Shown here piece after piece: positions 1 to 64,000 of a stretch of DNA of 64,000 nt. Made by a program: the position numbers and the translations under genes. The stretch's first letter is position 1. Every line of letters starts with the position of its first letter. Source of the stretch: Nitrospinota bacterium (lineage in GTDB: Bacteria; Nitrospinota_A; UBA7883; JACRLM01). The stretch is taken from positions 1,923,015-1,987,014 of the forward strand of contig JACQXA010000004.1 in assembly GCA_016208975.1 (NCBI GenBank), given 5' to 3'. Below the pieces are notes generated by a model. That model searched no databases. It was not told where the DNA came from and was given only the letters and a program-made list of their open reading frames with translations.

Positions 1-2
1 AA

Positions 3-797
3 ATGAAGTATGTAGCCATTCCCGTAGTGGCAGGGGTTTTATTGGTGTTCGGCTTGATGTTTTCACCCATCACCACGATCAGCTCGGGGCATCATGGCGT
101 GGTCACCGTTTTTGGAGAGGTGAAAGATGAGGTTCTTACGGAGGGTTTGCACCTGGTGAATCCCCTGGCCAGGGTGATAGAGATCGAAACGCGCACAAGA
201 AAACTGGAAGTGCCGGGTGAAGGGGCCAGCAAAGACCTGCAAACGGTTGGAACGCACGTCGCCGTGAATTACCGGCTCAACGCGGCCTCTTTGTCCACGT
301 TTTACAAGAATATCGGCATGGAGTACGAGGAGCGGATAATGGTTCCTGTAATCCAGGAGTCGTTCAAGGCCATAACGGCCAAGTACACCGCCGAGGAGCT
401 TATCACCCGGCGCGATGAGGTGAAGGACCAGATAACCGCCAATCTGGCCGGGAAGCTGACCCATTCGTCCGGAGGCGGAATAGGGGTTGACGCCATATCC
501 ATAACCAATTTCAAATTCTCCAGCGCGTTCAACGCGGCCATCGAGGCCAAGCAGGTGGCCGAACAGGACGCCCTGAAGGCCAAACGGGAGTTGGATAAGG
601 TGAAGATAGAGGCCGAGCAGAAAATAGCCAACGCCAAGGCCGAAGCGGAATCCTTGCGGCTCCAGAAGCAGGAGATAACTCCGGACCTCATCAAACTCCG
701 GGAGATAGAGGTTCAGCGGGCCGCGGTGGAAAAGTGGAACGGCGTTCTGCCCGTATATACGGGTAGCGCCATGCCGTTCATAAATTTAAAGCAGTGA
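3..797 (+). CDS. Prohibitin-family (SPFH/Band 7) membrane protein
   Basis: 264 residues. Residues 1-25 form one hydrophobic N-terminal anchor, followed by an SPFH/Band 7 domain (about 26-200) and an Ala/Glu/Lys-rich helical stretch (about 180-235) typical of prohibitins and stomatins. Family members build large rings or scaffolds on the membrane and often modulate FtsH-type proteases; that role is family knowledge. The start is only 2 bases inside the window, so its ribosome site cannot be judged. No partner protease is visible. Family assignment is firm, the specific function open. Confidence 0.88.
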   Translation: MKYVAIPVVAGVLLVFGLMFSPITTISSGHHGVVTVFGEVKDEVLTEGLHLVNPLARVIEIETRTRKLEVPGEGASKDLQTVGTHVAVNYRLNAASLSTFYKNIGMEYEERIMVPVIQESFKAITAKYTAEELITRRDEVKDQITANLAGKLTHSSGGGIGVDAISITNFKFSSAFNAAIEAKQVAEQDALKAKRELDKVKIEAEQKIANAKAEAESLRLQKQEITPDLIKLREIEVQRAAVEKWNGVLPVYTGSAMPFINLKQ

Positions 798-899
798 GGC
801 GGCGCGTCAAACCGCCATGCCACGCTTTGCTGAATGCGTGAACGTGTAATATTGTTGAAACAACTCACAGGCGCCAACGGTCTATTAGGTTTTTAAGGA

Positions 900-980
900 A
901 TGAAACAGAGCGGTCACGAAAAAATACTTATCCTCGATTTCGGCTCACAGTACACCCAGCTTATCGCAAGGCTCGCTTGA
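900..980 (+). pseudogene. Displaced 5' fragment of guaA (26 codons)
   Basis: An ATG at 900, preceded by AAGGA, opens a 26-codon frame. Its residues from about 6 onward match residues 4-22 of the intact GuaA encoded 940 bases downstream. At DNA level 915-967 matches 1852-1904 at 51 of 53 positions, and both differences are synonymous. After 967 the match ends and the frame stops at TGA 978-980. The fragment is far too short to work. It most simply marks where an insertion or duplication split off the original guaA start while the real gene gained a new leader. Confidence 0.8.
915..967 (+). repeat. Left copy of 53-bp imperfect direct repeat (guaA 5' end)
   Basis: Direct repeat partner of 1852-1904, with 2 mismatches in 53. 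The two copies bracket the zeta-toxin-like gene pair. Sequence diverges immediately on both sides of the repeat, which gives sharp edges like those of an attachment-site or recombination duplication. No integrase lies between the copies. Confidence 0.8.
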
Positions 981-996
981 GGCGCCAGGTTAGCTA

Positions 997-1587
997 ATGG
1001 AAACGGCGCCAAGGATATTCGTCATCGCCGGGCCGAACGGGTCGGGCAAATCAACATCGGCGCCATTTTTCCTTCGAGAACTGTTCGGGATACTAACCTA
1101 TGTTAACGCCGATGCCATTGCGTCAGGGCTTTCCGCCTTCGCTCCGGAGCGTGAGGCGATTGAAGCGGGAAGGATAATGTTGCGGCAAATACATCGCCTA
1201 CGGGGTGAAAAAACCGATTTTGCTTTCGAAACAACCTTGGCTTCAAGAAGTTACGCGCCATGGCTCAAGTCCGCCAGAGCCGAAGGGTATGAAATTTACA
1301 TTTTATTTTTATCGCTACAATCGCCGGAAGCGGCATTGTCCAGAGTGGCCGAACGTGTCAGGCTTGGCGGGCATGACATCCCGCGCGATGTTGTGATCCG
1401 GCGGTTTCACCGAGGACTGGGCAATTTTTTCAATCTGTACCTTCCCGTGTGCGACCGGTGGTTTCTTTTGGACAACTCTAATTCGACTGGCCCGGTTATA
1501 ATAGCCAATGGTGGGAAACAAATTCCCTTGAAGGTGGAGGAACCGGAAACCTTCGATTATTTGAAAGGCAAATATGGAGCCGGATAA
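997..1587 (+). CDS. Zeta-toxin-like P-loop kinase
   Basis: 196 residues. A Walker A motif GPNGSGKST sits at residues 12-20, followed by the NADAIA segment and a later FETT segment characteristic of zeta-toxin and related small kinases. Zeta toxins phosphorylate UDP-N-acetylglucosamine and so block wall synthesis; relatives phosphorylate other small molecules. Here the kinase comes first and a 63-residue protein overlaps its end by 14 bp, the reverse of the classical epsilon-zeta order. The pair sits exactly between two copies of the guaA 5' end, so it looks acquired. A housekeeping kinase rather than a toxin is possible. Confidence 0.8.
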   Translation: METAPRIFVIAGPNGSGKSTSAPFFLRELFGILTYVNADAIASGLSAFAPEREAIEAGRIMLRQIHRLRGEKTDFAFETTLASRSYAPWLKSARAEGYEIYILFLSLQSPEAALSRVAERVRLGGHDIPRDVVIRRFHRGLGNFFNLYLPVCDRWFLLDNSNSTGPVIIANGGKQIPLKVEEPETFDYLKGKYGAG

Positions 1588-1765
1588 TTCCGTGGAAACA
1601 ACGGAGCCGCGTAAGGAAGTCACAGCCGAGGAAGTGTTATCCGCCGCGCGTGAAGCGGTGCGTCATGCGTTAATATTGCATAAAAAGCTGGGCAACCCCA
1701 TTTGCGAATGGCGCGAGGGAAAAGTGGTGTGGATTCAACCCGAGGATATAAAGATACCCGGATGA
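1574..1765 (+). CDS. Small partner of the zeta-like kinase, possible antitoxin
   Basis: 63 residues, overlapping the kinase gene by 14 bp, so probably translationally coupled. The N-terminal third is acidic. The middle is helical (AREAVRHALILHKKLG), and the end carries a short ICEWREGKVVWI motif that looks beta-stranded. No DNA-binding domain is visible. From memory, small proteins with this ending commonly follow zeta-like kinases, which makes an antitoxin or regulator role reasonable but unproven. It does not resemble the three-helix epsilon antitoxin in any way I can see. Confidence 0.65.
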   Translation: MEPDNSVETTEPRKEVTAEEVLSAAREAVRHALILHKKLGNPICEWREGKVVWIQPEDIKIPG

Positions 1766-1842
1766 GTAAATGTATAGTAATGAGCGCCTGCGAAATGTTC
1801 GAATGACGCTACATTTTTTGTTAAAGGCTTGAACTAAAAAAT

Positions 1843-3381
1843 ATGACGCAACACGAAAAAATACTTATCCTCGATTTCGGCTCGCAGTACACACAGCTTA
1901 TCGCCCGCAGGGTGAGGGAGGCGCGAGTTTATTGCGAGATACATCCATACAATATCCCGTTTTCGAAAATAAGGGAGTTCGGCGCGCGGGGGATAATCCT
2001 CTCCGGGTCGCCAAGCTATGTCACCGCCGAGGACGCGCCCCTGGTTGAAAAGGAGATTTTCGGTCTGGGCGTCCCGGTGCTGGGGATATGTTACGGGATG
2101 CAGTTGATGACCCATCTTCTGGGCGGCGCCGTGGCAAAGTCCGCCTATCGCGAGTACGGCCCGGCCAGGCTGGTTTGCGGGGTGGACACCGGCTTGTTCG
2201 ACGGCATGGCCGCCGAGCAGGACGTGTGGATGAGCCATGGGGACCGCATCGAGCGGGCGCCCGAAGGCTTCATTGTAATAGGTTATACGCAAAATTCCCC
2301 CATCGCGGCCATGAGGCACAAGGAAAAACCGTGGTACGGCATCCAGTTCCATCCCGAGGTGGCCCATACCCCCAACGGGATGGAGATGCTGGAGAATTTC
2401 GTTTACAGGATATGCGCCTGTTCCGGGGACTGGACCATGCGCTCTTTCGTAAAAGACCAGGTGGCCCATTTGAAAGAGCGCGTGGGCGACAGCCACGTGA
2501 TATGCGCCCTTTCGGGCGGGGTGGACTCGTCGGTGACGGCGGTTCTCCTGCACGAAGCCATTGGCGACAAGCTCACCTGCATATTCGTGGATAACGGCCT
2601 TCTGCGGGAAGGGGAAGCCGAGAAAGTGATGTCCACTTACGCGGGTCATTTTAAGATCAAAGTGATCAAGGTGGACGCCTCGAACCTGTTCCTGTCTAAA
2701 CTTGCTGGCATTACAGACCCGCAGGAGAAACGCAAAATCATCGGCCCGGCCTTTGTGGACATTTTTGTGGATGAGGCCGCCAAACTTACAGACGTGAAAT
2801 TCCTGGCCCAGGGAACGCTCTACCCTGACGTGATAGAGTCCATAAGCTTCAAGGGCCCGTCCGCGGTGATAAAAACCCATCACAACCTGGCGCTGGGCGA
2901 CAGGCTCAACCTGGGGCTTATCGAGCCACTGCGGGAGCTTTTCAAGGACGAGGTGCGGGCGCTGGGTGAAGAGCTGGGCCTGCCCCGCGAAATGGTATGG
3001 CGCCACCCGTTCCCCGGCCCGGGGCTGGCCATCCGCGTAATCGGGGAAATAACCAGGGAGCGGCTGGCCATCCTGCGGAGGGCCGACGTGATTATACTCG
3101 ACGAGCTGAAAAAGGCAGGATTGTACGACTCGGTTTGGCAGGCCTTCGGCGTCCTTCTGCCGGTGAAATCCGTGGGGGTGATGGGGGACGAGCGCACATA
3201 CGAAAACGTCATAGCCATCCGGGCGGTCACCAGCCGCGACGCCATGACGGCGGACTGGGCCCAACTGCCGTACGATGTGATGGGCAAAATGTCCAACCGC
3301 ATCATCGGCGAGGTGCGGGGGGTGAACCGGGTGGTTTACGACATAACCACAAAACCGCCCGGAACCATCGAGTGGGAGTAA
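1843..3381 (+). CDS. guaA: GMP synthase (glutamine-hydrolysing)
   Basis: 512 residues, full length for the family. It converts XMP to GMP using ATP and glutamine in the cytosol. The N-terminal class I glutamine amidotransferase has the nucleophile C83 in GICYGM and an HPE motif near residue 170. The ATP-pyrophosphatase domain has its P-loop SGGVDSS near 224-230. The C-terminal dimerisation domain ends in the usual PPGTIEWE. The leader is odd: no good Shine-Dalgarno lies near the ATG, and the first 20 codons are duplicated upstream at 915-967, so this start region was rebuilt after an insertion or duplication. Confidence 0.98.
1852..1904 (+). repeat. Right copy of 53-bp direct repeat inside guaA
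   Basis: Matches 915-967 at 51 of 53 bases and lies within codons 4-21 of guaA. Mismatches are TCG/TCA and ACA/ACC, both silent. See the left copy for interpretation. Confidence 0.8.
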
Positions 3382-3412
3382 ACCCCGCCGCGCCATCTTC
3401 CGATATGTCTAT

Positions 3413-4531
3413 ATGACCCCAAAAGACGAACTGGCCAAACGGGGAGTGGAAGATGGCTCCCACGCCTTCACGGGCCCCTATGGCATCCAGGTGGGCCTGA
3501 CGGGCTACTGTAATTACCAGTGCGAGTTCTGCTTTTCTTTCAGCCACAGGCGGCCCGAAAACCTTCCGCCCGCCGAAAACCACCCTCAACTATCCCCGGA
3601 GAGTTTTAATTCACTGGTCCGGGAAGCGGCTGAAATGGGGGTGGAGCAGATTTCCATCGTAGGTGTGGGGGAGCCTTTCCTGCATCCGTCCATCATGGAT
3701 TTCATCTGCCTGGTGAAAAGCCTGGGTATGCGGTGCATGGTGACCACCAACGGGTCGTTGCTTAAGCCCCAGGTGGTGGAGCGGATAATTGAAACCGGGG
3801 TGGACATAATAAACGTATCCTTCAACGCAAGCTCTGAAAAAACATATGGATTCATACACGGTTCCGGGTCGGCCCGGTTCTTCAACCCCATAGTTGATAA
3901 CCTGGCCTACATGAAAACGCTTAAGGAAAAATTGGGGGCCGGCGCACCGAAACTCTCCATCCGGTTCGTGTTATCCAAAACCAACCTGGGCGAGATGGGC
4001 GACTGGATGGACCTGGCGTTGAGCCTTGGGGCCCAGGAACTGGTCGTCCAGAAGATAGCCCCCCCGTTCTTCGCTCCGGATTTGGCGCTGGGGGAAGAAG
4101 ACGAAAAAACGGCGCTGTCGGCCATCGGAAAAAGGGAGGAGCCTCTCCGGAAGGTTGTTTTAAAATCCAACATAGGATTTATAGTAAAGGCCTTCCCCTG
4201 GGTTGCGGGGGGAAATGATCTCACGAAATACCGGGATTTGCTATCGGGCGGCTTCTACAAGCGATATCCATGCCTGGTGGGCTGGACATACGTTATGATT
4301 TTAGAGGATGGCTCGGTACGGCCATGCTGTTATTGTGGAACCAACATGGGGAATATTAACAGCGCCAGGTTCTCGGAAATCTGGAACGGCGAAATATATC
4401 ATAGGTTTCGGGAGAAATCCATCCGGTTGCCGCAGGAGCCGGATGGGATAACCGGGTGTGTGTGCCACTCCGGTTGTGGCTCGGTAATGGAGAATATCAG
4501 GGCAATGGAGAAGCTGGATTTGAAATTCTGA
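3413..4531 (+). CDS. Radical SAM protein with SPASM-type C-terminus
   Basis: 372 residues. The radical SAM cluster motif is CNYQCEFC (C33, C37, C40). A C-terminal Cys-rich region (PCCYCG, then CVCHSGC) resembles a SPASM/twitch domain that binds further Fe-S clusters. Such enzymes often modify peptides or make cofactors. No peptide substrate gene or known maturase partner is adjacent. It follows guaA by 31 bp in the same direction and is followed by a terminator-like hairpin. The substrate cannot be named from sequence. Confidence 0.85.
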   Translation: MTPKDELAKRGVEDGSHAFTGPYGIQVGLTGYCNYQCEFCFSFSHRRPENLPPAENHPQLSPESFNSLVREAAEMGVEQISIVGVGEPFLHPSIMDFICLVKSLGMRCMVTTNGSLLKPQVVERIIETGVDIINVSFNASSEKTYGFIHGSGSARFFNPIVDNLAYMKTLKEKLGAGAPKLSIRFVLSKTNLGEMGDWMDLALSLGAQELVVQKIAPPFFAPDLALGEEDEKTALSAIGKREEPLRKVVLKSNIGFIVKAFPWVAGGNDLTKYRDLLSGGFYKRYPCLVGWTYVMILEDGSVRPCCYCGTNMGNINSARFSEIWNGEIYHRFREKSIRLPQEPDGITGCVCHSGCGSVMENIRAMEKLDLKF

Positions 4532-4581
4532 ACGAAACCACAATGTCGTATTTTGCAACATGCAAAAGCGCACTTGAGTTG

Positions 4582-4605
4582 AAGGCAAAATTTAGTTGCC
4601 TTTTT
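4582..4605 (+). terminator. Rho-independent terminator after the radical SAM gene
   Basis: Seven-base stem AAGGCAA (4582-4588) / TTGCCTT (4596-4602) with a 7-base loop, running into a short T stretch. It lies 50 bp after the radical SAM stop and before the next gene's ribosome site. Confidence 0.6.
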
Positions 4606-4672
4606 GATTCACATTAGGTATCACTAACACGGTGTTTCCAAACGTCTTGGACGGTTAATTAACGGAAGGCAT

Positions 4673-4975
4673 ATGTCTCATCCCAAGTACGGTGACAAAT
4701 TCACCTGTTATAGTTGCGGCACGAAGTTTTACACTATGAAAAAACCGGAGCCGCTATGCCCGAAGTGCGGGGCGGACCAGCGCAAGGCCCCGAAAAAACC
4801 TTCCGCCAAATCGGCTCCCAAGCCTTTGGTGCCGGATGAGTTTGAGGGTGAGGAAGAAGAGGCGCCGTTGCTGGACGAGGACGTGGAATCGTTCGGCTTC
4901 GATGAGGATGAGGAAGGTTTTGAGCCTGGCGGGGGGAACCTTATAGTGGATGACATGCCCGATGAAGATTACTAG
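4673..4975 (+). CDS. FYDLN-acid family zinc-ribbon protein
   Basis: 100 residues. Two Cys pairs (CYSCG near 14-18 and CPKCG near 29-33) form a zinc ribbon with a TKFYTM segment between them that corresponds to the FYDLN signature. The C-terminal half is strongly acidic. This matches the TIGR02300 family of conserved small proteins of unknown function. A good GGAAGG site precedes the ATG. It is followed at 55 bp by an unknown 397-residue gene in the same direction. Confidence 0.8.
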
Positions 4976-5030
4976 CGTCCGGCTGGAGCGTGGCCATTTG
5001 TCCCGGTTTCCCGGGGCATAGGTCGGCAAG

Positions 5031-6224
5031 ATGTCGGATTTCCTTGACTCCAGCGGGCTCAACATACCCCTTCCCCCCGAGATCACCATCCATCATTGCA
5101 AGAGCATAGCCGCCACAGCGATTAAAACTTTCGCCGCCAACCTGAACAAGGCCATGGACGACGCGCTGGCGGAGGCGGATCCCAAGCTCTCCCCGTTCCT
5201 GCGCAAATATACCCAGATAGCCATGCGCGACGCGCTGATCAAGACCATGGATTCCGTGGAGCGCGAAGCGGCCAAGAAGAACCGCGAATGCGCCAACGCG
5301 GTGGGTGAGGAAATCAAGAAGATAGTGGAGATGGTGGAGATCGAGAGGCTCCGGTCGGACCATTTCGGACGCATAATGATCCGCCAGATCGAGGACTATT
5401 TTCCGCTCCGTCACGACATTTACCTGAATATCCGAGTGCGGCAGGAGCATGTGAAGGGGGTTGTGCCCCGACAGATCATCGGCGGGTTCCTGCAGGTGAT
5501 AAAAAACGTTTACGGGGCCGATTTTCTGACCGACAGGGAAGACGAGTCCCATTCAATTGTGAAAAAGTACCAGACCAAGATCCGCGTTACCAACTGGAAC
5601 GGCGTGTTCAACGACGATGGCGCCAAGAGGATAATCCGCGAGATTTTCTCCGATACTCTGAAGATGCGCCTGGTGGGGCGCAACAGGGGCTGGTTTATGA
5701 GCATGATCAAGGACGGCAAGAGCTACCGGGAGATGCGGAGGGATTTCGACGACGAGGACTACACCATCCTCATGCGCGTCATGTTCCTCAACCAGGAAGA
5801 CATGCGGGCCTCGGGCAGGCGGATAGCGGCCTTGTCGGACAAGTTTTACGCGGGGGATCCCGAAGGTTCCGCCGAGGCGTTCGAGACGCTAAACAACATA
5901 ATAAACTCCATCGCCAAGGAGAAACGGGACCTGTTCGTGCTACAACTCATCCATCAGCGGATGCTGGAGCCTCATATAGTAGGGTTTGCCCTGAAGTTCC
6001 GTTACCAGGGGCAGAAAAGCCTCTGGGAGGGGCTCAAAGACGAGATGGAATGGGTGGCCCATGAGCTTCTGGAGAGGGCGAGATGGTTCAAGAACCTGCC
6101 GGACACCAAGGACCCGGACGCGCAAACGGCCTATTTCAAGAATAAAGACGAGGCCAACCGGCAGTATGTGCAGACCCGGCAGGCCCTCACAGCGCTAGAA
6201 TACCCGGAGATCCGCGATGTGTGA
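5031..6224 (+). CDS. Conserved-looking hypothetical protein, helical, 397 aa
   Basis: 397 residues with no signal peptide, transmembrane segment or catalytic motif that I recognise. It is highly charged and mostly helical, with a run of long amphipathic helices through about residue 120 and an Arg/Asp-rich middle. Codon use matches neighbouring housekeeping genes, so it is a native cytosolic protein and not an artefact. It lies between the FYDLN zinc-ribbon gene and dnaE. I do not recognise the family. Confidence 0.75.
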   Translation: MSDFLDSSGLNIPLPPEITIHHCKSIAATAIKTFAANLNKAMDDALAEADPKLSPFLRKYTQIAMRDALIKTMDSVEREAAKKNRECANAVGEEIKKIVEMVEIERLRSDHFGRIMIRQIEDYFPLRHDIYLNIRVRQEHVKGVVPRQIIGGFLQVIKNVYGADFLTDREDESHSIVKKYQTKIRVTNWNGVFNDDGAKRIIREIFSDTLKMRLVGRNRGWFMSMIKDGKSYREMRRDFDDEDYTILMRVMFLNQEDMRASGRRIAALSDKFYAGDPEGSAEAFETLNNIINSIAKEKRDLFVLQLIHQRMLEPHIVGFALKFRYQGQKSLWEGLKDEMEWVAHELLERARWFKNLPDTKDPDAQTAYFKNKDEANRQYVQTRQALTALEYPEIRDV

Positions 6225-6306
6225 GCGGAACCTGCGCGCCATGCCTTGCCTGCTTTAGGCCCCGGCCCCAGTTCTGCCATAAGGGATTGACCGTCCGGAG
6301 ATGTCC

Positions 6307-9300
6307 ATGAAACACAGCGAATTCGTCCATCTGCATCTGCACAGCCAATACAGCCTTCTGGATGGCGCCATCCAGTTCGACAGCCTGCTGGATAAAGTCA
6401 CCCAATGCGCCATGCCCGCCGTGGCGGTTACCGACCATGGGGTGATGTTCGGCGCGGTGGAGTTTTTCAACGCCGCCATAAAAAAAGGGGTGAAACCCAT
6501 CATAGGGTGCGAGGTTTACATCGCCCCCGGTTCCCGGTTTGAAAAGGGGCCCGGCTCCGCGGATCCTTACGCCGAGAGATATTATCACCTGGTTCTGCTG
6601 GCCCAGAACAAGAAGGGCTACCAGAACCTTTGCAAGCTCGTCACCGCCGGATTCATGGAAGGGTTCTACCACAAACCCCGGGTGGACAAGGATCTTCTTG
6701 CGGCCAACTCCGACGGGCTCATAGCCCTTTCAGCCTGCCTGTATGGCGAAGTGGCGCGCAACCTTGCCGCAGGAGCGCACGAACAGGCAAGGCAGGCCGC
6801 GGGTTTTTACAAAGAGGTTTTCCCGGACAGGTTCTATCTGGAGTTGCAGGATCACGGCATGGCCAGCCAGCGCAACGTGAACCGGCTCATGATACCCCTT
6901 GCCAAAGAGATGGGCTTGCCGCTGGTGGCAACCAACGACGCCCATTACCTCAACCGGGAGGATTCCGCCGCCCACGACGCCCTGTTGTGCATAGGAACCG
7001 GCAAGAACATATCGGACGAGAACCGGCTCCGTTATGAGGGAGACCAGTTTTACGTTAAAACCCCCGAGGAGATGCAGGCCCTTTTCAGGGACGTGCCCGA
7101 GGCCCTCTCCAACACCATCCGCATAGCCGAGGAGTGCAATTTCACCTTCGATACGGGCAAGTATCACCTGCCCCGGTTTCCCATCCCCGGCGACACCACC
7201 ATAGACGAATACCTGGAGCAGGTGGCCTCCCACGGGCTGGAGTTGCGGTTTATCCAGTCGGCCCGGTCCGGCAGGCCCATCAGCGATGAAAAACAGGCGG
7301 AATATAAAAAACGGCTCCAGTGGGAATTGCAGACCATCGGCAAGATGGGGTTTCCGGGCTATTTTCTTATAACGTGGGATTTCATACGGTTCGCCCGGGA
7401 ACGGGGGATACCCGTGGGGCCCGGGCGCGGTTCGGCGGCGGGCTCCATGGTGGCTTACGCGCTGAGGATAACCGACCTGGATCCCATCGAGTACAACCTC
7501 ATATTCGAACGCTTCCTTAACCCGGAGCGCATATCCATGCCCGATATAGACATAGACTTTTGCATGGACAGGCGCGAGGAGGTCATAAATTACGTCAAGG
7601 ACAAGTACGGCGGCAAGGATTTCGTGTCGCAGATAATTACCTTCGGCACCATGAAGGCCAAGGCCGTGGTGCGCGATGTGGGCCGGGTGATGGGCATGCC
7701 TTACGCCGAGGTGGACAAGATAGCCAAGCTCATCCCCAACGACCTGAAGATGACGCTGGACAAGGCGCTGAAGCAGGAACAGAAGCTTGCTGACATGGTG
7801 GCCGCCAACCCCCAGGTGGCGCGCCTGTTCCAGCTTTCAGGCACGCTGGAAGGCACCGCACGGCACGCATCAACCCACGCCGCCGGGGTGGTGATAAGCC
7901 CGGAGCCGCTCACAACCTTCATGCCCCAGTTCAAGTCCGGCGACGATGTGACAACCCAGTTCCAGATGACCGACATCGAGAAGCTGGGCCTGTTGAAAAT
8001 GGATTTCCTGGGCCTGCGCACCCTAACGGTGTTGAGCAACACCGTTAAACAGATTAAGGCCGGGAAAGACCCGGATTTCGACCTGGACACCATCCCATTG
8101 GGAGACAAGAAAACCTTCCAGCTGTTAGGCGCGGCCCAAACCCTGGGCGTGTTCCAGCTGGAGTCTTCGGGAATGCGGGACCTGATCCGCAAGATGAAAC
8201 CCACCGATTTCTTCGACATCATCGCCCTGGTGGCGCTGTACCGCCCAGGCCCCATAAACTCCGGCATGGCCGACCAGTATGTGCGCCGGAAACACGGGCA
8301 TGAGAAAGTGGAGCTACCCTTCCCGGCTTTGGGCTCCATTCTGCAGGAGACCTACGGCGTTATCGTTTACCAGGAACAGGTGATGAAAATCGCCAACGTC
8401 CTTTCCGGCTTTACGCTGGCCCAGGCCGACACCCTGCGAAAAGCCATGGGCAAAAAGGACGCGGGGCTTATGGCCAACCTGCGGGACAAGTTCATAGACG
8501 GCGCCGCCGGGAATGGATACAACCGGGAGAAGGCGGAGGCGCTGTGGGGGCAGATAGAGAAATTCGGCGAGTATGGGTTCAACAAGTCCCACTCCGCCTG
8601 TTACGCGCTGGTGGCATACCAGACAGCCTACTTGAAAGCCCATTTCCCTGCGGAATACATGGCCAGCCTGATAACCTCGGAAATGGACAACACCGACAAG
8701 GTGCTCCGCTATATACAGGAGTTGCGGGACATGGGCATCCGGGTGCTTCCGCCGGACGTGAATGAGTCCATGAGCGATTTTACTGTGACGCCGGAGGGCA
8801 TCCGGTTCGGCCTCGCGGCCGTGAAAGGGGTTGGAGCCTCGGCGGTGAACGCCATGATAGCCGCCAGGGAGAAGGAAGGCAGGTTCACTACGTTGTTGGG
8901 TTTCCTCGAATCGGTGGACTCCCAGCCGGTGAACAAACGGACGCTGGAGGCGCTGATAAAGTGCGGCGCGTTCGATTCCACGGGCAATACCCGGGCCGCT
9001 TTGATGGGCGGGCTGGAGGAGTCGCTGGCGGCGGCGCAAAAAACACTGCGTGACCGGGAGGTGGGCCAGTTCTCCATATTCGGAGGAATGGGGGCGGCCG
9101 AGGCGATAGAGCCGGCCATCTCGAAGGTAAAAGACCTGCCCGAATGGCCCGAGAAGGAGCGGCTGGCCTACGAGAAGGAAGCCTTGGGGTTCTATATCTC
9201 CGGCCATCCGTTAAACTCCAAGGCCCGCGACCTGAAAATACTCTCAAACTTCAACGCCTCCACCATAGAGAACGCCACCCATAAAGCGGAAGTGCGTATA

Positions 9301-9783
9301 GGCGGGGTGGTGGTTGCCAAAAGGACCCAGAGCACCAAGAAGGGGGACACCATGGCCTTCCTTACCCTCGAAGACCTGCACGGCGTTGTGGATGTGACGG
9401 TATGGCCCGATGTGTACGCCAAGAGTCTGGACATTCTCGACAAAGACGAACCGGTGTTCATAAAAGGCGCCGCCGAGGTGGATGACGAGGGAGGGGTTAA
9501 GATAATCGCCCAGGAGATATTGACCTTCGACGCCGCCAAGGCCAATTTCACCAACTCCGTGAAAGTCACCATGTCGTCGCCGGGGCTGGAGGAAGAGACC
9601 CTGCGGGAGCTCAAGGGCCTGTGCGAGAAGCACCGGGGCAAATGCGCGGTGACACTGCAGTTCATCGTGCCGGGCAAGGGGGAAGTCACTTTGCGCGCCG
9701 GGGGGGTGACGGTGAACCCTACGGAGAAATTCATCCAGTCGGTGGAGGAGCTTTTAGGGGAGGATTCTGTTTACCTGGAGTAA
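6307..9783 (+). CDS. dnaE: DNA polymerase III alpha subunit
   Basis: 1158 residues, normal DnaE length. It is the replicative polymerase core. The N-terminal PHP domain begins with HLHLHSQYSLLDGA (about 8-21). The catalytic palm carries PDIDIDF at about 412-418, with the third acidic segment further on. Helix-hairpin-helix and OB-fold regions follow toward the C-terminus. An alternative ATG lies at 6301, but CGGAG at 6296-6300 is spaced correctly for 6307, so I chose the latter. Confidence 0.97.
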   Translation: MKHSEFVHLHLHSQYSLLDGAIQFDSLLDKVTQCAMPAVAVTDHGVMFGAVEFFNAAIKKGVKPIIGCEVYIAPGSRFEKGPGSADPYAERYYHLVLLAQNKKGYQNLCKLVTAGFMEGFYHKPRVDKDLLAANSDGLIALSACLYGEVARNLAAGAHEQARQAAGFYKEVFPDRFYLELQDHGMASQRNVNRLMIPLAKEMGLPLVATNDAHYLNREDSAAHDALLCIGTGKNISDENRLRYEGDQFYVKTPEEMQALFRDVPEALSNTIRIAEECNFTFDTGKYHLPRFPIPGDTTIDEYLEQVASHGLELRFIQSARSGRPISDEKQAEYKKRLQWELQTIGKMGFPGYFLITWDFIRFARERGIPVGPGRGSAAGSMVAYALRITDLDPIEYNLIFERFLNPERISMPDIDIDFCMDRREEVINYVKDKYGGKDFVSQIITFGTMKAKAVVRDVGRVMGMPYAEVDKIAKLIPNDLKMTLDKALKQEQKLADMVAANPQVARLFQLSGTLEGTARHASTHAAGVVISPEPLTTFMPQFKSGDDVTTQFQMTDIEKLGLLKMDFLGLRTLTVLSNTVKQIKAGKDPDFDLDTIPLGDKKTFQLLGAAQTLGVFQLESSGMRDLIRKMKPTDFFDIIALVALYRPGPINSGMADQYVRRKHGHEKVELPFPALGSILQETYGVIVYQEQVMKIANVLSGFTLAQADTLRKAMGKKDAGLMANLRDKFIDGAAGNGYNREKAEALWGQIEKFGEYGFNKSHSACYALVAYQTAYLKAHFPAEYMASLITSEMDNTDKVLRYIQELRDMGIRVLPPDVNESMSDFTVTPEGIRFGLAAVKGVGASAVNAMIAAREKEGRFTTLLGFLESVDSQPVNKRTLEALIKCGAFDSTGNTRAALMGGLEESLAAAQKTLRDREVGQFSIFGGMGAAEAIEPAISKVKDLPEWPEKERLAYEKEALGFYISGHPLNSKARDLKILSNFNASTIENATHKAEVRIGGVVVAKRTQSTKKGDTMAFLTLEDLHGVVDVTVWPDVYAKSLDILDKDEPVFIKGAAEVDDEGGVKIIAQEILTFDAAKANFTNSVKVTMSSPGLEEETLRELKGLCEKHRGKCAVTLQFIVPGKGEVTLRAGGVTVNPTEKFIQSVEELLGEDSVYLE

Positions 9784-9801
9784 GCCCCCCGCCCGCCGCC
9801 A

Positions 9802-9828
9802 TAAAGCCTCGCCAAAACCTTCCGATAA
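9802..9828 (+). promoter_or_regulatory. Sigma-28 (FliA)-type flagellar promoter
   Basis: TAAAGCCT (9802-9809), an 11-base spacer, then TCCGATAA (9821-9828). The consensus is TAAAGTTT-N11-GCCGATAA, so the -10 matches 7 of 8, the -35 core TAAA is intact and the spacing is exact. It lies 44 bp upstream of the FlaG-like start codon, which fits a late flagellar gene. Confidence 0.7.
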
Positions 9829-9871
9829 GTAATTATGAAGGGCTGACCGCCCGTAAAGGATGGTGATTGGC

Positions 9872-10228
9872 ATGTTATTGAAATCACTAAAACCAACGGC
9901 GCTCTTCGATTCGATAGCGCATGCATCGCCCGCCAATAGTTATATTGGAGGCAAGTTGGGGGCAAAGCCTGCCGGAAAGGTTCCGGCGGGGCCAAAACCC
10001 CTGGTGGCCGACAGGGTGGACTTGCTTGGCGAAAAAAAGCCTTCCGGCCTGGCGGTTAATTCGCCTGTCGGGACGGTTTACGATTATGACGTGTCCGATT
10101 ACCACCAGCTGGTGGTAAAGGTTGTGAACGCGCAAAACCGCGCCGAGGTGGTGCGACAGTATCCATCTGAAGAGTCGCTGAGTTTGAAGGACGCTTACAG
10201 GAGATTCCTGAAGCTCATAGGGATGTAA
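9872..10228 (+). CDS. FlaG-like flagellar protein
   Basis: 118 residues. The C-terminal third (YHQLVVKVVNAQNRAEVVRQ followed by a P-S-E-E segment) matches the FlaG pattern of beta strands plus a terminal helix; the N-terminal half is low-complexity. FlaG proteins influence filament length in several bacteria. The start at 9872 has AAGGATGGTGA well placed upstream; the ATG at 9860 lies inside that site. A sigma-28-type promoter precedes it. It stands alone between dnaE and ruvB with no flagellin or FliD nearby. Confidence 0.7.
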   Translation: MLLKSLKPTALFDSIAHASPANSYIGGKLGAKPAGKVPAGPKPLVADRVDLLGEKKPSGLAVNSPVGTVYDYDVSDYHQLVVKVVNAQNRAEVVRQYPSEESLSLKDAYRRFLKLIGM

Positions 10229-10324
10229 CGGGGTTTTCCCCGGGAAGGGGCCTGCCCACGGGCAAGCCACCCTCCCGGAGGGCTCCGTTTCATTTTTCTT
10301 GGGGGAGCGTACGGGCCTTTAGCC

Positions 10325-10330
10325 TATAAT
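10325..10330 (+). promoter_or_regulatory. -10 element immediately before ruvB
   Basis: Perfect TATAAT whose last base is 8 bp before the ruvB ATG at 10339. Transcription would start within about two bases of the start codon, and no Shine-Dalgarno is present, so a leaderless or nearly leaderless mRNA is suggested. The -35 region is weak. Confidence 0.45.
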
Positions 10331-10338
10331 AAACCCCC

Positions 10339-11376
10339 ATGCGGCAAGACCATATCAGCGATCCAGCTCCAGAATCCCCCGAGGAAACCAGGTTCGACAT
10401 GACCCTGCGCCCATCAAGCCTGGGCGAATATGTGGGGCAGAAAGCCTTAAAAGAAAGCCTGGAAATATTCATAAAGGCGGCCCTTAACCGGGGCGAGCCG
10501 TTGGACCACTGCATTTTCTACGGCCCGCCGGGATTGGGAAAAACCACTCTGGCGAACATAATTTCCCGCGAGATGGGGGCGCAATTGCGGGTTACCTCAG
10601 GCCCAATTTTGCAAAAGGCGGGCGACCTGGTGGCCATCCTCACCAATCTTCAGGAAGGGGACCTGCTTTTCATAGATGAGATTCACCGGTTGAATCCCGC
10701 CGTGGAGGAGGTGTTGTACCCGGCCATGGAAGATTTCCGGGTGGACATCGTGATAGGCCAGGGCCCAGCGGCGCGATCCATTAATTTGACACTCCCCAGG
10801 TTCACCTTGGTGGGGGCCACTACCCGGGCAGGGTTATTGGCCTCGCCCCTCCGGGACAGGTTCGGTATAAGCCACCGGCTGGATTTTTATAGCCGTGAGG
10901 AGCTGATGACCATCCTCAAAAGGTCGGCGAAATTATTGAACATAGAGTTAGGCGAAGAAGGGTCGGGGGAGATAGCCTCCCGGAGCCGGGGCACGCCCCG
11001 GATAGCCAACCGCTTGCTCCGCAGGGTAAGGGATTACGCCGAGGTGAAAGCCGGAGGCTCCATAACAAAAGATGTCGCCGATGCGGCCCTAACTATGCTG
11101 GAGGTGGACAAGCTGGGGCTGGACAAGATGGACCGGCGGCTTCTTTCCATCATTGTGAACACTTTCGGCGGCGGCCCCGTTGGGATAGAAACCCTTGCGT
11201 CGGCCATCCATGAGTCCGCCGACACCATCGAGGACGTTTACGAGCCTTTCCTTATTCAGGAGGGGCTCATCCAACGGACGCCTCGGGGCAGGGTGGCTTC
11301 CGGCGCCGCCTACCGGCACCTGGGGCTGACGGAAACCGCCGGTAGAGAGGGCAAAAGCCTGCGGCTACCCCTTTAA
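10339..11376 (+). CDS. ruvB: Holliday junction branch migration helicase RuvB
   Basis: 345 residues, standard length. RuvB is the AAA+ motor that drives branch migration with RuvA during recombination. Walker A is GPPGLGKTT (62-70), Walker B is [10 protein letters not shown], a GATTRAG sensor segment follows, and a winged-helix C-terminal domain ends the protein. ruvA and ruvC are not adjacent. The start is supported by the -10 box directly upstream and the family N-terminus. Confidence 0.97.
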
Positions 11377-11413
11377 CCGGTAAAAAAAAGCCAGCTTCCG
11401 TAATCCTTAATTT

Positions 11414-11443
11414 TTCTTTAAAGCCGGGGGGTTGCTGTATAAT
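11414..11443 (+). promoter_or_regulatory. Sigma-70-type promoter for ridA
   Basis: TTCTTT (11414-11419), 18-base spacer, TATAAT (11438-11443). A start about 7 bases downstream leaves a short leader before the ATG at 11470 and rules out the in-frame ATG at 11446. Confidence 0.5.
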
Positions 11444-11469
11444 CATTGCCTAATCTTTGTTATACATCT

Positions 11470-11871
11470 ATGGAAAAAAAATTAGTTTATTCAACTAAAG
11501 CCCCCCGTCCAGTGGGCGCGTATTCGCAGGCGGTAATAATCGGCGACATGATTTATACCGCAGGCCAGCTGGGGCTGGATCCTGTCACGGGCAAGCTTAT
11601 GGGGACTGATATTGAATCCCAGGCCCGGCAAGCCCTGGCCAACTTGGAGGCGGTGATCTCCGAGGCGGGGGCGTCTCTCAACGAGGTGGTGAAAACCACC
11701 ATTTACCTTGTGGACTTGTCTCATTTTCCCGTGGTGAATGAGCTTTACGGATCCATATTCAGGGCGTCACCGCCGGCAAGGACCACTGTGCAGGTGGCGG
11801 CCCTTCCGTTGGGCGCCTTGGTGGAAATCGAGATGATAGCCTATCTGCCCGACGGGTCGGCGTCGTTTTAG
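11470..11871 (+). CDS. ridA: RidA family enamine/imine deaminase
   Basis: 133 residues after trimming an implausible upstream ATG at 11446 that lies 3 bases from the -10 box. RidA hydrolyses reactive enamine/imine intermediates such as 2-aminoacrylate. Signature segments visible are GAYSQAV near the start, AGQLGLDP, the NLEAVISEAG helix and the C-terminal VEIEMIA. It leads a same-strand run ridA-yicC-gmk with 7 bp to yicC. Confidence 0.92.
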   Translation: MEKKLVYSTKAPRPVGAYSQAVIIGDMIYTAGQLGLDPVTGKLMGTDIESQARQALANLEAVISEAGASLNEVVKTTIYLVDLSHFPVVNELYGSIFRASPPARTTVQVAALPLGALVEIEMIAYLPDGSASF

Positions 11872-11878
11872 GAGGCCA

Positions 11879-12757
11879 ATGGCGCGATCCATGACCGGTT
11901 ATGGCCGGGTTGAAACTGAGATAGACGGCAGAAGGGTGGTGGTGGAGGCCCGTTCGGTGAACCACCGGTTCCTGGAAGTTAACGTTAAGAGTCCGGCACG
12001 GGTGTTCCCCTTGGAGGAGTCCGTCCGCCAGTGGGTGAAGGCGAGGTTCGCCCGGGGGTATTTCGACGTGATCATTTCCGTCCCGCCAAATGGCCAGTCC
12101 GCTGGCGCGGTCAAGGTTAACGATGAACTGCTTACAGGCTACCTTCGCGCCGCCGAGGAGCTTTCGAAACGGTACGGAGTGGCTTATCCACCGGCATTCG
12201 GCGACCTTGTGCAGGTGAAAGACCTGTTTGCGCCCGCGGCGGAGGATTTTTCACTGGAGAAAAAATGGGGCGAGTTGGAGGCTCCAATCCTTGACGCGCT
12301 CGGCCAGCTGGACAAAGCCCGCCAGACCGAGGGCGAAAACACAGTCAACGATGTGAGGGCCCGATTTTCCCGGATCAGGGAGCTTTTGGCCAAAGTCAGC
12401 GTCGAGAGTGTCAACTCGGCGGCGGAACGGTACGAAAAACTGCGAGGCAGGCTGGCCAAGCTTTTGAAGGACGCGGAGATGGAGGAGTCCCGGCTGGCCC
12501 AGGAAGCGGCTTTGCTGGCGGACAGGAACGACATATCCGAAGAGCTGGAAAGGCTGACCAGTCATTTAAAACAGGTGGAAGAGCTTTTCGGGCTTGCCGA
12601 GCCGCTGGGCCGGAAGCTGGAGTTTTACCTGCAGGAGATGAACCGGGAGATAAACACCATCGGCTCCAAATCGGTATCCACCGAGATAACTTTTATCGTG
12701 GTGGAGGTCAAGGGCGAGATGGAGAAGATCCGCGAACAGGCGCAGAACCTGGAATGA
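11879..12757 (+). CDS. yicC: YicC family endoribonuclease-like protein
   Basis: 292 residues, the usual YicC length. It opens with the family signature ARSMTGYGR and a VEARSVNHRFLEV segment, and ends with EINTIGSK and EMEKIREQ motifs. E. coli YicC and relatives are RNA-cleaving or RNA-decay factors. The neighbouring gmk overlaps by 4 bp, a widely conserved gene pair that supports the call. Confidence 0.94.
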   Translation: MARSMTGYGRVETEIDGRRVVVEARSVNHRFLEVNVKSPARVFPLEESVRQWVKARFARGYFDVIISVPPNGQSAGAVKVNDELLTGYLRAAEELSKRYGVAYPPAFGDLVQVKDLFAPAAEDFSLEKKWGELEAPILDALGQLDKARQTEGENTVNDVRARFSRIRELLAKVSVESVNSAAERYEKLRGRLAKLLKDAEMEESRLAQEAALLADRNDISEELERLTSHLKQVEELFGLAEPLGRKLEFYLQEMNREINTIGSKSVSTEITFIVVEVKGEMEKIREQAQNLE

Positions 12758-13377
12758 CCGGGCATGCCGACCAGAAACAGGGGGTGCTGATAGTCCTCAG
12801 CGCCCCATCCGGCGCCGGGAAGACCACGGTGGCCAACAAGCTGTTGAAGGCCGTGCCAGGGCTGGAGCGTTCCATATCCCACACCACCCGGCCCATCCGG
12901 CCCGGCGAGAAAAACGGGGTGGACTACCATTTCGTCACTAAAAAAGAGTTTGAGGGGATGGTGGCGCGGGACGAATTTATAGAATGGGCCGAGGTTCATG
13001 GCAACCTTTACGGCACCGCCTTCGCTAACATAGACGACGTGGTGCTGAAGGAGAAAAAAGACCTTTTACTGGTGATAGACGTGCAGGGCGCCAGGACATT
13101 GTCGCGCCGGGGGGTGGAGTTTTGCTCCATTTTCCTGATGCCGCCTTCACTGGAGGAATTGAAGCGGCGGCTTGCGGGCCGCGGGTCGGATCCGGCGGAA
13201 GTGATGGAGCTTCGGCTCCGCAACGCCATGGACGAGGTGGCCGAGATGGGCTCGTTCGATTACACGGTTATAAATGGCGATCTGGACCAGGCCGTGGCCG
13301 AAGTGGCGGCCATTATCACCGCCGAACGTTTGAAAACAAAGAACCGGGGGCTGGTTTTCCCGGATTTTAACCGTTGA
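12754..13377 (+). CDS. gmk: Guanylate kinase
   Basis: 207 residues. It phosphorylates GMP to GDP. P-loop SAPSGAGKTT at 16-25, SHTTRPIRPGE substrate segment and VDYHFV follow the family order. Its ATG overlaps the yicC stop (ATGA). rpoZ, which often follows gmk, is absent. guaA at 1.8 kb is the preceding pathway step but is in a different transcription unit. Confidence 0.97.
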   Translation: MTGHADQKQGVLIVLSAPSGAGKTTVANKLLKAVPGLERSISHTTRPIRPGEKNGVDYHFVTKKEFEGMVARDEFIEWAEVHGNLYGTAFANIDDVVLKEKKDLLLVIDVQGARTLSRRGVEFCSIFLMPPSLEELKRRLAGRGSDPAEVMELRLRNAMDEVAEMGSFDYTVINGDLDQAVAEVAAIITAERLKTKNRGLVFPDFNR

Positions 13378-13396
13378 TGAAAGGGGTCTTGGAATA

Positions 13397-14071
13397 ATGG
13401 GGTCTAAGCTGGTTCGTTACTTGATGGCGTTCGTGGTTCTAACGGCGGTCTCCCTGGCCGTGAGGGAAGGGGTGCGCCGGTTCGTGCCGATGCCATCAGG
13501 CAAGGGCGTGACCGTACCGGTGATGGACGAGGCCACCTCCCCGTTTTACATCGCGGAAGCCGCGCTTGGCCACCAGATGGACAAGTCCTATGTATTTACA
13601 GACCAGGACGGGGCCGCGTTCGATATAGCCTCCTGGTATGACAAGCCGATGATAGTCTCCTTCATTTTCTCCAGTTGCGGAGAGGTCTGCCCGACAATTA
13701 CCGCCAGCATTGCCAAAATAGCCAAGAACAACGCGGAAAGGCTGGGGAAGGATTTCAGGATAGTTACGATAGGATTCGACGAAAAACGGGACACTCCCGC
13801 CAATCTCCACAAGTTCTCGGGCAACTTCAATCCCGACTACAACAACTGGAAATTCCTGTCTGGCAAGCCGGAGACGGTGAAAGCCATGGCGGACAAGCTT
13901 GGGATAACATTCAAGCCCGACGGAAAAGGCTCGTTCCTGCACACCGTAGGGGTCACGGTAGTGGCCCCCGGCGGCATCGTGTACGCCCAGGTGTTCGGGC
14001 CATCTTACTCCAACGAGCAGGTCTTGGATCCCATAGACGAGACACTGGGAAGAAAGAAAAAGGAGAGCTAG
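13397..14071 (+). CDS. SCO1/SenC family copper chaperone
   Basis: 224 residues with one N-terminal transmembrane anchor (about 5-22) and a periplasmic thioredoxin fold. The copper ligands are present: C94 and C98 in CGEVC and H182 in FLHTVG. SCO proteins deliver copper or maintain thiols for the CuA site of cytochrome oxidases. No oxidase subunit is nearby; the gene is followed at about 90 bp by a small four-helix membrane protein. A thiol-redox role in other systems is possible. Confidence 0.9.
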   Translation: MGSKLVRYLMAFVVLTAVSLAVREGVRRFVPMPSGKGVTVPVMDEATSPFYIAEAALGHQMDKSYVFTDQDGAAFDIASWYDKPMIVSFIFSSCGEVCPTITASIAKIAKNNAERLGKDFRIVTIGFDEKRDTPANLHKFSGNFNPDYNNWKFLSGKPETVKAMADKLGITFKPDGKGSFLHTVGVTVVAPGGIVYAQVFGPSYSNEQVLDPIDETLGRKKKES

Positions 14072-14163
14072 GTTTATACCCGGCCCCCGGCAAGGCTACA
14101 AACGCGGCGGATAGGATAGAGAGACAGGCCCGCCGTTTAATAATATTCATAGGAGTTTTTATT

Positions 14164-14553
14164 ATGCTGTTATATGTAGTGGAAGCGGATATTCCCATCC
14201 TCGTCTGGTTGTTGGGCTGGGCGCTGGTCCTTGCCATGAAAGGCGATCACGAGAAACACAAGAAAGTGGCCATCTGGCACGGGGTGGCCACGTGGGCCTC
14301 GGCGGCCATAGTGTTCGTCCTTGTCCGGATGGGTTTCCGTATGGGGCAGAGCGCGCCGGAATGGATTCTGGACCTTCACCTCAATATCATTTACACCATT
14401 CCGCCTCTGTTGATCTTGCTGGCCATCACCGCCATGAACAGGAAGTCGCTGGCCCATAAAGGCACGGCGGCGGCCTATCTTATGCTATGGGCCGCGGCGC
14501 TTGTCACCGGCGGCATGATATTCGCCATGGACCGGGGCTGGATTCAGGGATAG
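14164..14553 (+). CDS. Small four-helix membrane protein, DUF420-like
   Basis: 129 residues from the ATG at 14164, chosen because TAGGAG lies 9 bases upstream; the longer open frame upstream is out of phase with real coding sequence. Four hydrophobic helices with His residues in HEKHKKVAIWHG and DLHLN recall DUF420/cytochrome-associated small membrane proteins, but the match is by pattern only. Its place after the SCO gene suggests a link to haem-copper oxidase assembly or electron transport. Confidence 0.55.
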   Translation: MLLYVVEADIPILVWLLGWALVLAMKGDHEKHKKVAIWHGVATWASAAIVFVLVRMGFRMGQSAPEWILDLHLNIIYTIPPLLILLAITAMNRKSLAHKGTAAAYLMLWAAALVTGGMIFAMDRGWIQG

Positions 14554-14589
14554 CAGGCGCGTTTTTTAATACGGCCTTGATTTTATAGT

Positions 14590-14618
14590 GTTTGCCAGCC
14601 GCACGGGGGCTGGCAAAC
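14590..14618 (+). terminator. Strong 11-bp hairpin between transcription units
   Basis: Perfect stem GTTTGCCAGCC (14590-14600) / GGCTGGCAAAC (14608-14618) with a 7-base loop, 37 bp after the small membrane protein gene. There is no T run after it on either strand, so it may be a processing or pausing hairpin rather than a classical terminator. Confidence 0.45.
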
Positions 14619-14717
14619 CTCCTTCAAATTGGGGGCCCTGCCTTGAAGGTGTTGCCCCTTTTTCGAGTGGATGGCCCTCCTGGAAGAGATTTCCCGCAGT
14701 TCCGGCGGTATGTGATA

Positions 14718-14723
14718 TATAAT
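14718..14723 (+). promoter_or_regulatory. -10 element upstream of the Gfo/Idh gene
   Basis: TATAAT 28 bp before the ATG at 14751; no convincing -35 at 16-18 bp spacing. It suits the start of the three-gene envelope operon. Confidence 0.35.
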
Positions 14724-14750
14724 AATACGCTTTTAATCCGCAGGTTAGTG

Positions 14751-15737
14751 ATGAGCGCAAGCAATATAAACGCCGGTGTCATAGGCTCCGGCAGGATGGG
14801 CCAGTACCATGTGGGCGTTTACTCCGAGCTCACAGGCGTTACCCTCGCCGGGGTGGTGGACATCAACGAGAACCGGGGCGCCGAAGTTGCCAAGAAATAC
14901 CGCGCGCCTTATTTCAAGGATTTCAGGGACCTCTTTGGCCGGGTGGACGTGGTCTCCATAGCCGTTCCCACATCCCGCCATTACGAGATAGCCAAGGAAT
15001 GTCTTGAAGCCGGCATCCACTGCCTGGTGGAAAAACCCATTTGCGACGACGTTTCCAAAGCCGAGGAGCTTTTCAACATCGCCGAACGCAAGGGGGTAAC
15101 CCTTCACGTGGGGCATGTGGAGCGTTTCAACGGCGCTGTCCAGGAACTCAAAAAAGTGGCCACAAACCCCATCCTCATAGAAAGCAGGAGAATGGGGCCT
15201 TTCGACCCTCGGGTGAAAGACGATGGCGTGGTGCTGGACCTTATGATCCACGACATAGACATCATATTGAACCTGGTGGATTCGCCTGTTGTTGAGATAA
15301 ACGCCATGAGCGTTTCGGTGTTTACCGACAAGGAAGACGTGGTGAACGCCCAGATACGGTTCGAGAACGGTTGTGTGGCCAATATCCTTGCTTCCAGGGC
15401 CACACAGGAGAAGATCCGCACCATGGCCATAACCCAGGAAAAAGAATACATAGTGCTGGACTACACCACGCAGGACATCCTTGTCCACCGGCGCGTGTCC
15501 ACCCAGCACCAGATTTCAAGACAGGAACTGCGATACGCGCAGGAGTCGTTGATAGAGCGCATTTTTGTCCACCGGGACAACCCGCTCAAGCTGGAGCTCA
15601 AACATCTTATCGATTGCGCCGCCAACGGGGCGGATCGCCGCATATCAGTGGAGAACGAGCTTAAGTCGCTGAGGGTTGCCTTCATGGTGCTCGATAAAAT
15701 AAGGCCCGTAGGACGGGCCATCCACGCCGGGGTGTAA
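14751..15737 (+). CDS. Gfo/Idh/MocA family NAD(P)-dependent oxidoreductase
   Basis: 328 residues from the ATG at 14751, where the Rossmann motif GVIGSGRMGQYH begins after about 8 residues; a longer upstream frame is only an open extension. The catalytic Lys is in LVEKPICDD (EKP motif). In some bacteria a Gfo/Idh enzyme beside lpx genes (GnnA) oxidises UDP-GlcNAc toward a 3-amino lipid A sugar. Here the stop overlaps lpxI (TAATG), so a lipid A or envelope-sugar role is inferred. No GnnB-type aminotransferase is visible. Confidence 0.88.
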   Translation: MSASNINAGVIGSGRMGQYHVGVYSELTGVTLAGVVDINENRGAEVAKKYRAPYFKDFRDLFGRVDVVSIAVPTSRHYEIAKECLEAGIHCLVEKPICDDVSKAEELFNIAERKGVTLHVGHVERFNGAVQELKKVATNPILIESRRMGPFDPRVKDDGVVLDLMIHDIDIILNLVDSPVVEINAMSVSVFTDKEDVVNAQIRFENGCVANILASRATQEKIRTMAITQEKEYIVLDYTTQDILVHRRVSTQHQISRQELRYAQESLIERIFVHRDNPLKLELKHLIDCAANGADRRISVENELKSLRVAFMVLDKIRPVGRAIHAGV

Positions 15738-16546
15738 TGGCCCCGGATAAACCTCTCGGCCTCATCGCCGGGAAGGGATCGTTACCCCGAATCTTCATCC
15801 GTGAGGCCCAATCGCGCGGGCGCGGCGTGGCCGTGGTGGTTTTCGGGGAGGAAGAAGCCTCTGGTCTGGCGGAAATCGCCCCCAACCTGGCCCATCTTGG
15901 GCTGGGGCAGGCAGGGAAAGTGATAAACACTTTCAAAAAAGCGGGGGTCGAAGAAATAACCCTTCTGGGTAAAATAGATAAACGCGTTCTTTACAAAAAC
16001 CCGAAGTTTGACCTGCGGGCCCTTTCCATCCTAAAAAACCTGGACTTGAAGAACGACGACGCTGTGATGAACGCCGTGGTCGGTGAGCTTAACAAAGAGG
16101 GTTTTACCGTGGTGAGCCAGGCCATGTTCCTGAAAGACCACATGCCCCCCGCCGGTTTGCTGGCGCCCCGGGAGCCGGACGGGCGGGAGAGGAATGACAT
16201 GGAGTTCGGCATGCGCATGGCCAAGGGAGTCGCCGGGCTGGACATCGGCCAGACGGTGGTGGTGAAGGACGGCGCCGTGGTGGCGGTAGAGGCCATTGAA
16301 GGGACCGACGAGGCCATTGAACGGGGTTGCCGGATATGCGGGCCGGGAGGGGTTGTGTGCAAGGTTAGCAAACCAGCCCAGGATGACAGGTTCGACATTC
16401 CCACGGTGGGGCCTAAGACCGTGGAGGTAATGGAACTGTTCGGCGCATCGGCGCTTTGCATTGAAGCGGGGAAAACATTGGTGGTGGACGCGCCGGGCAT
16501 GGCCGAAATATGCCGCCGGGCGAACATCACGTTCCTGGCGGTATGA
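15737..16546 (+). CDS. lpxI: UDP-2,3-diacylglucosamine diphosphatase LpxI
   Basis: 269 residues. LpxI (formerly DUF1009) hydrolyses UDP-2,3-diacylglucosamine to lipid X in lipid A synthesis where LpxH is absent. It opens with LGLIAGKGSLP and contains a characteristic GTDEAIERG segment and a C-terminal GKTLVVD segment. It overlaps the preceding oxidoreductase by one base and the following glycosyltransferase start by 4 bp. lpxA, lpxB and lpxD lie outside the window. Confidence 0.94.
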   Translation: MAPDKPLGLIAGKGSLPRIFIREAQSRGRGVAVVVFGEEEASGLAEIAPNLAHLGLGQAGKVINTFKKAGVEEITLLGKIDKRVLYKNPKFDLRALSILKNLDLKNDDAVMNAVVGELNKEGFTVVSQAMFLKDHMPPAGLLAPREPDGRERNDMEFGMRMAKGVAGLDIGQTVVVKDGAVVAVEAIEGTDEAIERGCRICGPGGVVCKVSKPAQDDRFDIPTVGPKTVEVMELFGASALCIEAGKTLVVDAPGMAEICRRANITFLAV

Positions 16547-18075
16547 CCGGGGCGGGCGGCGAACGGAAACTCGCCTGGTATTGCGCGCTCCTAGTGGCCG
16601 GGTTCGCCCTGTTCCGGCTTGTCATGATGGGGCTTACTGGCCTGGGGGACTCGGAGAGCTATTACTGGGCCTGGGCCCACCACCCGGCGTTGAGTTATTA
16701 CGACCATCCCCCCATGGTGGCTTGGCTTATACATCTGTCCACATCAATAGGCGGGGATAGCGTTTTCTTCACCCGGCTGCCATCGGTGTTCCTGTTCATA
16801 TTCATCGGATGGGTTTTCTACCGGCTCTCGATGAGGCTGTTCAACGACGGGCGGGTGGCTTTCATCTCCATCCTCACGTTCAACCTTATACCCATGTTCG
16901 GTATCGGGGCGTTGCAGATGGTGCCGGACATACCATCGGCGGCCTGTTACCTTTTGTTTATCCTTATCATCCATGACCTTCTGGCGAAAAACGGCCCGGG
17001 CTGGATGTGGCTGGCCCTGGGCGTGGTGATGGGGGTTGGGCTGTTGGGGAAATATTTCGCTATCCTGCTGTTGCCGTCGGCGATGCTTCTTGTGGCGATG
17101 GTTCCAGGATACCGTCATTGGTACAAGCGGCCCGAGCCTTACCTTATGGGGGTGGTGGCCCTGCTGGTGTTTTCGCCGGTGATAATCTGGAACTATACAA
17201 ACGAATGGCCCAGCTTCAAGTTCCACCTGGTGGAGCGCCATCATGGGCCTTCATTCTCATGGGATAACGTGGGGCGTCTCATCGGGGGGCAGATGCTTTA
17301 TGTAACCCCGCTATACCTCATCGCCCTGCTTTGGAGCGCATACGCCGGGTTTAAAAAAGCCCTGGCCGGTGATAACCGTTACGCCCTGCTTTCGGCGTTC
17401 TCCGTTCCCACGCTGGTCTTTTTCTACGTGGTGACCGCGTGGACCAACGAGGCGGAGCCTCACTGGCCCGCTTTCGGCTATCTGCCCGCCGCAATTATGA
17501 TGGCCTCGCTGGGGGTGGAGGCCTGGGACAGGCGCGATGGCAAAACCGGAAAGCGCCTGGCGGCCTATTTCGGCGTGGCTACGGCCATGGCCGGTATGGT
17601 GTTCGCGCTGTTTTACATCCACGTGTTCCACCCAATCCTTCCCATTAAACCCAAGTATGACATTGTTAACGAACTGATAGGGTGGGACAAGGCCGGACCC
17701 GAGATAGAAAAAGCGTTCGAAAAACTCTCGGTTGGCGGCCAAAAGCCCTTCGCCCTGGCGCATCATTGGGTGCTTTGCTCACAGTTGATGTTCGCCACCC
17801 ATGACAAAATCCCGGTGGCCTGCATAAACGAGAAAACCGACCAGTTCGACTTTTGGGACAGGGAAAGTGAACTGCGGGGCCGCCCGGCCGTGATAGTGAC
17901 CGATTTGAGGTTCGAAGAGACCCCGGACAAGCTTTACCTGTTCGATTCCGTGGAGAAACTGGCCGAGATACCGGTTATGCGCGGCGGGGAAGAGACCCGG
18001 CGGTTTACGATTTGGGCCGGTAAGAATTTCAAAGGCTCCAGCGCCAGCGTCCCGCCGGTGATAAAGATCGAATAG
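16543..18075 (+). CDS. ArnT-like GT39-family glycosyltransferase
   Basis: 510 residues from the ATG at 16543, which overlaps the lpxI stop (ATGA). It has about ten or more membrane helices and an acidic motif GDSESYYW in the first periplasmic loop, then HPPMVAWL, as in ArnT/PMT-type enzymes that use polyprenyl-phosphate sugars. ArnT adds aminoarabinose to lipid A. Coupling to lpxI supports a lipid A or envelope-glycan acceptor, but the donor sugar is not known. Confidence 0.85.
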   Translation: MTGAGGERKLAWYCALLVAGFALFRLVMMGLTGLGDSESYYWAWAHHPALSYYDHPPMVAWLIHLSTSIGGDSVFFTRLPSVFLFIFIGWVFYRLSMRLFNDGRVAFISILTFNLIPMFGIGALQMVPDIPSAACYLLFILIIHDLLAKNGPGWMWLALGVVMGVGLLGKYFAILLLPSAMLLVAMVPGYRHWYKRPEPYLMGVVALLVFSPVIIWNYTNEWPSFKFHLVERHHGPSFSWDNVGRLIGGQMLYVTPLYLIALLWSAYAGFKKALAGDNRYALLSAFSVPTLVFFYVVTAWTNEAEPHWPAFGYLPAAIMMASLGVEAWDRRDGKTGKRLAAYFGVATAMAGMVFALFYIHVFHPILPIKPKYDIVNELIGWDKAGPEIEKAFEKLSVGGQKPFALAHHWVLCSQLMFATHDKIPVACINEKTDQFDFWDRESELRGRPAVIVTDLRFEETPDKLYLFDSVEKLAEIPVMRGGEETRRFTIWAGKNFKGSSASVPPVIKIE

Positions 18076-18078
18076 GGC

Positions 18079-18363
18079 TTATTTGCGCCCTTTGCCGTTC
18101 CGGGCGGGTTTTATTTTGAGATCGTCTATCTTTCTTCGCAGAGTGTTCCGGTTCAATCCAAGCACCCGCGCCGCTTCCGTTTGGTTTCCGCCGGTTTCCT
18201 CCAGCGTGATTTCCAGAAGGGAGCGCTCCACAATGTTGACTATCATGGAGTGCAGGTTGCAACCGTTCTCCATGTGGTTCAGCTTTTTTATGAATTTCTT
18301 CAGGTCTGTCCTGAGGGCCGTTTCGAAGCAGACCGGCGTCAGAGAGCCGTTATCGCAAGTCAT
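18079..18363 (-). CDS. Fis-family DNA-binding protein
   Basis: 94 residues, close to Fis (98). The C-terminal half is the Fis helix-turn-helix: ETGGNQTEAARVLGLNRNTL. The ATG at 18363 has GGAAGAG 7 bases upstream; longer in-frame starts lack a ribosome site. It could be a true nucleoid factor or a detached NtrC-type C-terminus. It is convergent with the GT39 gene, with 3 bp between the stops. Confidence 0.85.
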   Translation of the reverse strand: MTCDNGSLTPVCFETALRTDLKKFIKKLNHMENGCNLHSMIVNIVERSLLEITLEETGGNQTEAARVLGLNRNTLRRKIDDLKIKPARNGKGRK

Positions 18364-18789
18364 TTTGTTCTCTTCCATAACGGGGGAAAATTCAACCGGC
18401 CACAAAAGGATTTTTGTATAACTAACACCACCCCTGCCCGCCACCCACAGGCAAGGAACGATGCTAGCCATATCGAACGGTGAAGTCAATACCCAAAAGT
18501 CCGTTTCGCCGGCCTGGATTGCGCCAGTTTTACCGTAGCGGTTATTCGAGGCTGTAAAGGCGCGCCAAACGAAGATTTTTCTTTTACGCCGTGTTGAATA
18601 ATGTTAAATTTTCCTTTAAGGATTATTTTATGCCGGGACTGGCGCAATTGCTGTTTTAAGCCTTGTTTTCCAGCCGCTTCTTGCCGGGCTTTTTCTTCCC
18701 CCAAAAGAGGTGAAATAGCGGGTGGGTTTTGCGGGTGGCCATGAACATGCGGCGCTGGCGGCGTTTTTCTTTTTGCCGGAAATTTTAGA
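18364..18789. other. 426-bp intergenic region before the transketolase genes
   Basis: Apart from the minus-strand promoter above, this stretch is more AT-rich than its surroundings. It contains an 11-base inverted repeat, ATTGCGCCAGT (18518-18528) and ACTGGCGCAAT (18638-18648), 109 bp apart. A weak TTGAAT-N17-TAAGGA (18593-18621) could drive the transketolase genes. Open frames here have no coding character, and no tRNA or known RNA was recognised. Confidence 0.5.
18461..18489 (-). promoter_or_regulatory. Sigma-70-type promoter for the Fis-like gene
   Basis: On the minus strand TTGACT (18489-18484), 17-base spacer, TAGCAT (18466-18461). It would give a leader of roughly 90 bases before the ATG at 18363. 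Confidence 0.45.
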
Positions 18790-19617
18790 ATGAAGTTCAC
18801 GCAGGACTCTAAAGAGCTTACGGACATAGCCAGGGAACTTAGGGTTGATATCCTCAGGATGCTGGCCCGCTCCGGATCCGGCCATACTGGCGGATCACTC
18901 TCATGTATAGACATTATTACGGCGCTTTATTTTTCCAAGATGAACCACAGCCCCCATTTCGGCAAGGACGCCGACAGGGACGTGTTCGTGCTGAGCAAGG
19001 GGCACGCCGCCCCGGCGCTGTATGTGGCGCTGGCCCGGTGTGGTTATTTCGACAGGTCCCACCTGGATTCGCTCCGGAAACTTAACGCCATCCTTTCCGG
19101 CCATCCTTACTCCCCCTCCACGCCCGGTGTGGAGGTGTCCACCGGCTCGCTGGGGCAGGGGCTTTCCCTGGCAAACGGCATCGCGCTGGGCTACAGGCTG
19201 GACGGCAAGAAGGGCACGGTGTTCTGCATGATGGGGGACGGGGAGAGCCAGGAAGGCCAGATATGGGAGGCGGCCATGACCGCCGCCCATTACAAGCTGG
19301 ACAACGTGGTGGGTATCGTGGACAACAACGGCCTTCAGATAGACGGCAAGGTGTCCGACGTGATGAACATCGAGCCCATTGGCGACAAATGGCGCGCCTT
19401 CGGGTGGGAAGTCATAGAGATAGACGGCCACAACATGGAGTCGATCATGGACGCCGTGGATAGGGCAGTGGCGGTAAAAGGAAAGCCCGCGCTCATCTGG
19501 GCGCATACAGTCAAGGGGAAGGGAGTTTCCTTTATGGAGAACAAGGTTTCTTTCCATGGCACAACCCCTTCCGCCGATGAGTTGGAAAAGGCCATGGCCG
19601 AGCTTGCCGCCGTTTGA
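18790..19617 (+). CDS. Transketolase, N-terminal subunit
   Basis: 275 residues. It is the thiamine-diphosphate-binding half of a split transketolase: GHTGGSL near 36, SKGHAAPALY, GSLGQGLS and GDGESQEGQIWE, with the paired acidic/Asn cofactor motif (DNNGLQIDG). Transketolase moves two-carbon units in the pentose phosphate pathway. The partner half follows at 24 bp, so both belong to one operon. Confidence 0.95.
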   Translation: MKFTQDSKELTDIARELRVDILRMLARSGSGHTGGSLSCIDIITALYFSKMNHSPHFGKDADRDVFVLSKGHAAPALYVALARCGYFDRSHLDSLRKLNAILSGHPYSPSTPGVEVSTGSLGQGLSLANGIALGYRLDGKKGTVFCMMGDGESQEGQIWEAAMTAAHYKLDNVVGIVDNNGLQIDGKVSDVMNIEPIGDKWRAFGWEVIEIDGHNMESIMDAVDRAVAVKGKPALIWAHTVKGKGVSFMENKVSFHGTTPSADELEKAMAELAAV

Positions 19618-19641
19618 CACGCCGGATTATTAGGAATTGAA

Positions 19642-20616
19642 ATGAAAAACCGCGAGAAAAAATCCCTCAGGGACGCTTATGGCGCCACGCTGGCGGAGCT
19701 TGGGGCGCAAAACAGGAACATAGTTGCGCTGGACGCGGACCTTTCGGGCTCAACCCGCACATCCGTGTTCGCCGCAAAGTTCCCGGACAGGTTCTTTAAC
19801 ATGGGCGTGGCCGAGCAGGACATGATATCCACGGCGGCGGGGCTGGCGGCGGCGGGCAAGATACCCTTCGCCTCAAGCTTCGCAATTTTCGCCTCCGGGC
19901 GGGCGTGGGAGCAGGTGCGCCAGTCGGTATGCCTGTCCAACCTCAACGTGAAGATAGTGGCCACCCATGGCGGCATCACCGTGGGGGAAGACGGCCCCAG
20001 CCACCAGGCGCTGGAAGACCTTACGCTTATGCGGGTGCTTCCCAACATGACGGTGATAGTGCCGTGCGACGCCGTGGAGACCGCGGCGGTGATGCGCAGA
20101 ATAGCGGACACTTATGGCCCCGTTTACGTGCGCGTGGCCCGGGAGAAGTTCCCAGTGATATTCGACGCCGATTACAAGTTCAACATCGGCAAGGGCGTGA
20201 TATTGCGCCATGGCTCCGACGTGGCCATCATCGCCTGCGGCTATTTGGTGAGCAAGGCGCTGGAGGCGGCGGAGGAACTGGCCGAGGAGGGTATCTCCGC
20301 GGCGGTGGTGAACATGCCCACCATAAAACCGCTGGACGAGGACCTTGTGATTCAAATGGCCTCCACCACCGGCGCCATCGTGACGGCGGAGGAGCATTCC
20401 ATTACCGGCGGGTTGGGCTCGGCGGTTATGGAGGTTGTTTGCGAGAACGAGCCTGTGCCGGTTATCCGGGTGGGCATGAAAGGGAGATTCGGCTCGTCGG
20501 GCAAGCCCGAGGAGCTAATGGACTATTACGGAATGAACGCGCCGGCCGTGGCGGAAGCGGCCCGGAGGGCCATGGCCCTCAAGACCGGCCCGGTTCAACA
20601 GAATAAAAAGGATTGA
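19642..20616 (+). CDS. Transketolase, C-terminal subunit
   Basis: 324 residues. It is the pyrimidine-binding half of the split enzyme, with FNMGVAEQDM carrying the conserved Glu, THGGITVGEDGPSHQ, and the C-terminal transketolase domain (AEEHSITGGLG). The split arrangement is common in archaea and deep-branching bacteria. The stop abuts the following protease gene, suggesting readthrough transcription. Confidence 0.95.
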   Translation: MKNREKKSLRDAYGATLAELGAQNRNIVALDADLSGSTRTSVFAAKFPDRFFNMGVAEQDMISTAAGLAAAGKIPFASSFAIFASGRAWEQVRQSVCLSNLNVKIVATHGGITVGEDGPSHQALEDLTLMRVLPNMTVIVPCDAVETAAVMRRIADTYGPVYVRVAREKFPVIFDADYKFNIGKGVILRHGSDVAIIACGYLVSKALEAAEELAEEGISAAVVNMPTIKPLDEDLVIQMASTTGAIVTAEEHSITGGLGSAVMEVVCENEPVPVIRVGMKGRFGSSGKPEELMDYYGMNAPAVAEAARRAMALKTGPVQQNKKD

Positions 20617-22056
20617 TTGGGCAAAATGCCGGAAACGAAAATCGACGACGTTAAAACCTCCGGGGGAGCCCCCCGCAGGGAAGGTTTCTTCTCCCGCTAT
20701 TCGATGTGGGCAATGACGCTGGCTTTCATCATCGGGGTGGGGCTTGGCGTGGTCAAGTCCGACTCGGTCCTGGCGGTGGTGAACACCTATGACGAGCTGG
20801 AGATTTTCGCCGACGTTTTAAGCCTGGTGGAAACCAATTATGTGGAGGAGGTGAAATCCTCCAAGCTTGTGGAGGGCGCCATAAACGGCATGCTCCGCAC
20901 ACTGGATCCCCATTCCAGCTACATGACCCCCGAGGTTTTCAAGGAAATGCAGGTTGAGACCGAAGGGGAGTTCGGCGGCATAGGAATAGAGATCACCATA
21001 GACAACGGCCAGCTTATGGTGGTTGCGCCCATGGAGGAAACCCCCGCCTGGCGCGCAGGCGTGAAGCCGGGCGACAGGATAGTGAAAGTGAACGGCGCTC
21101 CGACCCACGAGATGACCCTTATGGAAGCCGTCCGCAAGATGCGTGGCAAGAAGGGCTCCACGGTGGTGATAACCATAATGCGCGACGGGTTCGACGAACC
21201 GAAGGATTTTAACATCGTCCGCGACATCATAAAGGTGGCCAGCGTCAAGAGCCAGATGTTGCCCGACAAGTGGGGCTACATAAGGATACGCAGTTTCTCC
21301 AAGGACACCGGGGAAGAAACGGCCCGGTCCCTGGAGGAATTGAAAAACCAGGGAATGAAAGGGCTTGTGCTGGACCTGCGCAACGATCCGGGCGGGCTTT
21401 TGAACCAGGCGGTGGAAGTGTCGGAGCAGTTCCTGAAAAAGGGGGAGCTTATCGTTTACACCAAGGGGCGAATGCCGAACCAGAACATGAGGTTCACCGC
21501 CCAGAAAACCGTGGATAAAGACACTTACCCGATGGTGGCGCTGGTAAACAACGGCTCGGCCTCGGCGTCGGAAATCGTGGCTGGCGCCCTGCAGGATTTG
21601 AAGCGGGCCATAGTGGTGGGCACCCAGACTTTTGGAAAAGGCTCGGTGCAGACTATCATTCCGTTAAAAGGGGACGCGGGGCTTAGGCTGACCACGGCCC
21701 GGTACTACACCCCGTCCGGCAGGCAGATACAGGGAGTGGGAATAACGCCGGACATCGTGGTGGAACAGCCCGATGAGGAAAAGGCCGAGGCGGAGCAGAA
21801 GGCCAAGGAGAAAAAGCCCTCCCATTTGAGAGAGAGGGATCTGCAAAACTCCTTGGACTCCGACAAGCTCGAAAAGGAAAAGAAGATAAAAGACGTCAAG
21901 GAGCCCGCCGACAAGACGAAGCTTTCCAAGGATAGCAACGGGAAACGTCCGCTGGTGGACATTGAGAAGGATGTCCAGCTCCAGCGCGGCATTGCGGTGC
22001 TGAAAAGCTGGGAGATAATCGGCGACATGCAGAAGAGGCAGGGCGCCGCCAAGTGA
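20617..22056 (+). CDS. S41 family C-terminal processing peptidase
   Basis: 479 residues from a TTG with AAAAGGA 5 bases upstream; an ATG at 20626 is the alternative. One N-terminal membrane anchor (about 28-52) precedes a PDZ domain (about 115-195) and the S41 protease domain with the Ser in NNGSASASE and the Lys in TFGKGSVQT. The C-terminus is long, charged and Lys-rich. Ctp proteases trim or degrade periplasmic proteins, including cell-wall hydrolases. Pairing with the next gene, a divergent deacetylase, is a common gene order. Confidence 0.94.
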   Translation: MGKMPETKIDDVKTSGGAPRREGFFSRYSMWAMTLAFIIGVGLGVVKSDSVLAVVNTYDELEIFADVLSLVETNYVEEVKSSKLVEGAINGMLRTLDPHSSYMTPEVFKEMQVETEGEFGGIGIEITIDNGQLMVVAPMEETPAWRAGVKPGDRIVKVNGAPTHEMTLMEAVRKMRGKKGSTVVITIMRDGFDEPKDFNIVRDIIKVASVKSQMLPDKWGYIRIRSFSKDTGEETARSLEELKNQGMKGLVLDLRNDPGGLLNQAVEVSEQFLKKGELIVYTKGRMPNQNMRFTAQKTVDKDTYPMVALVNNGSASASEIVAGALQDLKRAIVVGTQTFGKGSVQTIIPLKGDAGLRLTTARYYTPSGRQIQGVGITPDIVVEQPDEEKAEAEQKAKEKKPSHLRERDLQNSLDSDKLEKEKKIKDVKEPADKTKLSKDSNGKRPLVDIEKDVQLQRGIAVLKSWEIIGDMQKRQGAAK

Positions 22057-22106
22057 TTTTATACTGGGCGGGTGCGATGGGCCGCAGGCGCCTGGAATAA
22101 AATTCC

Positions 22107-23066
22107 GTGGCGACCCGCGGCGGTAAAAAGAAATCCAAACCTGCCGGAGGCGGCGGGCGAAAGGGCCCCAAAAACCCGCTCCGCCGGTATATGGTGGAAA
22201 TCATCCTTGGTTTCGCCATCGGCATATTGGCCATAGCCGTATGGCTTCTGGCTTCCGGCGCGCTGGTGGGCGACAAGCCTGTTAAAAAGTCCGGCGCCGG
22301 AAAATCCGTAAAAGAATATGGGGAATATGGTGAAGGGCGACCCGAGGCAAGCCTTGCGCCACCGTCAAAACTGTTCATTCCATCACCCCCTCCGAAACCA
22401 AGAATAGCCATAATCATGGACGACCTGGGGGCGGACACCGCCGTTGCGGAAAAACTCCTTGCGCTGGACGCGCCCATAAACTTCGCGGTCCTGCCATACC
22501 TCCCCCATTCAAAAGACGTGGCGGTTAAAGCCACCCGGGCGGGAATGGTTGTATTACTTCATCTGCCCATGGAGCCCAAAGGTGATGATGTTCCACCGGG
22601 AAAAGGGGCGTTATACATAAAGCAAGGGGATGCGGAGATAGGCTCCATCGTAGCGGGCGATCTGGATTCGGTTCCCGGCGCCACTGGGGTGAATAACCAC
22701 ATGGGCTCGCGGTTCACGGAAGACGGCGCGAAAATGGCCGTGGCCTTAAAAGAGATAAAGGCGCGCAAAATGTTCTTCGTGGACAGCCTTACAAGCCCCC
22801 AATCGCAAGCTTATGAAACAGCCGTTTCCATGGGCCTGCCCGCTGTCCGGCGGGATGTTTTTCTGGATAACGAGAAGGATATGGAGAAGATAACGGCCCA
22901 ACTGGAAAAGCTTGGCAAAATTGCCCGGAAACGGGGTTACGCCATCGGCATCGGCCACCCATACCCTGAAACGCTGGAGGCGTTGCCCGCTGGCATATCC
23001 GCCATCAAAGACAGCGGGGTGGAGATAGTGAAAGTGACAGAACTGATCGAACAACCTGCGCGGTGA
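22107..23066 (+). CDS. Divergent polysaccharide deacetylase family protein
   Basis: 319 residues, GTG start. It has a basic N-terminus, one membrane segment near 32-55, a Pro-rich linker, then a PF04748 (DUF610) domain containing AIIMDDLGAD, FAVLPYLPHS, LLHLPMEP and a C-terminal GIGHPYPET. The family is related to carbohydrate esterase 4 but its substrate is unknown; cell-wall glycan is inferred from the neighbouring S41 protease. Confidence 0.9.
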   Translation: MATRGGKKKSKPAGGGGRKGPKNPLRRYMVEIILGFAIGILAIAVWLLASGALVGDKPVKKSGAGKSVKEYGEYGEGRPEASLAPPSKLFIPSPPPKPRIAIIMDDLGADTAVAEKLLALDAPINFAVLPYLPHSKDVAVKATRAGMVVLLHLPMEPKGDDVPPGKGALYIKQGDAEIGSIVAGDLDSVPGATGVNNHMGSRFTEDGAKMAVALKEIKARKMFFVDSLTSPQSQAYETAVSMGLPAVRRDVFLDNEKDMEKITAQLEKLGKIARKRGYAIGIGHPYPETLEALPAGISAIKDSGVEIVKVTELIEQPAR

Positions 23067-23076
23067 AATCAGCTAA

Positions 23077-24702
23077 TTAGTCGAGCCCGTATAAATAAAA
23101 ATCCTCCGGGCTTGATACGGTAAATTCCAGCCGGAATTTTTTCTTCTCCCCGGGTTTTAATGTTACGTCCCATGTAAGGATGTTGCGCTCATCCCGTTTG
23201 TCGAATTTGGGTTCCGCCACCACATCCTCCACCCTCACCTCCTCGTTTTGGGGCAGGGGAAGCTGGTCCTTTAACTCCACGACCCGTTCGGTCTTCTTGA
23301 AATTCTCCAGCTTTATCTCGTAAACGTAATGGACTGATATCCGCTTTTGCACGATTCCCTTGTCCGCCCGCTCTTTCTTTATAAGCTTGCGCTCCACCTT
23401 CATCCCCTCGTCGGCCCCGAAATCCAGCTTCACCTCCTGACCCGGGGCGGCCGGTTTCAGCTGGGATGCGCCCGTCAGGCTGTCACCCACAAAGGTCTGC
23501 GCCTCCCCGGCCAGTAGCGGGTAATCGCTGTTATTCACGAACTTTGACCGCATGTAAATATAGGGGGAAATCTTCGGTATCGTCACGTATGTGGTCTCGG
23601 GCTTGAAGGTAAGCTCCACCACGGGGATGCGGGTTTTATCCGCCCCTGATTTTATGGTGTGCCTGCCCGGAGCCTGGAAAAAAGCGTAAGCCCCGGAAGA
23701 CGCCACTTCCGCCGTGTCCGTTCTGGCTTCTTCCTCTTTGGCGGGAGCGGGCGCGGCCATGGATTGGGGCGCCATCAACGCCATATCACCCTTTTTCGTT
23801 TTCTGCTCCCTCATCGGAGAGTATGCTCCAATAATCCAGGGCTCGATGTCCGGTAGCGAGGGACTCAACAGCGGGTTAGCGGTGGAGAGGGCCACTTTTA
23901 CGTTGCCCCAGTCTTCCCCGGTGCGCTGATGGATCATGGCCGAATAGCCCACCCGCACATCATCGCTGTCCTCGGTTCGCGCGGTGTAAACCGGTTCCCA
24001 ATAGGCGCCAGGCGTGGTGTATTCCAAAGTGAAAACGCCCTTTGCCGGGCCGGCGGAAACAAAATCCACCGCCACCGATTTCAGGCTTTTCCTCGACTGG
24101 CTCTTCAGCTTGTTAAGTTCCCGGGTTAGCCTGTCCAACTCCTTTTTCATGGATTCCTGCTCGGTTTGGGCGTCTAACACCCCGGCGCCCGCTTCCACGC
24201 TTCTGCCGTAGATCATGTCCAACAGCTTGTTTAGATCGGCCACGGTGGGGCGGTATAGCGGCGGGGAGGAGGATGCTTTTTTGCCGTCCGACCCGGCAAT
24301 CTTTTCAACGAACTTCAACTGCTCCTTGCGGGCGGTGATTTTGTAATCCAGTTTTTTTATCTCGCGGTTGAGTTTTTCGATCTTCCCGGTTAATGCCGCT
24401 TCTTCCGGATTCGCGGATTCGGAAAGCTCAACGGAGGATACCCGCGCCCCTTTAATGATAACGGTAGCGCCGGTTCTGGCCGAAACCCGGACCGATGAAT
24501 CGTAAAGCCCGGATGGGAGGTTCTCGAAAACAATGGTATGGGCGCCAACGGTTGTTTCCACATCCGCCACCCTTTTAACAGATGCCCTGTCCCGGTAGAT
24601 AGACACCGAATCCACCTTCCCCTCCACCCGGATTTCCGATGACAACGCGGGGGTTGGTGAAGCGAACGACAGGGAAACCATCAGGGCGATTGATATGCGC
24701 AT
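23077..24702 (-). CDS. MuiA-like DUF4139 domain protein
   Basis: 541 residues with an N-terminal signal peptide (about 1-22). The N-terminal DUF4140 region contains SIYRDRASVKR and is followed by a coiled coil (about 95-215). The C-terminal DUF4139 beta domain has the usual AYWEPVY and VEDVVAEPKFD-type segments. The family is called mucoidy inhibitor A homolog; its molecular function is unknown. The Ala/Glu-rich insert near residue 315 is low complexity. Convergent with the deacetylase, 10 bp apart. Confidence 0.87.
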   Translation of the reverse strand: MRISIALMVSLSFASPTPALSSEIRVEGKVDSVSIYRDRASVKRVADVETTVGAHTIVFENLPSGLYDSSVRVSARTGATVIIKGARVSSVELSESANPEEAALTGKIEKLNREIKKLDYKITARKEQLKFVEKIAGSDGKKASSSPPLYRPTVADLNKLLDMIYGRSVEAGAGVLDAQTEQESMKKELDRLTRELNKLKSQSRKSLKSVAVDFVSAGPAKGVFTLEYTTPGAYWEPVYTARTEDSDDVRVGYSAMIHQRTGEDWGNVKVALSTANPLLSPSLPDIEPWIIGAYSPMREQKTKKGDMALMAPQSMAAPAPAKEEEARTDTAEVASSGAYAFFQAPGRHTIKSGADKTRIPVVELTFKPETTYVTIPKISPYIYMRSKFVNNSDYPLLAGEAQTFVGDSLTGASQLKPAAPGQEVKLDFGADEGMKVERKLIKKERADKGIVQKRISVHYVYEIKLENFKKTERVVELKDQLPLPQNEEVRVEDVVAEPKFDKRDERNILTWDVTLKPGEKKKFRLEFTVSSPEDFYLYGLD

Positions 24703-24733
24703 ATAGACCCTTCCTGGCTAGGTTGCGGGAGGA

Positions 24734-25546
24734 TTATTCCACAATGCCTATGGGTGCGTGGCCGGAAGTTTTAAGCTTTTCAGCGGCCTTGGAGGCTTCC
24801 TCCCGGCTTTCGTAACGGCCCACGCGGACTATATAAATATCCGCCCCGCCGTCACGCTGAATTGTTCTGGGGTCGAACCCTGCCCCTTTAAGCCTGGCGG
24901 CAATATCGCTGGCGGCGGATTGGCTGGTGAACACCCCGGCGGTGATAATAAGCCCTTCATTTCCCTGTTTTGTGATTTTAGGCTCGAACCCGGCTTTTTC
25001 CAGCGCCGCCTTGGCCTGTTCGGCCTCCTTGCCGGTCTTAAAATCGCCAGTCTCCACGGAGTAAATCTTGCCTTCAAGTTTGCCGATGGATATCCACGAG
25101 TTGAAACCTTTGGCGGAAAGGTCGTCTTTCAACGCCAGGGCCCAAGCCACGTCGGAAGCGCCTGCCACCTGCACGGCAAATCCTTCCATGGGGTTGGTGG
25201 CGGGAAGCTGGATGTCTTTTTCATCCACGGCGCCGGGCGCCTTGTCATCGGCGTCTATCAAATTCTGTTTTTGCAGGACGGCCATCTGGGCTTCGGATTC
25301 TTCCAGTTGCGGCGCCTGCTCGGCTTTTGCTTCCAGTTTCTGCGGAGCCGGTTTTACCGCGGCTTGTTCGCCGTCCAGCATCCCGGTCGCTACCAGTACC
25401 GCGCCAACACCCAAGGCTACGCCAGCCACAGCCAACAGCAACCTTTTGGTCTTGGATTTTTCCTGCGACTTAAACTCCCCGGCGAAATCGTCAAGATTAT
25501 GGTCCACCTCGTCGAATTCGTGGTCTTCCCTCAATCCGTCGTCCAT
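24734..25546 (-). CDS. SPOR-domain membrane protein with two SPOR repeats
   Basis: 270 residues. An acidic cytoplasmic N-terminus, one membrane segment (about 34-56) and a low-complexity linker lead to two SPOR-like repeats (about 125-190 and 200-270). SPOR domains bind septal peptidoglycan lacking stem peptides, so a cell-division or wall-remodelling role in the periplasm is likely. It lies 88 bp downstream of the sulfide:quinone reductase gene on the same strand; whether it belongs to that operon is unclear. Confidence 0.85.
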   Translation of the reverse strand: MDDGLREDHEFDEVDHNLDDFAGEFKSQEKSKTKRLLLAVAGVALGVGAVLVATGMLDGEQAAVKPAPQKLEAKAEQAPQLEESEAQMAVLQKQNLIDADDKAPGAVDEKDIQLPATNPMEGFAVQVAGASDVAWALALKDDLSAKGFNSWISIGKLEGKIYSVETGDFKTGKEAEQAKAALEKAGFEPKITKQGNEGLIITAGVFTSQSAASDIAARLKGAGFDPRTIQRDGGADIYIVRVGRYESREEASKAAEKLKTSGHAPIGIVE

Positions 25547-25633
25547 TATGTTTCCCCGGTTTTTTCAATACTATTTAGCCGTTTGTACCACAATCAACGG
25601 CCCCGGGCAAGGGGGCAATGGGAGATGCGACGG

Positions 25634-26845
25634 TTACACACCCACATCCAATACCGGAAGGCCCATGCGGATGGACTGCACGTAATAGCGTTCGAACACC
25701 AGCTTCATCAAATGGAATATCCTGCCCTTTTTATAAACCAGCCTGTTCCTTGGCGCCAATAGCGGGTCTGCGGCGATAAAAAAGGCCTTGTCGCCCGCGT
25801 CGGCCACGCATGTCACGGAAAAATTCTTGCCATCCTTTTTCAGAGCGCCAGTTATGTCCGCCACAATATTGTCCGCCGCCACACGCGCCATCCGCTCGGT
25901 CATCTGGCCTGTTTTCGGGACGCCGGTAGGCACCGGTGTTTTCAATGGCGGGATGGCCAGCGCCACCCCGGCGGAGTATATCTCCGGGTATTTAGGGTTC
26001 GAAAGGTCGTTATTGGCCAGAACGAATCCCCGCGGATTGGCCAACCCTTCCACCCCCATATAGGCGTGGCTCCCGAAGAACGGCGGGATGATTAGCGAGA
26101 AATCGTTCCCGAACTGTGGGCCATCGGAAAGATCAACCGTCTCCTCGGTTACCTTGGACAATGAAACATTGGATTTCCAGGAAATCTCCCTGTCCGCGAA
26201 TTCATCCTCCAGCGCCCGTGTAAGGCCGCCAAATCCGCCCACGCCAAAATGGCCCAGGAACGGCTCGTTGGTGAAGAAAGATATGTTGAACCGGCTCCTT
26301 ATGCCTTTGCGCCGCAACAGGGTGTCCGTGAGCATGGCCATTTCGTAGGCTGGGCCGAGGCACGAGGCGCCTTGGGCGTTGCCGAAAACCAGCGAGCCCG
26401 AGCCTTTTGCGATGGCCGCCTCCAGGGCGCTTCCCGCCTGCAACGCCTGGTCAACCGAGAAAATAGAGTAACTGTTCCCCCCCTCCGGCCCCATGCCCGG
26501 CGCGACTCCGAAATCCAGTTCCGACCCTGTGGCGATAAGCAGGTAATCGTAACGGTAGTCACCCTTAATCCCCTTGGCTATCCTGTTTTCCGGCTCCAGC
26601 CGAACTATGGTGTCCTGGGAAAAACCCACCCCCTTCCGCGCGAAAAGCCCCGGCAGGGGTATTTGAATGCGGGTGGCGTCGCGCCAGCCCATGGCCACCC
26701 AGGGTAGTGACGGGGTAAAGGTGAAATGGTCATCTTTGGAGACCACCGTTATGGAATGGCGGCCTCCCAGTATTTTGGCCAGCCGGGTGGCGGCGTGATA
26801 GCCCCCGAATGAGGAGCCGAGAATAAGGATTTCCTTGCCAGCCAT
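25634..26845 (-). CDS. Sulfide:quinone oxidoreductase-like flavoprotein
   Basis: 403 residues. The N-terminal FAD Rossmann motif ILGSSFGGYHAA is followed by the FTPSLPWVAMG segment seen in SQRs. Two Cys stand where SQR redox cysteines are expected: C162 in GASCLGPAYE and C346 in TCVADAG, resembling Cys160 and Cys356 of the Acidithiobacillus enzyme. SQR oxidises sulfide to persulfide/polysulfide and passes electrons to quinone at the membrane. Neighbouring DsrE-like and rhodanese genes agree. A type II NADH dehydrogenase is less likely because of those cysteines. Confidence 0.82.
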   Translation of the reverse strand: MAGKEILILGSSFGGYHAATRLAKILGGRHSITVVSKDDHFTFTPSLPWVAMGWRDATRIQIPLPGLFARKGVGFSQDTIVRLEPENRIAKGIKGDYRYDYLLIATGSELDFGVAPGMGPEGGNSYSIFSVDQALQAGSALEAAIAKGSGSLVFGNAQGASCLGPAYEMAMLTDTLLRRKGIRSRFNISFFTNEPFLGHFGVGGFGGLTRALEDEFADREISWKSNVSLSKVTEETVDLSDGPQFGNDFSLIIPPFFGSHAYMGVEGLANPRGFVLANNDLSNPKYPEIYSAGVALAIPPLKTPVPTGVPKTGQMTERMARVAADNIVADITGALKKDGKNFSVTCVADAGDKAFFIAADPLLAPRNRLVYKKGRIFHLMKLVFERYYVQSIRMGLPVLDVGV

Positions 26846-26866
26846 GACGGTTTCCCCTCCACCAAT

Positions 26867-27226
26867 TTAAAAAGTTACCACCCGGTCACTGTCCATGATC
26901 CACCGGTTCAACTCGCCCATTGAACCCACTTTTAACGATGAGGCCATTTCGCCCTCCCCAACGCCGCACCGGTCTATGCAGGTCTTGCAGTATTTTATTT
27001 CCGCCCCTTTCGCGGCCAGATCCACTAGCATGTCGCACAGATCGAAAGCGCCGTCTGGAGGGGTTAAAGCATCCCTCCCCGCGTCAACCGCCTCGTTGAT
27101 GAGGAATACCCTCGTCACCGAGCCGTTTTTCAAGGCCGTCTCCGCGAGCCTTATGGCGTTCCACGCCGCGTCGGATCCTGCGTATGGAGCGCTACTAATT
27201 ACCACCAGCAAAGATTTGGATTCCAT
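26867..27226 (-). CDS. DsrE/DsrF-like sulfur-carrier family protein
   Basis: 119 residues from the ATG at 27226, preceded by GGGAGGA at 9 bases; an ATG 18 bases upstream overlaps that site. The DsrE fold is shown by SSAPYAG, the AWNAIRLAETAL helix and a C-rich segment KYCKTCIDRCG near residues 78-88. DsrE relatives bind or relay sulfane sulfur on conserved Cys. It sits 21 bp before the SQR gene and 19 bp after a rhodanese fusion, so it is probably a persulfide relay in this operon. Confidence 0.82.
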   Translation of the reverse strand: MESKSLLVVISSAPYAGSDAAWNAIRLAETALKNGSVTRVFLINEAVDAGRDALTPPDGAFDLCDMLVDLAAKGAEIKYCKTCIDRCGVGEGEMASSLKVGSMGELNRWIMDSDRVVTF

Positions 27227-27245
27227 AAATATCAGTCCTCCCATG

Positions 27246-28202
27246 TTATTTTTCCAGGGGCCATCCCTGTTTTTTCCAAAAGGTCACCCCCCCTTGCGTC
27301 ACCACAGCGTCGAGCCCCTCTTTTATCAGCCGCTCCCTGGCGGAAGAGGAACGGCGATCTGTCCCGCAGATCAAATAGACCCTGGCTCCGCTTTTTATCT
27401 CCCCAATCCTGGTCTCCAGCTCCGGCAATGGGATGTTCACGGCGCCGGGCAGATGACCCTCCACAAATTCCGCTACGCTCCTTACATCCACCACGTAAGG
27501 ATTCCCGCCGGACTCGATCATCCGTTTCAGCTCTTGCGCCGGGGTGAATAGCTTCGCCTCCCGGGCCCTTTTCACCAGCCTTGGTAGAACGAACATGGCC
27601 GCCACCAGCGCCGCCGCCACTAGGCCGTGCCGGACGGCCCCTTCCCCTCCGGCCAGCGCTTCATTACCCGCGTAGCCTAAATAGGTGTAGGCGAAGCTTG
27701 CGGGCGCCATGAAGACAAAGGAGGCTATAACGTATTGCGCCAGGCCTATCTTTGTAAGGCCCAGGGCGTAGTTCATCACATTGAAGGGGAATACCGGCAC
27801 AAGCCGTATGAAGGCCACAAACCACCATCCTTCCACCTCCACGCCGTCGTACATCCTTTTCAACACGCCGGATCCCAACCGGCGTTGTACCCATTCGCCC
27901 GCCACGAACCTTGAAACAATGAAGGCCAGCGTGGCGCCCAGCGTGGCCCCTGTGAGGTTTAGAATCGTGCCCCACACCGGGCCGAAAAGCGCTCCGCCCA
28001 TGATGGTGAGGGCCGATCCGGGGATCATTAGCGGGGTCATCGCGGCGTAGAGCGCCACGAAAATCACAGGCCCCCAAATGCCAGCTTCTTCCAGCAAGGG
28101 CGCAAGCTGGCCCGGATCCAGCGATTCCCGGTTCAAAATCGCCACGACGATAGCCACGATCACCATGGCGGCGACCAAGGTCCTGATAAAATTCCTGTTC
28201 AA
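27246..28202 (-). CDS. VTT/TVP38-DedA membrane domain fused to rhodanese
   Basis: 318 residues. Residues 1-210 form a VTT (TVP38/TMEM64, DedA-like) domain with about six hydrophobic stretches and the GSALTIMGGALFG re-entrant-type segment. Residues about 218-318 form a rhodanese domain with C279 in YLICGTDRRSSS as the predicted persulfide-bearing Cys. A membrane channel or flippase-like domain tethered to a sulfur transferase suggests sulfur handling at the membrane. It is co-oriented with sterol-desaturase-like, DsrE and SQR genes. Confidence 0.87.
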   Translation of the reverse strand: MNRNFIRTLVAAMVIVAIVVAILNRESLDPGQLAPLLEEAGIWGPVIFVALYAAMTPLMIPGSALTIMGGALFGPVWGTILNLTGATLGATLAFIVSRFVAGEWVQRRLGSGVLKRMYDGVEVEGWWFVAFIRLVPVFPFNVMNYALGLTKIGLAQYVIASFVFMAPASFAYTYLGYAGNEALAGGEGAVRHGLVAAALVAAMFVLPRLVKRAREAKLFTPAQELKRMIESGGNPYVVDVRSVAEFVEGHLPGAVNIPLPELETRIGEIKSGARVYLICGTDRRSSSARERLIKEGLDAVVTQGGVTFWKKQGWPLEK

Positions 28203-28220
28203 AATCGCCTCAATCCAAAA

Positions 28221-29051
28221 CTATCTGTTGATGGCGTAACCGCTTCCGGGTGAGACGAATGGCTGGATGAGCATCCTGTCCAGCCGGTTATCTCTCGGGC
28301 CGCGGAACTCTTTTATTCCTATAACCATCCCCAGGTGCCCCTTGGCGGGCTGGGGGAGGTATGTGCCGAAAAGCCTGTCCCACCAGGGCAGGTTGAAACC
28401 GAAATTGCTGTTGGCCTCCCGGGGCTCCACCGAATGATGGACCCTGTGCATGTCCGGGGTCACCACGAAAAGACGCAAAACAGCGTCCACCCTTTCCGGG
28501 ATGCGGATGTTGCCATGGTTGAACATGGCGGTGGCGTTGAGCAAAACCTCGAATATCAGCACCGATCCCGGGCTTGCGCCGATGGCCGTCACCACACCGA
28601 ATTTTATTAGCATGGACAAGATTATCTCTATCGGGTGGAACCGAGCGCCGGTGGTAACGTCATAATCCAGGTCGGCGTGATGCATCCGGTGCAGACGCCA
28701 AAGGGATGGAGCCGCGTGGAACAGAACATGCTGAAAATATATGGCCATGTCCAGAAAGACCACGGCGCCCAGGGTTTCAATCCAGAAGGGGAGGTCAACG
28801 TTGTTTAACAGGCCCCATGCCCTGTCTTGAACGGTGAAGGCCAGCCCCACCGCAGCCGCCGGGAAGATAAGCCTGAGCAGGAGGGTGTTCAACGCCACCA
28901 GCCCCAGGTTCGAAAGCCACCGGGCCGCCTTGGGTGTTGTCAGCGCTCTCCTGGGCGCCGCAAGCTCCCACATGGCCACCGCCCCGAAAACCCCGAAGAA
29001 AAACGATAGCCTTACGGCGGCCTCCCACGCCATTGAACCCTCCCCGGCCAT
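28221..29051 (-). CDS. Sterol desaturase / fatty acid hydroxylase superfamily protein
   Basis: 276 residues with about four to five membrane helices and the diiron histidine clusters HVLFH, HRMHH, an NHGNI segment and HRVHH. Members hydroxylate or desaturate lipids with O2. It is the first gene of the minus-strand sulfide operon, 19 bp before the VTT-rhodanese gene, directly across from the ArsR-rhodanese gene. Its link to sulfur chemistry is not known. Confidence 0.88.
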   Translation of the reverse strand: MAGEGSMAWEAAVRLSFFFGVFGAVAMWELAAPRRALTTPKAARWLSNLGLVALNTLLLRLIFPAAAVGLAFTVQDRAWGLLNNVDLPFWIETLGAVVFLDMAIYFQHVLFHAAPSLWRLHRMHHADLDYDVTTGARFHPIEIILSMLIKFGVVTAIGASPGSVLIFEVLLNATAMFNHGNIRIPERVDAVLRLFVVTPDMHRVHHSVEPREANSNFGFNLPWWDRLFGTYLPQPAKGHLGMVIGIKEFRGPRDNRLDRMLIQPFVSPGSGYAINR

Positions 29052-29095
29052 GATTTAATATACCCCTTCTTGAAAAAGTGGACGCGCTGGCGTAT

Positions 29096-29117
29096 TATTC
29101 AACTGTTCAATTGAATA
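29096..29117. promoter_or_regulatory. ArsR-type operator candidate in the divergent promoter
   Basis: Inverted repeat TATTCAA (29096-29102), 8-base spacer, TTGAATA (29111-29117). A third half-site TTCAA (29106-29110) makes an overlapping perfect palindrome TTCAATTGAA (29106-29115). AT-rich ATTC/GAAT repeats are typical of SqrR/BigR-type sulfide-responsive ArsR proteins. It lies between the divergent ArsR-rhodanese and sulfide operon starts. Confidence 0.6.
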
Positions 29118-29141
29118 CTAAAATATCTTGGGGAAGGGGCA

Positions 29142-29816
29142 ATGTCAAGCGTAAGCCGTAAAGGCGAGATTTACGCCCATTTGGCCAATGCGGGCAAGGC
29201 GCTGGCGCACGGGGCCAGGCTGGAGCTTTTGGAGTACATGTCACAGGGGGAACGAAGCGTAGAGGAGCTGGCGGAGCTTTCAGGCATGCCGGTGGCCAAC
29301 GTCTCCCAGCATCTGCAAAAACTGGGCAGGGCCGGAATGGCCGTTTCCCGCAAGGAGGGGCAGAGGGTGTATTACTCCATATCCGGCATGGAGGTGGTGG
29401 CCCTGCTTTCGGCGCTACGGAGCGTGGCGGAGAAGAACCTGGCGGAAATTCGTGGAGTGGTGGACAGATACCTGAAAGTCAAAGACAGCCTGGAGCCTGT
29501 TCGCGCCCGGGAGCTTTTGAAGCTGGCCAAAAAAGGTTCCGTGACGGTGATAGACGTTCGCCCCCCCGAGGAGTACGTTCAGGGGCATCTGGCCGGGGCC
29601 GTGAATGTGCCGCTAAAGGAGCTGGAGTGGCGGTTGAAGGATATTCCCAAGGCGGGCGAAGTGGTTGCGTATTGCCGGGGGCCTTACTGCGTTATGGCTT
29701 TTGAGGCAGTGGTCGCGCTTCGCAAAAAGGGGTATAGGGCGCGAAGGCTGGCTGATGGATTTCCAGAGTGGAAGCAGGCGGGCCTGCCGGTGGCCGCCGG
29801 GACCGGAAAAAGCTGA
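29142..29816 (+). CDS. ArsR-family regulator fused to a rhodanese domain
   Basis: 224 residues. Residues 1-95 are an ArsR winged helix with recognition segment MPVANVSQHLQKLGRAG. Residues about 115-218 are a rhodanese with C178 and C183 in YCRGPYC. The DNA-binding domain has no Cys, so the usual ArsR thiol sensor is absent and the rhodanese Cys pair is the obvious candidate for sensing persulfide. Divergent from the sterol-desaturase/VTT-rhodanese/DsrE/SQR operon with an operator-like repeat in between. Confidence 0.9.
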   Translation: MSSVSRKGEIYAHLANAGKALAHGARLELLEYMSQGERSVEELAELSGMPVANVSQHLQKLGRAGMAVSRKEGQRVYYSISGMEVVALLSALRSVAEKNLAEIRGVVDRYLKVKDSLEPVRARELLKLAKKGSVTVIDVRPPEEYVQGHLAGAVNVPLKELEWRLKDIPKAGEVVAYCRGPYCVMAFEAVVALRKKGYRARRLADGFPEWKQAGLPVAAGTGKS

Positions 29817-29829
29817 AGACGCGGGGGGC

Positions 29830-31314
29830 TTATCCGTTGTCGGCCATTTGATGGGAGTATAGGACCAGCCTTCCGCCACCTGCCCTTTTAGCCGCGTACA
29901 TGGCGTCGTCGGCGAACTTCACCAGCTCCTCAGGATCGCCGCCATGGGACGGATAGATGCTTATTCCTATGCTGGCCGAAAGCGAAAGGGGGATGCCGCC
30001 GATCTCCACGGGGCTCTTGAGGGCCGCCAGTATCTTTTCCGCTATAAATTCCGGCTCTTCCCCTTTTTTCATCCGGGGGATGAGCGCCATAAACTCGTCC
30101 CCCGCGATGCGCGACACGGTGTCGGACTCCCGGAGCGAGTGTTTCAGCCGTATGGCCGCCTCCTGGATAAGCTTGTCCCCCACATCGTGGCCATGGCTGT
30201 CGTTGACATGCTTTAGTTTGTCCAGATCCAGGAAAAACACCGCCAGCATCTCTCCGTCCCGTTTGGCGTGGGCCAGCTCCAGCGAGAGACGCTCGAAGAA
30301 CATTTGCCGGTTCGGAAGCCCCGTAAGCGCGTCGTGATAGGCCAGGAACCTGATAGTTTCCTCTTTCTGTTTGCGCTCGGCGATGTCGTTGAACACGCCT
30401 ATGTAGTTTGTCACCAGGCCAGAATCGTCTTTAATGGCCGCCAGGGATAGCCACTCGGGGTAAACCTCCCCGTTCTTGCGGCGGTTCCATATTTCCCCCT
30501 GCCATTGCCCGGTGTTTTTCATTTCCTCCCACATCGCCTGGTAGAACTCGGGCCCATGGGCTCCGGACCTGAGAACCCTGGGGGTGCGGCCAATCACATC
30601 CGCCTGATCGTATCCCGTAACGGCCGTGAACGCGGGATTTACCGTTTGTATAACCCCGTTGGCGTCGGTGATCATGATCCCCTCGATGGCGTTATCGAAC
30701 ACCGTGGCGGTCATTTTCAGCCTGTCTTCGGCTTGTTTTCGCTGTGTCCGGTCTATCCCGGTGACGATGATGTGCAGGGGGGCGGTTTCACTCCTAAAGA
30801 GCGCCGCCAGGGACCATTCGATATATCGCCGCTCATGGGCGCTGGTCCTTATATAGTGCCAGAAGCTTACGTTTTTACCTTCGTGGATTACCTGGCGGAG
30901 CGCATCCTGCGCCTCATCTTTGTCGTCATCGCTCCAGGAAAGCTCCTGGAATTTATGACGGTCCAGGTCTTCCGGGGTGTATCCGGTGGTGTCGGAGAAA
31001 GCCCGGTTCATCCTCAATATCCGGCCAGCGGGATCCAGAACGGCCACAAGGGCGCCAACCGTGTCCAGGATGCCCGATACAAAGTTGCGTTCTTCCTGCA
31101 ACTGTATGGCCAGCATGGTGCGGCGGTCCACCTCCTTGCGGAGCGCCGCCTTGCTCCCTTTCATAAGGTAAATGGTCTTGGTGAGCAAATCGGCTTTAAC
31201 CTCCGCCAAATATGCGTTGCACCGCATCTTCAGCGCTTTTTCGGTGAGGTTCTTGTTGATCCCCTGTATTTCCTTCATGTGCCTTGCGCCGGTCTGCCTG
31301 ATGTTCTCGTCCAT
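29830..31314 (-). CDS. PAS-PAS diguanylate cyclase (AGDEF)
   Basis: 494 residues, no membrane segment. An N-terminal coiled region (about 1-80) is followed by two PAS/PAC domains (about 85-200 and 205-325) and a GGDEF domain (about 330-485). The signature is AGDEF (RIAGDEFMAL), a variant still found in active cyclases. The product would be c-di-GMP. It begins 13 bp after the stop of the ODP oxygen-sensor gene and is presumably cotranscribed with it, which suggests O2-dependent c-di-GMP control. Confidence 0.92.
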   Translation of the reverse strand: MDENIRQTGARHMKEIQGINKNLTEKALKMRCNAYLAEVKADLLTKTIYLMKGSKAALRKEVDRRTMLAIQLQEERNFVSGILDTVGALVAVLDPAGRILRMNRAFSDTTGYTPEDLDRHKFQELSWSDDDKDEAQDALRQVIHEGKNVSFWHYIRTSAHERRYIEWSLAALFRSETAPLHIIVTGIDRTQRKQAEDRLKMTATVFDNAIEGIMITDANGVIQTVNPAFTAVTGYDQADVIGRTPRVLRSGAHGPEFYQAMWEEMKNTGQWQGEIWNRRKNGEVYPEWLSLAAIKDDSGLVTNYIGVFNDIAERKQKEETIRFLAYHDALTGLPNRQMFFERLSLELAHAKRDGEMLAVFFLDLDKLKHVNDSHGHDVGDKLIQEAAIRLKHSLRESDTVSRIAGDEFMALIPRMKKGEEPEFIAEKILAALKSPVEIGGIPLSLSASIGISIYPSHGGDPEELVKFADDAMYAAKRAGGGRLVLYSHQMADNG

Positions 31315-31327
31315 CGCCCCCTCCCGG

Positions 31328-32062
31328 TTAAACCAGGTCCACCCCGCATTTCAAGTTTTTCAGCCGGCCGATGGCTTTCCGGACATTCTCCCCCTCCAGC
31401 ACCGAGCCGTGCTGGGGAAGTATCCTTTCTATATCCATCTTCTCCAGCATCTCCATGCATGGGCGCAAAATGGCGGAGCTTGGCATGTAAAGCTCGTGCC
31501 ACCGCTCCATGGGGGAAAGGAAATCCCCGTTGGCGAACAGGCTCCAGTCCTGCGATATGGCCCCGAAAATGTCTGAAGTGAACAAAGTCTTGGTCTGGCT
31601 GTCGTAAGTGACTATGGCGCCGGGCGCGTGCAGGTACGGGGTGAAGATAAAATCCAGTGTCCGTCCGCTTTTCAGCTGGAGTTTGTAGCCGTTTTTGTCC
31701 ACCGCGTAAAACCCGGACCGCAAGCCGTAATGCCTGAGAAGGCGCACCGTGTTGGAGTGGGCCACTATCTGGAGGCTTGCGCTGTTTATTACCTCCTCCA
31801 CCACCGCCAGGTTGCCAGCCACGTCGGGATCCTGATGATGGGCCACCACGTAGGTGATGCTCTCCGGGTCCACAAGGTCTATGACCTTTCGCATCACCAC
31901 GGAGAAGTGGGGGATGGAGCCCGGATCTATGAGAATTATGTCCTCATCGTCGATAAGCACATACGGGTTGCAGTGGAGGTTGGCTTCCCTGTCGTAGAAC
32001 CCGACCCAATAGATGTCCCGTGTTATGGAAATAGCGTTATCGTAATCGAGTTTTAAAGCCAT
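31328..32062 (-). CDS. ODP-type diiron metallo-beta-lactamase-fold oxygen sensor
   Basis: 244 residues, single MBL-fold domain. Ligand motifs are HHQDPDVAGN (near 79-88), LHAPGAIV with a His near 147, TSDIFGA and LPQHGS. The HxxDxD variant in place of HxHxDH is typical of flavodiiron-like ODP proteins that bind O2 at a diiron site without a flavodoxin partner. The direct neighbour is a diguanylate cyclase gene. ODP proteins act as O2 sensors in chemotaxis and signalling in other bacteria; that role is extrapolated here. Confidence 0.85.
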   Translation of the reverse strand: MALKLDYDNAISITRDIYWVGFYDREANLHCNPYVLIDDEDIILIDPGSIPHFSVVMRKVIDLVDPESITYVVAHHQDPDVAGNLAVVEEVINSASLQIVAHSNTVRLLRHYGLRSGFYAVDKNGYKLQLKSGRTLDFIFTPYLHAPGAIVTYDSQTKTLFTSDIFGAISQDWSLFANGDFLSPMERWHELYMPSSAILRPCMEMLEKMDIERILPQHGSVLEGENVRKAIGRLKNLKCGVDLV

Positions 32063-32157
32063 GGGCCTTTTAAATAAGACTTGGTTAAATTGTAAAGGGG
32101 CGTTACTGAGCCATTCTACACAATCATGGCGCCCCGTGTCTAATCAACAGACCCGCT

Positions 32158-33927
32158 CTAAAAACAGAACACCCCAAGAGCCCCCGGTCCAACATGGGAG
32201 CCTAACACCGGCGAGACCCGGCCGGTGAGGGGAGATTCCACCCCCAGCCGTTCTTTTATAATGGCGATAACCTGGTCCCGGCTGTCCATGTCGTCCGACC
32301 AGGCGACGGCCACGCGCCCTTCAAAGCCGGGCCGGGAGGCGCGTTCCTCCAGCAGTTCCACCAGTTTTTTCATCATCGCCTTCCTGCCCAGTGCCGACCG
32401 GCATGACGTTGCCTTTCCATCCTTGTATTCAAGGATGGGTTTCACCCCGAAAGCATAGCCTATTACCTTCTTGGCGGTTCCAATACGCCCGTTTTTGGAG
32501 AGATATTCCAGCGTGTCCACCGTGAAGAAGGTGGAGAGTTTCCCTTTTATCCCATCCAGCCGCGACAGAATGTCCGTAACCGCGGCTCCGCTTTCCGCCA
32601 TGCGGGCGGCTTCCACAACCATCATCCCCAGTCCCAGCGAAACATGGCCCGAATCGTAACTTATAACCTTTCCGCCGCCGAACTCGTCCCCAAGCCTTTT
32701 CCCGGCCTGGTAGGCGCCGGAGAGGGTGGAGGATATGTAGATGGCCAGGACCTTGTCGCAATGGGGGATGAGGTGCTCCAGCGCCCGGATGAAATCGCCC
32801 GGGGCCGGAAGGCTGGTGCGGGGTAAAGATCCGTCCCGCCGAAGGCGGTGATAGAACTCGTCGGCGGTGATGTCCATCCTGTCGCGGAAAGACTCGTCGC
32901 CGAACATCACCTGGAGCGGCGCCATCTCCACGCCCAGCTCTTCGAGCAGAGCCAGGTCCAAGTCGCAGGTGGAGTCGGTGAGCATCCCGATGGCCTTGAG
33001 CGCCCGTTCCGCCCCCGCCAGCTGGCCGCTTTGGGCCACCATGTCGTCCACCTTGGTCTTTATAAGCTGGCCCAGGCCGCCGAGGTAACTGAACACTTTG
33101 GGCGGGTCGTTGGTGTGCACATGTATTTTCAGCAGGCCGCTGTCGCAGGTTACTATCACCGAGTCCCCCAGGGAAGACAACTGGCCGCTTATGTCGCTCC
33201 TTACGAATCCGCCGCCGCTTACAAGCCCCTCCACGCAATAACGGAACTTGATATCCTCCGGCTTGGCGCGGGCGAATACGCGCCTGATAGGTTTTAACGC
33301 CGCGCCCCATTCCCCCTTCATGTAGTTTAACGCCCCTTCCCAGAACAGCAGGAACCCATGGGCGCCGGAATCCACCACTTTGTTCTCCCGGAGTAGCTCC
33401 ATCTCCCCGGTGGTCTCGTCCACCGAGTGGCGGGCGCTTTCCACCAGTTTCTCTATGGTCACCCGCATGTCCTCGATATCCGTCTGGGCTTCTTTGAGCC
33501 TGTCCACAGCCTTGCGGATGGTGGTGAGGATGGTGCCCTCCTTCGGGTTTGTAAGGGCCGCGTAGGCCGCCTGTTTGCCATGGTCCATCGCTTCAATGAA
33601 CCCGCCGGGGCGGACAGACTCCTCCTCTTTTAGCTTCAAAAACATGCCGTGGAAGAATTCCGAAAGTATGATGCCGGAGTTACCCTTGGCGTCCATACGA
33701 AGTTTTTGGGATAGCGTGCGAAGCACCTGGCTTAAGGAATCGCCATCGGAGCCCTCCAGCGCCTCGGCGGCTTTTGTGAGGGTGTGGGCCATGTTCGTGC
33801 CCGTGTCGCCATCGGGCACGGGGAACACGTTAATGCTGTTGAGGTAGTCGCGGGACTCGGAAACCCGCCGCGCCCCCGCAATGAAAAGCTCCCGGAACCT
33901 TTGTCCGTCCAGCGTATCCTTGGTCAT
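32158..33927 (-). CDS. Dak2 (FakA-like)-DegV (FakB-like) fusion protein
   Basis: 589 residues. The N-terminal Dak2/FakA nucleotide domain has VPDGDTGTNM near 37-46 and a NSGII motif. The middle domain follows, and the C-terminal about 280 residues are a DegV/FakB fatty-acid-binding domain (MLTDSTCDL, YISSTLSGAY). In Firmicutes FakA and FakB are separate proteins that phosphorylate fatty acids for phospholipid synthesis. The fusion puts kinase and acyl carrier in one chain. plsX and plsY are not nearby. Confidence 0.88.
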   Translation of the reverse strand: MTKDTLDGQRFRELFIAGARRVSESRDYLNSINVFPVPDGDTGTNMAHTLTKAAEALEGSDGDSLSQVLRTLSQKLRMDAKGNSGIILSEFFHGMFLKLKEEESVRPGGFIEAMDHGKQAAYAALTNPKEGTILTTIRKAVDRLKEAQTDIEDMRVTIEKLVESARHSVDETTGEMELLRENKVVDSGAHGFLLFWEGALNYMKGEWGAALKPIRRVFARAKPEDIKFRYCVEGLVSGGGFVRSDISGQLSSLGDSVIVTCDSGLLKIHVHTNDPPKVFSYLGGLGQLIKTKVDDMVAQSGQLAGAERALKAIGMLTDSTCDLDLALLEELGVEMAPLQVMFGDESFRDRMDITADEFYHRLRRDGSLPRTSLPAPGDFIRALEHLIPHCDKVLAIYISSTLSGAYQAGKRLGDEFGGGKVISYDSGHVSLGLGMMVVEAARMAESGAAVTDILSRLDGIKGKLSTFFTVDTLEYLSKNGRIGTAKKVIGYAFGVKPILEYKDGKATSCRSALGRKAMMKKLVELLEERASRPGFEGRVAVAWSDDMDSRDQVIAIIKERLGVESPLTGRVSPVLGSHVGPGALGVFCF

Positions 33928-33957
33928 GGCGTCACGCGATGAAGGGTCAATGGAGGC

Positions 33958-35352
33958 TCACACCCCCATGGCCAGTTTTCTGATAGGTTTTTTAAGCTTG
34001 TCCATCATCCTTATAAGCCGCTCGCCGTGGCGCGAGTAGTACATCTTGTAGATGAGCGCTTTTTTAAGCGACTTCTCCCGGTACACGTTGAAGGCGAAGT
34101 TCCTGTAGCAGTCCAGGATGTCCTCCCGGGTGAACTGGGGCATGGTAAGCGGCGTGTCGGTCCTGGAGATGAAATCCTCGTCCAGAAAATCCGGGCTCAG
34201 GAAACCGGCCTCGATGGATATGCGGTGAAGGGCGGTGCCCGGGTAAGGGTTGAATATGTAACATACAAGGCTGTCCGGCTCTATCCTGCGGTTCACCTCC
34301 ACGGTGTCCATATGCATCTGGCGGGTTTCATGCGGGAAACCCACGATGTTGTAAGACTTGGTCTTCAACCCGGCCTTCCTGGCGTCGGCGAAAGCCTGCA
34401 CAATTTTCCCGTTGGTCATCTTGCGGTTCAGCACTTTTCTGCGCAATTCCTCACTGCCCGACTCCACCCCCATGGCCACCCTTGTGCATCCGGCGTCGGC
34501 CAGGTTTTTGAAAGTGTCGTAATTGGCGCTTTCAACCCTGGTGGTCACCTCGAAAGGCAGGTCTATCTCCCTTGTGTACGCGTCGCAGAAGTCTTTAACG
34601 TACTTTCTGTCTATGGTGAACACGTCATCGGCGAAGAAGATGTTTTTCACCTTGAACCGGGTCACAACGTCCTTTATCTCGGCGATGCCGTTCTCCACGC
34701 TCCTGAACCGCACGTATTTGCCCTCCTGCAACCTGCCCATGGCGGGGCTTCCGCAATAGTTGCAGTTATAGGGGCAACCGCGGGAGAGCATGAAGGTGGC
34801 CCGGTCGTAATCCGAGTCCACTATCTTCTGGTAGTCGAACATGTCCCGGTCGCCGAATGGTATCTGGTCCAGTTCGTGGATGAAATAGCCCGGAGGGTTT
34901 TTTATGAGCGACCCGTCGCTGTTTCGCGCCCACACGCCGGGGATGGTCCTGTAATCCCCCCCCTTCTCCAGAGCTTCCACAACTTTTAAAATTACCGTTT
35001 CCCCCTCGCCCACGCATATGGCGTCCAGCCCCTCGGCGTTTTCCAGGAACTGGGGATATAAGGAGGGGTGGGTTCCGCCCGCTATTTGGAACACTCCCGT
35101 GGGCCTCACCATGGCGGCCAGTTTTTTCACATGGCGCACTTGTGAGGAATCGGTGGTGTAGCCTACGATGTCCGGCTTGAAATCGCTTATATGTTTGAGG
35201 AGCCCTTCCGGATCCCACTGGTCGAACATATAGCGCAACTGGGTCTGGTGGCCCGCTTTCTTCAACACCGACGATAGGATGCCCAGGCCGAAATGGTAGC
35301 TTTTGGCCCCGCCCTTCACGTTTATGTCGGTATAGACAAACAAAACTCTCAT
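33958..35352 (-). CDS. B12-binding-domain radical SAM protein
   Basis: 464 residues. Residues 1-140 resemble a B12-binding Rossmann domain (PDIVGYTTDS, GGTHPSL), followed by an Elp3-type radical SAM domain with CPYNCNYC (C193, C197, C200). A C-terminal basic tail ends near KKPIRKLAMGV. Related enzymes do C-methylation, lipid or hopanoid modification and natural-product chemistry. The 31-bp gap to the FakA/B fusion suggests one transcript. The substrate cannot be read from sequence. Confidence 0.87.
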   Translation of the reverse strand: MRVLFVYTDINVKGGAKSYHFGLGILSSVLKKAGHQTQLRYMFDQWDPEGLLKHISDFKPDIVGYTTDSSQVRHVKKLAAMVRPTGVFQIAGGTHPSLYPQFLENAEGLDAICVGEGETVILKVVEALEKGGDYRTIPGVWARNSDGSLIKNPPGYFIHELDQIPFGDRDMFDYQKIVDSDYDRATFMLSRGCPYNCNYCGSPAMGRLQEGKYVRFRSVENGIAEIKDVVTRFKVKNIFFADDVFTIDRKYVKDFCDAYTREIDLPFEVTTRVESANYDTFKNLADAGCTRVAMGVESGSEELRRKVLNRKMTNGKIVQAFADARKAGLKTKSYNIVGFPHETRQMHMDTVEVNRRIEPDSLVCYIFNPYPGTALHRISIEAGFLSPDFLDEDFISRTDTPLTMPQFTREDILDCYRNFAFNVYREKSLKKALIYKMYYSRHGERLIRMMDKLKKPIRKLAMGV

Positions 35353-35382
35353 GCTTTATCCTGTTTATTCGCCGATGGAAGG

Positions 35383-35397
35383 TTATCCATAGGATAA
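35383..35397. promoter_or_regulatory. Palindrome in a divergent promoter region
   Basis: TTATCC-ATA-GGATAA, a perfect 6+3+6 inverted repeat between the divergent radical SAM and acyltransferase genes. It has the size and place of a regulator site; the regulator is unknown. Confidence 0.35.
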
Positions 35398-35470
35398 TCA
35401 CATCTTAATTTAACGTAGGGTTTAATGCAATTTTTAACGGACGCAAGCGGCGTTGGGGAACATAGGCTGT

Positions 35471-36214
35471 ATGGATCCCTCCGATAAGCTGAACATACAG
35501 ATTCAGCACGAGTACCGGGGCAAAGGCAAGTCGCGCCTTGAACAGTACCAGGACCTGGTGGTGGGTAGCCGCTCCATATGGTTCCTCATGAAGTTCGAGC
35601 TTATTACCCTGCTTTTTTCCCGGATTCCCGGGGCGTTGGGGCTCATCCTGCGAAAAATATTCTATCCCTTCATTGTTAATAAAGTGGGGCATGGGGTGGT
35701 GTTCGGTGTGGACGTGTCCCTGCGGCATCCTCAAAAGCTTACAATTGGCGAACGGGCCATTATAGACGATGGCGTTCTTCTGGACGCCAAGGGGGCAGAT
35801 AACAACGGCATCAGCCTGGGCGCCAACAGCTACATAGGCCGGGGCACGGTGTTAAGTTGCAAGGAGGGGGATATTGTAATAGGCGACTACGCCAACATAT
35901 CCACATGGTGCAACATCTCGTCCAACTCCAAAATAATAATAGGCGAGAAAACCCTGCTGGGGCCTTATGTTTCCATCTTCGCCACCAGGCACAATTTCGA
36001 CCGGCTGGACGAGGCCATACTGGACCAGGCATGGTCCAGCAAGGGTATAACCCTGGGCGCCAACTGCTGGCTTGGGGCCAAGGTGACGGTGCTGGATGGG
36101 GTCACTGTGGGGGACAACACCGTGGTGGGCGCCGGGGCGGTGATTAACGCCGATCTGCCGCCAAACGTGGTGGCCGTGGGAATGCCCGCCAGGGTTGTAC
36201 GGGAAAGGAAATGA
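35471..36214 (+). CDS. Left-handed beta-helix acyltransferase
   Basis: 247 residues from the ATG at 35471; an upstream TTG is less likely. Hexapeptide repeats run from about residue 75 to the end (for example IGEKTLLGPYVSIFA, LGANCWLGAKVTVLDGVTVG) and the catalytic-type His lies in ATRHNFDR. Such enzymes acetylate sugars, often in surface polysaccharide pathways. Its stop overlaps the next gene (ATGA), a large membrane protein, so the two are likely cofunctional. Confidence 0.87.
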   Translation: MDPSDKLNIQIQHEYRGKGKSRLEQYQDLVVGSRSIWFLMKFELITLLFSRIPGALGLILRKIFYPFIVNKVGHGVVFGVDVSLRHPQKLTIGERAIIDDGVLLDAKGADNNGISLGANSYIGRGTVLSCKEGDIVIGDYANISTWCNISSNSKIIIGEKTLLGPYVSIFATRHNFDRLDEAILDQAWSSKGITLGANCWLGAKVTVLDGVTVGDNTVVGAGAVINADLPPNVVAVGMPARVVRERK

Positions 36215-38826
36215 CCCAAAGCCCGGCAAACCGCCCAGCCAGGCCGTTTTCGGTTTTTGCCCTCTTTTTTCTCATCGGCCTGTTTTTTTCATGGCCGCTG
36301 GCTGGAAACCTATTCAATTCCATTCCATACGCGTATATTCCCGCGGCGGAGCTTTTAAAATCGAAGCTTATCCAGGGAGACCATCTTCAGTTTTACTATC
36401 ATCTGGGTCTGCTCAAACACGCCGCGTTGGGGCATATAGAGTGGTTTACTAACCCTCTGGAATTCGCCACGGAATACCAGAGTAAAGGCTTTTACAGCTA
36501 TTTCATGCCGCTCTCGTTTCTTTATTTGCCGTTCACTGCCGTTTCAACGCCACTGGCCTACAACCTGTTCCTGCTGATAACGTTCGCTCTCGGCGGGCTG
36601 GCCATGTATTTATGGGCGTGGCAGGTTACCGGCAACCGGTTTGCGGCGCTTATGGCCGGGGTGGTGTTCAACTTCGCGCCCATAAGGCAGGTGGAGCTTT
36701 TTGGAGGCCATCCCGCCGGATTCGCCATATTCATGGCCCCGCTGACCATGTATTTTTTTGACCGGGCCATGGCCAGCCGGAAAATCGCGCAGGGCGTTCT
36801 GGCGGGGCTTTGCGCGTTCCTGCTGGCGTTCCAGTATCTCCAGTTCGGTTATTACATGCTGATGTTCCTGATTGTGTACATCCCATGGATGGTCTGGACA
36901 TCCACAACAGGCTCAGGTTTGAATTATAAAACGGCGCTCCGCGCTTTTGCGCCAACAATGGCCCCGTTCCTCACGGGTTTGGCCGGGGCTGTCGGCTGGA
37001 TGTACTACTTCAAGAAATCGGCCGTGAAAGAGGCCGTGTTCTCCGCCGGGCGCACCATGGACGAGATAAGCCTTTTTTCCCCGAAACTTTCTTCCGCGTG
37101 GGATCCGGACACGGATTTCAGCGTTTACATCGGCCTGCCGCTTCTGATGGTAGTAGCCGCGCTGGCCCTGGGCGTGGCGGCGTTAAAGTGGAAGTCCAAT
37201 TCGATGAGAGACGCCATTTTCTTCAGCGCCGTTTTCGTGTTGGCGTACATCCTCTCTTTCGGCGTAACGCTGAACGGGATTATTCCGCTGTACACGGTGT
37301 TCTATAAATATTTCCCTTATTTCAACCTTTCCCGCACCCCCGCCAAGATGATGCTGGTGTCGCTTATGTCCATCGCCATGCTAACGGCGGTATTGGCGGC
37401 ATGGTCCATAGAAAAAGAGCGCTGGCGACGGGTTGCGGGAGTTGTCCTGATCGCCTTCACCCTTGTGGTAATGGCGGACTGGCGCCCGGCCAGAGGGGTG
37501 GGGATGTGCGTCCTTGACGAGGGCAACGCCATATATAAAGATGCGGCTCAGCGAGACGGCGGGAAAATACTGAACCTGCCCATATGGCCCGGGGAAAGCT
37601 CCTGGGAGTCTATCTATCAGTATTACGCCATATCCAGCGGGGCGCCGATGATCAACGGCTATTCCCCCCTGGTGTCCAAACGGTACGCCGAAAACGTCTT
37701 CATGCCCCTCTTTTCATTAAACGCCGGGGATGTCACCCAGAAACAGGCCCACCTGTTGAAAGAGCTGGGGGTGACAAACATAATATTCCACGAAGAGGCA
37801 TATCCGCCCAAGGTGTCGGCCTATCCGGCCGGTCTGGCTGTGGCGAGACTGGCCAGGTCTCCCTATCTAAAGCTTGTGAGGCATGAAGGGCCGTTATGGC
37901 TTTTCGAGCTTTCGCCGGAGAGTGGGGAGGGGAAAGCGGAAACCATTCAGGTATCATCCCCGGTGGGAGTGTTTTACGAAGCGGAACATCTGGCCCCTAT
38001 TGGGGGAAAACGTGTTGAGGATAAGCGAGCCTCTGGCGGCATTGCGCTTTTGATGGAAAAAGCGGAGCCCGGCAATCCCGCTGGCATAATAAACGCCGGG
38101 CCGTACAGGACTTTTCCGTCCGGAAAATATACGGCCGTGTTCCGCATGAGAACCGTTGACGGGATCCCGGCGGAGGCCCCGGTGGCCAAACTGGACGTGG
38201 CCGCCGATGAGGGACGGACAATTGTAAAATGGCGGAAAGTCAACGGCGCCGAGTTTGGCCAGGATGGCGGGTATCAGGATATACAGCTGGAGTTTGAGCT
38301 TGCCCCCGGCGGCGCATGGCAATTGGAGTTTCGCGCCTATCTTGCGGGGAGCGCGCCTGTATGGCTGGACAGCGTGTATGTATTGCCAGCCGAAAGGGTT
38401 GACCCCCAGTTTGAATTCGAGGCAGAAGAGCTTTTCCATACGGGTGACGCGATAAAAGATGAAAACGCCTCCGGAGGTCTGGTGGTGCGGGCGGAGCCGG
38501 GGAAAGATCCCATAGGCCCAATGGTTTTCGGCCCATGGCGGATGTTTGAAGCGGGGGACTATTCGTTACGTGTTTATATGCGCTCAGAATGCCCTGCCGG
38601 AATCCAGGGCGGCGCAGGCGTTTCCATCCACAAGGGTGGAGAGGGTAAACTGATAATGAAAAGTGATACGCCGCCCGCGGGTCAGGCTGGCAGTGGATAT
38701 GGTGAAACCGCCCTTAAGTTCCACCTGGACGAAAAAGGGCCGCTGGAGTTTAAGGTGGTTTTTAGCGGAGCCTGCGCGGTGATGGTTGATAAATTGCGGG
38801 TTGAAGCTGATAAAACCTCCAATTGA
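36211..38826 (+). CDS. YfhO-like polytopic membrane protein with two CBM-like domains
   Basis: 871 residues. The first about 430 carry roughly twelve membrane helices in a GT-C/YfhO-like arrangement, then a soluble region. Two similar C-terminal modules (about 590-715 and about 730-870) both contain an E-A-E start, a K/D-E-x-A-S-G-G segment and an R-M/T-F-x-G/A-G-D/K-Y segment, typical of CBM6/35-type carbohydrate-binding sandwiches. This suggests transfer or recognition of glycans on the outer face. Coupled to the acyltransferase by a 4-bp overlap. Confidence 0.75.
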   Translation: MTQSPANRPARPFSVFALFFLIGLFFSWPLAGNLFNSIPYAYIPAAELLKSKLIQGDHLQFYYHLGLLKHAALGHIEWFTNPLEFATEYQSKGFYSYFMPLSFLYLPFTAVSTPLAYNLFLLITFALGGLAMYLWAWQVTGNRFAALMAGVVFNFAPIRQVELFGGHPAGFAIFMAPLTMYFFDRAMASRKIAQGVLAGLCAFLLAFQYLQFGYYMLMFLIVYIPWMVWTSTTGSGLNYKTALRAFAPTMAPFLTGLAGAVGWMYYFKKSAVKEAVFSAGRTMDEISLFSPKLSSAWDPDTDFSVYIGLPLLMVVAALALGVAALKWKSNSMRDAIFFSAVFVLAYILSFGVTLNGIIPLYTVFYKYFPYFNLSRTPAKMMLVSLMSIAMLTAVLAAWSIEKERWRRVAGVVLIAFTLVVMADWRPARGVGMCVLDEGNAIYKDAAQRDGGKILNLPIWPGESSWESIYQYYAISSGAPMINGYSPLVSKRYAENVFMPLFSLNAGDVTQKQAHLLKELGVTNIIFHEEAYPPKVSAYPAGLAVARLARSPYLKLVRHEGPLWLFELSPESGEGKAETIQVSSPVGVFYEAEHLAPIGGKRVEDKRASGGIALLMEKAEPGNPAGIINAGPYRTFPSGKYTAVFRMRTVDGIPAEAPVAKLDVAADEGRTIVKWRKVNGAEFGQDGGYQDIQLEFELAPGGAWQLEFRAYLAGSAPVWLDSVYVLPAERVDPQFEFEAEELFHTGDAIKDENASGGLVVRAEPGKDPIGPMVFGPWRMFEAGDYSLRVYMRSECPAGIQGGAGVSIHKGGEGKLIMKSDTPPAGQAGSGYGETALKFHLDEKGPLEFKVVFSGACAVMVDKLRVEADKTSN

Positions 38827-38878
38827 CCCTGTATGTTACAATGGCCAGCTTAGAGAGATCATAGGCGCGGATAATAAA

Positions 38879-39742
38879 TTGAGCAGGCTGGAACAACAAC
38901 AGATCCTCGAATTTGTGGACAAGCTCCCGGGTTTTTCCCCGGCGGCGCTGAAGATAATATCTTTGGCCAACAATCCCAACACTTCCCCCACGGAGTTGGT
39001 AAACGCCATAAGCATGGACCCCATGCTTACCGCCAAGATGCTCAAGCTTGTAAACTCGGCCTATTTCGGTTCGCGCGGCGTTGCCTCACTTAACCGGGCT
39101 GTGATGCTTCTGGGTTTCAACACGGTCAAGAACATATCCTTGTCCCTGGCGGTGGTGGGGGGCATCCGTGTGCGGGGCGAGTTCAAGTGGTTCACCAACG
39201 ACCAGTTCTGGGAACATTGCCTGGCGTGCGCCATAGTCACAAAGAGCCTGGCCAAAAAGATGAATGTGGGGGCGCTGGAGGTTGAGGAGTTTTTCGTGGC
39301 CGGCCTGGTGCACGACATGGGGCTGGCGGCGCTGATACAGAAAATGCCCAAGGAGATGGGGGATATTTACGACCCGTCCTATCAGCCCGAGCGTCCGCGG
39401 CACAACGTGGAGAAGGAAATGCTGGGTTTCTCCCACCCCGAGCTGTCCGGGCTTATCGCCCGGCGGTGGAAATTCCCGCCATCGCTGGTGGCGGCCATCG
39501 AACATCATCACGACCCTCTCGCGGCGCCCGAGGAGCATCGCAGGCTGGCCGCCGCGGTGCACCTTGCCGACAGTGGTTGCCACTCCCTAAAAATAGGTAT
39601 TCAAACCGAGATAAATATTGGTAATATCACAAAAGAAGAACTTGCCGCCGCCGGGCTGGAGCCGGACCAGGTTGAAGAAAGCCTGGTGGGCCTGCCGGAA
39701 GCGGTGGAAGGCGCCAGGTTCTTCCTAGAGAAGGTGGACTAA
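38879..39742 (+). CDS. HDOD domain signalling protein
   Basis: 287 residues if the TTG at 38879 is used; the open frame extends to 38786 inside the previous gene and the true start is uncertain. An HDOD domain covers about 15-215, with the ITALES-like DPMLTAKMLKLVNSAYFG segment, FFVAGLVHDMG and AAIEHHHDP. HDOD proteins are catalytically dead HD-like domains that scaffold signalling. The next gene is an MBL hydrolase at 9 bp. Confidence 0.88.
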   Translation: MSRLEQQQILEFVDKLPGFSPAALKIISLANNPNTSPTELVNAISMDPMLTAKMLKLVNSAYFGSRGVASLNRAVMLLGFNTVKNISLSLAVVGGIRVRGEFKWFTNDQFWEHCLACAIVTKSLAKKMNVGALEVEEFFVAGLVHDMGLAALIQKMPKEMGDIYDPSYQPERPRHNVEKEMLGFSHPELSGLIARRWKFPPSLVAAIEHHHDPLAAPEEHRRLAAAVHLADSGCHSLKIGIQTEINIGNITKEELAAAGLEPDQVEESLVGLPEAVEGARFFLEKVD

Positions 39743-39751
39743 AAAGCAGTC

Positions 39752-40642
39752 ATGCAAATCCAGTTTTGGGGGGTTCGAGGCTCCATTCCCTCACCTGCGC
39801 CGGACACGGCGCAATTCGGGGGCAACACACCATGTGTTGAGGTTCGCAACGAGGGGGAGCCGGTCATAATACTGGACTCCGGCACTGGCATCCGCAAGCT
39901 GGGGATGGAGATAATGAAAGACCCCTCGGTGCGGGAGATACACATTCTCCTCTCCCACACCCATTGGGACCATATTCAGGGCCTCCCCTTTTTCGCGCCT
40001 CTGTTCAGCCCCAAATACACCATAAAACTATACGGCCCCGTCCATTACTCCAAGAACCTGGAGCAGATTTTAAGCCTGCAGATGGACTATACCTATTTCC
40101 CCGTGAGGGTAGAGGAGCTGGCGGCCAACCTTTCTTTCCACGACATAAACGAGCAGGAACTCACCATCGGCAAGGGTGTCAGCATAAAGACCAAATTTGT
40201 GAACCATCCTGTGGTGTGCCTTTCATACCGCATTACCCACAACGGCAAGTCTTTCGTTTATTGCACGGACCATGAGCCGTACAGGAACCTTTTCGATGAC
40301 GGAGACGAGCTTAACCGCGAAGAGGGCAGGCTTGTGGCCGAAGAGCAGACCGAGGCGCTGATAAGGTTCATGGAAGGCTCAGACCTTCTGTGCATGGACG
40401 CCCAGTACACGCCGGAGGAATACCGCACAAAGATAGGCTGGGGCCATTCCCATGTGGACTACACTTACAGCATGGCCAGGGAGAGCGGCGTGGGTGAGCT
40501 GGTGCTGTTCCATCATGACCCGGACAGGACCGACTCGGAGCTCATGAAAATCCTCAGCGGCCTGCAGGACCGTTCATGGAGCCCTGTCAGCGGCGCCGTC
40601 CCTGTCCGCCTTGCCAGGGAGCGGCTGGTAATCACGCTGTGA
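39752..40642 (+). CDS. Metallo-beta-lactamase-fold hydrolase, PDE-like
   Basis: 296 residues. It starts with FWGVRGSIPSP and GGNTPCVEV, then HTHWDH (di-metal site) and further ligands in YCTDHEP and GWGHSHVDYT. This is the family of MBL hydrolases that includes class III-like cyclic nucleotide phosphodiesterases and tRNase Z relatives; a cyclic-nucleotide substrate is only a guess. It is cotranscribed with an HDOD gene and lies 5 kb from a cNMP-binding ATPase. Confidence 0.87.
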   Translation: MQIQFWGVRGSIPSPAPDTAQFGGNTPCVEVRNEGEPVIILDSGTGIRKLGMEIMKDPSVREIHILLSHTHWDHIQGLPFFAPLFSPKYTIKLYGPVHYSKNLEQILSLQMDYTYFPVRVEELAANLSFHDINEQELTIGKGVSIKTKFVNHPVVCLSYRITHNGKSFVYCTDHEPYRNLFDDGDELNREEGRLVAEEQTEALIRFMEGSDLLCMDAQYTPEEYRTKIGWGHSHVDYTYSMARESGVGELVLFHHDPDRTDSELMKILSGLQDRSWSPVSGAVPVRLARERLVITL

Positions 40643-40670
40643 TTCCCCCCAGTAGCTGGCTCACCGGCCT

Positions 40671-41360
40671 ATGACCTCCGTCGCCCACAGCATAAGAAGG
40701 ATATTCTTCACCGGGCTTCTGGTGAGCCTTCCGCTGGTCATTACCATATTCATATTCAAGTTCGTTTTCGAGTTGTTCGACGGCCTTTTAGGGCCGGTGG
40801 TGACAACGGCCATCAGGATAATGGGCGCGCCCATACCTCCCGATTTCCGCATACCAGGCATAGGCGTGGTAAGCACCATCGCGGTGATCTTTTTCATCGG
40901 CCTGGTGTCGGCCAATTACCTGGGCAGGAAACTGTGGGACATGGCCGAGACGGCTTTAACCAAAATACCCATAATCCGCTCGGTGTACATCGCCGCAAAG
41001 CAGGTGATAGACACATTTTCCACCAGCAACGGCGCGGCCTTCCGCAAGGTGGCGCTGGTGGAGTACCCGCGGAAAGGGATGTTTTCGCTGGCGTTTATAA
41101 CCGGAACCACGCGCGGAGAGGTGGCCCAGAGGCTGGGCGGGGAGATGGTGAACATCTTCATCCCCACCACGCCCAACCCCACCTCGGGATTCCTGCTTAT
41201 CCTGCCCAAAGAGGCTGTTATTGAACTTGACATGGCGGTTGAGGATGGCGTTAAGATGATCGTGTCATGCGGGCTGGTTGTGCCCCCCACCGCTGGGGCT
41301 ATTGTGGAGGGGAATCGCTCCGCTCCTTCTGACGAGCCCGTTTCTAATGGAAGTGTTTAA
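40671..41360 (+). CDS. DUF502 family membrane protein
   Basis: 229 residues. Two N-terminal membrane helices (about 10-35 and 60-80) are followed by a soluble domain with signature segments IPIIRSVYIAAKQV, TTPNPTSGFLL and the C-terminal SCGLVVP. This is the DUF502 family, widespread and of unknown function. It follows the MBL gene and leads into the DUF5674 gene at 5 bp. Confidence 0.88.
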   Translation: MTSVAHSIRRIFFTGLLVSLPLVITIFIFKFVFELFDGLLGPVVTTAIRIMGAPIPPDFRIPGIGVVSTIAVIFFIGLVSANYLGRKLWDMAETALTKIPIIRSVYIAAKQVIDTFSTSNGAAFRKVALVEYPRKGMFSLAFITGTTRGEVAQRLGGEMVNIFIPTTPNPTSGFLLILPKEAVIELDMAVEDGVKMIVSCGLVVPPTAGAIVEGNRSAPSDEPVSNGSV

Positions 41361-41365
41361 AGAAA

Positions 41366-41707
41366 ATGTCTGGGAAGTTTTGCGTACAAATAATCTCTAA
41401 AAAGGCTGGCTCAGGCCTCATTAAAAAACTGGCCGCGGGGTTCGAGGGCGAAATTAAGGCGGTGGTGGACGTCAAGCGTTCCATCATCGCCGCCGGTTGC
41501 GAATGGCACGACGAGGCGCGGGACATGCTGGTGAAGAACGGCTCCGACTCCGACGATTTGTGGGGGGCCAGGGTTTGCGTGAAAAGCGGAGACATCATCT
41601 TCAAATCGCAGATAAACGAGGGCAGGGTGGGCGCCGAGAAAAACGAAATTTGCGACCAGGAGATCCGCTCCGAAGTGGAGTCGGTAATTAGGCAGTTGCT
41701 TATCTAA
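41366..41707 (+). CDS. DUF5674 family protein
   Basis: 113 residues, soluble. Family segments seen are KAVVDVKRSIIAAG, EWHDEARDMLVKNGS and DLWGARV, ending in DQEIRSEVESVIRQLL. The function is unknown. Five bp after the DUF502 gene. Convergent with the ATP-grasp gene, 12 bp apart, with no obvious terminator. Confidence 0.75.
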   Translation: MSGKFCVQIISKKAGSGLIKKLAAGFEGEIKAVVDVKRSIIAAGCEWHDEARDMLVKNGSDSDDLWGARVCVKSGDIIFKSQINEGRVGAEKNEICDQEIRSEVESVIRQLLI

Positions 41708-41719
41708 CCCCGGCCGTCT

Positions 41720-42955
41720 TTATATCGCTCCTTCGGCCGCAAGCCTGGCTCCGTTGATGATCATCTCCCGTTCTTCCGGTCCAGCGCCAATTATAACGGC
41801 GGAAAGCTCCTCGCCGCCCGTGTCCATGGGCAGGGCTCCCCGTTTGGTTAGAGGGTTGAACGCAAACTCACCCAAAACCTCCAGCCACCGGGCCGCGGAG
41901 AAAACTTTTCCCGGGGCCGGTATCCTCACGCTGGCTCCAAGCCCAGTATCAGCCATCACCATCGGGTCGCCAGTCAAGGCGCGGTTTACAAACCAAAGGG
42001 CGGCTGTGGAAGTGTTGTGCCGGGCGTTCATCTCCACAGCGTAAACTTTCCGGGTCTGGCCGGTCACAATAAAATCCACTCCCACCACGCCTCTTAGCCC
42101 CAACAGCGCCGCCTCCCTTGCCAGGTGATGGCCCTGATCCAGAAGCTCCGCCCTCACGCGCCCGTCGGGATGGATGTCGAAAAGGTTGCCCGTATGTTTT
42201 AAATCCGCGGACATCACCTGGGCGCTCTGCCCGAAAAGGATTGCTTCATTGTCTGTGATGTAAAACTGCAGGTTGGGGCTTTCCTCCACATCCATAAGAG
42301 GCTGGAGCACATAAAGGCCGCCACCTTGCCGCTCCACACGGCTGGCCAGCGCCAGCTTTTCATCGGCGTCTCGCGCTATAAACACCCTGGAGCCGCCGAC
42401 GCTTTTCGCTCCTCGGACGATGATGGGACCACCGTTCCATTTTCTTATCCGGGACGCCACCGCGTCGCTGTTGCCTGAATAGGAAGGGATGAACGGCATA
42501 CCCATGTCTTCCAGGAGGCGCAGGAAGAAAGCCTTGTCGTTCAACAGGTCCACCACTGCGGGATTGGTGAATCCGCCACGTTTGCCCGCCATATCCATAA
42601 TCCTGTTTTCAACCGGACCCATTATGTATGGCTCCACGCCCCCTTGCCAGCGCCGGATAAACTCCATGACGCCGGGGCTTTTTATTACGTCATCGGCCAG
42701 GGAAGCGCCTGCGGACACTTCGGGGGTAAGGATATCGGCCCCGCCAGCGCCGAGGGAGCGAAGAAGGCCCAGATAGTTTTCTTCCACCTGCCCATCCAGG
42801 ATTACCGGGTCTTCCGGCCCCGCCATCAGGAGCGCCCGGCGCGAAAGGCGTTTTAAAGCCCGCTCGAAATTAAGGTAGTCGCTGGACTTTTCCGGCCATA
42901 TCTCCCTGCCCCGGGTGAAATGCACGCTGGGCAAGTGAAGCAAAGGGTTTCTCAA
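41720..42955 (-). CDS. ATP-grasp carboxylate-amine ligase-type protein
   Basis: 411 residues from the TTG at 42955, which overlaps the upstream stop as TTGA and has GGAAGGG 6 bases before it. The open frame upstream lies inside the sigma-54 activator gene and is not coding. ATP-grasp features are the central IVRGAKSVGG loop, QPLMDVEE, and the Mg-binding VYAVEMNARHN near residue 305. Such enzymes join a carboxylate to an amine or similar nucleophile. Neither substrate can be named. Last gene of the coupled PilB/TolC/NtrC operon. Confidence 0.82.
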   Translation of the reverse strand: MRNPLLHLPSVHFTRGREIWPEKSSDYLNFERALKRLSRRALLMAGPEDPVILDGQVEENYLGLLRSLGAGGADILTPEVSAGASLADDVIKSPGVMEFIRRWQGGVEPYIMGPVENRIMDMAGKRGGFTNPAVVDLLNDKAFFLRLLEDMGMPFIPSYSGNSDAVASRIRKWNGGPIIVRGAKSVGGSRVFIARDADEKLALASRVERQGGGLYVLQPLMDVEESPNLQFYITDNEAILFGQSAQVMSADLKHTGNLFDIHPDGRVRAELLDQGHHLAREAALLGLRGVVGVDFIVTGQTRKVYAVEMNARHNTSTAALWFVNRALTGDPMVMADTGLGASVRIPAPGKVFSAARWLEVLGEFAFNPLTKRGALPMDTGGEELSAVIIGAGPEEREMIINGARLAAEGAI

Positions 42956-44316
42956 TTCTTGCCCTTCCGCCTGTAGCCGGATGGATCCACTCCCGCCGCT
43001 TTCATTTTTGAATAGAGGGTTTTTCTGTCCAGCCCGGCCTGTTGCGCAACAGCGCTTATGTTCCCTGAGAACCTGGCAAGTAGCGACTGGAAATAGTTTC
43101 TTTCCACGGCGATCAAGGCTTTCTCGCGCATCTGCCGGTAGGGCAGGGCGGCCAGGCCCTCCTGCGCTTCGCTTTTTACCGGCAGGGTTCCAAGTCCTAC
43201 GTCGGCCTCCCTTATAATTCCATCTCTGGCCACTATCACCGCCCGCTCCATGGCGTTTTCCAGTTCGCGCACGTTGCCGTCCCACCGGGCGGCGGCAAGT
43301 TTGGCCATGGCGGCCGGGTCTATGGAATGGGCGGCCCGGCCATGCCGGGCGGCGTATTGTAACAGAAAATGCTCCGCCAGAGCCGGGATGTCCCCGGGCC
43401 GTTCCCGCAGGGGCGGCACATGCACCGGGAATGTGTTGATCCTGTAATAAAGGTCCCGCCGGAACCTTCCTTCGGCCACGTCGGCGGCCAGGTCCCGGTT
43501 GGTGGCGAAGATAAGCCGGATATCCGTTTTTATAACGGTGTTGCTTCCCAGCCTTTCCACCTCGCCTGTCTCAAGCGCCTTTAAAAGCTTCACCTGGGTT
43601 GCGGGGCTTATCTCGCCGATTTCGTCCAGGAACAGGGTGCCGCCATGGGCTATCTCGAACTTGCCCGGCTTTTCCCGGATGGCGCCGGTGAAAGCCCCCT
43701 TCTCATGCCCGAATAACTCCGATTCCAGCAACGACTCGCTGAGGGCGCCGCAGTTGATGGTGACAAACTTCATTCCCCCTCTACGACTGAGCTTGTGCAC
43801 CGCCGCCGCGATAAGCTCTTTGCCCACACCGGTCTCGCCATGGATTAGCACCGCCGAGTCGGTTCCCGCCACCGAGCGTATGGTTTCGTAAAGGCCCAGC
43901 ATTTTCTCCGCCCGGCCGATGATGCCGCAGAAGTCCCGCTCTTGCCCTGCCCCGCTTCCGGCCATGGCGATGGCCCGTTCCAGCGTCTCGTCGGAATAGG
44001 GTTTTGTCAGGGCGCAAATGGCCCCGGCGTGGAGGAAGGTTTTTTCCAGCGCCTCGTCGGCCCCGCCAAGAAGGATGACTATGGGCGACCCCGGGGATTT
44101 GGAGCGGATGTGGGCCATTATGTCAGTAGGGCCTGGTGTGGGAAACCTGGGGTCCGCGAAGATTATGTCAAACCGTCCGGAATATATCTCCAGCCTGTCC
44201 ACCTCCTGCCATGCGTAAGCGGCCCGGGCGGCCCACCCGAGTCTTTCCAGCTTACCGCGAAGGCTTTCCACGGCATGCCTGTCCAAATCCACGATAAGGG
44301 CGGAACCGGCGTTCAT
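42952..44316 (-). CDS. NtrC-family sigma-54 activator with eroded receiver
   Basis: 454 residues. The receiver (1-115) keeps the Asp in FADPRFP and the Lys in LTKPY but has Leu in the second acidic position (IVDLD) and Gly where the switch Thr/Ser sits (ILLGG). The AAA+ domain has GETGVGKE near 159-166, the sigma-54-contacting GAFTGA near 206-211 and a Fis-type HTH at the end (GNISAVAQQAGLDRKTL). It would activate sigma-54 promoters. Overlaps TolC by 4 bp and the ATP-grasp start by 4 bp. Confidence 0.93.
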   Translation of the reverse strand: MNAGSALIVDLDRHAVESLRGKLERLGWAARAAYAWQEVDRLEIYSGRFDIIFADPRFPTPGPTDIMAHIRSKSPGSPIVILLGGADEALEKTFLHAGAICALTKPYSDETLERAIAMAGSGAGQERDFCGIIGRAEKMLGLYETIRSVAGTDSAVLIHGETGVGKELIAAAVHKLSRRGGMKFVTINCGALSESLLESELFGHEKGAFTGAIREKPGKFEIAHGGTLFLDEIGEISPATQVKLLKALETGEVERLGSNTVIKTDIRLIFATNRDLAADVAEGRFRRDLYYRINTFPVHVPPLRERPGDIPALAEHFLLQYAARHGRAAHSIDPAAMAKLAAARWDGNVRELENAMERAVIVARDGIIREADVGLGTLPVKSEAQEGLAALPYRQMREKALIAVERNYFQSLLARFSGNISAVAQQAGLDRKTLYSKMKAAGVDPSGYRRKGKN

Positions 44317-45899
44317 GGCGCTTCCAGGCTAAGCTCTACCCCGGCCTTAGCGAGAGCCAGCCCTACGGCTTTCCAGTATCTGGCGGCGGCTTTCCGGGCT
44401 GAACCCTGGGCCAACAGTTCCGCGGCGCGCTGGGCCACCAGTTCTTTCTGGTATTCGAGGACAGCGAATGGCGTTGTGGCCCCGGCCTCCAGTTTTTTTG
44501 TTTCCCCGTCCAGCCGTTTTTCCGCCAGTTCCCGAGCCGCCCTGGCCGCCACTGTCTGTTTTAATCCCGAAGCCAGATTGCGCGCCGCCTCGCGGACCTC
44601 CAGCGCCGCGTCACGCCGGGCCATTTCAAGCCTGGTTTGCGCCGCCTTCAGGTTTAACCCCGCCAGCGCCGCCGCTGATGACGCCCCCCGGGAGTCCAGC
44701 GGGAGAGAGAATTTAAGGCCCACCATGTAATCGTAGTAATTGCCCGAAACCACATCCGACACAGAGTCGGAAAAACCTCCATTGAGCGGCGACAAAAGCT
44801 CCCCCTCGCCGGTGAGGCTCGTTACTGGGCGCGCCTCTCCCCGAAGGCCGGAAAGATTTACCGTTCCCACCATGTCCAGCCCGGGCAGGGTTTGGTTGTT
44901 GCGGTATAAAAGCTCGGCCCGCCGGTTCTCCACCTCCATTTGCGCCGCCAGGATATCCGGCCGCAACGATAAAGCCTGCTCCAGCGCCTCCAGGCTCTCT
45001 TCCGGCGGGCTTTCCGGCTCCGGGGCTCCTCCAGGTTCCAGCGTGGTATCCCACCAGGCTGGATCTTTTCCCCGGGAACCCATGAGCTTTATCAGGTTGT
45101 CGGAAGCCCCGCAGTATGAGTTTTCTGCGGCGATAAGTTTCTCCTCCCAGGAGGCCACCGAAGCCTGGGCGGCGATGATCTCGATGGGCGCCAGCGCCCC
45201 CGCTTTCACCTGGGCGGTCACCCGCCGTTCCAGGTCGCGCGCCCTGTCCAGCGCCTCTTTTTGCGCCTGAACGTTTTCCTTTTGATAAACCAGGTCCCAG
45301 TACGCTTCCTGGGTCCTGGTCACAATGTCGCTCAAGGCGGTTTTAAGCTTGTAGAACGCCATGTCCCGCTTGGCCTCGGCGGAAGTGATGCGCCACCGGT
45401 TCACGGATATGCCCGCGTTTTTAAGCACCGGTTGGGTAAGCTCCAGCTTTAATCCCGCGCCGTAAGAGGGATTGAGACTCTGGAATGAGGAGTTGGTGGT
45501 TTCCCTGGATGTTGTGGCCGCCAGCTTGTACTGGGTACCCGGCTGGGCCTTGCCGGATATGGAAATCTCGCCGCTTTGAACGTCTTTTTCAACCACCGCC
45601 GGGTCGGCGAAAACGGAGGAGCTGGGGGTGGCGCTCTTTCCCGCCGCCGCCTCCGCCCCGAACTGCGGATCGAACTCGGACAGGGCCGATACCAGCTCGG
45701 TTCCCGCCGCCGCCGAGTTTATCCATTCAAGCGTCCCGTCGAAATTCCCGGCCACCGCCTCGGTTACGGCCTGGGATAGCGTGATTTCGGTGATGCGGGC
45801 GGAACCGGCCAGGGCTGGCCCAGGCCAGGTAAAGGCCGTTATAAGGCATAGGCGGGCCGGAAAAAGAAAAACCGCCGGCCATGAAGACCGGAAGGTCAT
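44313..45899 (-). CDS. TolC-family outer membrane efflux protein
   Basis: 528 residues. The N-terminal hydrophobic signal peptide (about 5-30) is followed by two outer-membrane-efflux repeats with long amphipathic helices and LKLELTQPVLKNAG and VGLKFSLPLDSRG beta segments. TolC proteins form outer-membrane ducts for type I secretion or RND/ABC efflux. No membrane-fusion protein or inner-membrane pump is adjacent; instead it overlaps a PilB-type ATPase (4 bp) and a sigma-54 activator (4 bp). Confidence 0.9.
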   Translation of the reverse strand: MTFRSSWPAVFLFPARLCLITAFTWPGPALAGSARITEITLSQAVTEAVAGNFDGTLEWINSAAAGTELVSALSEFDPQFGAEAAAGKSATPSSSVFADPAVVEKDVQSGEISISGKAQPGTQYKLAATTSRETTNSSFQSLNPSYGAGLKLELTQPVLKNAGISVNRWRITSAEAKRDMAFYKLKTALSDIVTRTQEAYWDLVYQKENVQAQKEALDRARDLERRVTAQVKAGALAPIEIIAAQASVASWEEKLIAAENSYCGASDNLIKLMGSRGKDPAWWDTTLEPGGAPEPESPPEESLEALEQALSLRPDILAAQMEVENRRAELLYRNNQTLPGLDMVGTVNLSGLRGEARPVTSLTGEGELLSPLNGGFSDSVSDVVSGNYYDYMVGLKFSLPLDSRGASSAAALAGLNLKAAQTRLEMARRDAALEVREAARNLASGLKQTVAARAARELAEKRLDGETKKLEAGATTPFAVLEYQKELVAQRAAELLAQGSARKAAARYWKAVGLALAKAGVELSLEAP

Positions 45900-48115
45900 C
45901 GGGGCGCCCGCTCCGCGATTCTGGCCAGCCGTTTGTCAGCCTCGTTCAAGCGGCTCACCAGGGAGTGGATTATCTTGAGGGCTATCTCGGGGTAGTTCTC
46001 GATGGTCTGTTTAAGCTTGTCGCCCGGGAATACTTTCACCATGCTCTTGCCCTTGGAGCGGATGGTGGCCGTGCGCGGCTGGTCCATCAGCGCGCTCATC
46101 TCGCCGAAATATTCGCCCGGTTGTGAGATTTCCCCCACCACCCTGCCGCTTTTGGTGATGATAAGGTGGCCCTGCAGGAGCTGGTAGAAGTTCTTGTCGG
46201 TGTTGCCCTCTTTTATTATCAGGTCCCCATCTTCGAATGTCAGTTCGTCCGGGTTGAGCAGGTAGGCCGGGAGCGCTTCTTTCACCAGCACGGTCTTGGC
46301 CAACACTTCCTCCAGGCTGGTCATGCCCAGCCGCGCCTTATCCAGCGCGTCCATGCGGAGGGTTTTCATTCCTTCCTTTATGGCTATCTTCCGCAGGGCG
46401 GCCTCCTGCACTTGGGCCGTTATGGCCTCTTTCACCGTCTGGGAGGCCTCCAGCATCTCAAAAACACCCAACCGGCCCTTGTATCCGGAGCCGTTGCATA
46501 TGGTGCAACCCTTGCCCTTGTACAGGGTGTAATGGGGCACCTCCTCCTTGGCTACGCCCGCCTCCAGCAGATCCTGCGGATTGAAGTCGGTGACTTCAAC
46601 CTTGCAACTGGCGCACACCCGGCGCAAAAGCCGCTGGGCTATGACAACCGTAAGCGCCGAGGAGATCATGTAACCGGGTATGCCTATGTCCAGCAGGCGG
46701 CCTATGGTGGAGGCGCAGTCGTTGGTGTGCAGGGTGGAGAACACCATGTGGCCCGTCATGGCCGCCTTTATGGCTATCTCCGCCGTCTCCATGTCGCGAA
46801 CTTCGCCCACCAGTATCACGTCCGGATCCTGCCGCAAAAAAGCCTTTAGCGCCGAGGCGAAGGTAAGCCCCACCTCCGGCCGCACGTTCACCTGGTTTAT
46901 GCCGGTGAAGTTGAACTCCACCGGGTCTTCTGCGGTGAGTATCTTCACGTCCGGTTTGTTTAGTATGTTGATGCCCGAATAGAGGGTGTTGGTCTTGCCG
47001 GAGCCTGTGGGCCCGGTGACCAGCACAAGCCCCTGGGGCCGCCGGATAAGCTCCAGGAACCGCGTCAGCATTTTTTCCGTGAAGCCCAGCTTCGTAAGGT
47101 CTATCTGTAGCTTGCTCTGGTCCAGCAGGCGGAGCACCATGGATTCGCCGAATAGCGTGGGTAGCACGTTCACGCGGAAGTCTATGGATTTGCCCCGGCC
47201 AAGCTTAAGCTTTATCCTGCCGTCCTGGGGGCGGCGCTTCTCAGCTATGTTCAGGTTGGACATTATCTTCAGCCGCGAGATCAGGGCGCCCTTGATGGTC
47301 AACGGCAGGTTCATGGCCCGGTGCAGGGAGCCGTCTATCCTGTACCGCACCTGGAAGCTTTTTTCGTATGGCTCTATGTGAATGTCCGAGGCCCCCTGGC
47401 TTATCCCCTTGAGCAGGATGCCGTTGACAAGCTTTACTATGGCCGCGTCGGCGGAGTTGTAAAGCTGGTCCTTGTCCTCGTCTTCGGAGGTGGAGTCTAT
47501 CTCCACCTCCTCGGTGGCGTCGGATATGATCCCTCCGATGTCGTCGAACTTTTCGAATATCTGCTTGTCGTCCCCTTCGGGCTTTTCCTCATGCACCTCG
47601 CCGGCGGTGGCCAGGGCGGTGTAGTCTTCGCTGGAGATGGCGTAGTATTTCTTGAACGCCTCCAGCAGGTCCCGCTCGGAGACCACGGCGGGTTTTATGG
47701 TCTGCTTTACATGGGAACCCACCTGCTCCAGCGTGGCGTAATTGGTGGGGTCTATCATGGCCAGCCGCAGGTTCTTCCCGTCGGAGCGGATGGGGAATAT
47801 CAGGTTGTCCCGCGCCATCTCCCAGGGAATCATCTTGATGGCCTCGGCGTCCGGCTTTTCGTCTTCTATGTTAGTGATCGGGATGGCGAGAGACCGGGCG
47901 ATGAATTTGATTATGGTCTCTTCATCCAGGTACCCGAGCTTCTGGACAACCTTGCCTATGCGGGCGTTGGCTTTCTTCTGGTACTCTTCAGCCTCTTTTA
48001 GCTGGGACCGGGTAATCTGCCCGTCCTTGACCAAAAGCTTTCCCAGCACCTCGGAGGAAGCATCCTCCTTAACGCTTTTTTTGAAGCTGGTCTTTTTTTC
48101 CGCTATTTCAGCCAT
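45896..48115 (-). CDS. PilB/GspE-type secretion ATPase with C-terminal cNMP-binding domain
   Basis: 739 residues, longer than the usual about 570. MshEN/N1-type N-terminal region (about 25-170), ATPase core with Walker A GPTGSGKTN near 366-374, Walker B/Asp box VILVGEVRD, and the zinc-binding Cys pairs CASC and CTIC near 505 and 540. Residues about 615-735 add a cyclic-nucleotide-binding beta barrel (YFGEMSALMDQPRTATI). It would power type IV pilus or type II secretion assembly under nucleotide or other ligand control. No pilC, pilT or pseudopilin gene is adjacent. Confidence 0.92.
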   Translation of the reverse strand: MAEIAEKKTSFKKSVKEDASSEVLGKLLVKDGQITRSQLKEAEEYQKKANARIGKVVQKLGYLDEETIIKFIARSLAIPITNIEDEKPDAEAIKMIPWEMARDNLIFPIRSDGKNLRLAMIDPTNYATLEQVGSHVKQTIKPAVVSERDLLEAFKKYYAISSEDYTALATAGEVHEEKPEGDDKQIFEKFDDIGGIISDATEEVEIDSTSEDEDKDQLYNSADAAIVKLVNGILLKGISQGASDIHIEPYEKSFQVRYRIDGSLHRAMNLPLTIKGALISRLKIMSNLNIAEKRRPQDGRIKLKLGRGKSIDFRVNVLPTLFGESMVLRLLDQSKLQIDLTKLGFTEKMLTRFLELIRRPQGLVLVTGPTGSGKTNTLYSGINILNKPDVKILTAEDPVEFNFTGINQVNVRPEVGLTFASALKAFLRQDPDVILVGEVRDMETAEIAIKAAMTGHMVFSTLHTNDCASTIGRLLDIGIPGYMISSALTVVIAQRLLRRVCASCKVEVTDFNPQDLLEAGVAKEEVPHYTLYKGKGCTICNGSGYKGRLGVFEMLEASQTVKEAITAQVQEAALRKIAIKEGMKTLRMDALDKARLGMTSLEEVLAKTVLVKEALPAYLLNPDELTFEDGDLIIKEGNTDKNFYQLLQGHLIITKSGRVVGEISQPGEYFGEMSALMDQPRTATIRSKGKSMVKVFPGDKLKQTIENYPEIALKIIHSLVSRLNEADKRLARIAERAPR

Positions 48116-48304
48116 AGTCCGGTGATGTTATAAAACACGCCATCAAAGCAGGGAAAACCGGAAGCGCACGCTCCGCCCCATTTAATTATAAAAACTTAGG
48201 AGGCCCCAGTCTATGAATTATATTTGAATGGCTTGAGCCAGCGGGCCCTGGTTTATAAGGATGGACATTTAAAATTGGCGGCGGGATTTTAACGAGGCTC
48301 TTTA

Positions 48305-49489
48305 TTAATTGCCCGCCCAAATAAATTTTACGGGTTTGCCCTGCTTTTCGATAAGCACGATATCGTAAGGCCAGTCTTTCTGCTGAGGAAGGTTTTGGGC
48401 CTCGACAGGAGCCCATTGGCGCACCACCACCTCCACGGTCTTTTCCCGCGCCACAACCCGTTCCACTCCTATCCGGTGCCCTTGCGCCGGTTTTTCTCCG
48501 GCGAAGACCGCTATAAGGCTTACAGCCTCGAAATTAAAGGGTGGCGACGTTTGTTCGTTGATGTTCAACTCGGCCAGGAGTTTGGAGTAATCTTTCCCGT
48601 TGTCCACCAACGTGGCCCTGGGGCCTTTGATACCCGATGGATTGGCGTTGGGGAGCGTTGTCGGGTTGAACCTCAGGATAAGCCCGCTCTGCGCGCCATC
48701 CTGGTCATCCCAGTGCATGTAATATTCCTCCGGCGTGTTGCGGACTATCTCCGCCACCGCACTGTCTATACAGACTCTCGCCGCCTGCTCCGCGCCTGTT
48801 CCCTGGAATCCACCTAACCCCACCGGCACGCGCGACCAGCCGCCGCCCACGCCCCCCACTATGCCACCGCCCCAGTCCTGGGTTCTGCCTTCAACAGAAT
48901 TGGCGTGGACCACCCTGCCGGTGCGGGCGTCCACTATCTTGATGTCGGTGGTGATGTAAGACTCGGTGTAGGTGACAGCGCCTATGGGGGTGTCTCCCTG
49001 GTTGTTGGCGTTTATGGCTATGGATGCCCCCAGGGTTAACGCGCCGATAAGGATTCCTCCGGCCCCGAAAGCGTCTTTCTCAAAACCGGTGACGGCCCCG
49101 AACACCAGAAGCTCAGCCCCTTCGATCTGACCGGTTTGCGCCGCGGTGGCTTCCGATATCCGGCCTGCGGCGGCGAAGTCCTGCTCGTTGATGACGGCGT
49201 TGAGATCCTGCCGGTCCAGCATTATGAAGCGGTTCGTATTGAACAGGGCGGTGGTGAGCATGTCGGCCATGCCCTCGCCCATGGAGCCTTCCAGCTTTCC
49301 GCCGGTCTTGTCCACGAACTTCACCACCGACAACCTGGCCTTGGGGCCGTTGTAACGCTCTTCCATGGCCTGGGCCATGGTTGGGCCGCCCCCTCCGCGA
49401 ACCGTGGCTGTGGGCGCCGTGGCGCAGGCGGAGGTGAAAGTGAGAATCATGGCGGCCATCGCCGCCGAAAGCCTAAGCCTGGGTTTCAT
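48305..49489 (-). CDS. CsgG-family lipoprotein
   Basis: 394 residues. A lipoprotein signal ends at C21 (TSAC), followed by a low-complexity linker. The CsgG-like core (about 50-250) contains RLSVVKFVDKTG, a TTALFNTNRFIMLDR segment, GAELLVFGAVTG, and a hydrophobic GAGGILIGALTLGASIAI stretch that fits a pore or membrane-inserting hairpin. A C-terminal domain of about 120 residues is unlike CsgG itself. CsgG makes an outer-membrane secretion channel for curli; no curli genes are present. Confidence 0.85.
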   Translation of the reverse strand: MKPRLRLSAAMAAMILTFTSACATAPTATVRGGGGPTMAQAMEERYNGPKARLSVVKFVDKTGGKLEGSMGEGMADMLTTALFNTNRFIMLDRQDLNAVINEQDFAAAGRISEATAAQTGQIEGAELLVFGAVTGFEKDAFGAGGILIGALTLGASIAINANNQGDTPIGAVTYTESYITTDIKIVDARTGRVVHANSVEGRTQDWGGGIVGGVGGGWSRVPVGLGGFQGTGAEQAARVCIDSAVAEIVRNTPEEYYMHWDDQDGAQSGLILRFNPTTLPNANPSGIKGPRATLVDNGKDYSKLLAELNINEQTSPPFNFEAVSLIAVFAGEKPAQGHRIGVERVVAREKTVEVVVRQWAPVEAQNLPQQKDWPYDIVLIEKQGKPVKFIWAGN

Positions 49490-49548
49490 ATCTGTCGTGA
49501 ACCGGTTGACGCCTTTTACCTAACGAGTTTAGCACCAAACAGGCCCGG

Positions 49549-51486
49549 TCACATTATGAACCGGCCAACGCGGGGGATGAAATCGCTCTCCTCCACGGGT
49601 TTTGTTAGGAAGTCCGCCGCGCCCAGGCGGAACACCTGTTCCCGGGTTTCCACGTCGCTGTCGGAGGTGATGACAATAACCGGCGTATCCTTGAGCTTCG
49701 GCATGTCCTTGATCCGCTTTAACAGCCCCAGTCCATCCAGGCTTGGCATGTGGACGTCGGATATAATGAGGTCTGGCGTTCTCTCTTCCAACAGCTTCAG
49801 GGCGAGGTCGCCGTCTTCGGCCTCCACGGTTTGCGCCCCCATCTTGCCCAGGTGGATTCTCAGGGTTTGCCGCATCACGTCGCTGTCGTCCACTATCAGT
49901 ATGAGGGGCTGGGACGGCCCCATGTCCATGCAGAAAGACGAGCCTTTACCCGGCTCAGACTCCAGCTGGATGGTTCCACCGTGGGCTTTCATGATGTCCA
50001 TGCAAAGCGGAAGCCCGAAGCCCGCGCCCCTTTCCCCCGAGGAGCCGGAAGTGCTGGTTTTTGTCTCATGGCGGAAAAGGTCCGGCTTCAGGGATTCGAG
50101 CACCCCCGGCCCCGTGTCCTTGACGCACAGCAAGTTTGGGCCGGGGGAGTGGATCACCACCCTGTCCCCCTTGGCGCAGAATTTCACCGCGTTGCTGATG
50201 AGGTTTAAAAGGACTTCGTGGATGAGCGCCATGTCCCCGTAAATCTTCAAGGTTTCCGGGATGTCCACATTTATGGAAATGCCCTTGCGCTCCGCCTGGA
50301 ACGATACGGAGGCGGCGGTGGCTTGGGCCAGCGCCCTGGCGTTTACCAGCCTTCGGTTGAGTCTGATCTTTCCCATGTTCATCCTGCTGATATTCAGCAG
50401 TTGGTCGGTCATTTTCAGAAGGTCGTCGCAGGTGTTCAACGCCCTTTTCATAAGGGTGGCGCGGTCTTCTTCGCTCATGGCCGGTTCCCCAAGGATAAAA
50501 TTGAGGATGCCGATAACCGTAGCCATCGGGGACCTTAAATCGTGAGACACGAGCGATACGAACTTGTCCTTGAGCATGGTGGCGTCTTCGGCCAGTTCCT
50601 TGGCCTGTTTCAGCTCCGCCTCGGCCTTCTTCCTTTCGGTCATGTCCCGCCCGATACCCTGTACCCCAACCGGCTTGCCGTCGCTCCATATCAGCCTGGT
50701 GGAAAGCTCCACCGGTATCCTCTTCCCGTTTTTTGCCACCACCTCCAGTTCGTACAAGGTGGAAATGGCTTCGCCCTTGAGCTTTTTCTGGATGCTTTCC
50801 GTGGTGGTCTTTAAATGTTCCGGAGGCACCACCATGGAGATGCTCGAGCCGATAACTTCATCCTCGCCAAAGCCCAAAACGTTTACGCATGCTTTGTTTA
50901 TGGTGGTAAAACGCCCCTCCAGGTCGTGGGAGTAAAGCAGGTCGTTGGCGTTGAGGAAAAGGTCTTTATATTTCTCTTCGCTGGCTTTCAGCGCCGCCTC
51001 GGTGGCCTTGCGCTCGGTAACGTCCCTGGCCACGCCGAAGATCTCCTCTTCGCCCCTGGCGTTCTTTATAAGCATACCCTTGAATTCCAGGATGAGGACC
51101 TGGCCGCTCTTGTTTCGTATCCTAAGCTCGTTTACGGGCGGCGCTTCCATCTCCTGTACCCGCTGGAGGTTTACCCTGGCCTTCTCCATATCGTCCGGAT
51201 GCACCAGCCCATTGAAATTTTTTCCGATCCATTCCTCTACCGGCCAGCCGGTGATCTTATGGAATGCCGGGGTTAGGGAGGTGAAAATCCCGTCCCTTGT
51301 CATGGTGTAAACGTAATCCCGGAGGTTTTCAAGAATATCCTTGTAGCTGTCCAGCCGGTCGTTGAGCCCGGTGTTTTCATGGCGAACCTGCTCCAGCTCT
51401 TTTTCCAATGACTCCACGCGGGCGCGCAGGGTTTTGGCCTCTCCGTCCCCCCGGTGGCCGGACAACAGCTGATCGAAAATAGGCAT
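49549..51486 (-). CDS. Hybrid histidine kinase, PAS-PAS-HisKA-HATPase-REC
   Basis: 645 residues, no membrane helix. N-terminal coiled coil (about 12-50), two PAS/PAC domains (about 50-165 and 165-290), HisKA with H315 in SHDLRSP, HATPase_c (about 400-510) and a C-terminal receiver (about 525-640) with its phospho-Asp in IISDVHMPSLDG. Cytosolic sensing through the PAS domains is implied. It lies 60 bp upstream of the CsgG gene on the same strand and might report to the degenerate-receiver NtrC protein, but this is inference. Confidence 0.94.
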   Translation of the reverse strand: MPIFDQLLSGHRGDGEAKTLRARVESLEKELEQVRHENTGLNDRLDSYKDILENLRDYVYTMTRDGIFTSLTPAFHKITGWPVEEWIGKNFNGLVHPDDMEKARVNLQRVQEMEAPPVNELRIRNKSGQVLILEFKGMLIKNARGEEEIFGVARDVTERKATEAALKASEEKYKDLFLNANDLLYSHDLEGRFTTINKACVNVLGFGEDEVIGSSISMVVPPEHLKTTTESIQKKLKGEAISTLYELEVVAKNGKRIPVELSTRLIWSDGKPVGVQGIGRDMTERKKAEAELKQAKELAEDATMLKDKFVSLVSHDLRSPMATVIGILNFILGEPAMSEEDRATLMKRALNTCDDLLKMTDQLLNISRMNMGKIRLNRRLVNARALAQATAASVSFQAERKGISINVDIPETLKIYGDMALIHEVLLNLISNAVKFCAKGDRVVIHSPGPNLLCVKDTGPGVLESLKPDLFRHETKTSTSGSSGERGAGFGLPLCMDIMKAHGGTIQLESEPGKGSSFCMDMGPSQPLILIVDDSDVMRQTLRIHLGKMGAQTVEAEDGDLALKLLEERTPDLIISDVHMPSLDGLGLLKRIKDMPKLKDTPVIVITSDSDVETREQVFRLGAADFLTKPVEESDFIPRVGRFIM

Positions 51487-51587
51487 GGTTCTTCTCTGCC
51501 GGACGGCCCGGCTTAATCTATTGGTGATTTGGATGGATGTAGCCCGTAGATTCTATCCAAACGCCCATTGCAGGTCAACGCCTCGTG

Positions 51588-51616
51588 TTGACAATGGGAA
51601 TCAATTGAAATACGCT
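51588..51616 (+). promoter_or_regulatory. Sigma-70-type promoter for the Fur-family gene
   Basis: TTGACA (51588-51593), 17-base spacer, TACGCT (51611-51616), 58 bp before the fur-like ATG. Confidence 0.5.
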
Positions 51617-51673
51617 GTGCATTGGCGGTTGAAACTTATCATCGAAACGCGGAAAGGGAGCGGCGCTTAAAGG

Positions 51674-52138
51674 ATGTCCAGGGTTTCCTCAGGCGGACAG
51701 TGGCTGAAAAGGTATCACGATTTCCTTACCCGCAACGGATTGAAATCCACCATCCAGCGGGACTTGATCGTGGAGGAGTTCACCCGCTCCACGGGCCACA
51801 TAAGCGCCGACGAACTGCATTTGAAGCTCCGGGCGGGACACCCGTCCATAGGCCTGGCCACCGTTTACCGCACATTGAAAATACTTTCCGCGGCGGGGCT
51901 GGCCAAGGAGCGCCGGTTTAACGACGGGTTGATAAGATATGAATTCGCCGGTCCCGACGGCGGGCATCACGACCACATGGTGTGCCTGACCTGCGGGAGG
52001 GTGGAGGAGTTTGAGAACGAGGATATCGAGGAGCTTCAGCGCAAAGTGGCGGGGCAACATGGATTTAAAATGACCGACCACCGGCTGGAGATATATGGCC
52101 ATTGCGCCCAATGCGCCTCCCGCCGGGAGAAAGCCTGA
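51674..52138 (+). CDS. Fur-family metal/peroxide-responsive repressor
   Basis: 154 residues. The winged-helix N-terminus has SADELHLKL and the recognition segment GLATVYRTLKIL. The metal site is HHDHMVC with CLTCG, and the second Cys pair is HCAQC near the C-terminus, so both structural zinc Cys pairs are present. It could be Fur, PerR or Zur; the target metal cannot be told. Divergent from the hybrid kinase gene and preceded by a sigma-70-type promoter. Confidence 0.92.
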   Translation: MSRVSSGGQWLKRYHDFLTRNGLKSTIQRDLIVEEFTRSTGHISADELHLKLRAGHPSIGLATVYRTLKILSAAGLAKERRFNDGLIRYEFAGPDGGHHDHMVCLTCGRVEEFENEDIEELQRKVAGQHGFKMTDHRLEIYGHCAQCASRREKA

Positions 52139-52158
52139 AGGGTTAAGCCCGCCCGTTA

Positions 52159-53046
52159 TTAATTGGCGTTAAGCCGCTCCACGATCTCCATGATCACGTC
52201 GTCGGCCTTGTCGGAGGCCACTCCGCACGATCCGGCCCCCGCATGGCCCCCGCCGCCGTATCCGGCCAGAAGGTTTCCCACGTCCACCGCGCAGGTGCGG
52301 TTTAAGATGCTGTGGCCCACGGCTATGGTCACCATCCCCTGGGGGCCGCCGTAGAATACCCTCACGGAGACATTGGCGGTGGGGTACAGCGCGTATACAA
52401 GGAACCGGCTTCCCACGGGCGTCTCTTGCAACGGGCGGAAATCCGTCACCACCACCGCGCCGTTGATGTAGGAATGTTTTTTGAGCTTTCCCTCAAAGTC
52501 TATCTGCTGTTTGTAGAACTCCCGGGTCCGGTCTTTCACCTCGTCTATGGCCAGGATATCCTCAATGGGCAGTTCCCTTATCCATTCTATAAGCTTTTGG
52601 AAGAAGTCGTGGGAACTGCCGAAACCAGTGCGAGGGTCCACTGTATTTGCCAGTTTCACCCATCCTTCGGGACGCAGGATGTCGTTTAGCGTAAGTTGCG
52701 CGGAGTCTATCTTGTCCACATCGGCCATGAGCCCGGCGTAACGCTCCCACTGGGGCATGGCGTAATATTCATACACCAATCTGGCGCAGGAGGGGGCCAG
52801 CCCGTACCGTCCTTTGAAGCCCTCGGGGCGTTGTTCCCTGTCCATCTCCGATATGTGATGGTCGAACCACATGCCGCAGGAGGGGTGGTAAGGCAGGTTT
52901 ACTATTATGTCTTCGCCGGTGACCTCAACTATCCGGTCCTGCATCTGCTTTGGATGCACGAAACGGACACCGTCTATCTTTTCGGCTTCGGTGAGCAGGA
53001 CACAGCAAACAAGCCCGTCGAAATCACCTCTGGTGATTATTTTCAT
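52159..53046 (-). CDS. DHH-family phosphoesterase
   Basis: 295 residues. The N-terminal RGDFDGLVC and FDHHISE (DHH motif) plus the C-terminal GYGGGGHAGAGSCG (DHHA1 GGGH motif) place it in the DHH/DHHA1 superfamily of exopolyphosphatase, oligoribonuclease or c-di-AMP/pGpG phosphodiesterases. The exact substrate is open. Convergent with the Fur-family gene, 20 bp apart. Confidence 0.88.
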   Translation of the reverse strand: MKIITRGDFDGLVCCVLLTEAEKIDGVRFVHPKQMQDRIVEVTGEDIIVNLPYHPSCGMWFDHHISEMDREQRPEGFKGRYGLAPSCARLVYEYYAMPQWERYAGLMADVDKIDSAQLTLNDILRPEGWVKLANTVDPRTGFGSSHDFFQKLIEWIRELPIEDILAIDEVKDRTREFYKQQIDFEGKLKKHSYINGAVVVTDFRPLQETPVGSRFLVYALYPTANVSVRVFYGGPQGMVTIAVGHSILNRTCAVDVGNLLAGYGGGGHAGAGSCGVASDKADDVIMEIVERLNAN

Positions 53047-53065
53047 CTTGGCCCTTCCCGCAAAA

Positions 53066-53566
53066 TCATTTCAACCCTATCCTGTGCCCGCATCGGGATA
53101 CAACCGTAACGGCCCCCGCTTTATCCAGAAGGCCCATGGCCACCCGGAAACGGTTCGGCCCGATAACAGCCCCGCAAAGCGGGCATTGCGCCGTTTCACC
53201 AGCGGAGACAGCCATTATCGTTTCGGCCTCTTTATGCCCTTCCCAGCCTATAATGTCGCCCCGGATTTTAACCGCCATCCCCGGCCCATACCGCCGCCGG
53301 GTTTCCGCCGGTGGTTTTCCGCCCCTATATATGTCCCGGGCGGTAAGCGTAAACTCGACCCCGGCGCCGCTTTCCACTTCCGCCATATCCATGATGGGTG
53401 GCGCCAGGAAAACCTTTATAAAAAGGTCCCGCCAGGTTTTGCCCCCGCTGTCTGGCAAAAGCGCCGCTCCGTCATATATAAAACTCCCCCCGGTCTTTAT
53501 GGATTCACGGCCAGCCTGGTTTATCACCGTCAGGCCCATGTAAACTATCTTCCGCTCCACAGGCAT
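53066..53566 (-). CDS. Hypothetical protein with C-terminal CPLC zinc-ribbon-like motif
   Basis: 166 residues; not recognised. The N-terminal two thirds are beta-rich and lack catalytic motifs. The C-terminal third has CPLCG (near 131-135) and a later CGH that could bind zinc as a ribbon or nuclease-like site. It lies between purE and the DHH gene on the same strand (19 bp before the DHH gene), and normal codon use suggests a real gene. Confidence 0.65.
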   Translation of the reverse strand: MPVERKIVYMGLTVINQAGRESIKTGGSFIYDGAALLPDSGGKTWRDLFIKVFLAPPIMDMAEVESGAGVEFTLTARDIYRGGKPPAETRRRYGPGMAVKIRGDIIGWEGHKEAETIMAVSAGETAQCPLCGAVIGPNRFRVAMGLLDKAGAVTVVSRCGHRIGLK

Positions 53567-53592
53567 AGCCGCAATCCCGGTCGGATGGATAC

Positions 53593-54093
53593 CTATTTAC
53601 CCGTCCTTTGTTTCTGAACGCGCCCGTCGGCCTCTTCCACCTCGGCGGCGATTTTTACCCGATAAGCCTCAAGCTTTTTGCGCAGACGTTTGTTGGACAA
53701 CGCCATGATTCGAACGGCCAGCAATGCCGCGTTCTTTCCCCCGGCTTTGCCTATGGATACCGTGGCCACGGGCACCCCGCCTGGCATGTTTACCGTGGAC
53801 ATCAGCGCGTCCATCCCGTTCAGCGCCCCGCCGCCCATGGGAATGCCTATAACCGGAAGAACGGTTTCCGCCGACACCACCCCCGCCAGATGGGCAGACA
53901 TGCCAGCCCCGGCGATGATAACCTTTGCCCCCTCGGCCTCCGCCCGTTTAACCAGCGCCCGTGTCTTTTCCGGAGTCCTGTGGGCGGAGCAGATGTGAAG
54001 CTCATAGGTGACGCCCATTTCGTTCAAAACTTTTTCGGACTCCACGGCCGTATCCATGTCCGACTCGCTTCCAATCAGTATCAGAACGTCCAT
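53593..54093 (-). CDS. purE: 5-(Carboxyamino)imidazole ribonucleotide mutase
   Basis: 166 residues, class I PurE length. It interconverts N5-CAIR and CAIR in purine synthesis. Signatures are GSESDMDTA near 7-15, CSAHRTPEKT and the MGGGALNGMDALMSTVNMP active-site loop. purK is not adjacent. Confidence 0.96.
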   Translation of the reverse strand: MDVLILIGSESDMDTAVESEKVLNEMGVTYELHICSAHRTPEKTRALVKRAEAEGAKVIIAGAGMSAHLAGVVSAETVLPVIGIPMGGGALNGMDALMSTVNMPGGVPVATVSIGKAGGKNAALLAVRIMALSNKRLRKKLEAYRVKIAAEVEEADGRVQKQRTGK

Positions 54094-54124
54094 AGCCCCT
54101 TTTCCGCCCTCTGTTTTTTATGGC

Positions 54125-55570
54125 TCATCCGTGCAAGGCTGTCATCGCCAGCGGCGTTTCGTCCGGCACGATCTTTCCCGGATTCAAGATGTTATTGGGG
54201 TCGAAAGCCGTTTTTATCCGTTTGGTCAAATCAATGCCTATCCGGCCTATCTCCTGCTCTATGTACGGGGCCTTGGATATGCCCACCCCATGCTCGCCGG
54301 ACAGGGTGCCCTCCAGCTCCAGGCAGATGCGGAACACGTCGTCTATGGCCTTCTTGGCCCGTTCGTACTCCGTCTTGTCACGCTTGTCGGTCATAACGTT
54401 CACGTGGATGTTCCCATCCCCGGCGTGGCCGAAGTTGATGATGGGCATGCCTATTTTCTCCGACAGGGCCGCCAGACGCGTCATAAGGTCTGGTATGCGG
54501 GAGCGGGGAACGGTGACATCCTCGTTTATCTTAGAGGGGCGCACCCGCAGGATGGCCGGGGATATGGAGCGGCGCACCTTCCATAGCGTCTCCCGCTCCT
54601 CCTCGTTCTTGGCCACCTGTATCCTTACGGCGCCATTCTCGCCACAAATGTTCTGTATCCGCGCCAGGTCGCTTTCGGCGGCGGCGGCCGTTCCATCGGT
54701 CTCTATGAGCAAAATGGCCGCCGCGTCGGTGGGCAGGCCAGCGTGCAGATAATCCTCCACCGCCGCCACGGCGCTCTTGTCCATAAACTCCAGGGTGGTG
54801 GGAATTACCTTTGCCCGGATAACGGCGGACACGGTCTTGGCCGCCGAGTCCACCGTGGGGAATATGGCCAGCATGGTGCGGGCGGTCTCCGGTTTGGGCA
54901 ATAGGCGCAGGCGTATCTTGGTTATCACGCCCAACGTGCCTTCCGAACCCACCATCAGCCTTGTTAAGTCGTATCCCACCACGCTTTTGACGGTCTTGGC
55001 GCCGGTGTTGATTATCTCCCCCGTTGGAAGAACAACCTCCAGCCCCAGAACGTAGTCTCGCGTTACGCCGTATTTTACCGCCCTCGGGCCGCCCGCGCCC
55101 ATTGCCACGTTGCCGCCGAGGGTGGACATTTTAAGCGAGGCCGGGTCCGGCGGGTAGAACAGCCCCTGGGCCTCCACGGCTTTCTGGAATTTCTCCGTCA
55201 CCAGCCCCGGCTCCACCACGGCGGTGAGGTTATCAGTGTCTATCTCAAGTATGCGGTTCATCCTGGTCATTACCATTTCCACACCATAATGGGTGGGAAT
55301 GGCCGCCCCAACAAAACCGGAGCCCGCGCCCCTGGGAGTGACGGGGAAACGATGCTGGTTGGCCAGTTTTAGAACCGCGCTCACCTGCTCGGGTGTGCGG
55401 GGGAATATGGCGATTTCGGGTTTCCTTTCCTCCCCTGTGGCGTCGTAACCGTACACCATCAGGTCTTCCGGGGCGTCGGTGACATCCTCCGGCGGGAAAA
55501 GGCCCTTGATTGTCCGCTTTACTTCCGGATCCATCATAACCTTAACCTGTGAATCGTTATAGGGTTTCAT
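54125..55570 (-). CDS. FAD-binding oxidoreductase, GlcD/D-lactate dehydrogenase type
   Basis: 481 residues. PCMH-type FAD domain with VTPRGAGSGFVGAA near 97-110 and GNVAMGAGGPRAVKYG; C-terminal cap with NFGHAGDGNIHVN and GEHGVGISK. These enzymes oxidise glycolate, D-lactate or related 2-hydroxyacids and pass electrons to quinone or a partner Fe-S protein. No glcE or glcF is adjacent, so a D-lactate dehydrogenase role is somewhat more likely than glycolate oxidase. Confidence 0.92.
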   Translation of the reverse strand: MKPYNDSQVKVMMDPEVKRTIKGLFPPEDVTDAPEDLMVYGYDATGEERKPEIAIFPRTPEQVSAVLKLANQHRFPVTPRGAGSGFVGAAIPTHYGVEMVMTRMNRILEIDTDNLTAVVEPGLVTEKFQKAVEAQGLFYPPDPASLKMSTLGGNVAMGAGGPRAVKYGVTRDYVLGLEVVLPTGEIINTGAKTVKSVVGYDLTRLMVGSEGTLGVITKIRLRLLPKPETARTMLAIFPTVDSAAKTVSAVIRAKVIPTTLEFMDKSAVAAVEDYLHAGLPTDAAAILLIETDGTAAAAESDLARIQNICGENGAVRIQVAKNEEERETLWKVRRSISPAILRVRPSKINEDVTVPRSRIPDLMTRLAALSEKIGMPIINFGHAGDGNIHVNVMTDKRDKTEYERAKKAIDDVFRICLELEGTLSGEHGVGISKAPYIEQEIGRIGIDLTKRIKTAFDPNNILNPGKIVPDETPLAMTALHG

Positions 55571-55621
55571 GATACCACGGGGTTGGGCTTTTCCGTTACA
55601 ATCCCGACGGGCTTTCCGTCT

Positions 55622-56770
55622 TCACCAACTCGCCAATCCGGCGCGCCGCAGGGCTTTAGCGCCCATAACCTTCCATAGTGGCCAGCGCCCCTTGCCCGGC
55701 AGGCGGAAAATGTAATCGTCTTTCATTCGTGTGACGTTTAACACTCCCTTCATGCCGGTGGCGTGGGCGGGCAATGTTGTTCCCCAATAAAGCCCTTTAA
55801 AACCTTCGTGGGCCGCTATCCGTGCCGCCGCCGCCCCGCCAACACCGAAAGGAAAACAAAGATGGTCCACCCGATGCCCCGGCAGTCGCTCTTCAATATC
55901 CCGCTTAGACCTTGAAAGGTTGTGACGGATGCTTTCGTCCCGCTCTTCGGGCGTTTCCAACTGGAATTTATAGCCCTTGACGGCCTCCGAGTGGATCGTC
56001 GTCAATTCCCGCTCCCAGCCGGATCTGTTAAAAAAAGCGGAGCCTCCGTTATCGGCCACATGCTTTTCCAAAGCGTGGCGGACCTGGGGCGGTTCAAATG
56101 AGCGCAAACAGTCCGACAGGCGCGATTCCATGGAATAAAACGGCGCGCCAAGCCCATATTTGCGTGAGTAATCGTCCCCATCCTCTTCCCGCAATACAGG
56201 GAGGTCTATATAAATCCATCTATCCCTGATCTGGGGCGAGTAAAAACACTCCACCCTGTCCGACACGAAGACCATGAAATGGTAAAGAGAGTGGCTCTGG
56301 AAATCTAAACTGTCCCGCATTGCGGTTATCTCCGGCCAGGTGGCCAGAGGTTCGCCGCCGGTATCGCTCAAAGAGTTTGTGGGTTTCCTGGGCTCTTTTG
56401 CTTCTTTTATCTCTCCGGGCAGGATGAAAGCCACGGCCTTCATCCGCCGCGTCATCAACGCCGGGTAAGCCACGTTCCAGAGGGACGCCCGCCCGTCGTC
56501 GAAAGTCAGCATCACATGGCGGCCCGTGGGGCTTTTCCCTTCCATGGCAAGGTATTCGTCCGCCGTAACCGTTTGATACCCGTTGTCCGCCAGGTATATA
56601 AGCTGGGCCATGAATTTTTCCGGCTCCACGTCGTGGAATGAAAAAACCGGGATATTTTCCAGCCCCCCGTTTTTATCTCCGGTCACAAAGCCCGGGTATG
56701 TCCCGCGCCGGAAATTCCTTAACTCTGCGGCGATCTGAACCCAATGGTTTTTCGGCTCGAAGATGTTCAT
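55622..56770 (-). CDS. Polysaccharide deacetylase (NodB-homology) protein
   Basis: 382 residues. A CE4 NodB domain: LTFDDGRASLW with the catalytic/metal Asp pair near 90, SHSLYHF, and a C-terminal HLCFPFGVGG. No signal peptide, so cytosolic or inner-face action on a lipid-linked sugar is plausible. Its start overlaps the preceding methyltransferase stop by one base (TGATG), and the methyltransferase directly follows a GT2 gene. Confidence 0.88.
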   Translation of the reverse strand: MNIFEPKNHWVQIAAELRNFRRGTYPGFVTGDKNGGLENIPVFSFHDVEPEKFMAQLIYLADNGYQTVTADEYLAMEGKSPTGRHVMLTFDDGRASLWNVAYPALMTRRMKAVAFILPGEIKEAKEPRKPTNSLSDTGGEPLATWPEITAMRDSLDFQSHSLYHFMVFVSDRVECFYSPQIRDRWIYIDLPVLREEDGDDYSRKYGLGAPFYSMESRLSDCLRSFEPPQVRHALEKHVADNGGSAFFNRSGWERELTTIHSEAVKGYKFQLETPEERDESIRHNLSRSKRDIEERLPGHRVDHLCFPFGVGGAAAARIAAHEGFKGLYWGTTLPAHATGMKGVLNVTRMKDDYIFRLPGKGRWPLWKVMGAKALRRAGLASW

Positions 56771-57426
56771 CAGTCTTTCCGGATCAGCGTTATCCGGTAC
56801 ATGGGGTATGTCTGGTCGTAAACTTTCGTGAATCCCGGCGAGCTTATGAACAGCTCGTGGATGGTTTTGGCCCCGAACTTTTTCATGGGCACGCCGGAAT
56901 CATCGTCGCCCAAAGCCCTGGCATGACATAAAAGTAGCGCCCCGCCCGGGTTTAACAGGTCTGAAATCCGCTCCACCACCAACGGCAGTTGGGCCAGTTC
57001 AAAATAATAAAGCACCTCGGAGCAGGCGATAAGGTCGAACTTCTCGCCGAAATCGCAGGTTAAGATGTCCGCCACTTTGAACCGGATATTCGGCGCGTGG
57101 GCGAACCGTTCCCGCGCGCGGTTTACCACCAGCCCCGAGATGTCCACCCCCAAAGCGCGGGCCGATATTTTCGCCAGCGGCTCGGTGAGAAACCCCTCGC
57201 CGCAACCTATCTCCAGCGCGCTCTTTACATGCCCGACAGGTTTTATGGCCTCAAGGGTCCTTTGTAGCTTATCCCTCTCAAATTCGGACTTCTCCACATT
57301 GTATGGGTCGGCCGTCAGGTATCGCCAGTTGAAGTACAGTTTCACGAAAAGCCGGTTCTCGGTAAGGAACCGCTTGATGGCCGGGGTGTTGGCTATCTTG
57401 TGTAAAATGGTAAAAGGCATAACCAC
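56770..57426 (-). CDS. Class I SAM methyltransferase, NodS-like
   Basis: 218 residues. SAM motif I ALEIGCGEGFLTEPL near 73-87, motif II LGVDIS, and a FDLIACSEVLYYF motif. The N-terminal NVEKSEFERDKLQRTL resembles NodS and related sugar N-methyltransferases. It sits directly between a GT2 gene and a NodB-type deacetylase gene, which suggests methylation of a deacetylated amino sugar; this is inference from context and resemblance. Confidence 0.87.
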   Translation of the reverse strand: MVMPFTILHKIANTPAIKRFLTENRLFVKLYFNWRYLTADPYNVEKSEFERDKLQRTLEAIKPVGHVKSALEIGCGEGFLTEPLAKISARALGVDISGLVVNRARERFAHAPNIRFKVADILTCDFGEKFDLIACSEVLYYFELAQLPLVVERISDLLNPGGALLLCHARALGDDDSGVPMKKFGAKTIHELFISSPGFTKVYDQTYPMYRITLIRKD

Positions 57427-58494
57427 CTATTTCGTCAAAAAAGGGGATACCACCCGCCAGTAGGCGTCCAGGAACCCCTCGAAAAGTTTTTTGGCCTTTG
57501 GAAGGATCCCGCCCCCTAGCCGCGATGGGAACATGAATATTTCTCCCGAGGTTAAAAGCTCCTTGTCCGGCCGTTTTTTAATGGACAGCGTGGCGCGGCG
57601 CTTCTCCATTATCCCGCCGAAACTTTTCAATATCATCCCCACCCCTCTGGCCCATTCCATGCCTGCGCCTTTTGCGGCGAGGAAAGTGAAATTGGCCGCC
57701 TCGAAGATAAAGAGCGCTGGGGCCAGAAGGACAAACGAGCGGGAGGCGTAGTTTTTCAGCATGAAATCCAGTCTTCCGCGCACCTGGTAGCGAAGCCTTT
57801 TCGGGTTCCGGCCGGGTTTTTCTATATGGTATATCCGCGCCGATGGAACCTGTATCACGTCCCGGCCTGAAGCTGACACCCGGTACGTGTACTCCCCGTC
57901 GTCGTACCCGAAATAAAAGTCCTCGTCGAACATGCCCACGGCCTCTGCCACCGTTTTCTTAGTGAGCATTATGCCGCCGGACCCGCAAACCGAAAGGCGG
58001 TTGGCCATATCCAGCCCCGCGGGGATTTTCTGGCGCCGCAATGGTATTACGCCGAAACAGGCGAAATGGAGCGCCGCGCCGTTGGAGTAGATCCTGTCCC
58101 GCTCCACCGCGTCCAGAACCATGGGGGTGGCCACGCCCGCGTTATCGTCCGCCAGCAGAGACTGCGCCAGCAATTGAAGGCAGTTTTTCTCCAGCGTGAT
58201 GTCGTTATCGGTAATGAAGACGATTTCGTTCTTCGCCTCGCGCAGGGCCCGGTTGCGGGCGGCGTTGGGCCCCTGGTTCCGCTCCTGTATGAAGACGCGG
58301 GCCTGTGGGAACCGGTTTTTAATCATATCCGGCGAGTTGTCGGTGGAGCAATCGTCCACCACCACCACGTCCAGCGAAGGGTAGCCAGAGTTGAAGATGG
58401 ACTCCAGCGTATCAAGGACGCATCCCGCGCCATTATAGTTTATTACCCCCACAGACATGGGGGGTAGCGCCCCGGCCCCGGTTGAGAAGTTCAT
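57427..58494 (-). CDS. Glycosyltransferase family 2
   Basis: 355 residues. GT-A fold with VGVINYNGAG near 16-25, VVDDCSTDNS and ITDNDITLEK (metal-binding acidic motif), FDEDFYFGYDDGEYTYR. A C-terminal hydrophobic stretch (about 245-275) may anchor it to the membrane. It is similar to rhamnosyl- and N-acetylhexosaminyl-transferases of surface polysaccharide pathways. First gene of the trio with methyltransferase and deacetylase. Confidence 0.9.
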   Translation of the reverse strand: MNFSTGAGALPPMSVGVINYNGAGCVLDTLESIFNSGYPSLDVVVVDDCSTDNSPDMIKNRFPQARVFIQERNQGPNAARNRALREAKNEIVFITDNDITLEKNCLQLLAQSLLADDNAGVATPMVLDAVERDRIYSNGAALHFACFGVIPLRRQKIPAGLDMANRLSVCGSGGIMLTKKTVAEAVGMFDEDFYFGYDDGEYTYRVSASGRDVIQVPSARIYHIEKPGRNPKRLRYQVRGRLDFMLKNYASRSFVLLAPALFIFEAANFTFLAAKGAGMEWARGVGMILKSFGGIMEKRRATLSIKKRPDKELLTSGEIFMFPSRLGGGILPKAKKLFEGFLDAYWRVVSPFLTK

Positions 58495-58586
58495 TTCAAA
58501 TGATCAGCCTTGAAGACCCATATCCCGGTATTCTATCCGGAAATTCGCGGCCATTGGCGGCTAAAGAGCTTTGCGGGCGGCGGCGC

Positions 58587-59915
58587 TTACCACACCGACA
58601 TGGCCGTGGACATGCCGGTTCTGGCCGTAGGGGTCGTGCAGGTCCGGGAACTGTCCACCTTGTACAACGCCACCACCGCGTCTATCTCCGCTCCGGCGGT
58701 CTGATAACAAGTTGGGGATTCCTTATCCAGAACCTTAATATACTTCGCAAACTGCAGTCCCGCCGCGCCCAAGTCGAAATCGCAATGGCCAAAGCCGTAT
58801 TCTTCGCCCGGGAAACTGTAGCCGCAATAGCTCCAGCCCAGCGAATACCACGGCCCAGCCTCCGATTGGGCGGCGAACACCTCTATGGGCTCCTGCGACC
58901 AATATTGATATACGCGCACGTCATAGCCGCCGCCGTTCCAAATGGTGGAGCCCATCTCGAAGATCATGGTCCCGCCGATGTCCATGGAAATGAAACCGTA
59001 ACCTGGATTGTCCTGGTCCACAAAGCCTGCGGCGTTCGGGGCGCCAAGGGCCTGGTTGGGATCTGTGCGCAGGAGCTGGTCGCAGTTGTAGTCATGGGTC
59101 CAGTCCACCACCCATGCGGCGTAACTGCCACCGGAGCCCAGCTCGCAAAAGTCCCTCACGGTGAAAGAATATACTTGCGACCATTCTTGGGCCACGCCGT
59201 TTACAACCGCCCGGGCGCGCCAGAAATAGGAAGTGTTATTCAGCAGGCCGGGGGTTCCTGCGTCCGCCGATGTGGCGGGGATTGAAACATCCACGTATGT
59301 GTAAGTATCTTCGCCGTTCTGGGCCGCTCCATAGGCGTTCGTTATGGGCGCGGTAAGGGCCGCGTCGTAAAAAAGCTCAAAATCGTATGAGATAGAGGCG
59401 TCACCCTGGGTATATACGTTCTTCACCGCAAGCCTGGGGTAAGCCGCGTTGTTCAGGTTCAGATAACCGCCACTCCTGGGCGCGATGGCGTTCATGGCCC
59501 CATCCCGCTGGACATATAGAGGCATAAGGTCCGATTCGGACGTGGAAGTGTTCGAGCCGGAGGTGAATACGCCGGTCCATTTCCAATAATAAGAGCGGTT
59601 GGATTCTAAAATAAGCCCCGAGGCCCAAGTGGCAACCCCGGCGCCATCCTCGGCCAGTTCCGGGCTTTGCGCCAGAAGCGTGGTCATGGCCCCATCGGTA
59701 TAAATATAGATGGTGTATGTTCCTGGAGATTTGGTGGCTTTGGTGTTGGTAAGCTGGATAACAAGCTCGCTTCCAGATGCCATAACGGCGCTTGCGGCGG
59801 GGACTGATGTGACAGAGCCGGTAGAGCCGGAACCTCCAGAGCCGCCACCGCCTCCGCATGAGGTTGTAAGGGAGAAAACAGCCACTGCCGCCAGAAAACG
59901 AAAAAATCGCCGCAT
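58587..59915 (-). CDS. Surface lipoprotein with fibronectin-like repeats
   Basis: 442 residues from the ATG at 59915 (a GTG at 59930 is the alternative). The signal peptide ends in a lipobox LTTSC, followed by a Gly-rich linker (about 25-40). Two fibronectin III-like beta modules (about 45-130 and 145-250) lead to a C-terminal domain with paired Cys, ending near TPTARTGMSTAMSVW. Probably exported and outer-membrane anchored. No enzymatic motif. Confidence 0.75.
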   Translation of the reverse strand: MRRFFRFLAAVAVFSLTTSCGGGGGSGGSGSTGSVTSVPAASAVMASGSELVIQLTNTKATKSPGTYTIYIYTDGAMTTLLAQSPELAEDGAGVATWASGLILESNRSYYWKWTGVFTSGSNTSTSESDLMPLYVQRDGAMNAIAPRSGGYLNLNNAAYPRLAVKNVYTQGDASISYDFELFYDAALTAPITNAYGAAQNGEDTYTYVDVSIPATSADAGTPGLLNNTSYFWRARAVVNGVAQEWSQVYSFTVRDFCELGSGGSYAAWVVDWTHDYNCDQLLRTDPNQALGAPNAAGFVDQDNPGYGFISMDIGGTMIFEMGSTIWNGGGYDVRVYQYWSQEPIEVFAAQSEAGPWYSLGWSYCGYSFPGEEYGFGHCDFDLGAAGLQFAKYIKVLDKESPTCYQTAGAEIDAVVALYKVDSSRTCTTPTARTGMSTAMSVW

Positions 59916-60271
59916 GTCGTTAAATGTCACAATAGTAGAGCCGCTGGAATATCGCCAGGTGTTCTAAAATTAAGCCCGAATTTCACCGCTATGAAAGGGA
60001 TAACGGTGAATACCATCCCCGCCTTTTAAGGCAACAAAGGCTAGAAATATACCGGGTTATTCAAGGTTTCGTCAATAATTATCATGGGTTGCGCATTTTT
60101 TTGAGGCGGTTCGGGGGAAAATCCCTGTTCCGGAGGTAAGGACATTAAATTAACGGCTCAACTGAAATTGACGGCTATTCCACCCCAATGTGTTAAAATC
60201 CTAACCCTTACGGGAAACATATGCCCTTCCGTGGCTTACGTCGGGGCGCCGTTTTAACGAGGCTATACTGG
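59916..60271. other. 356-bp divergent intergenic region
   Basis: Holds an inverted repeat TTCACCG (59982-59988) / CGGTGAA (60004-60010) and a short hairpin GCCTT-TT-AAGGC (60021-60032). A possible promoter TTGACG (60168-60173) with TGTTAA (60191-60196) points toward the decarboxylase genes. No gene with coding character was found. Confidence 0.45.
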
Positions 60272-61486
60272 ATGGAAACAATCGCCCTTTCGGACGGGTT
60301 CAACAAGATATTTTCGCTCACCGGTTTATATGGGCTTACCACGGGCAACGTGGTAATGATCGGTGTCTCGCTGGTACTGATGTACCTTGCCATAAAGAAA
60401 AACTTCGAGCCGCTTCTTCTACTACCTATCGGGTTTGGATGCCTGATGGCCAACATGCCGATGGGGAACATGGCCTCTGGCGATGAAGGAGGGCTTCTAT
60501 ATTTCTTCTATCAGGGTGTAAAGCACGAGATTTGGCCGCCGCTGATTTTCCTGGGCGTAGGGGCGCTTACCGATTTCGGCCCGTTGCTGGCCAACCCCTC
60601 TACCCTTATCCTTGGCGCGGCGGCGCAGATAGGGGTCTATATCACTCTGGTAATGGCGGTGGTCATCGGTTTCTCCGTTAAAGAGGCGGCGGCCATAGGC
60701 ATTATAGGCGGGGCCGATGGGCCCACGGCCATTTACCTCACCAACAAGCTGGCGCCGGAGCTTTTGGGTCCGATAGCCGTGGCGGCCTATTCCTACATGT
60801 CACTGGTCCCTATCATCCAGCCTCCCATAATGAGGTGGCTTACCACCGAAAAAGAGCGGAAGATACGCATGGAGCAGTTAAAGCCTGTAAGCCGCGAGGT
60901 GAAGATAATATTCCCCATCGTCACCACCATAATATGCTCGTTACTGCTTCCTGCGGCGGCTCCGTTAATAGGCATGCTGATGCTGGGGAACCTTTTCCGC
61001 GAATGCGGTGTCACAAAAAGGCTCCATGAGACTTCGGAGACCCATCTAATCAATGTGGTCACTATCCTCCTGGCGATGGCGGTGGGGTCTTCCATGACGG
61101 CGGAATCGTTCCTGCGGCTGGAGACCATAAAGATTATAATCCTGGGTCTTTTCGCTTTCGCCACAGCCACGGCAGGGGGCGTTCTTATAGGCAAGCTGAT
61201 GAGCAAACTGTCCGGAGGGAAAATAAACCCGCTAATCGGGTCGGCGGGGGTGTCGGCGGTGCCGATGGCCGCCCGGGTGTCGCAAAAGGTGGGACAGGAG
61301 GCGGATCCGTATAACTATCTTCTCATGCACGCCATGGGGCCAAATGTGGCGGGGGTTATAGGCACGGCGGTGGCGGCGGGGATGATGCTGGCCATGTTCG
61401 GCGTCACCGGCGGGCAGGCGCCGGGGGAGATGGAGGCCATGATTTCAAAAGGGGCGGAATTTGTTCTGTCCATCCTGAGAGGTTGA
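60272..61486 (+). CDS. oadB: Sodium-pumping decarboxylase beta subunit
   Basis: 404 residues from the ATG at 60272, with ACGAGG 9 bases upstream; a longer frame from 60221 adds a non-hydrophobic, atypical N-terminus. About ten membrane helices with the conserved [12 protein letters not shown] sodium-site motif and [12 protein letters not shown]. OadB/GcdB/MmdB proteins couple biotin-dependent decarboxylation to Na+ export. The gamma-type subunit follows, but the alpha/biotin subunits are not in the window, so oxaloacetate is not certain as substrate. Confidence 0.92.
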
Positions 61487-61492
61487 GGATAA

Positions 61493-61753
61493 ATGATAGA
61501 AAACCTTGTTTCTTCACTCTATTTAACCGTTATTGGCTTAACTGTAGTGTTCCTTGTGCTGGGATTGCTAATGGCAAGCATCACTGTGTTGAACCGCCTT
61601 CTGCCCTATGTGGAGCCCATCGCGATGGAGACCCCTTCTTTCGCTATTTCCGCAGTGGACGAGGAAACCGTGGCGGTAATCCATACAGCTTTGGCTACTT
61701 ATCTGCAACGGGCTCCTGGAAAACTTATCATCACCCCGGCGGACAGACAATAA
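61493..61753 (+). CDS. OadG-like sodium-pump gamma subunit
   Basis: 86 residues with one N-terminal membrane helix (about 8-33) and a short soluble tail, the build of OadG/PF04277. Six bp after the beta subunit gene. OadG stabilises the alpha-beta complex and aids decarboxylation. The typical Pro-rich linker is reduced. Confidence 0.75.
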   Translation: MIENLVSSLYLTVIGLTVVFLVLGLLMASITVLNRLLPYVEPIAMETPSFAISAVDEETVAVIHTALATYLQRAPGKLIITPADRQ

Positions 61754-61761
61754 ACAGCTCG

Positions 61762-61782
61762 GTCCTTCGCAGGACATATTTT
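61762..61782 (+). terminator. Terminator-like hairpin after the sodium-pump genes
   Basis: GTCCT-TCGC-AGGAC (61762-61775) followed by ATATTTT. Short stem but with a stable loop, 9 bp after the OadG-like stop. Confidence 0.5.
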
Positions 61783-61857
61783 AGCCATCCGGGAACCTTT
61801 TTTCCCCTTCCGGTGTTCTAACAAGCATAGCCAAAATCTTTTTGGCAAGGAGGGTAT

Positions 61858-62529
61858 ATGGCTGTTCGCTCGAAAATACTGGTTCTAACCTTCTCTATAA
61901 TAACCGGTTTCACCGGCTCCGCGTTTTTGACTGCCTGTAGCGGAAGCAGTTCCGGCGACTCGTCAGCCTCGGATTCTTCCGGCTCCAGCCAAACGGCGGT
62001 TTATCCCATGTTCGCCGACTCGAATAGTAACGGCGTAAACGACTATTTCGAACAATCCACCCATGATTCAGGCTCCACGGCCCGCATGGGCGGCGCCGCG
62101 CTTCACGGCCACAGTTTTGTGGACAACGATGGCGACGGCATTTGCGATTACGCCCAGAACGGCTCCAACACCTGGCACGGGCCGGGATTTGTGGACGAGA
62201 ACGGCAACCACGTTTGCGACTATTGGGAGAGCGGCCAGCCACAATTCGGCATGGGCGGCGGCATGATGTTCGCCGACCAGAACGGCAACGGCCTTAACGA
62301 TTACGCCGAAAACCAGACCCACATGGGTTACGGCCATGATTACGTTGATTTGGACGGCGACGGTGTGTGCGACTATGCCCAGAACGGCGAAGTCTCCATG
62401 TACCACGGCCCCGGGTTCACCGATGAAGATGGCGACGGCATGTGCGACTTCTGGCAGTCCGGCGGCAGGGGCTACATGGGCGGTGGCGGAATGGGCGGCC
62501 AGGGCGACGGCGGGATGATGGGTTATTGA
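61858..62529 (+). CDS. Cys-anchored lipoprotein with D/N-G calcium-binding repeats
   Basis: 223 residues. The lipobox is LTAC near residue 22, followed by a Ser-rich linker. Residues about 50-200 contain six or more related units, each with a D-x-D/N-G-D/N-G-x-x-D loop and often a C-D-Y/F ending, in the manner of thrombospondin type 3 or EF-hand-like calcium loops. The C-terminus is Gly/Met-rich. A strong AAGGAGG precedes the start. Probably a surface calcium-binding protein; function unknown. Confidence 0.75.
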   Translation: MAVRSKILVLTFSIITGFTGSAFLTACSGSSSGDSSASDSSGSSQTAVYPMFADSNSNGVNDYFEQSTHDSGSTARMGGAALHGHSFVDNDGDGICDYAQNGSNTWHGPGFVDENGNHVCDYWESGQPQFGMGGGMMFADQNGNGLNDYAENQTHMGYGHDYVDLDGDGVCDYAQNGEVSMYHGPGFTDEDGDGMCDFWQSGGRGYMGGGGMGGQGDGGMMGY

Positions 62530-62581
62530 TATCCAATAGCCGGGGGCTACCTTTCAAGGACTAGTTAGCCCTGCCACTCTT

Positions 62582-62950
62582 TCATAAAGCCCTGCATGCC
62601 GCTACAAAGGCCTTTGCATTAGAGAGCGTTTCTTCCGCCTGACTGGTTTGTACAGGAGGGGAAGGAAAATAATCGGAGAATGCCCTTGCGTCGAAGGCCG
62701 CCCGGAAATATTCATGAAACCGTTTTTCTAGGCGGCCGCTCTTGATAAATGTTTCCCCGAACGCGCTGATAATGCCTTTGTGCGAAGATCTCTCAATTCC
62801 TTCCATCAACAGTACGGCAGTGGCGGCATGGAACATGGCGTAATAAGCGCGGCTTACGCTGTCTGCCGGATGGTTGTTGTGGAGGTTTTCTTCCGCTACG
62901 GCCAGCAGTTCGTCAGCTCTTGTAAGATGATTTTTCGTTTCCTCGCTCAC
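62582..62950 (-). CDS. HEPN-domain protein (HepT-like toxin)
   Basis: 122 residues. HEPN motif SRAYYAMFHAA near 43-53 with the Arg and His expected in HEPN RNases. Overlaps the nucleotidyltransferase gene by 4 bp. HEPN-MNT pairs are toxin-antitoxin systems in which the nucleotidyltransferase can adenylylate the HEPN toxin (type VII). Convergent with the calcium-repeat lipoprotein. Confidence 0.87.
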   Translation of the reverse strand: MSEETKNHLTRADELLAVAEENLHNNHPADSVSRAYYAMFHAATAVLLMEGIERSSHKGIISAFGETFIKSGRLEKRFHEYFRAAFDARAFSDYFPSPPVQTSQAEETLSNAKAFVAACRAL

Positions 62951-63276
62951 GCCGCTATCCCGTCTCTAAAGATGCTCCTATGGATGGCGAATGGATGGTT
63001 TGCCCATTCTTCCTCGGAAATAAAGAGCGCCGATATAAGCGTGTTTTCCCTGAGACATAAGTCCGAAAGCAAACTGTTTACCCGTCTGGCTTCATCAGAC
63101 CGGTTCAAAGCACCAGTTAAAACGATTGCCACATCAATATCGGAATCTTCCGTAGCCTCATCCCGCGCATGGGAGCCGTAAAGATAAACACCTTTCAACC
63201 GCCCACCGTACACGCTGAACAGTTTGCCGCGCAGATCCCGGACAATTCTTAATGCGTTTTCCTTGCGAACGGTCAT
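62947..63276 (-). CDS. MNT nucleotidyltransferase (MntA-like antitoxin)
   Basis: 109 residues. Nucleotidyltransferase motif GSHARDEATEDSDIDV near 33-48 (GSxAR...SDxD). The partner HEPN gene overlaps by 4 bp. Probably the antitoxin of the pair. Confidence 0.88.
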   Translation of the reverse strand: MTVRKENALRIVRDLRGKLFSVYGGRLKGVYLYGSHARDEATEDSDIDVAIVLTGALNRSDEARRVNSLLSDLCLRENTLISALFISEEEWANHPFAIHRSIFRDGIAA

Positions 63277-63341
63277 GGCGACTTTAGCTTTTCCTGATAT
63301 TTATTGTGAAGCTCACCATCATTGACTCGGCTTAATGTAGC

Positions 63342-63902
63342 TTAAACCCCGGTTTTATCTTTCCTGTTTGCAACGGAAACTGGAATGGATTTCTCTTTAA
63401 TAATGGAGCCTAGCAACCCCAAAATTCCTTTTCGTATCAAATTCTTTTCGAAAGTTTCCTCGAAATGTCCTCTGGGCAAATATGCGGCTCTTTTTAAATG
63501 AACCTTATCAAATTTATATCCGAGCGTTTTCGCCATTTCATAAAGCAAATCAGATAACCTGTCTTTTGCTTCCTCTCTTTTCGTATCCAAAAGGTTTTGA
63601 AAATTTGGCATGGATTGGTTTTGGGGGAAATTTGCATAGCAATCAAGCAATGCCTTCCATAGCTCTCTGACAGATGAATTATCGTAATATTCGATATCAA
63701 TTTTATTTAATGCTTCAACATGTTCTTGAGATAGCGGCGTTGCCCTTGTAGCCATTAAAGTGGTGAATATATCTATCTTGCGCTGTTTTTTTTCTCTCTT
63801 CCGTTGAATGATTGATTCTGCTTGTATCGCCAGAATTGGAGCGGCTATTATAGCGATAATAGTTATCCAGTCATGAGCGCTCATTTCACCGATCCATTCC
63901 AT
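63342..63902 (-). CDS. DUF6680-like membrane-anchored protein
   Basis: 186 residues. One N-terminal membrane helix (about 10-29) is followed by a charged segment and a soluble domain with TTLMATRATPLS and VEALNKIDIEYY, which I recall from DUF6680. An internal ATG at 63884 is a possible start. The gene is markedly more AT-rich than the rest of the window and sits next to a HEPN-MNT pair, which suggests acquisition. Function unknown. Confidence 0.65.
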   Translation of the reverse strand: MEWIGEMSAHDWITIIAIIAAPILAIQAESIIQRKREKKQRKIDIFTTLMATRATPLSQEHVEALNKIDIEYYDNSSVRELWKALLDCYANFPQNQSMPNFQNLLDTKREEAKDRLSDLLYEMAKTLGYKFDKVHLKRAAYLPRGHFEETFEKNLIRKGILGLLGSIIKEKSIPVSVANRKDKTGV

Positions 63903-63941
63903 GATAGTAAAATTTTACCTATTCTTCTTCGGGCTGTAAAT

Positions 63942-64000
63942 TCAAAACGGAAAATCCACATGATCAACGCCATGTTGTTTCATGAAATCCTTAATAGCGT
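63942..64000 (-). CDS. Possible C-terminal end of a further minus-strand gene
   Basis: A minus-strand frame runs from the window edge to TGA at 63942-63944, giving about 18 codons (AIKDFMKQHGVDHVDFPF). It has coding-like composition but is too short to identify. Confidence 0.35.
   Translation of the reverse strand, partial: AIKDFMKQHGVDHVDFPF

Follow-up and report, generated by a model that had tools for sequence, protein, structure and literature searches.

The locus and its two genes

The window, by which we mean the whole stretch of 64,000 nucleotides analyzed here, carries on its reverse strand a gene for a stand-alone protein of the ODP family, followed by a gene for a diguanylate cyclase. 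The relevant features are, in the direction of transcription:

32113..32142, reverse strand: weak candidate for a sigma-70-like promoter upstream of the ODP gene, TAGACA-18-TAGAAT
31328..32062, reverse strand: ODP gene (P0001), 244 aa, stand-alone diiron protein of metallo-beta-lactamase (MBL) fold
31820..31837, reverse strand: diiron motif 2, HQDPDV, residues 76-81 (H76, D78, D80; V81 replaces the third His as in other ODPs)
31315..31327, reverse strand: intergenic gap of 13 nt, G-rich, with a strong Shine-Dalgarno-like stretch as read from the sequence
29830..31314, reverse strand: diguanylate cyclase gene (P0002), 494 aa, with N-terminal (NT) module, PAS, PAS and GGDEF domains (Pfam)
31120..31314, reverse strand: NT module, residues 1-65, with conserved L23, E25, C32, Y35, V39, K40, L43, L44, T47 and S54
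30733..31068, reverse strand: PAS1, residues 83-194 (Pfam PAS_4), poorly conserved between NT-cyclases
30376..30705, reverse strand: PAS2, residues 204-313 (Pfam), with MmoS 3ewk and NifL 2gj3 as nearest solved structures
29875..30342, reverse strand: GGDEF domain, residues 325-480 (PF00990, 161.5 bits)
30121..30132, reverse strand: I-site RESD, residues 395-398, read from the sequence, RxxD intact
30091..30105, reverse strand: active-site motif AGDEF, residues 404-408, read from the sequence

Open reading frames, Pfam domains and motif positions all agree with the first-pass annotation, in which the ODP gene was placed 13 nt upstream of a cyclase with two PAS domains and an AGDEF site. Within the 13-nt gap, a GGAGGGGG-like stretch lies ahead of the ATG of the cyclase gene. 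Since the downstream neighbor of the cyclase, an ArsR-rhodanese gene (29142-29816), is convergent and a gap of 95 nt containing the weak promoter match separates the ODP gene from the upstream DAK2-DegV gene, the gene arrangement suggests that ODP and cyclase are transcribed together as a unit of two genes. ODP and cyclase are paired in this way in four host-phylum genomes, counting that of the window, and three further phyla show the same arrangement with outputs other than the cyclase, so that a chance adjacency of the two genes was rejected.

The surroundings of the pair contain a cluster (25634-29816) of genes for an ArsR-rhodanese regulator, a VTT-rhodanese protein, DsrE, a fatty-acid-hydroxylase-like protein and a pyridine-nucleotide disulphide reductase-like protein, and this cluster looks like one for the handling and sensing of sulfane sulfur. 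At 32158-33927, a single gene encodes DAK2, a FakA-like middle part and DegV, so that the two components of a fatty acid kinase system are combined in one protein, and an ORF of 871 aa at 36211-38826 gave no Pfam match at E 1e-5.

With regard to the cyclase, the sequence FLDLDKLKHVND is present at residues 361-372 and the metal-binding Asp is found in DLDKLKHVND. Together with an A-site of the GGDEF type and the RxxD I-site, these features predict an active enzyme, and the change from Gly to Ala in the GGDEF motif is tolerated in some active cyclases. The host genome shows 21 GGDEF and 12 PilZ matches, which makes c-di-GMP signaling plausible in this organism. No Pfam match to a globin or hemerythrin sensor domain was obtained for P0002. 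PAS1 shares only 29% identity with its best counterpart (in locus L051).

Affiliation of the ODP protein and its diiron site

The 244-aa protein matches the ODP family (PF19583) with 210.5 bits, compared to a cut-off of 27.2. In phmmer searches, its best relatives of solved structure are the ODPs from Thermotoga maritima (6qrq; E 3.9e-37) and Treponema denticola (6qnm; E 1.7e-25), and flavodiiron proteins rank after them with E 3e-12 and worse, the corresponding scores being 131 bits for 6qrq and 50 bits for the best flavodiiron protein. Similarly, with an AlphaFold2 (AF2) model of the window ODP (pLDDT 94), Foldseek ranks 1-8 were all ODP entries and flavodiiron proteins appeared later. In an alignment of 55 ODPs, the iron ligands are highly conserved (H76 in 53/55, D78 in 53/55, D80 in 52/55, H145 in 54/55 and D164 in 55/55), and H218 occurs in 51/51 of the ungapped sequences. 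In motif 5, which is of the PQHG type, His (H218) is preceded by Gln (Q217), and the pair Q217-H218 is invariant in an alignment of 19 ODP sequences. The presence of V81 instead of the third motif-2 His, together with Q217, agrees with the altered coordination published for the ODP of T. maritima, where the third motif-2 His is lost and a Gln is found in motif 5 (PMC7785958).

It had been pointed out at the outset that ODP homologs might turn out to be parts of rubredoxin:oxygen oxidoreductases (ROO), and we find domain content, neighbors, motifs and nearest structures of the window protein to be at odds with this. The C-terminal flavodoxin domain with FMN, which we take to be the hallmark of flavodiiron proteins and ROO, is absent; neither this nor any other electron-delivery domain was detected by Pfam in what is a single-domain protein, and no gene for flavodoxin, rubredoxin or another electron donor occurs among its annotated neighbors. 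Also, the motif-2 Glu of flavodiiron proteins (HxExD) is not found, as HQDPDV has an Asp at the Glu position. Lacking a flavodoxin domain and having motifs 2 and 5 of the ODP type, the protein was rejected as a part of ROO or a flavodiiron protein. A related explanation would be that the ODP consumes O2 or NO as an enzyme and is only an operon-mate of the cyclase. Its fold is indeed that of the oxidase portion of flavodiiron proteins, with a TM-score, taken over the query, of about 0.8. However, with no flavodoxin domain and no neighboring electron donor, with the motif-2 Glu/His of flavodiiron proteins absent, with an exclusive linkage to a signaling module across different outputs (see below) and with fusions to signaling domains elsewhere, we consider an enzymatic role highly improbable.

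ODP has been reported to bind both iron and oxygen and to interact with cognate receptors, which are cytoplasmic chemoreceptors without a sensor of their own (PMC6978683). It is also named as the O2 sensor in T. denticola chemotaxis (PMC7666581). The window ODP might nevertheless sense Fe(II), NO or the redox state and still control the cyclase through its N-terminal helix: ODP has been called an iron and oxygen sensor (PMC6978683; Muok et al., 2019, by its title as cited there), and NO reductases are among the nearest enzyme relatives of the window protein. Although sequence gives no separation of these ligands, known ODPs bind O2, and we regard a ligand other than O2 as unlikely.

A helical N-terminal module linked to one ODP clade

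For the N-terminus of the cyclase, no match to a known family was obtained in Pfam (residues 1-82) or NCBIfam and no credible one in PDB (residues 1-68). The same N-terminus was seen before unrelated outputs among genes adjoining ODPs in other genomes. From 11 such sequences, AF2 predicts a lone continuous helix comprising residues 2-64 (pLDDT 92), in which E25, Y35, K40, L43, L44 and T47 show no variation and C32 is present in 10/11. The NT module of the window cyclase is 33-55% identical to those of other outputs; among GGDEF proteins, identities of 42-58% for the module are comparable to the 35-55% of the GGDEF domain itself.

In order to define the distribution of the module, a profile of its 65 positions (A2, then A3) was used in 981 genome searches, some genomes being repeated, which covered 385 relatives, 8 genomes of the phylum of G114, 52 of the phylum of G102 (SAR324/Lambdaproteobacteria), 141 of the order of G331 and 395 of the phylum of G331. 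Strong matches (63 bits or more) were obtained in ten genomes from four phyla, one per genome, and each is located directly 3' of an ODP gene, as is an eleventh in the metagenome locus L003. In the host, the module is carried only by the window cyclase among the 21 GGDEF matches. None was found in plasmids. One further match, in G676 (E 8e-4, 21 bits), was dismissed as chance, for the ORF is unrelated and neighbors a helicase gene, and no ODP occurs in the stretch read. The outputs that follow the module are:

PAS-GGDEF: window genome, G004, G009, G010
GGDEF without PAS: G438
Histidine kinase (HK): G102, G372
HK-REC: G018
PAS-HK-REC: L003, G114
Module as a free coiled coil of 135 aa, followed by a PAS-HK gene: G331

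Overlaps of 4-22 nt are frequent between the ORFs with the NT module and the ODP ORFs and suggest that their translation is coupled. Given some 2,900 genes per genome (estimated from genome size), random adjacency in even four phyla would be negligible. When, conversely, the ODP was searched against the same 385 genomes, eight full-length matches of >300 bits and a contig-truncated one in G114 were obtained. ODPs of the NT-linked clade and NT modules thus share the same 9/385 genomes, and both are missing from the remaining 376, save for a broken ODP in G003 (L059; G003:C8:3742-4305 onwards). There, a stop and a frameshift disrupt an ODP of the clade, of which relatives have intact copies, and the profile search gave no match to the NT module in this 99% complete genome, which fits a joint loss of both.

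The 11 ODPs linked to an NT module come together in one clade (support 99/94) of a tree computed for 55 ODPs, and labels for the type of partner cluster on this tree, with 9 changes compared to a mean of 31.9 for shuffled labels. In this tree the organism labels of 6qrq and 6qnm stand interchanged, and L097 was scored as "other" in spite of its partner being an NT protein; both leave the conclusion unaffected. Other clades have other partners. A second ODP of the host (G000:C4:14664-15374; L079:8605-9683), 48% identical to the window ODP, lies 2 nt upstream of a gene for a conserved protein of 91 aa with the consensus GYRDLIxxVIxREMGIIG...YGPVAVMGCKIAVARKARE.L.LPPIL and no Pfam match. Within the host phylum, 12 loci have this pair, and their ODPs group in the tree. 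A third clade precedes a different protein of about 80 aa (L072, L074, L083, L084, L085, L086, L087, L105, L125), which has the motif ..MAVVKISAKQIIRKAGI.L and likewise gave no Pfam match, and the sister ODPs of that clade (L067, L068, L122, L123) carry class III adenylate/guanylate cyclase domains as fusion partners. Fusions of ODP and GGDEF domains were detected by Pfam in L062 and L064 and by reading in L120 and L121. Across L073, L134, L135, L066, L071, L006 and L138, we noticed REC-ODP proteins, a Ser/Thr-kinase-like N-terminus fused to ODP, an ODP with a SpoIIE-like tail, and ODPs adjoining SpoIIE phosphatases or an HD-GYP-like gene. Such fusions and neighbors point to a wide set of outputs. 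ODP positions that are kept in the NT-linked clade and differ in the small-protein clade include R58, I61, N84, A86, V87, L215, E223 and G224, and they are candidate sites of contact or tuning.

The conserved helix could serve dimerization instead of contact with the ODP, the linkage then stemming from operon inheritance. Its prediction as one continuous helix would suit such a role, and cyclases and kinases often begin with a long helix. Nevertheless, outputs have been swapped in four phyla while module and ODP stayed together, and no further GGDEF protein of the host carries the module, so that dimerization as the sole function appears decidedly unlikely.

The first-pass annotation had seen no obvious sensor in the cyclase other than PAS. 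PAS domains are indeed present, but residues 1-65 constitute a conserved ODP-linked module, and PAS2 resembles FAD-binding PAS domains (E 1.8e-26 with MmoS 3ewk and 1.9e-14 with NifL 2gj3). PAS2 may therefore bind flavin and provide a second redox input, or a separate flavin sensor. Its closeness to these FAD domains, along with its conservation among NT-cyclases of the host phylum (50-59% identity), raises the question of whether PAS2 is the real redox sensor, the ODP merely modulating it or protecting it by O2 removal. We judge this to be very unlikely. PAS domains are absent from the NT-GGDEF protein that accompanies the ODP in G438 and from NT-kinases of SAR324, and the linkage of module and ODP therefore does not require PAS; moreover, the PAS subtype of PAS2 is common in unrelated proteins.

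Proposed coupling and comparison with known systems

We propose, with a probability of about 0.7, that the pair constitutes a two-gene switch from O2 to c-di-GMP, in which the ODP would dock on the NT helix of the cyclase and the diiron-O2 state would set cyclase activity. Gene order, domains, diiron ligands, the exclusive linkage of the module to one ODP clade across outputs and the helical prediction form its basis. The ODP would bind two irons in its metallo-beta-lactamase fold and, on reaction with O2, probably enter a reversible peroxo-diiron state as in the Treponema and Thermotoga ODPs. Docked onto the long N-terminal helix (residues 1-65) of a dimeric cyclase, it would alter the packing of the helix pair according to its O2 or redox state, and this change would be transmitted through the coiled coil and the PAS domains to the GGDEF domains, whereby c-di-GMP synthesis would go up or down. 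A direct coupling of the ODP to the cyclase, as suggested initially, gains support at the sequence level from the strict tie of the module to one ODP clade and from the ODP-GGDEF fusions elsewhere.

O2 sensing thus appears as a portable module that is fitted to different enzymes. By a slight preference, we further consider residues 1-65 to be a transferable ODP-receptor domain of a new kind, in which a helical plug brings any coiled-coil-controlled enzyme, be it a cyclase or a histidine kinase, under the control of a separate diiron O2 sensor, each ODP clade having its cognate adaptor (the NT helix, the 90-aa or the 80-aa small protein, or a chemoreceptor) and ODPs being interchangeable sensor subunits. 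None of the sources accessible here describes the NT module, its exclusive tie to one ODP clade or its movement among outputs. The familiar O2 sensors of c-di-GMP enzymes are domains in cis, on the same polypeptide as the enzyme. If the proposal is true, the ODP is a sensor subunit in its own right, which fits onto a defined helix of 65 residues, and in several phyla this helix has been exchanged between cyclases and kinases. The module would then be a sequence signature for finding ODP-controlled enzymes, with R58, I61, N84, A86, V87 and 213-224 of the ODP and Y35, K40, L43, L44 and T47 of the helix as key candidate residues, and the transfer of state from ODP to partner would become tractable in a simple two-protein enzyme system.

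Several known systems are related to this unit. Flavodiiron proteins and ROO have the MBL diiron fold in common with the window ODP, whereas the latter has no flavodoxin domain and carries a motif 2 of the form HxDxDV and a PQHG motif 5, not the HxExD type. In bacteriohemerythrin-GGDEF proteins, a non-heme diiron site controls a cyclase, but that site resides in a four-helix hemerythrin fold in cis, in contrast to the MBL fold in trans proposed here. Globin-coupled diguanylate cyclases and DosC/DosP exert O2-dependent control of c-di-GMP turnover (PMC5549716, PMC7033309). They do so with a heme sensor in cis, unlike the window cyclase with its lack of a globin or hemerythrin match in Pfam.

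Also related are the ODP-MCP chemotaxis sensors of T. denticola and T. maritima (Muok et al., 2019, as cited in PMC7666581 and PMC6978683). As in the window pair, their ODP stands alone and has these diiron motifs, and the adjacent gene specifies a cytoplasmic signaling protein without a classical sensor domain. They differ in that the window partner is a diguanylate cyclase and not a chemoreceptor, that the window ODP belongs to a different clade and that the N-terminal module of its partner is not detectably homologous to MCP N-termini. A KSxLLxxTI stretch in two MCPs resembles the module by eye, but homology to the N-termini of ODP-coupled MCPs was rejected (hhalign probability 0.3%, hmmsearch E about 1), and the idea of docking is therefore not transferable from the chemoreceptors by homology. 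ODPs fused to, or in operons with, other signal-transduction genes have been described (Muok et al., 2019, according to the TREND paper, PMC7319448). The window unit is of the same general kind, and that ODPs feed non-chemotaxis signaling, fusions included, is already known.
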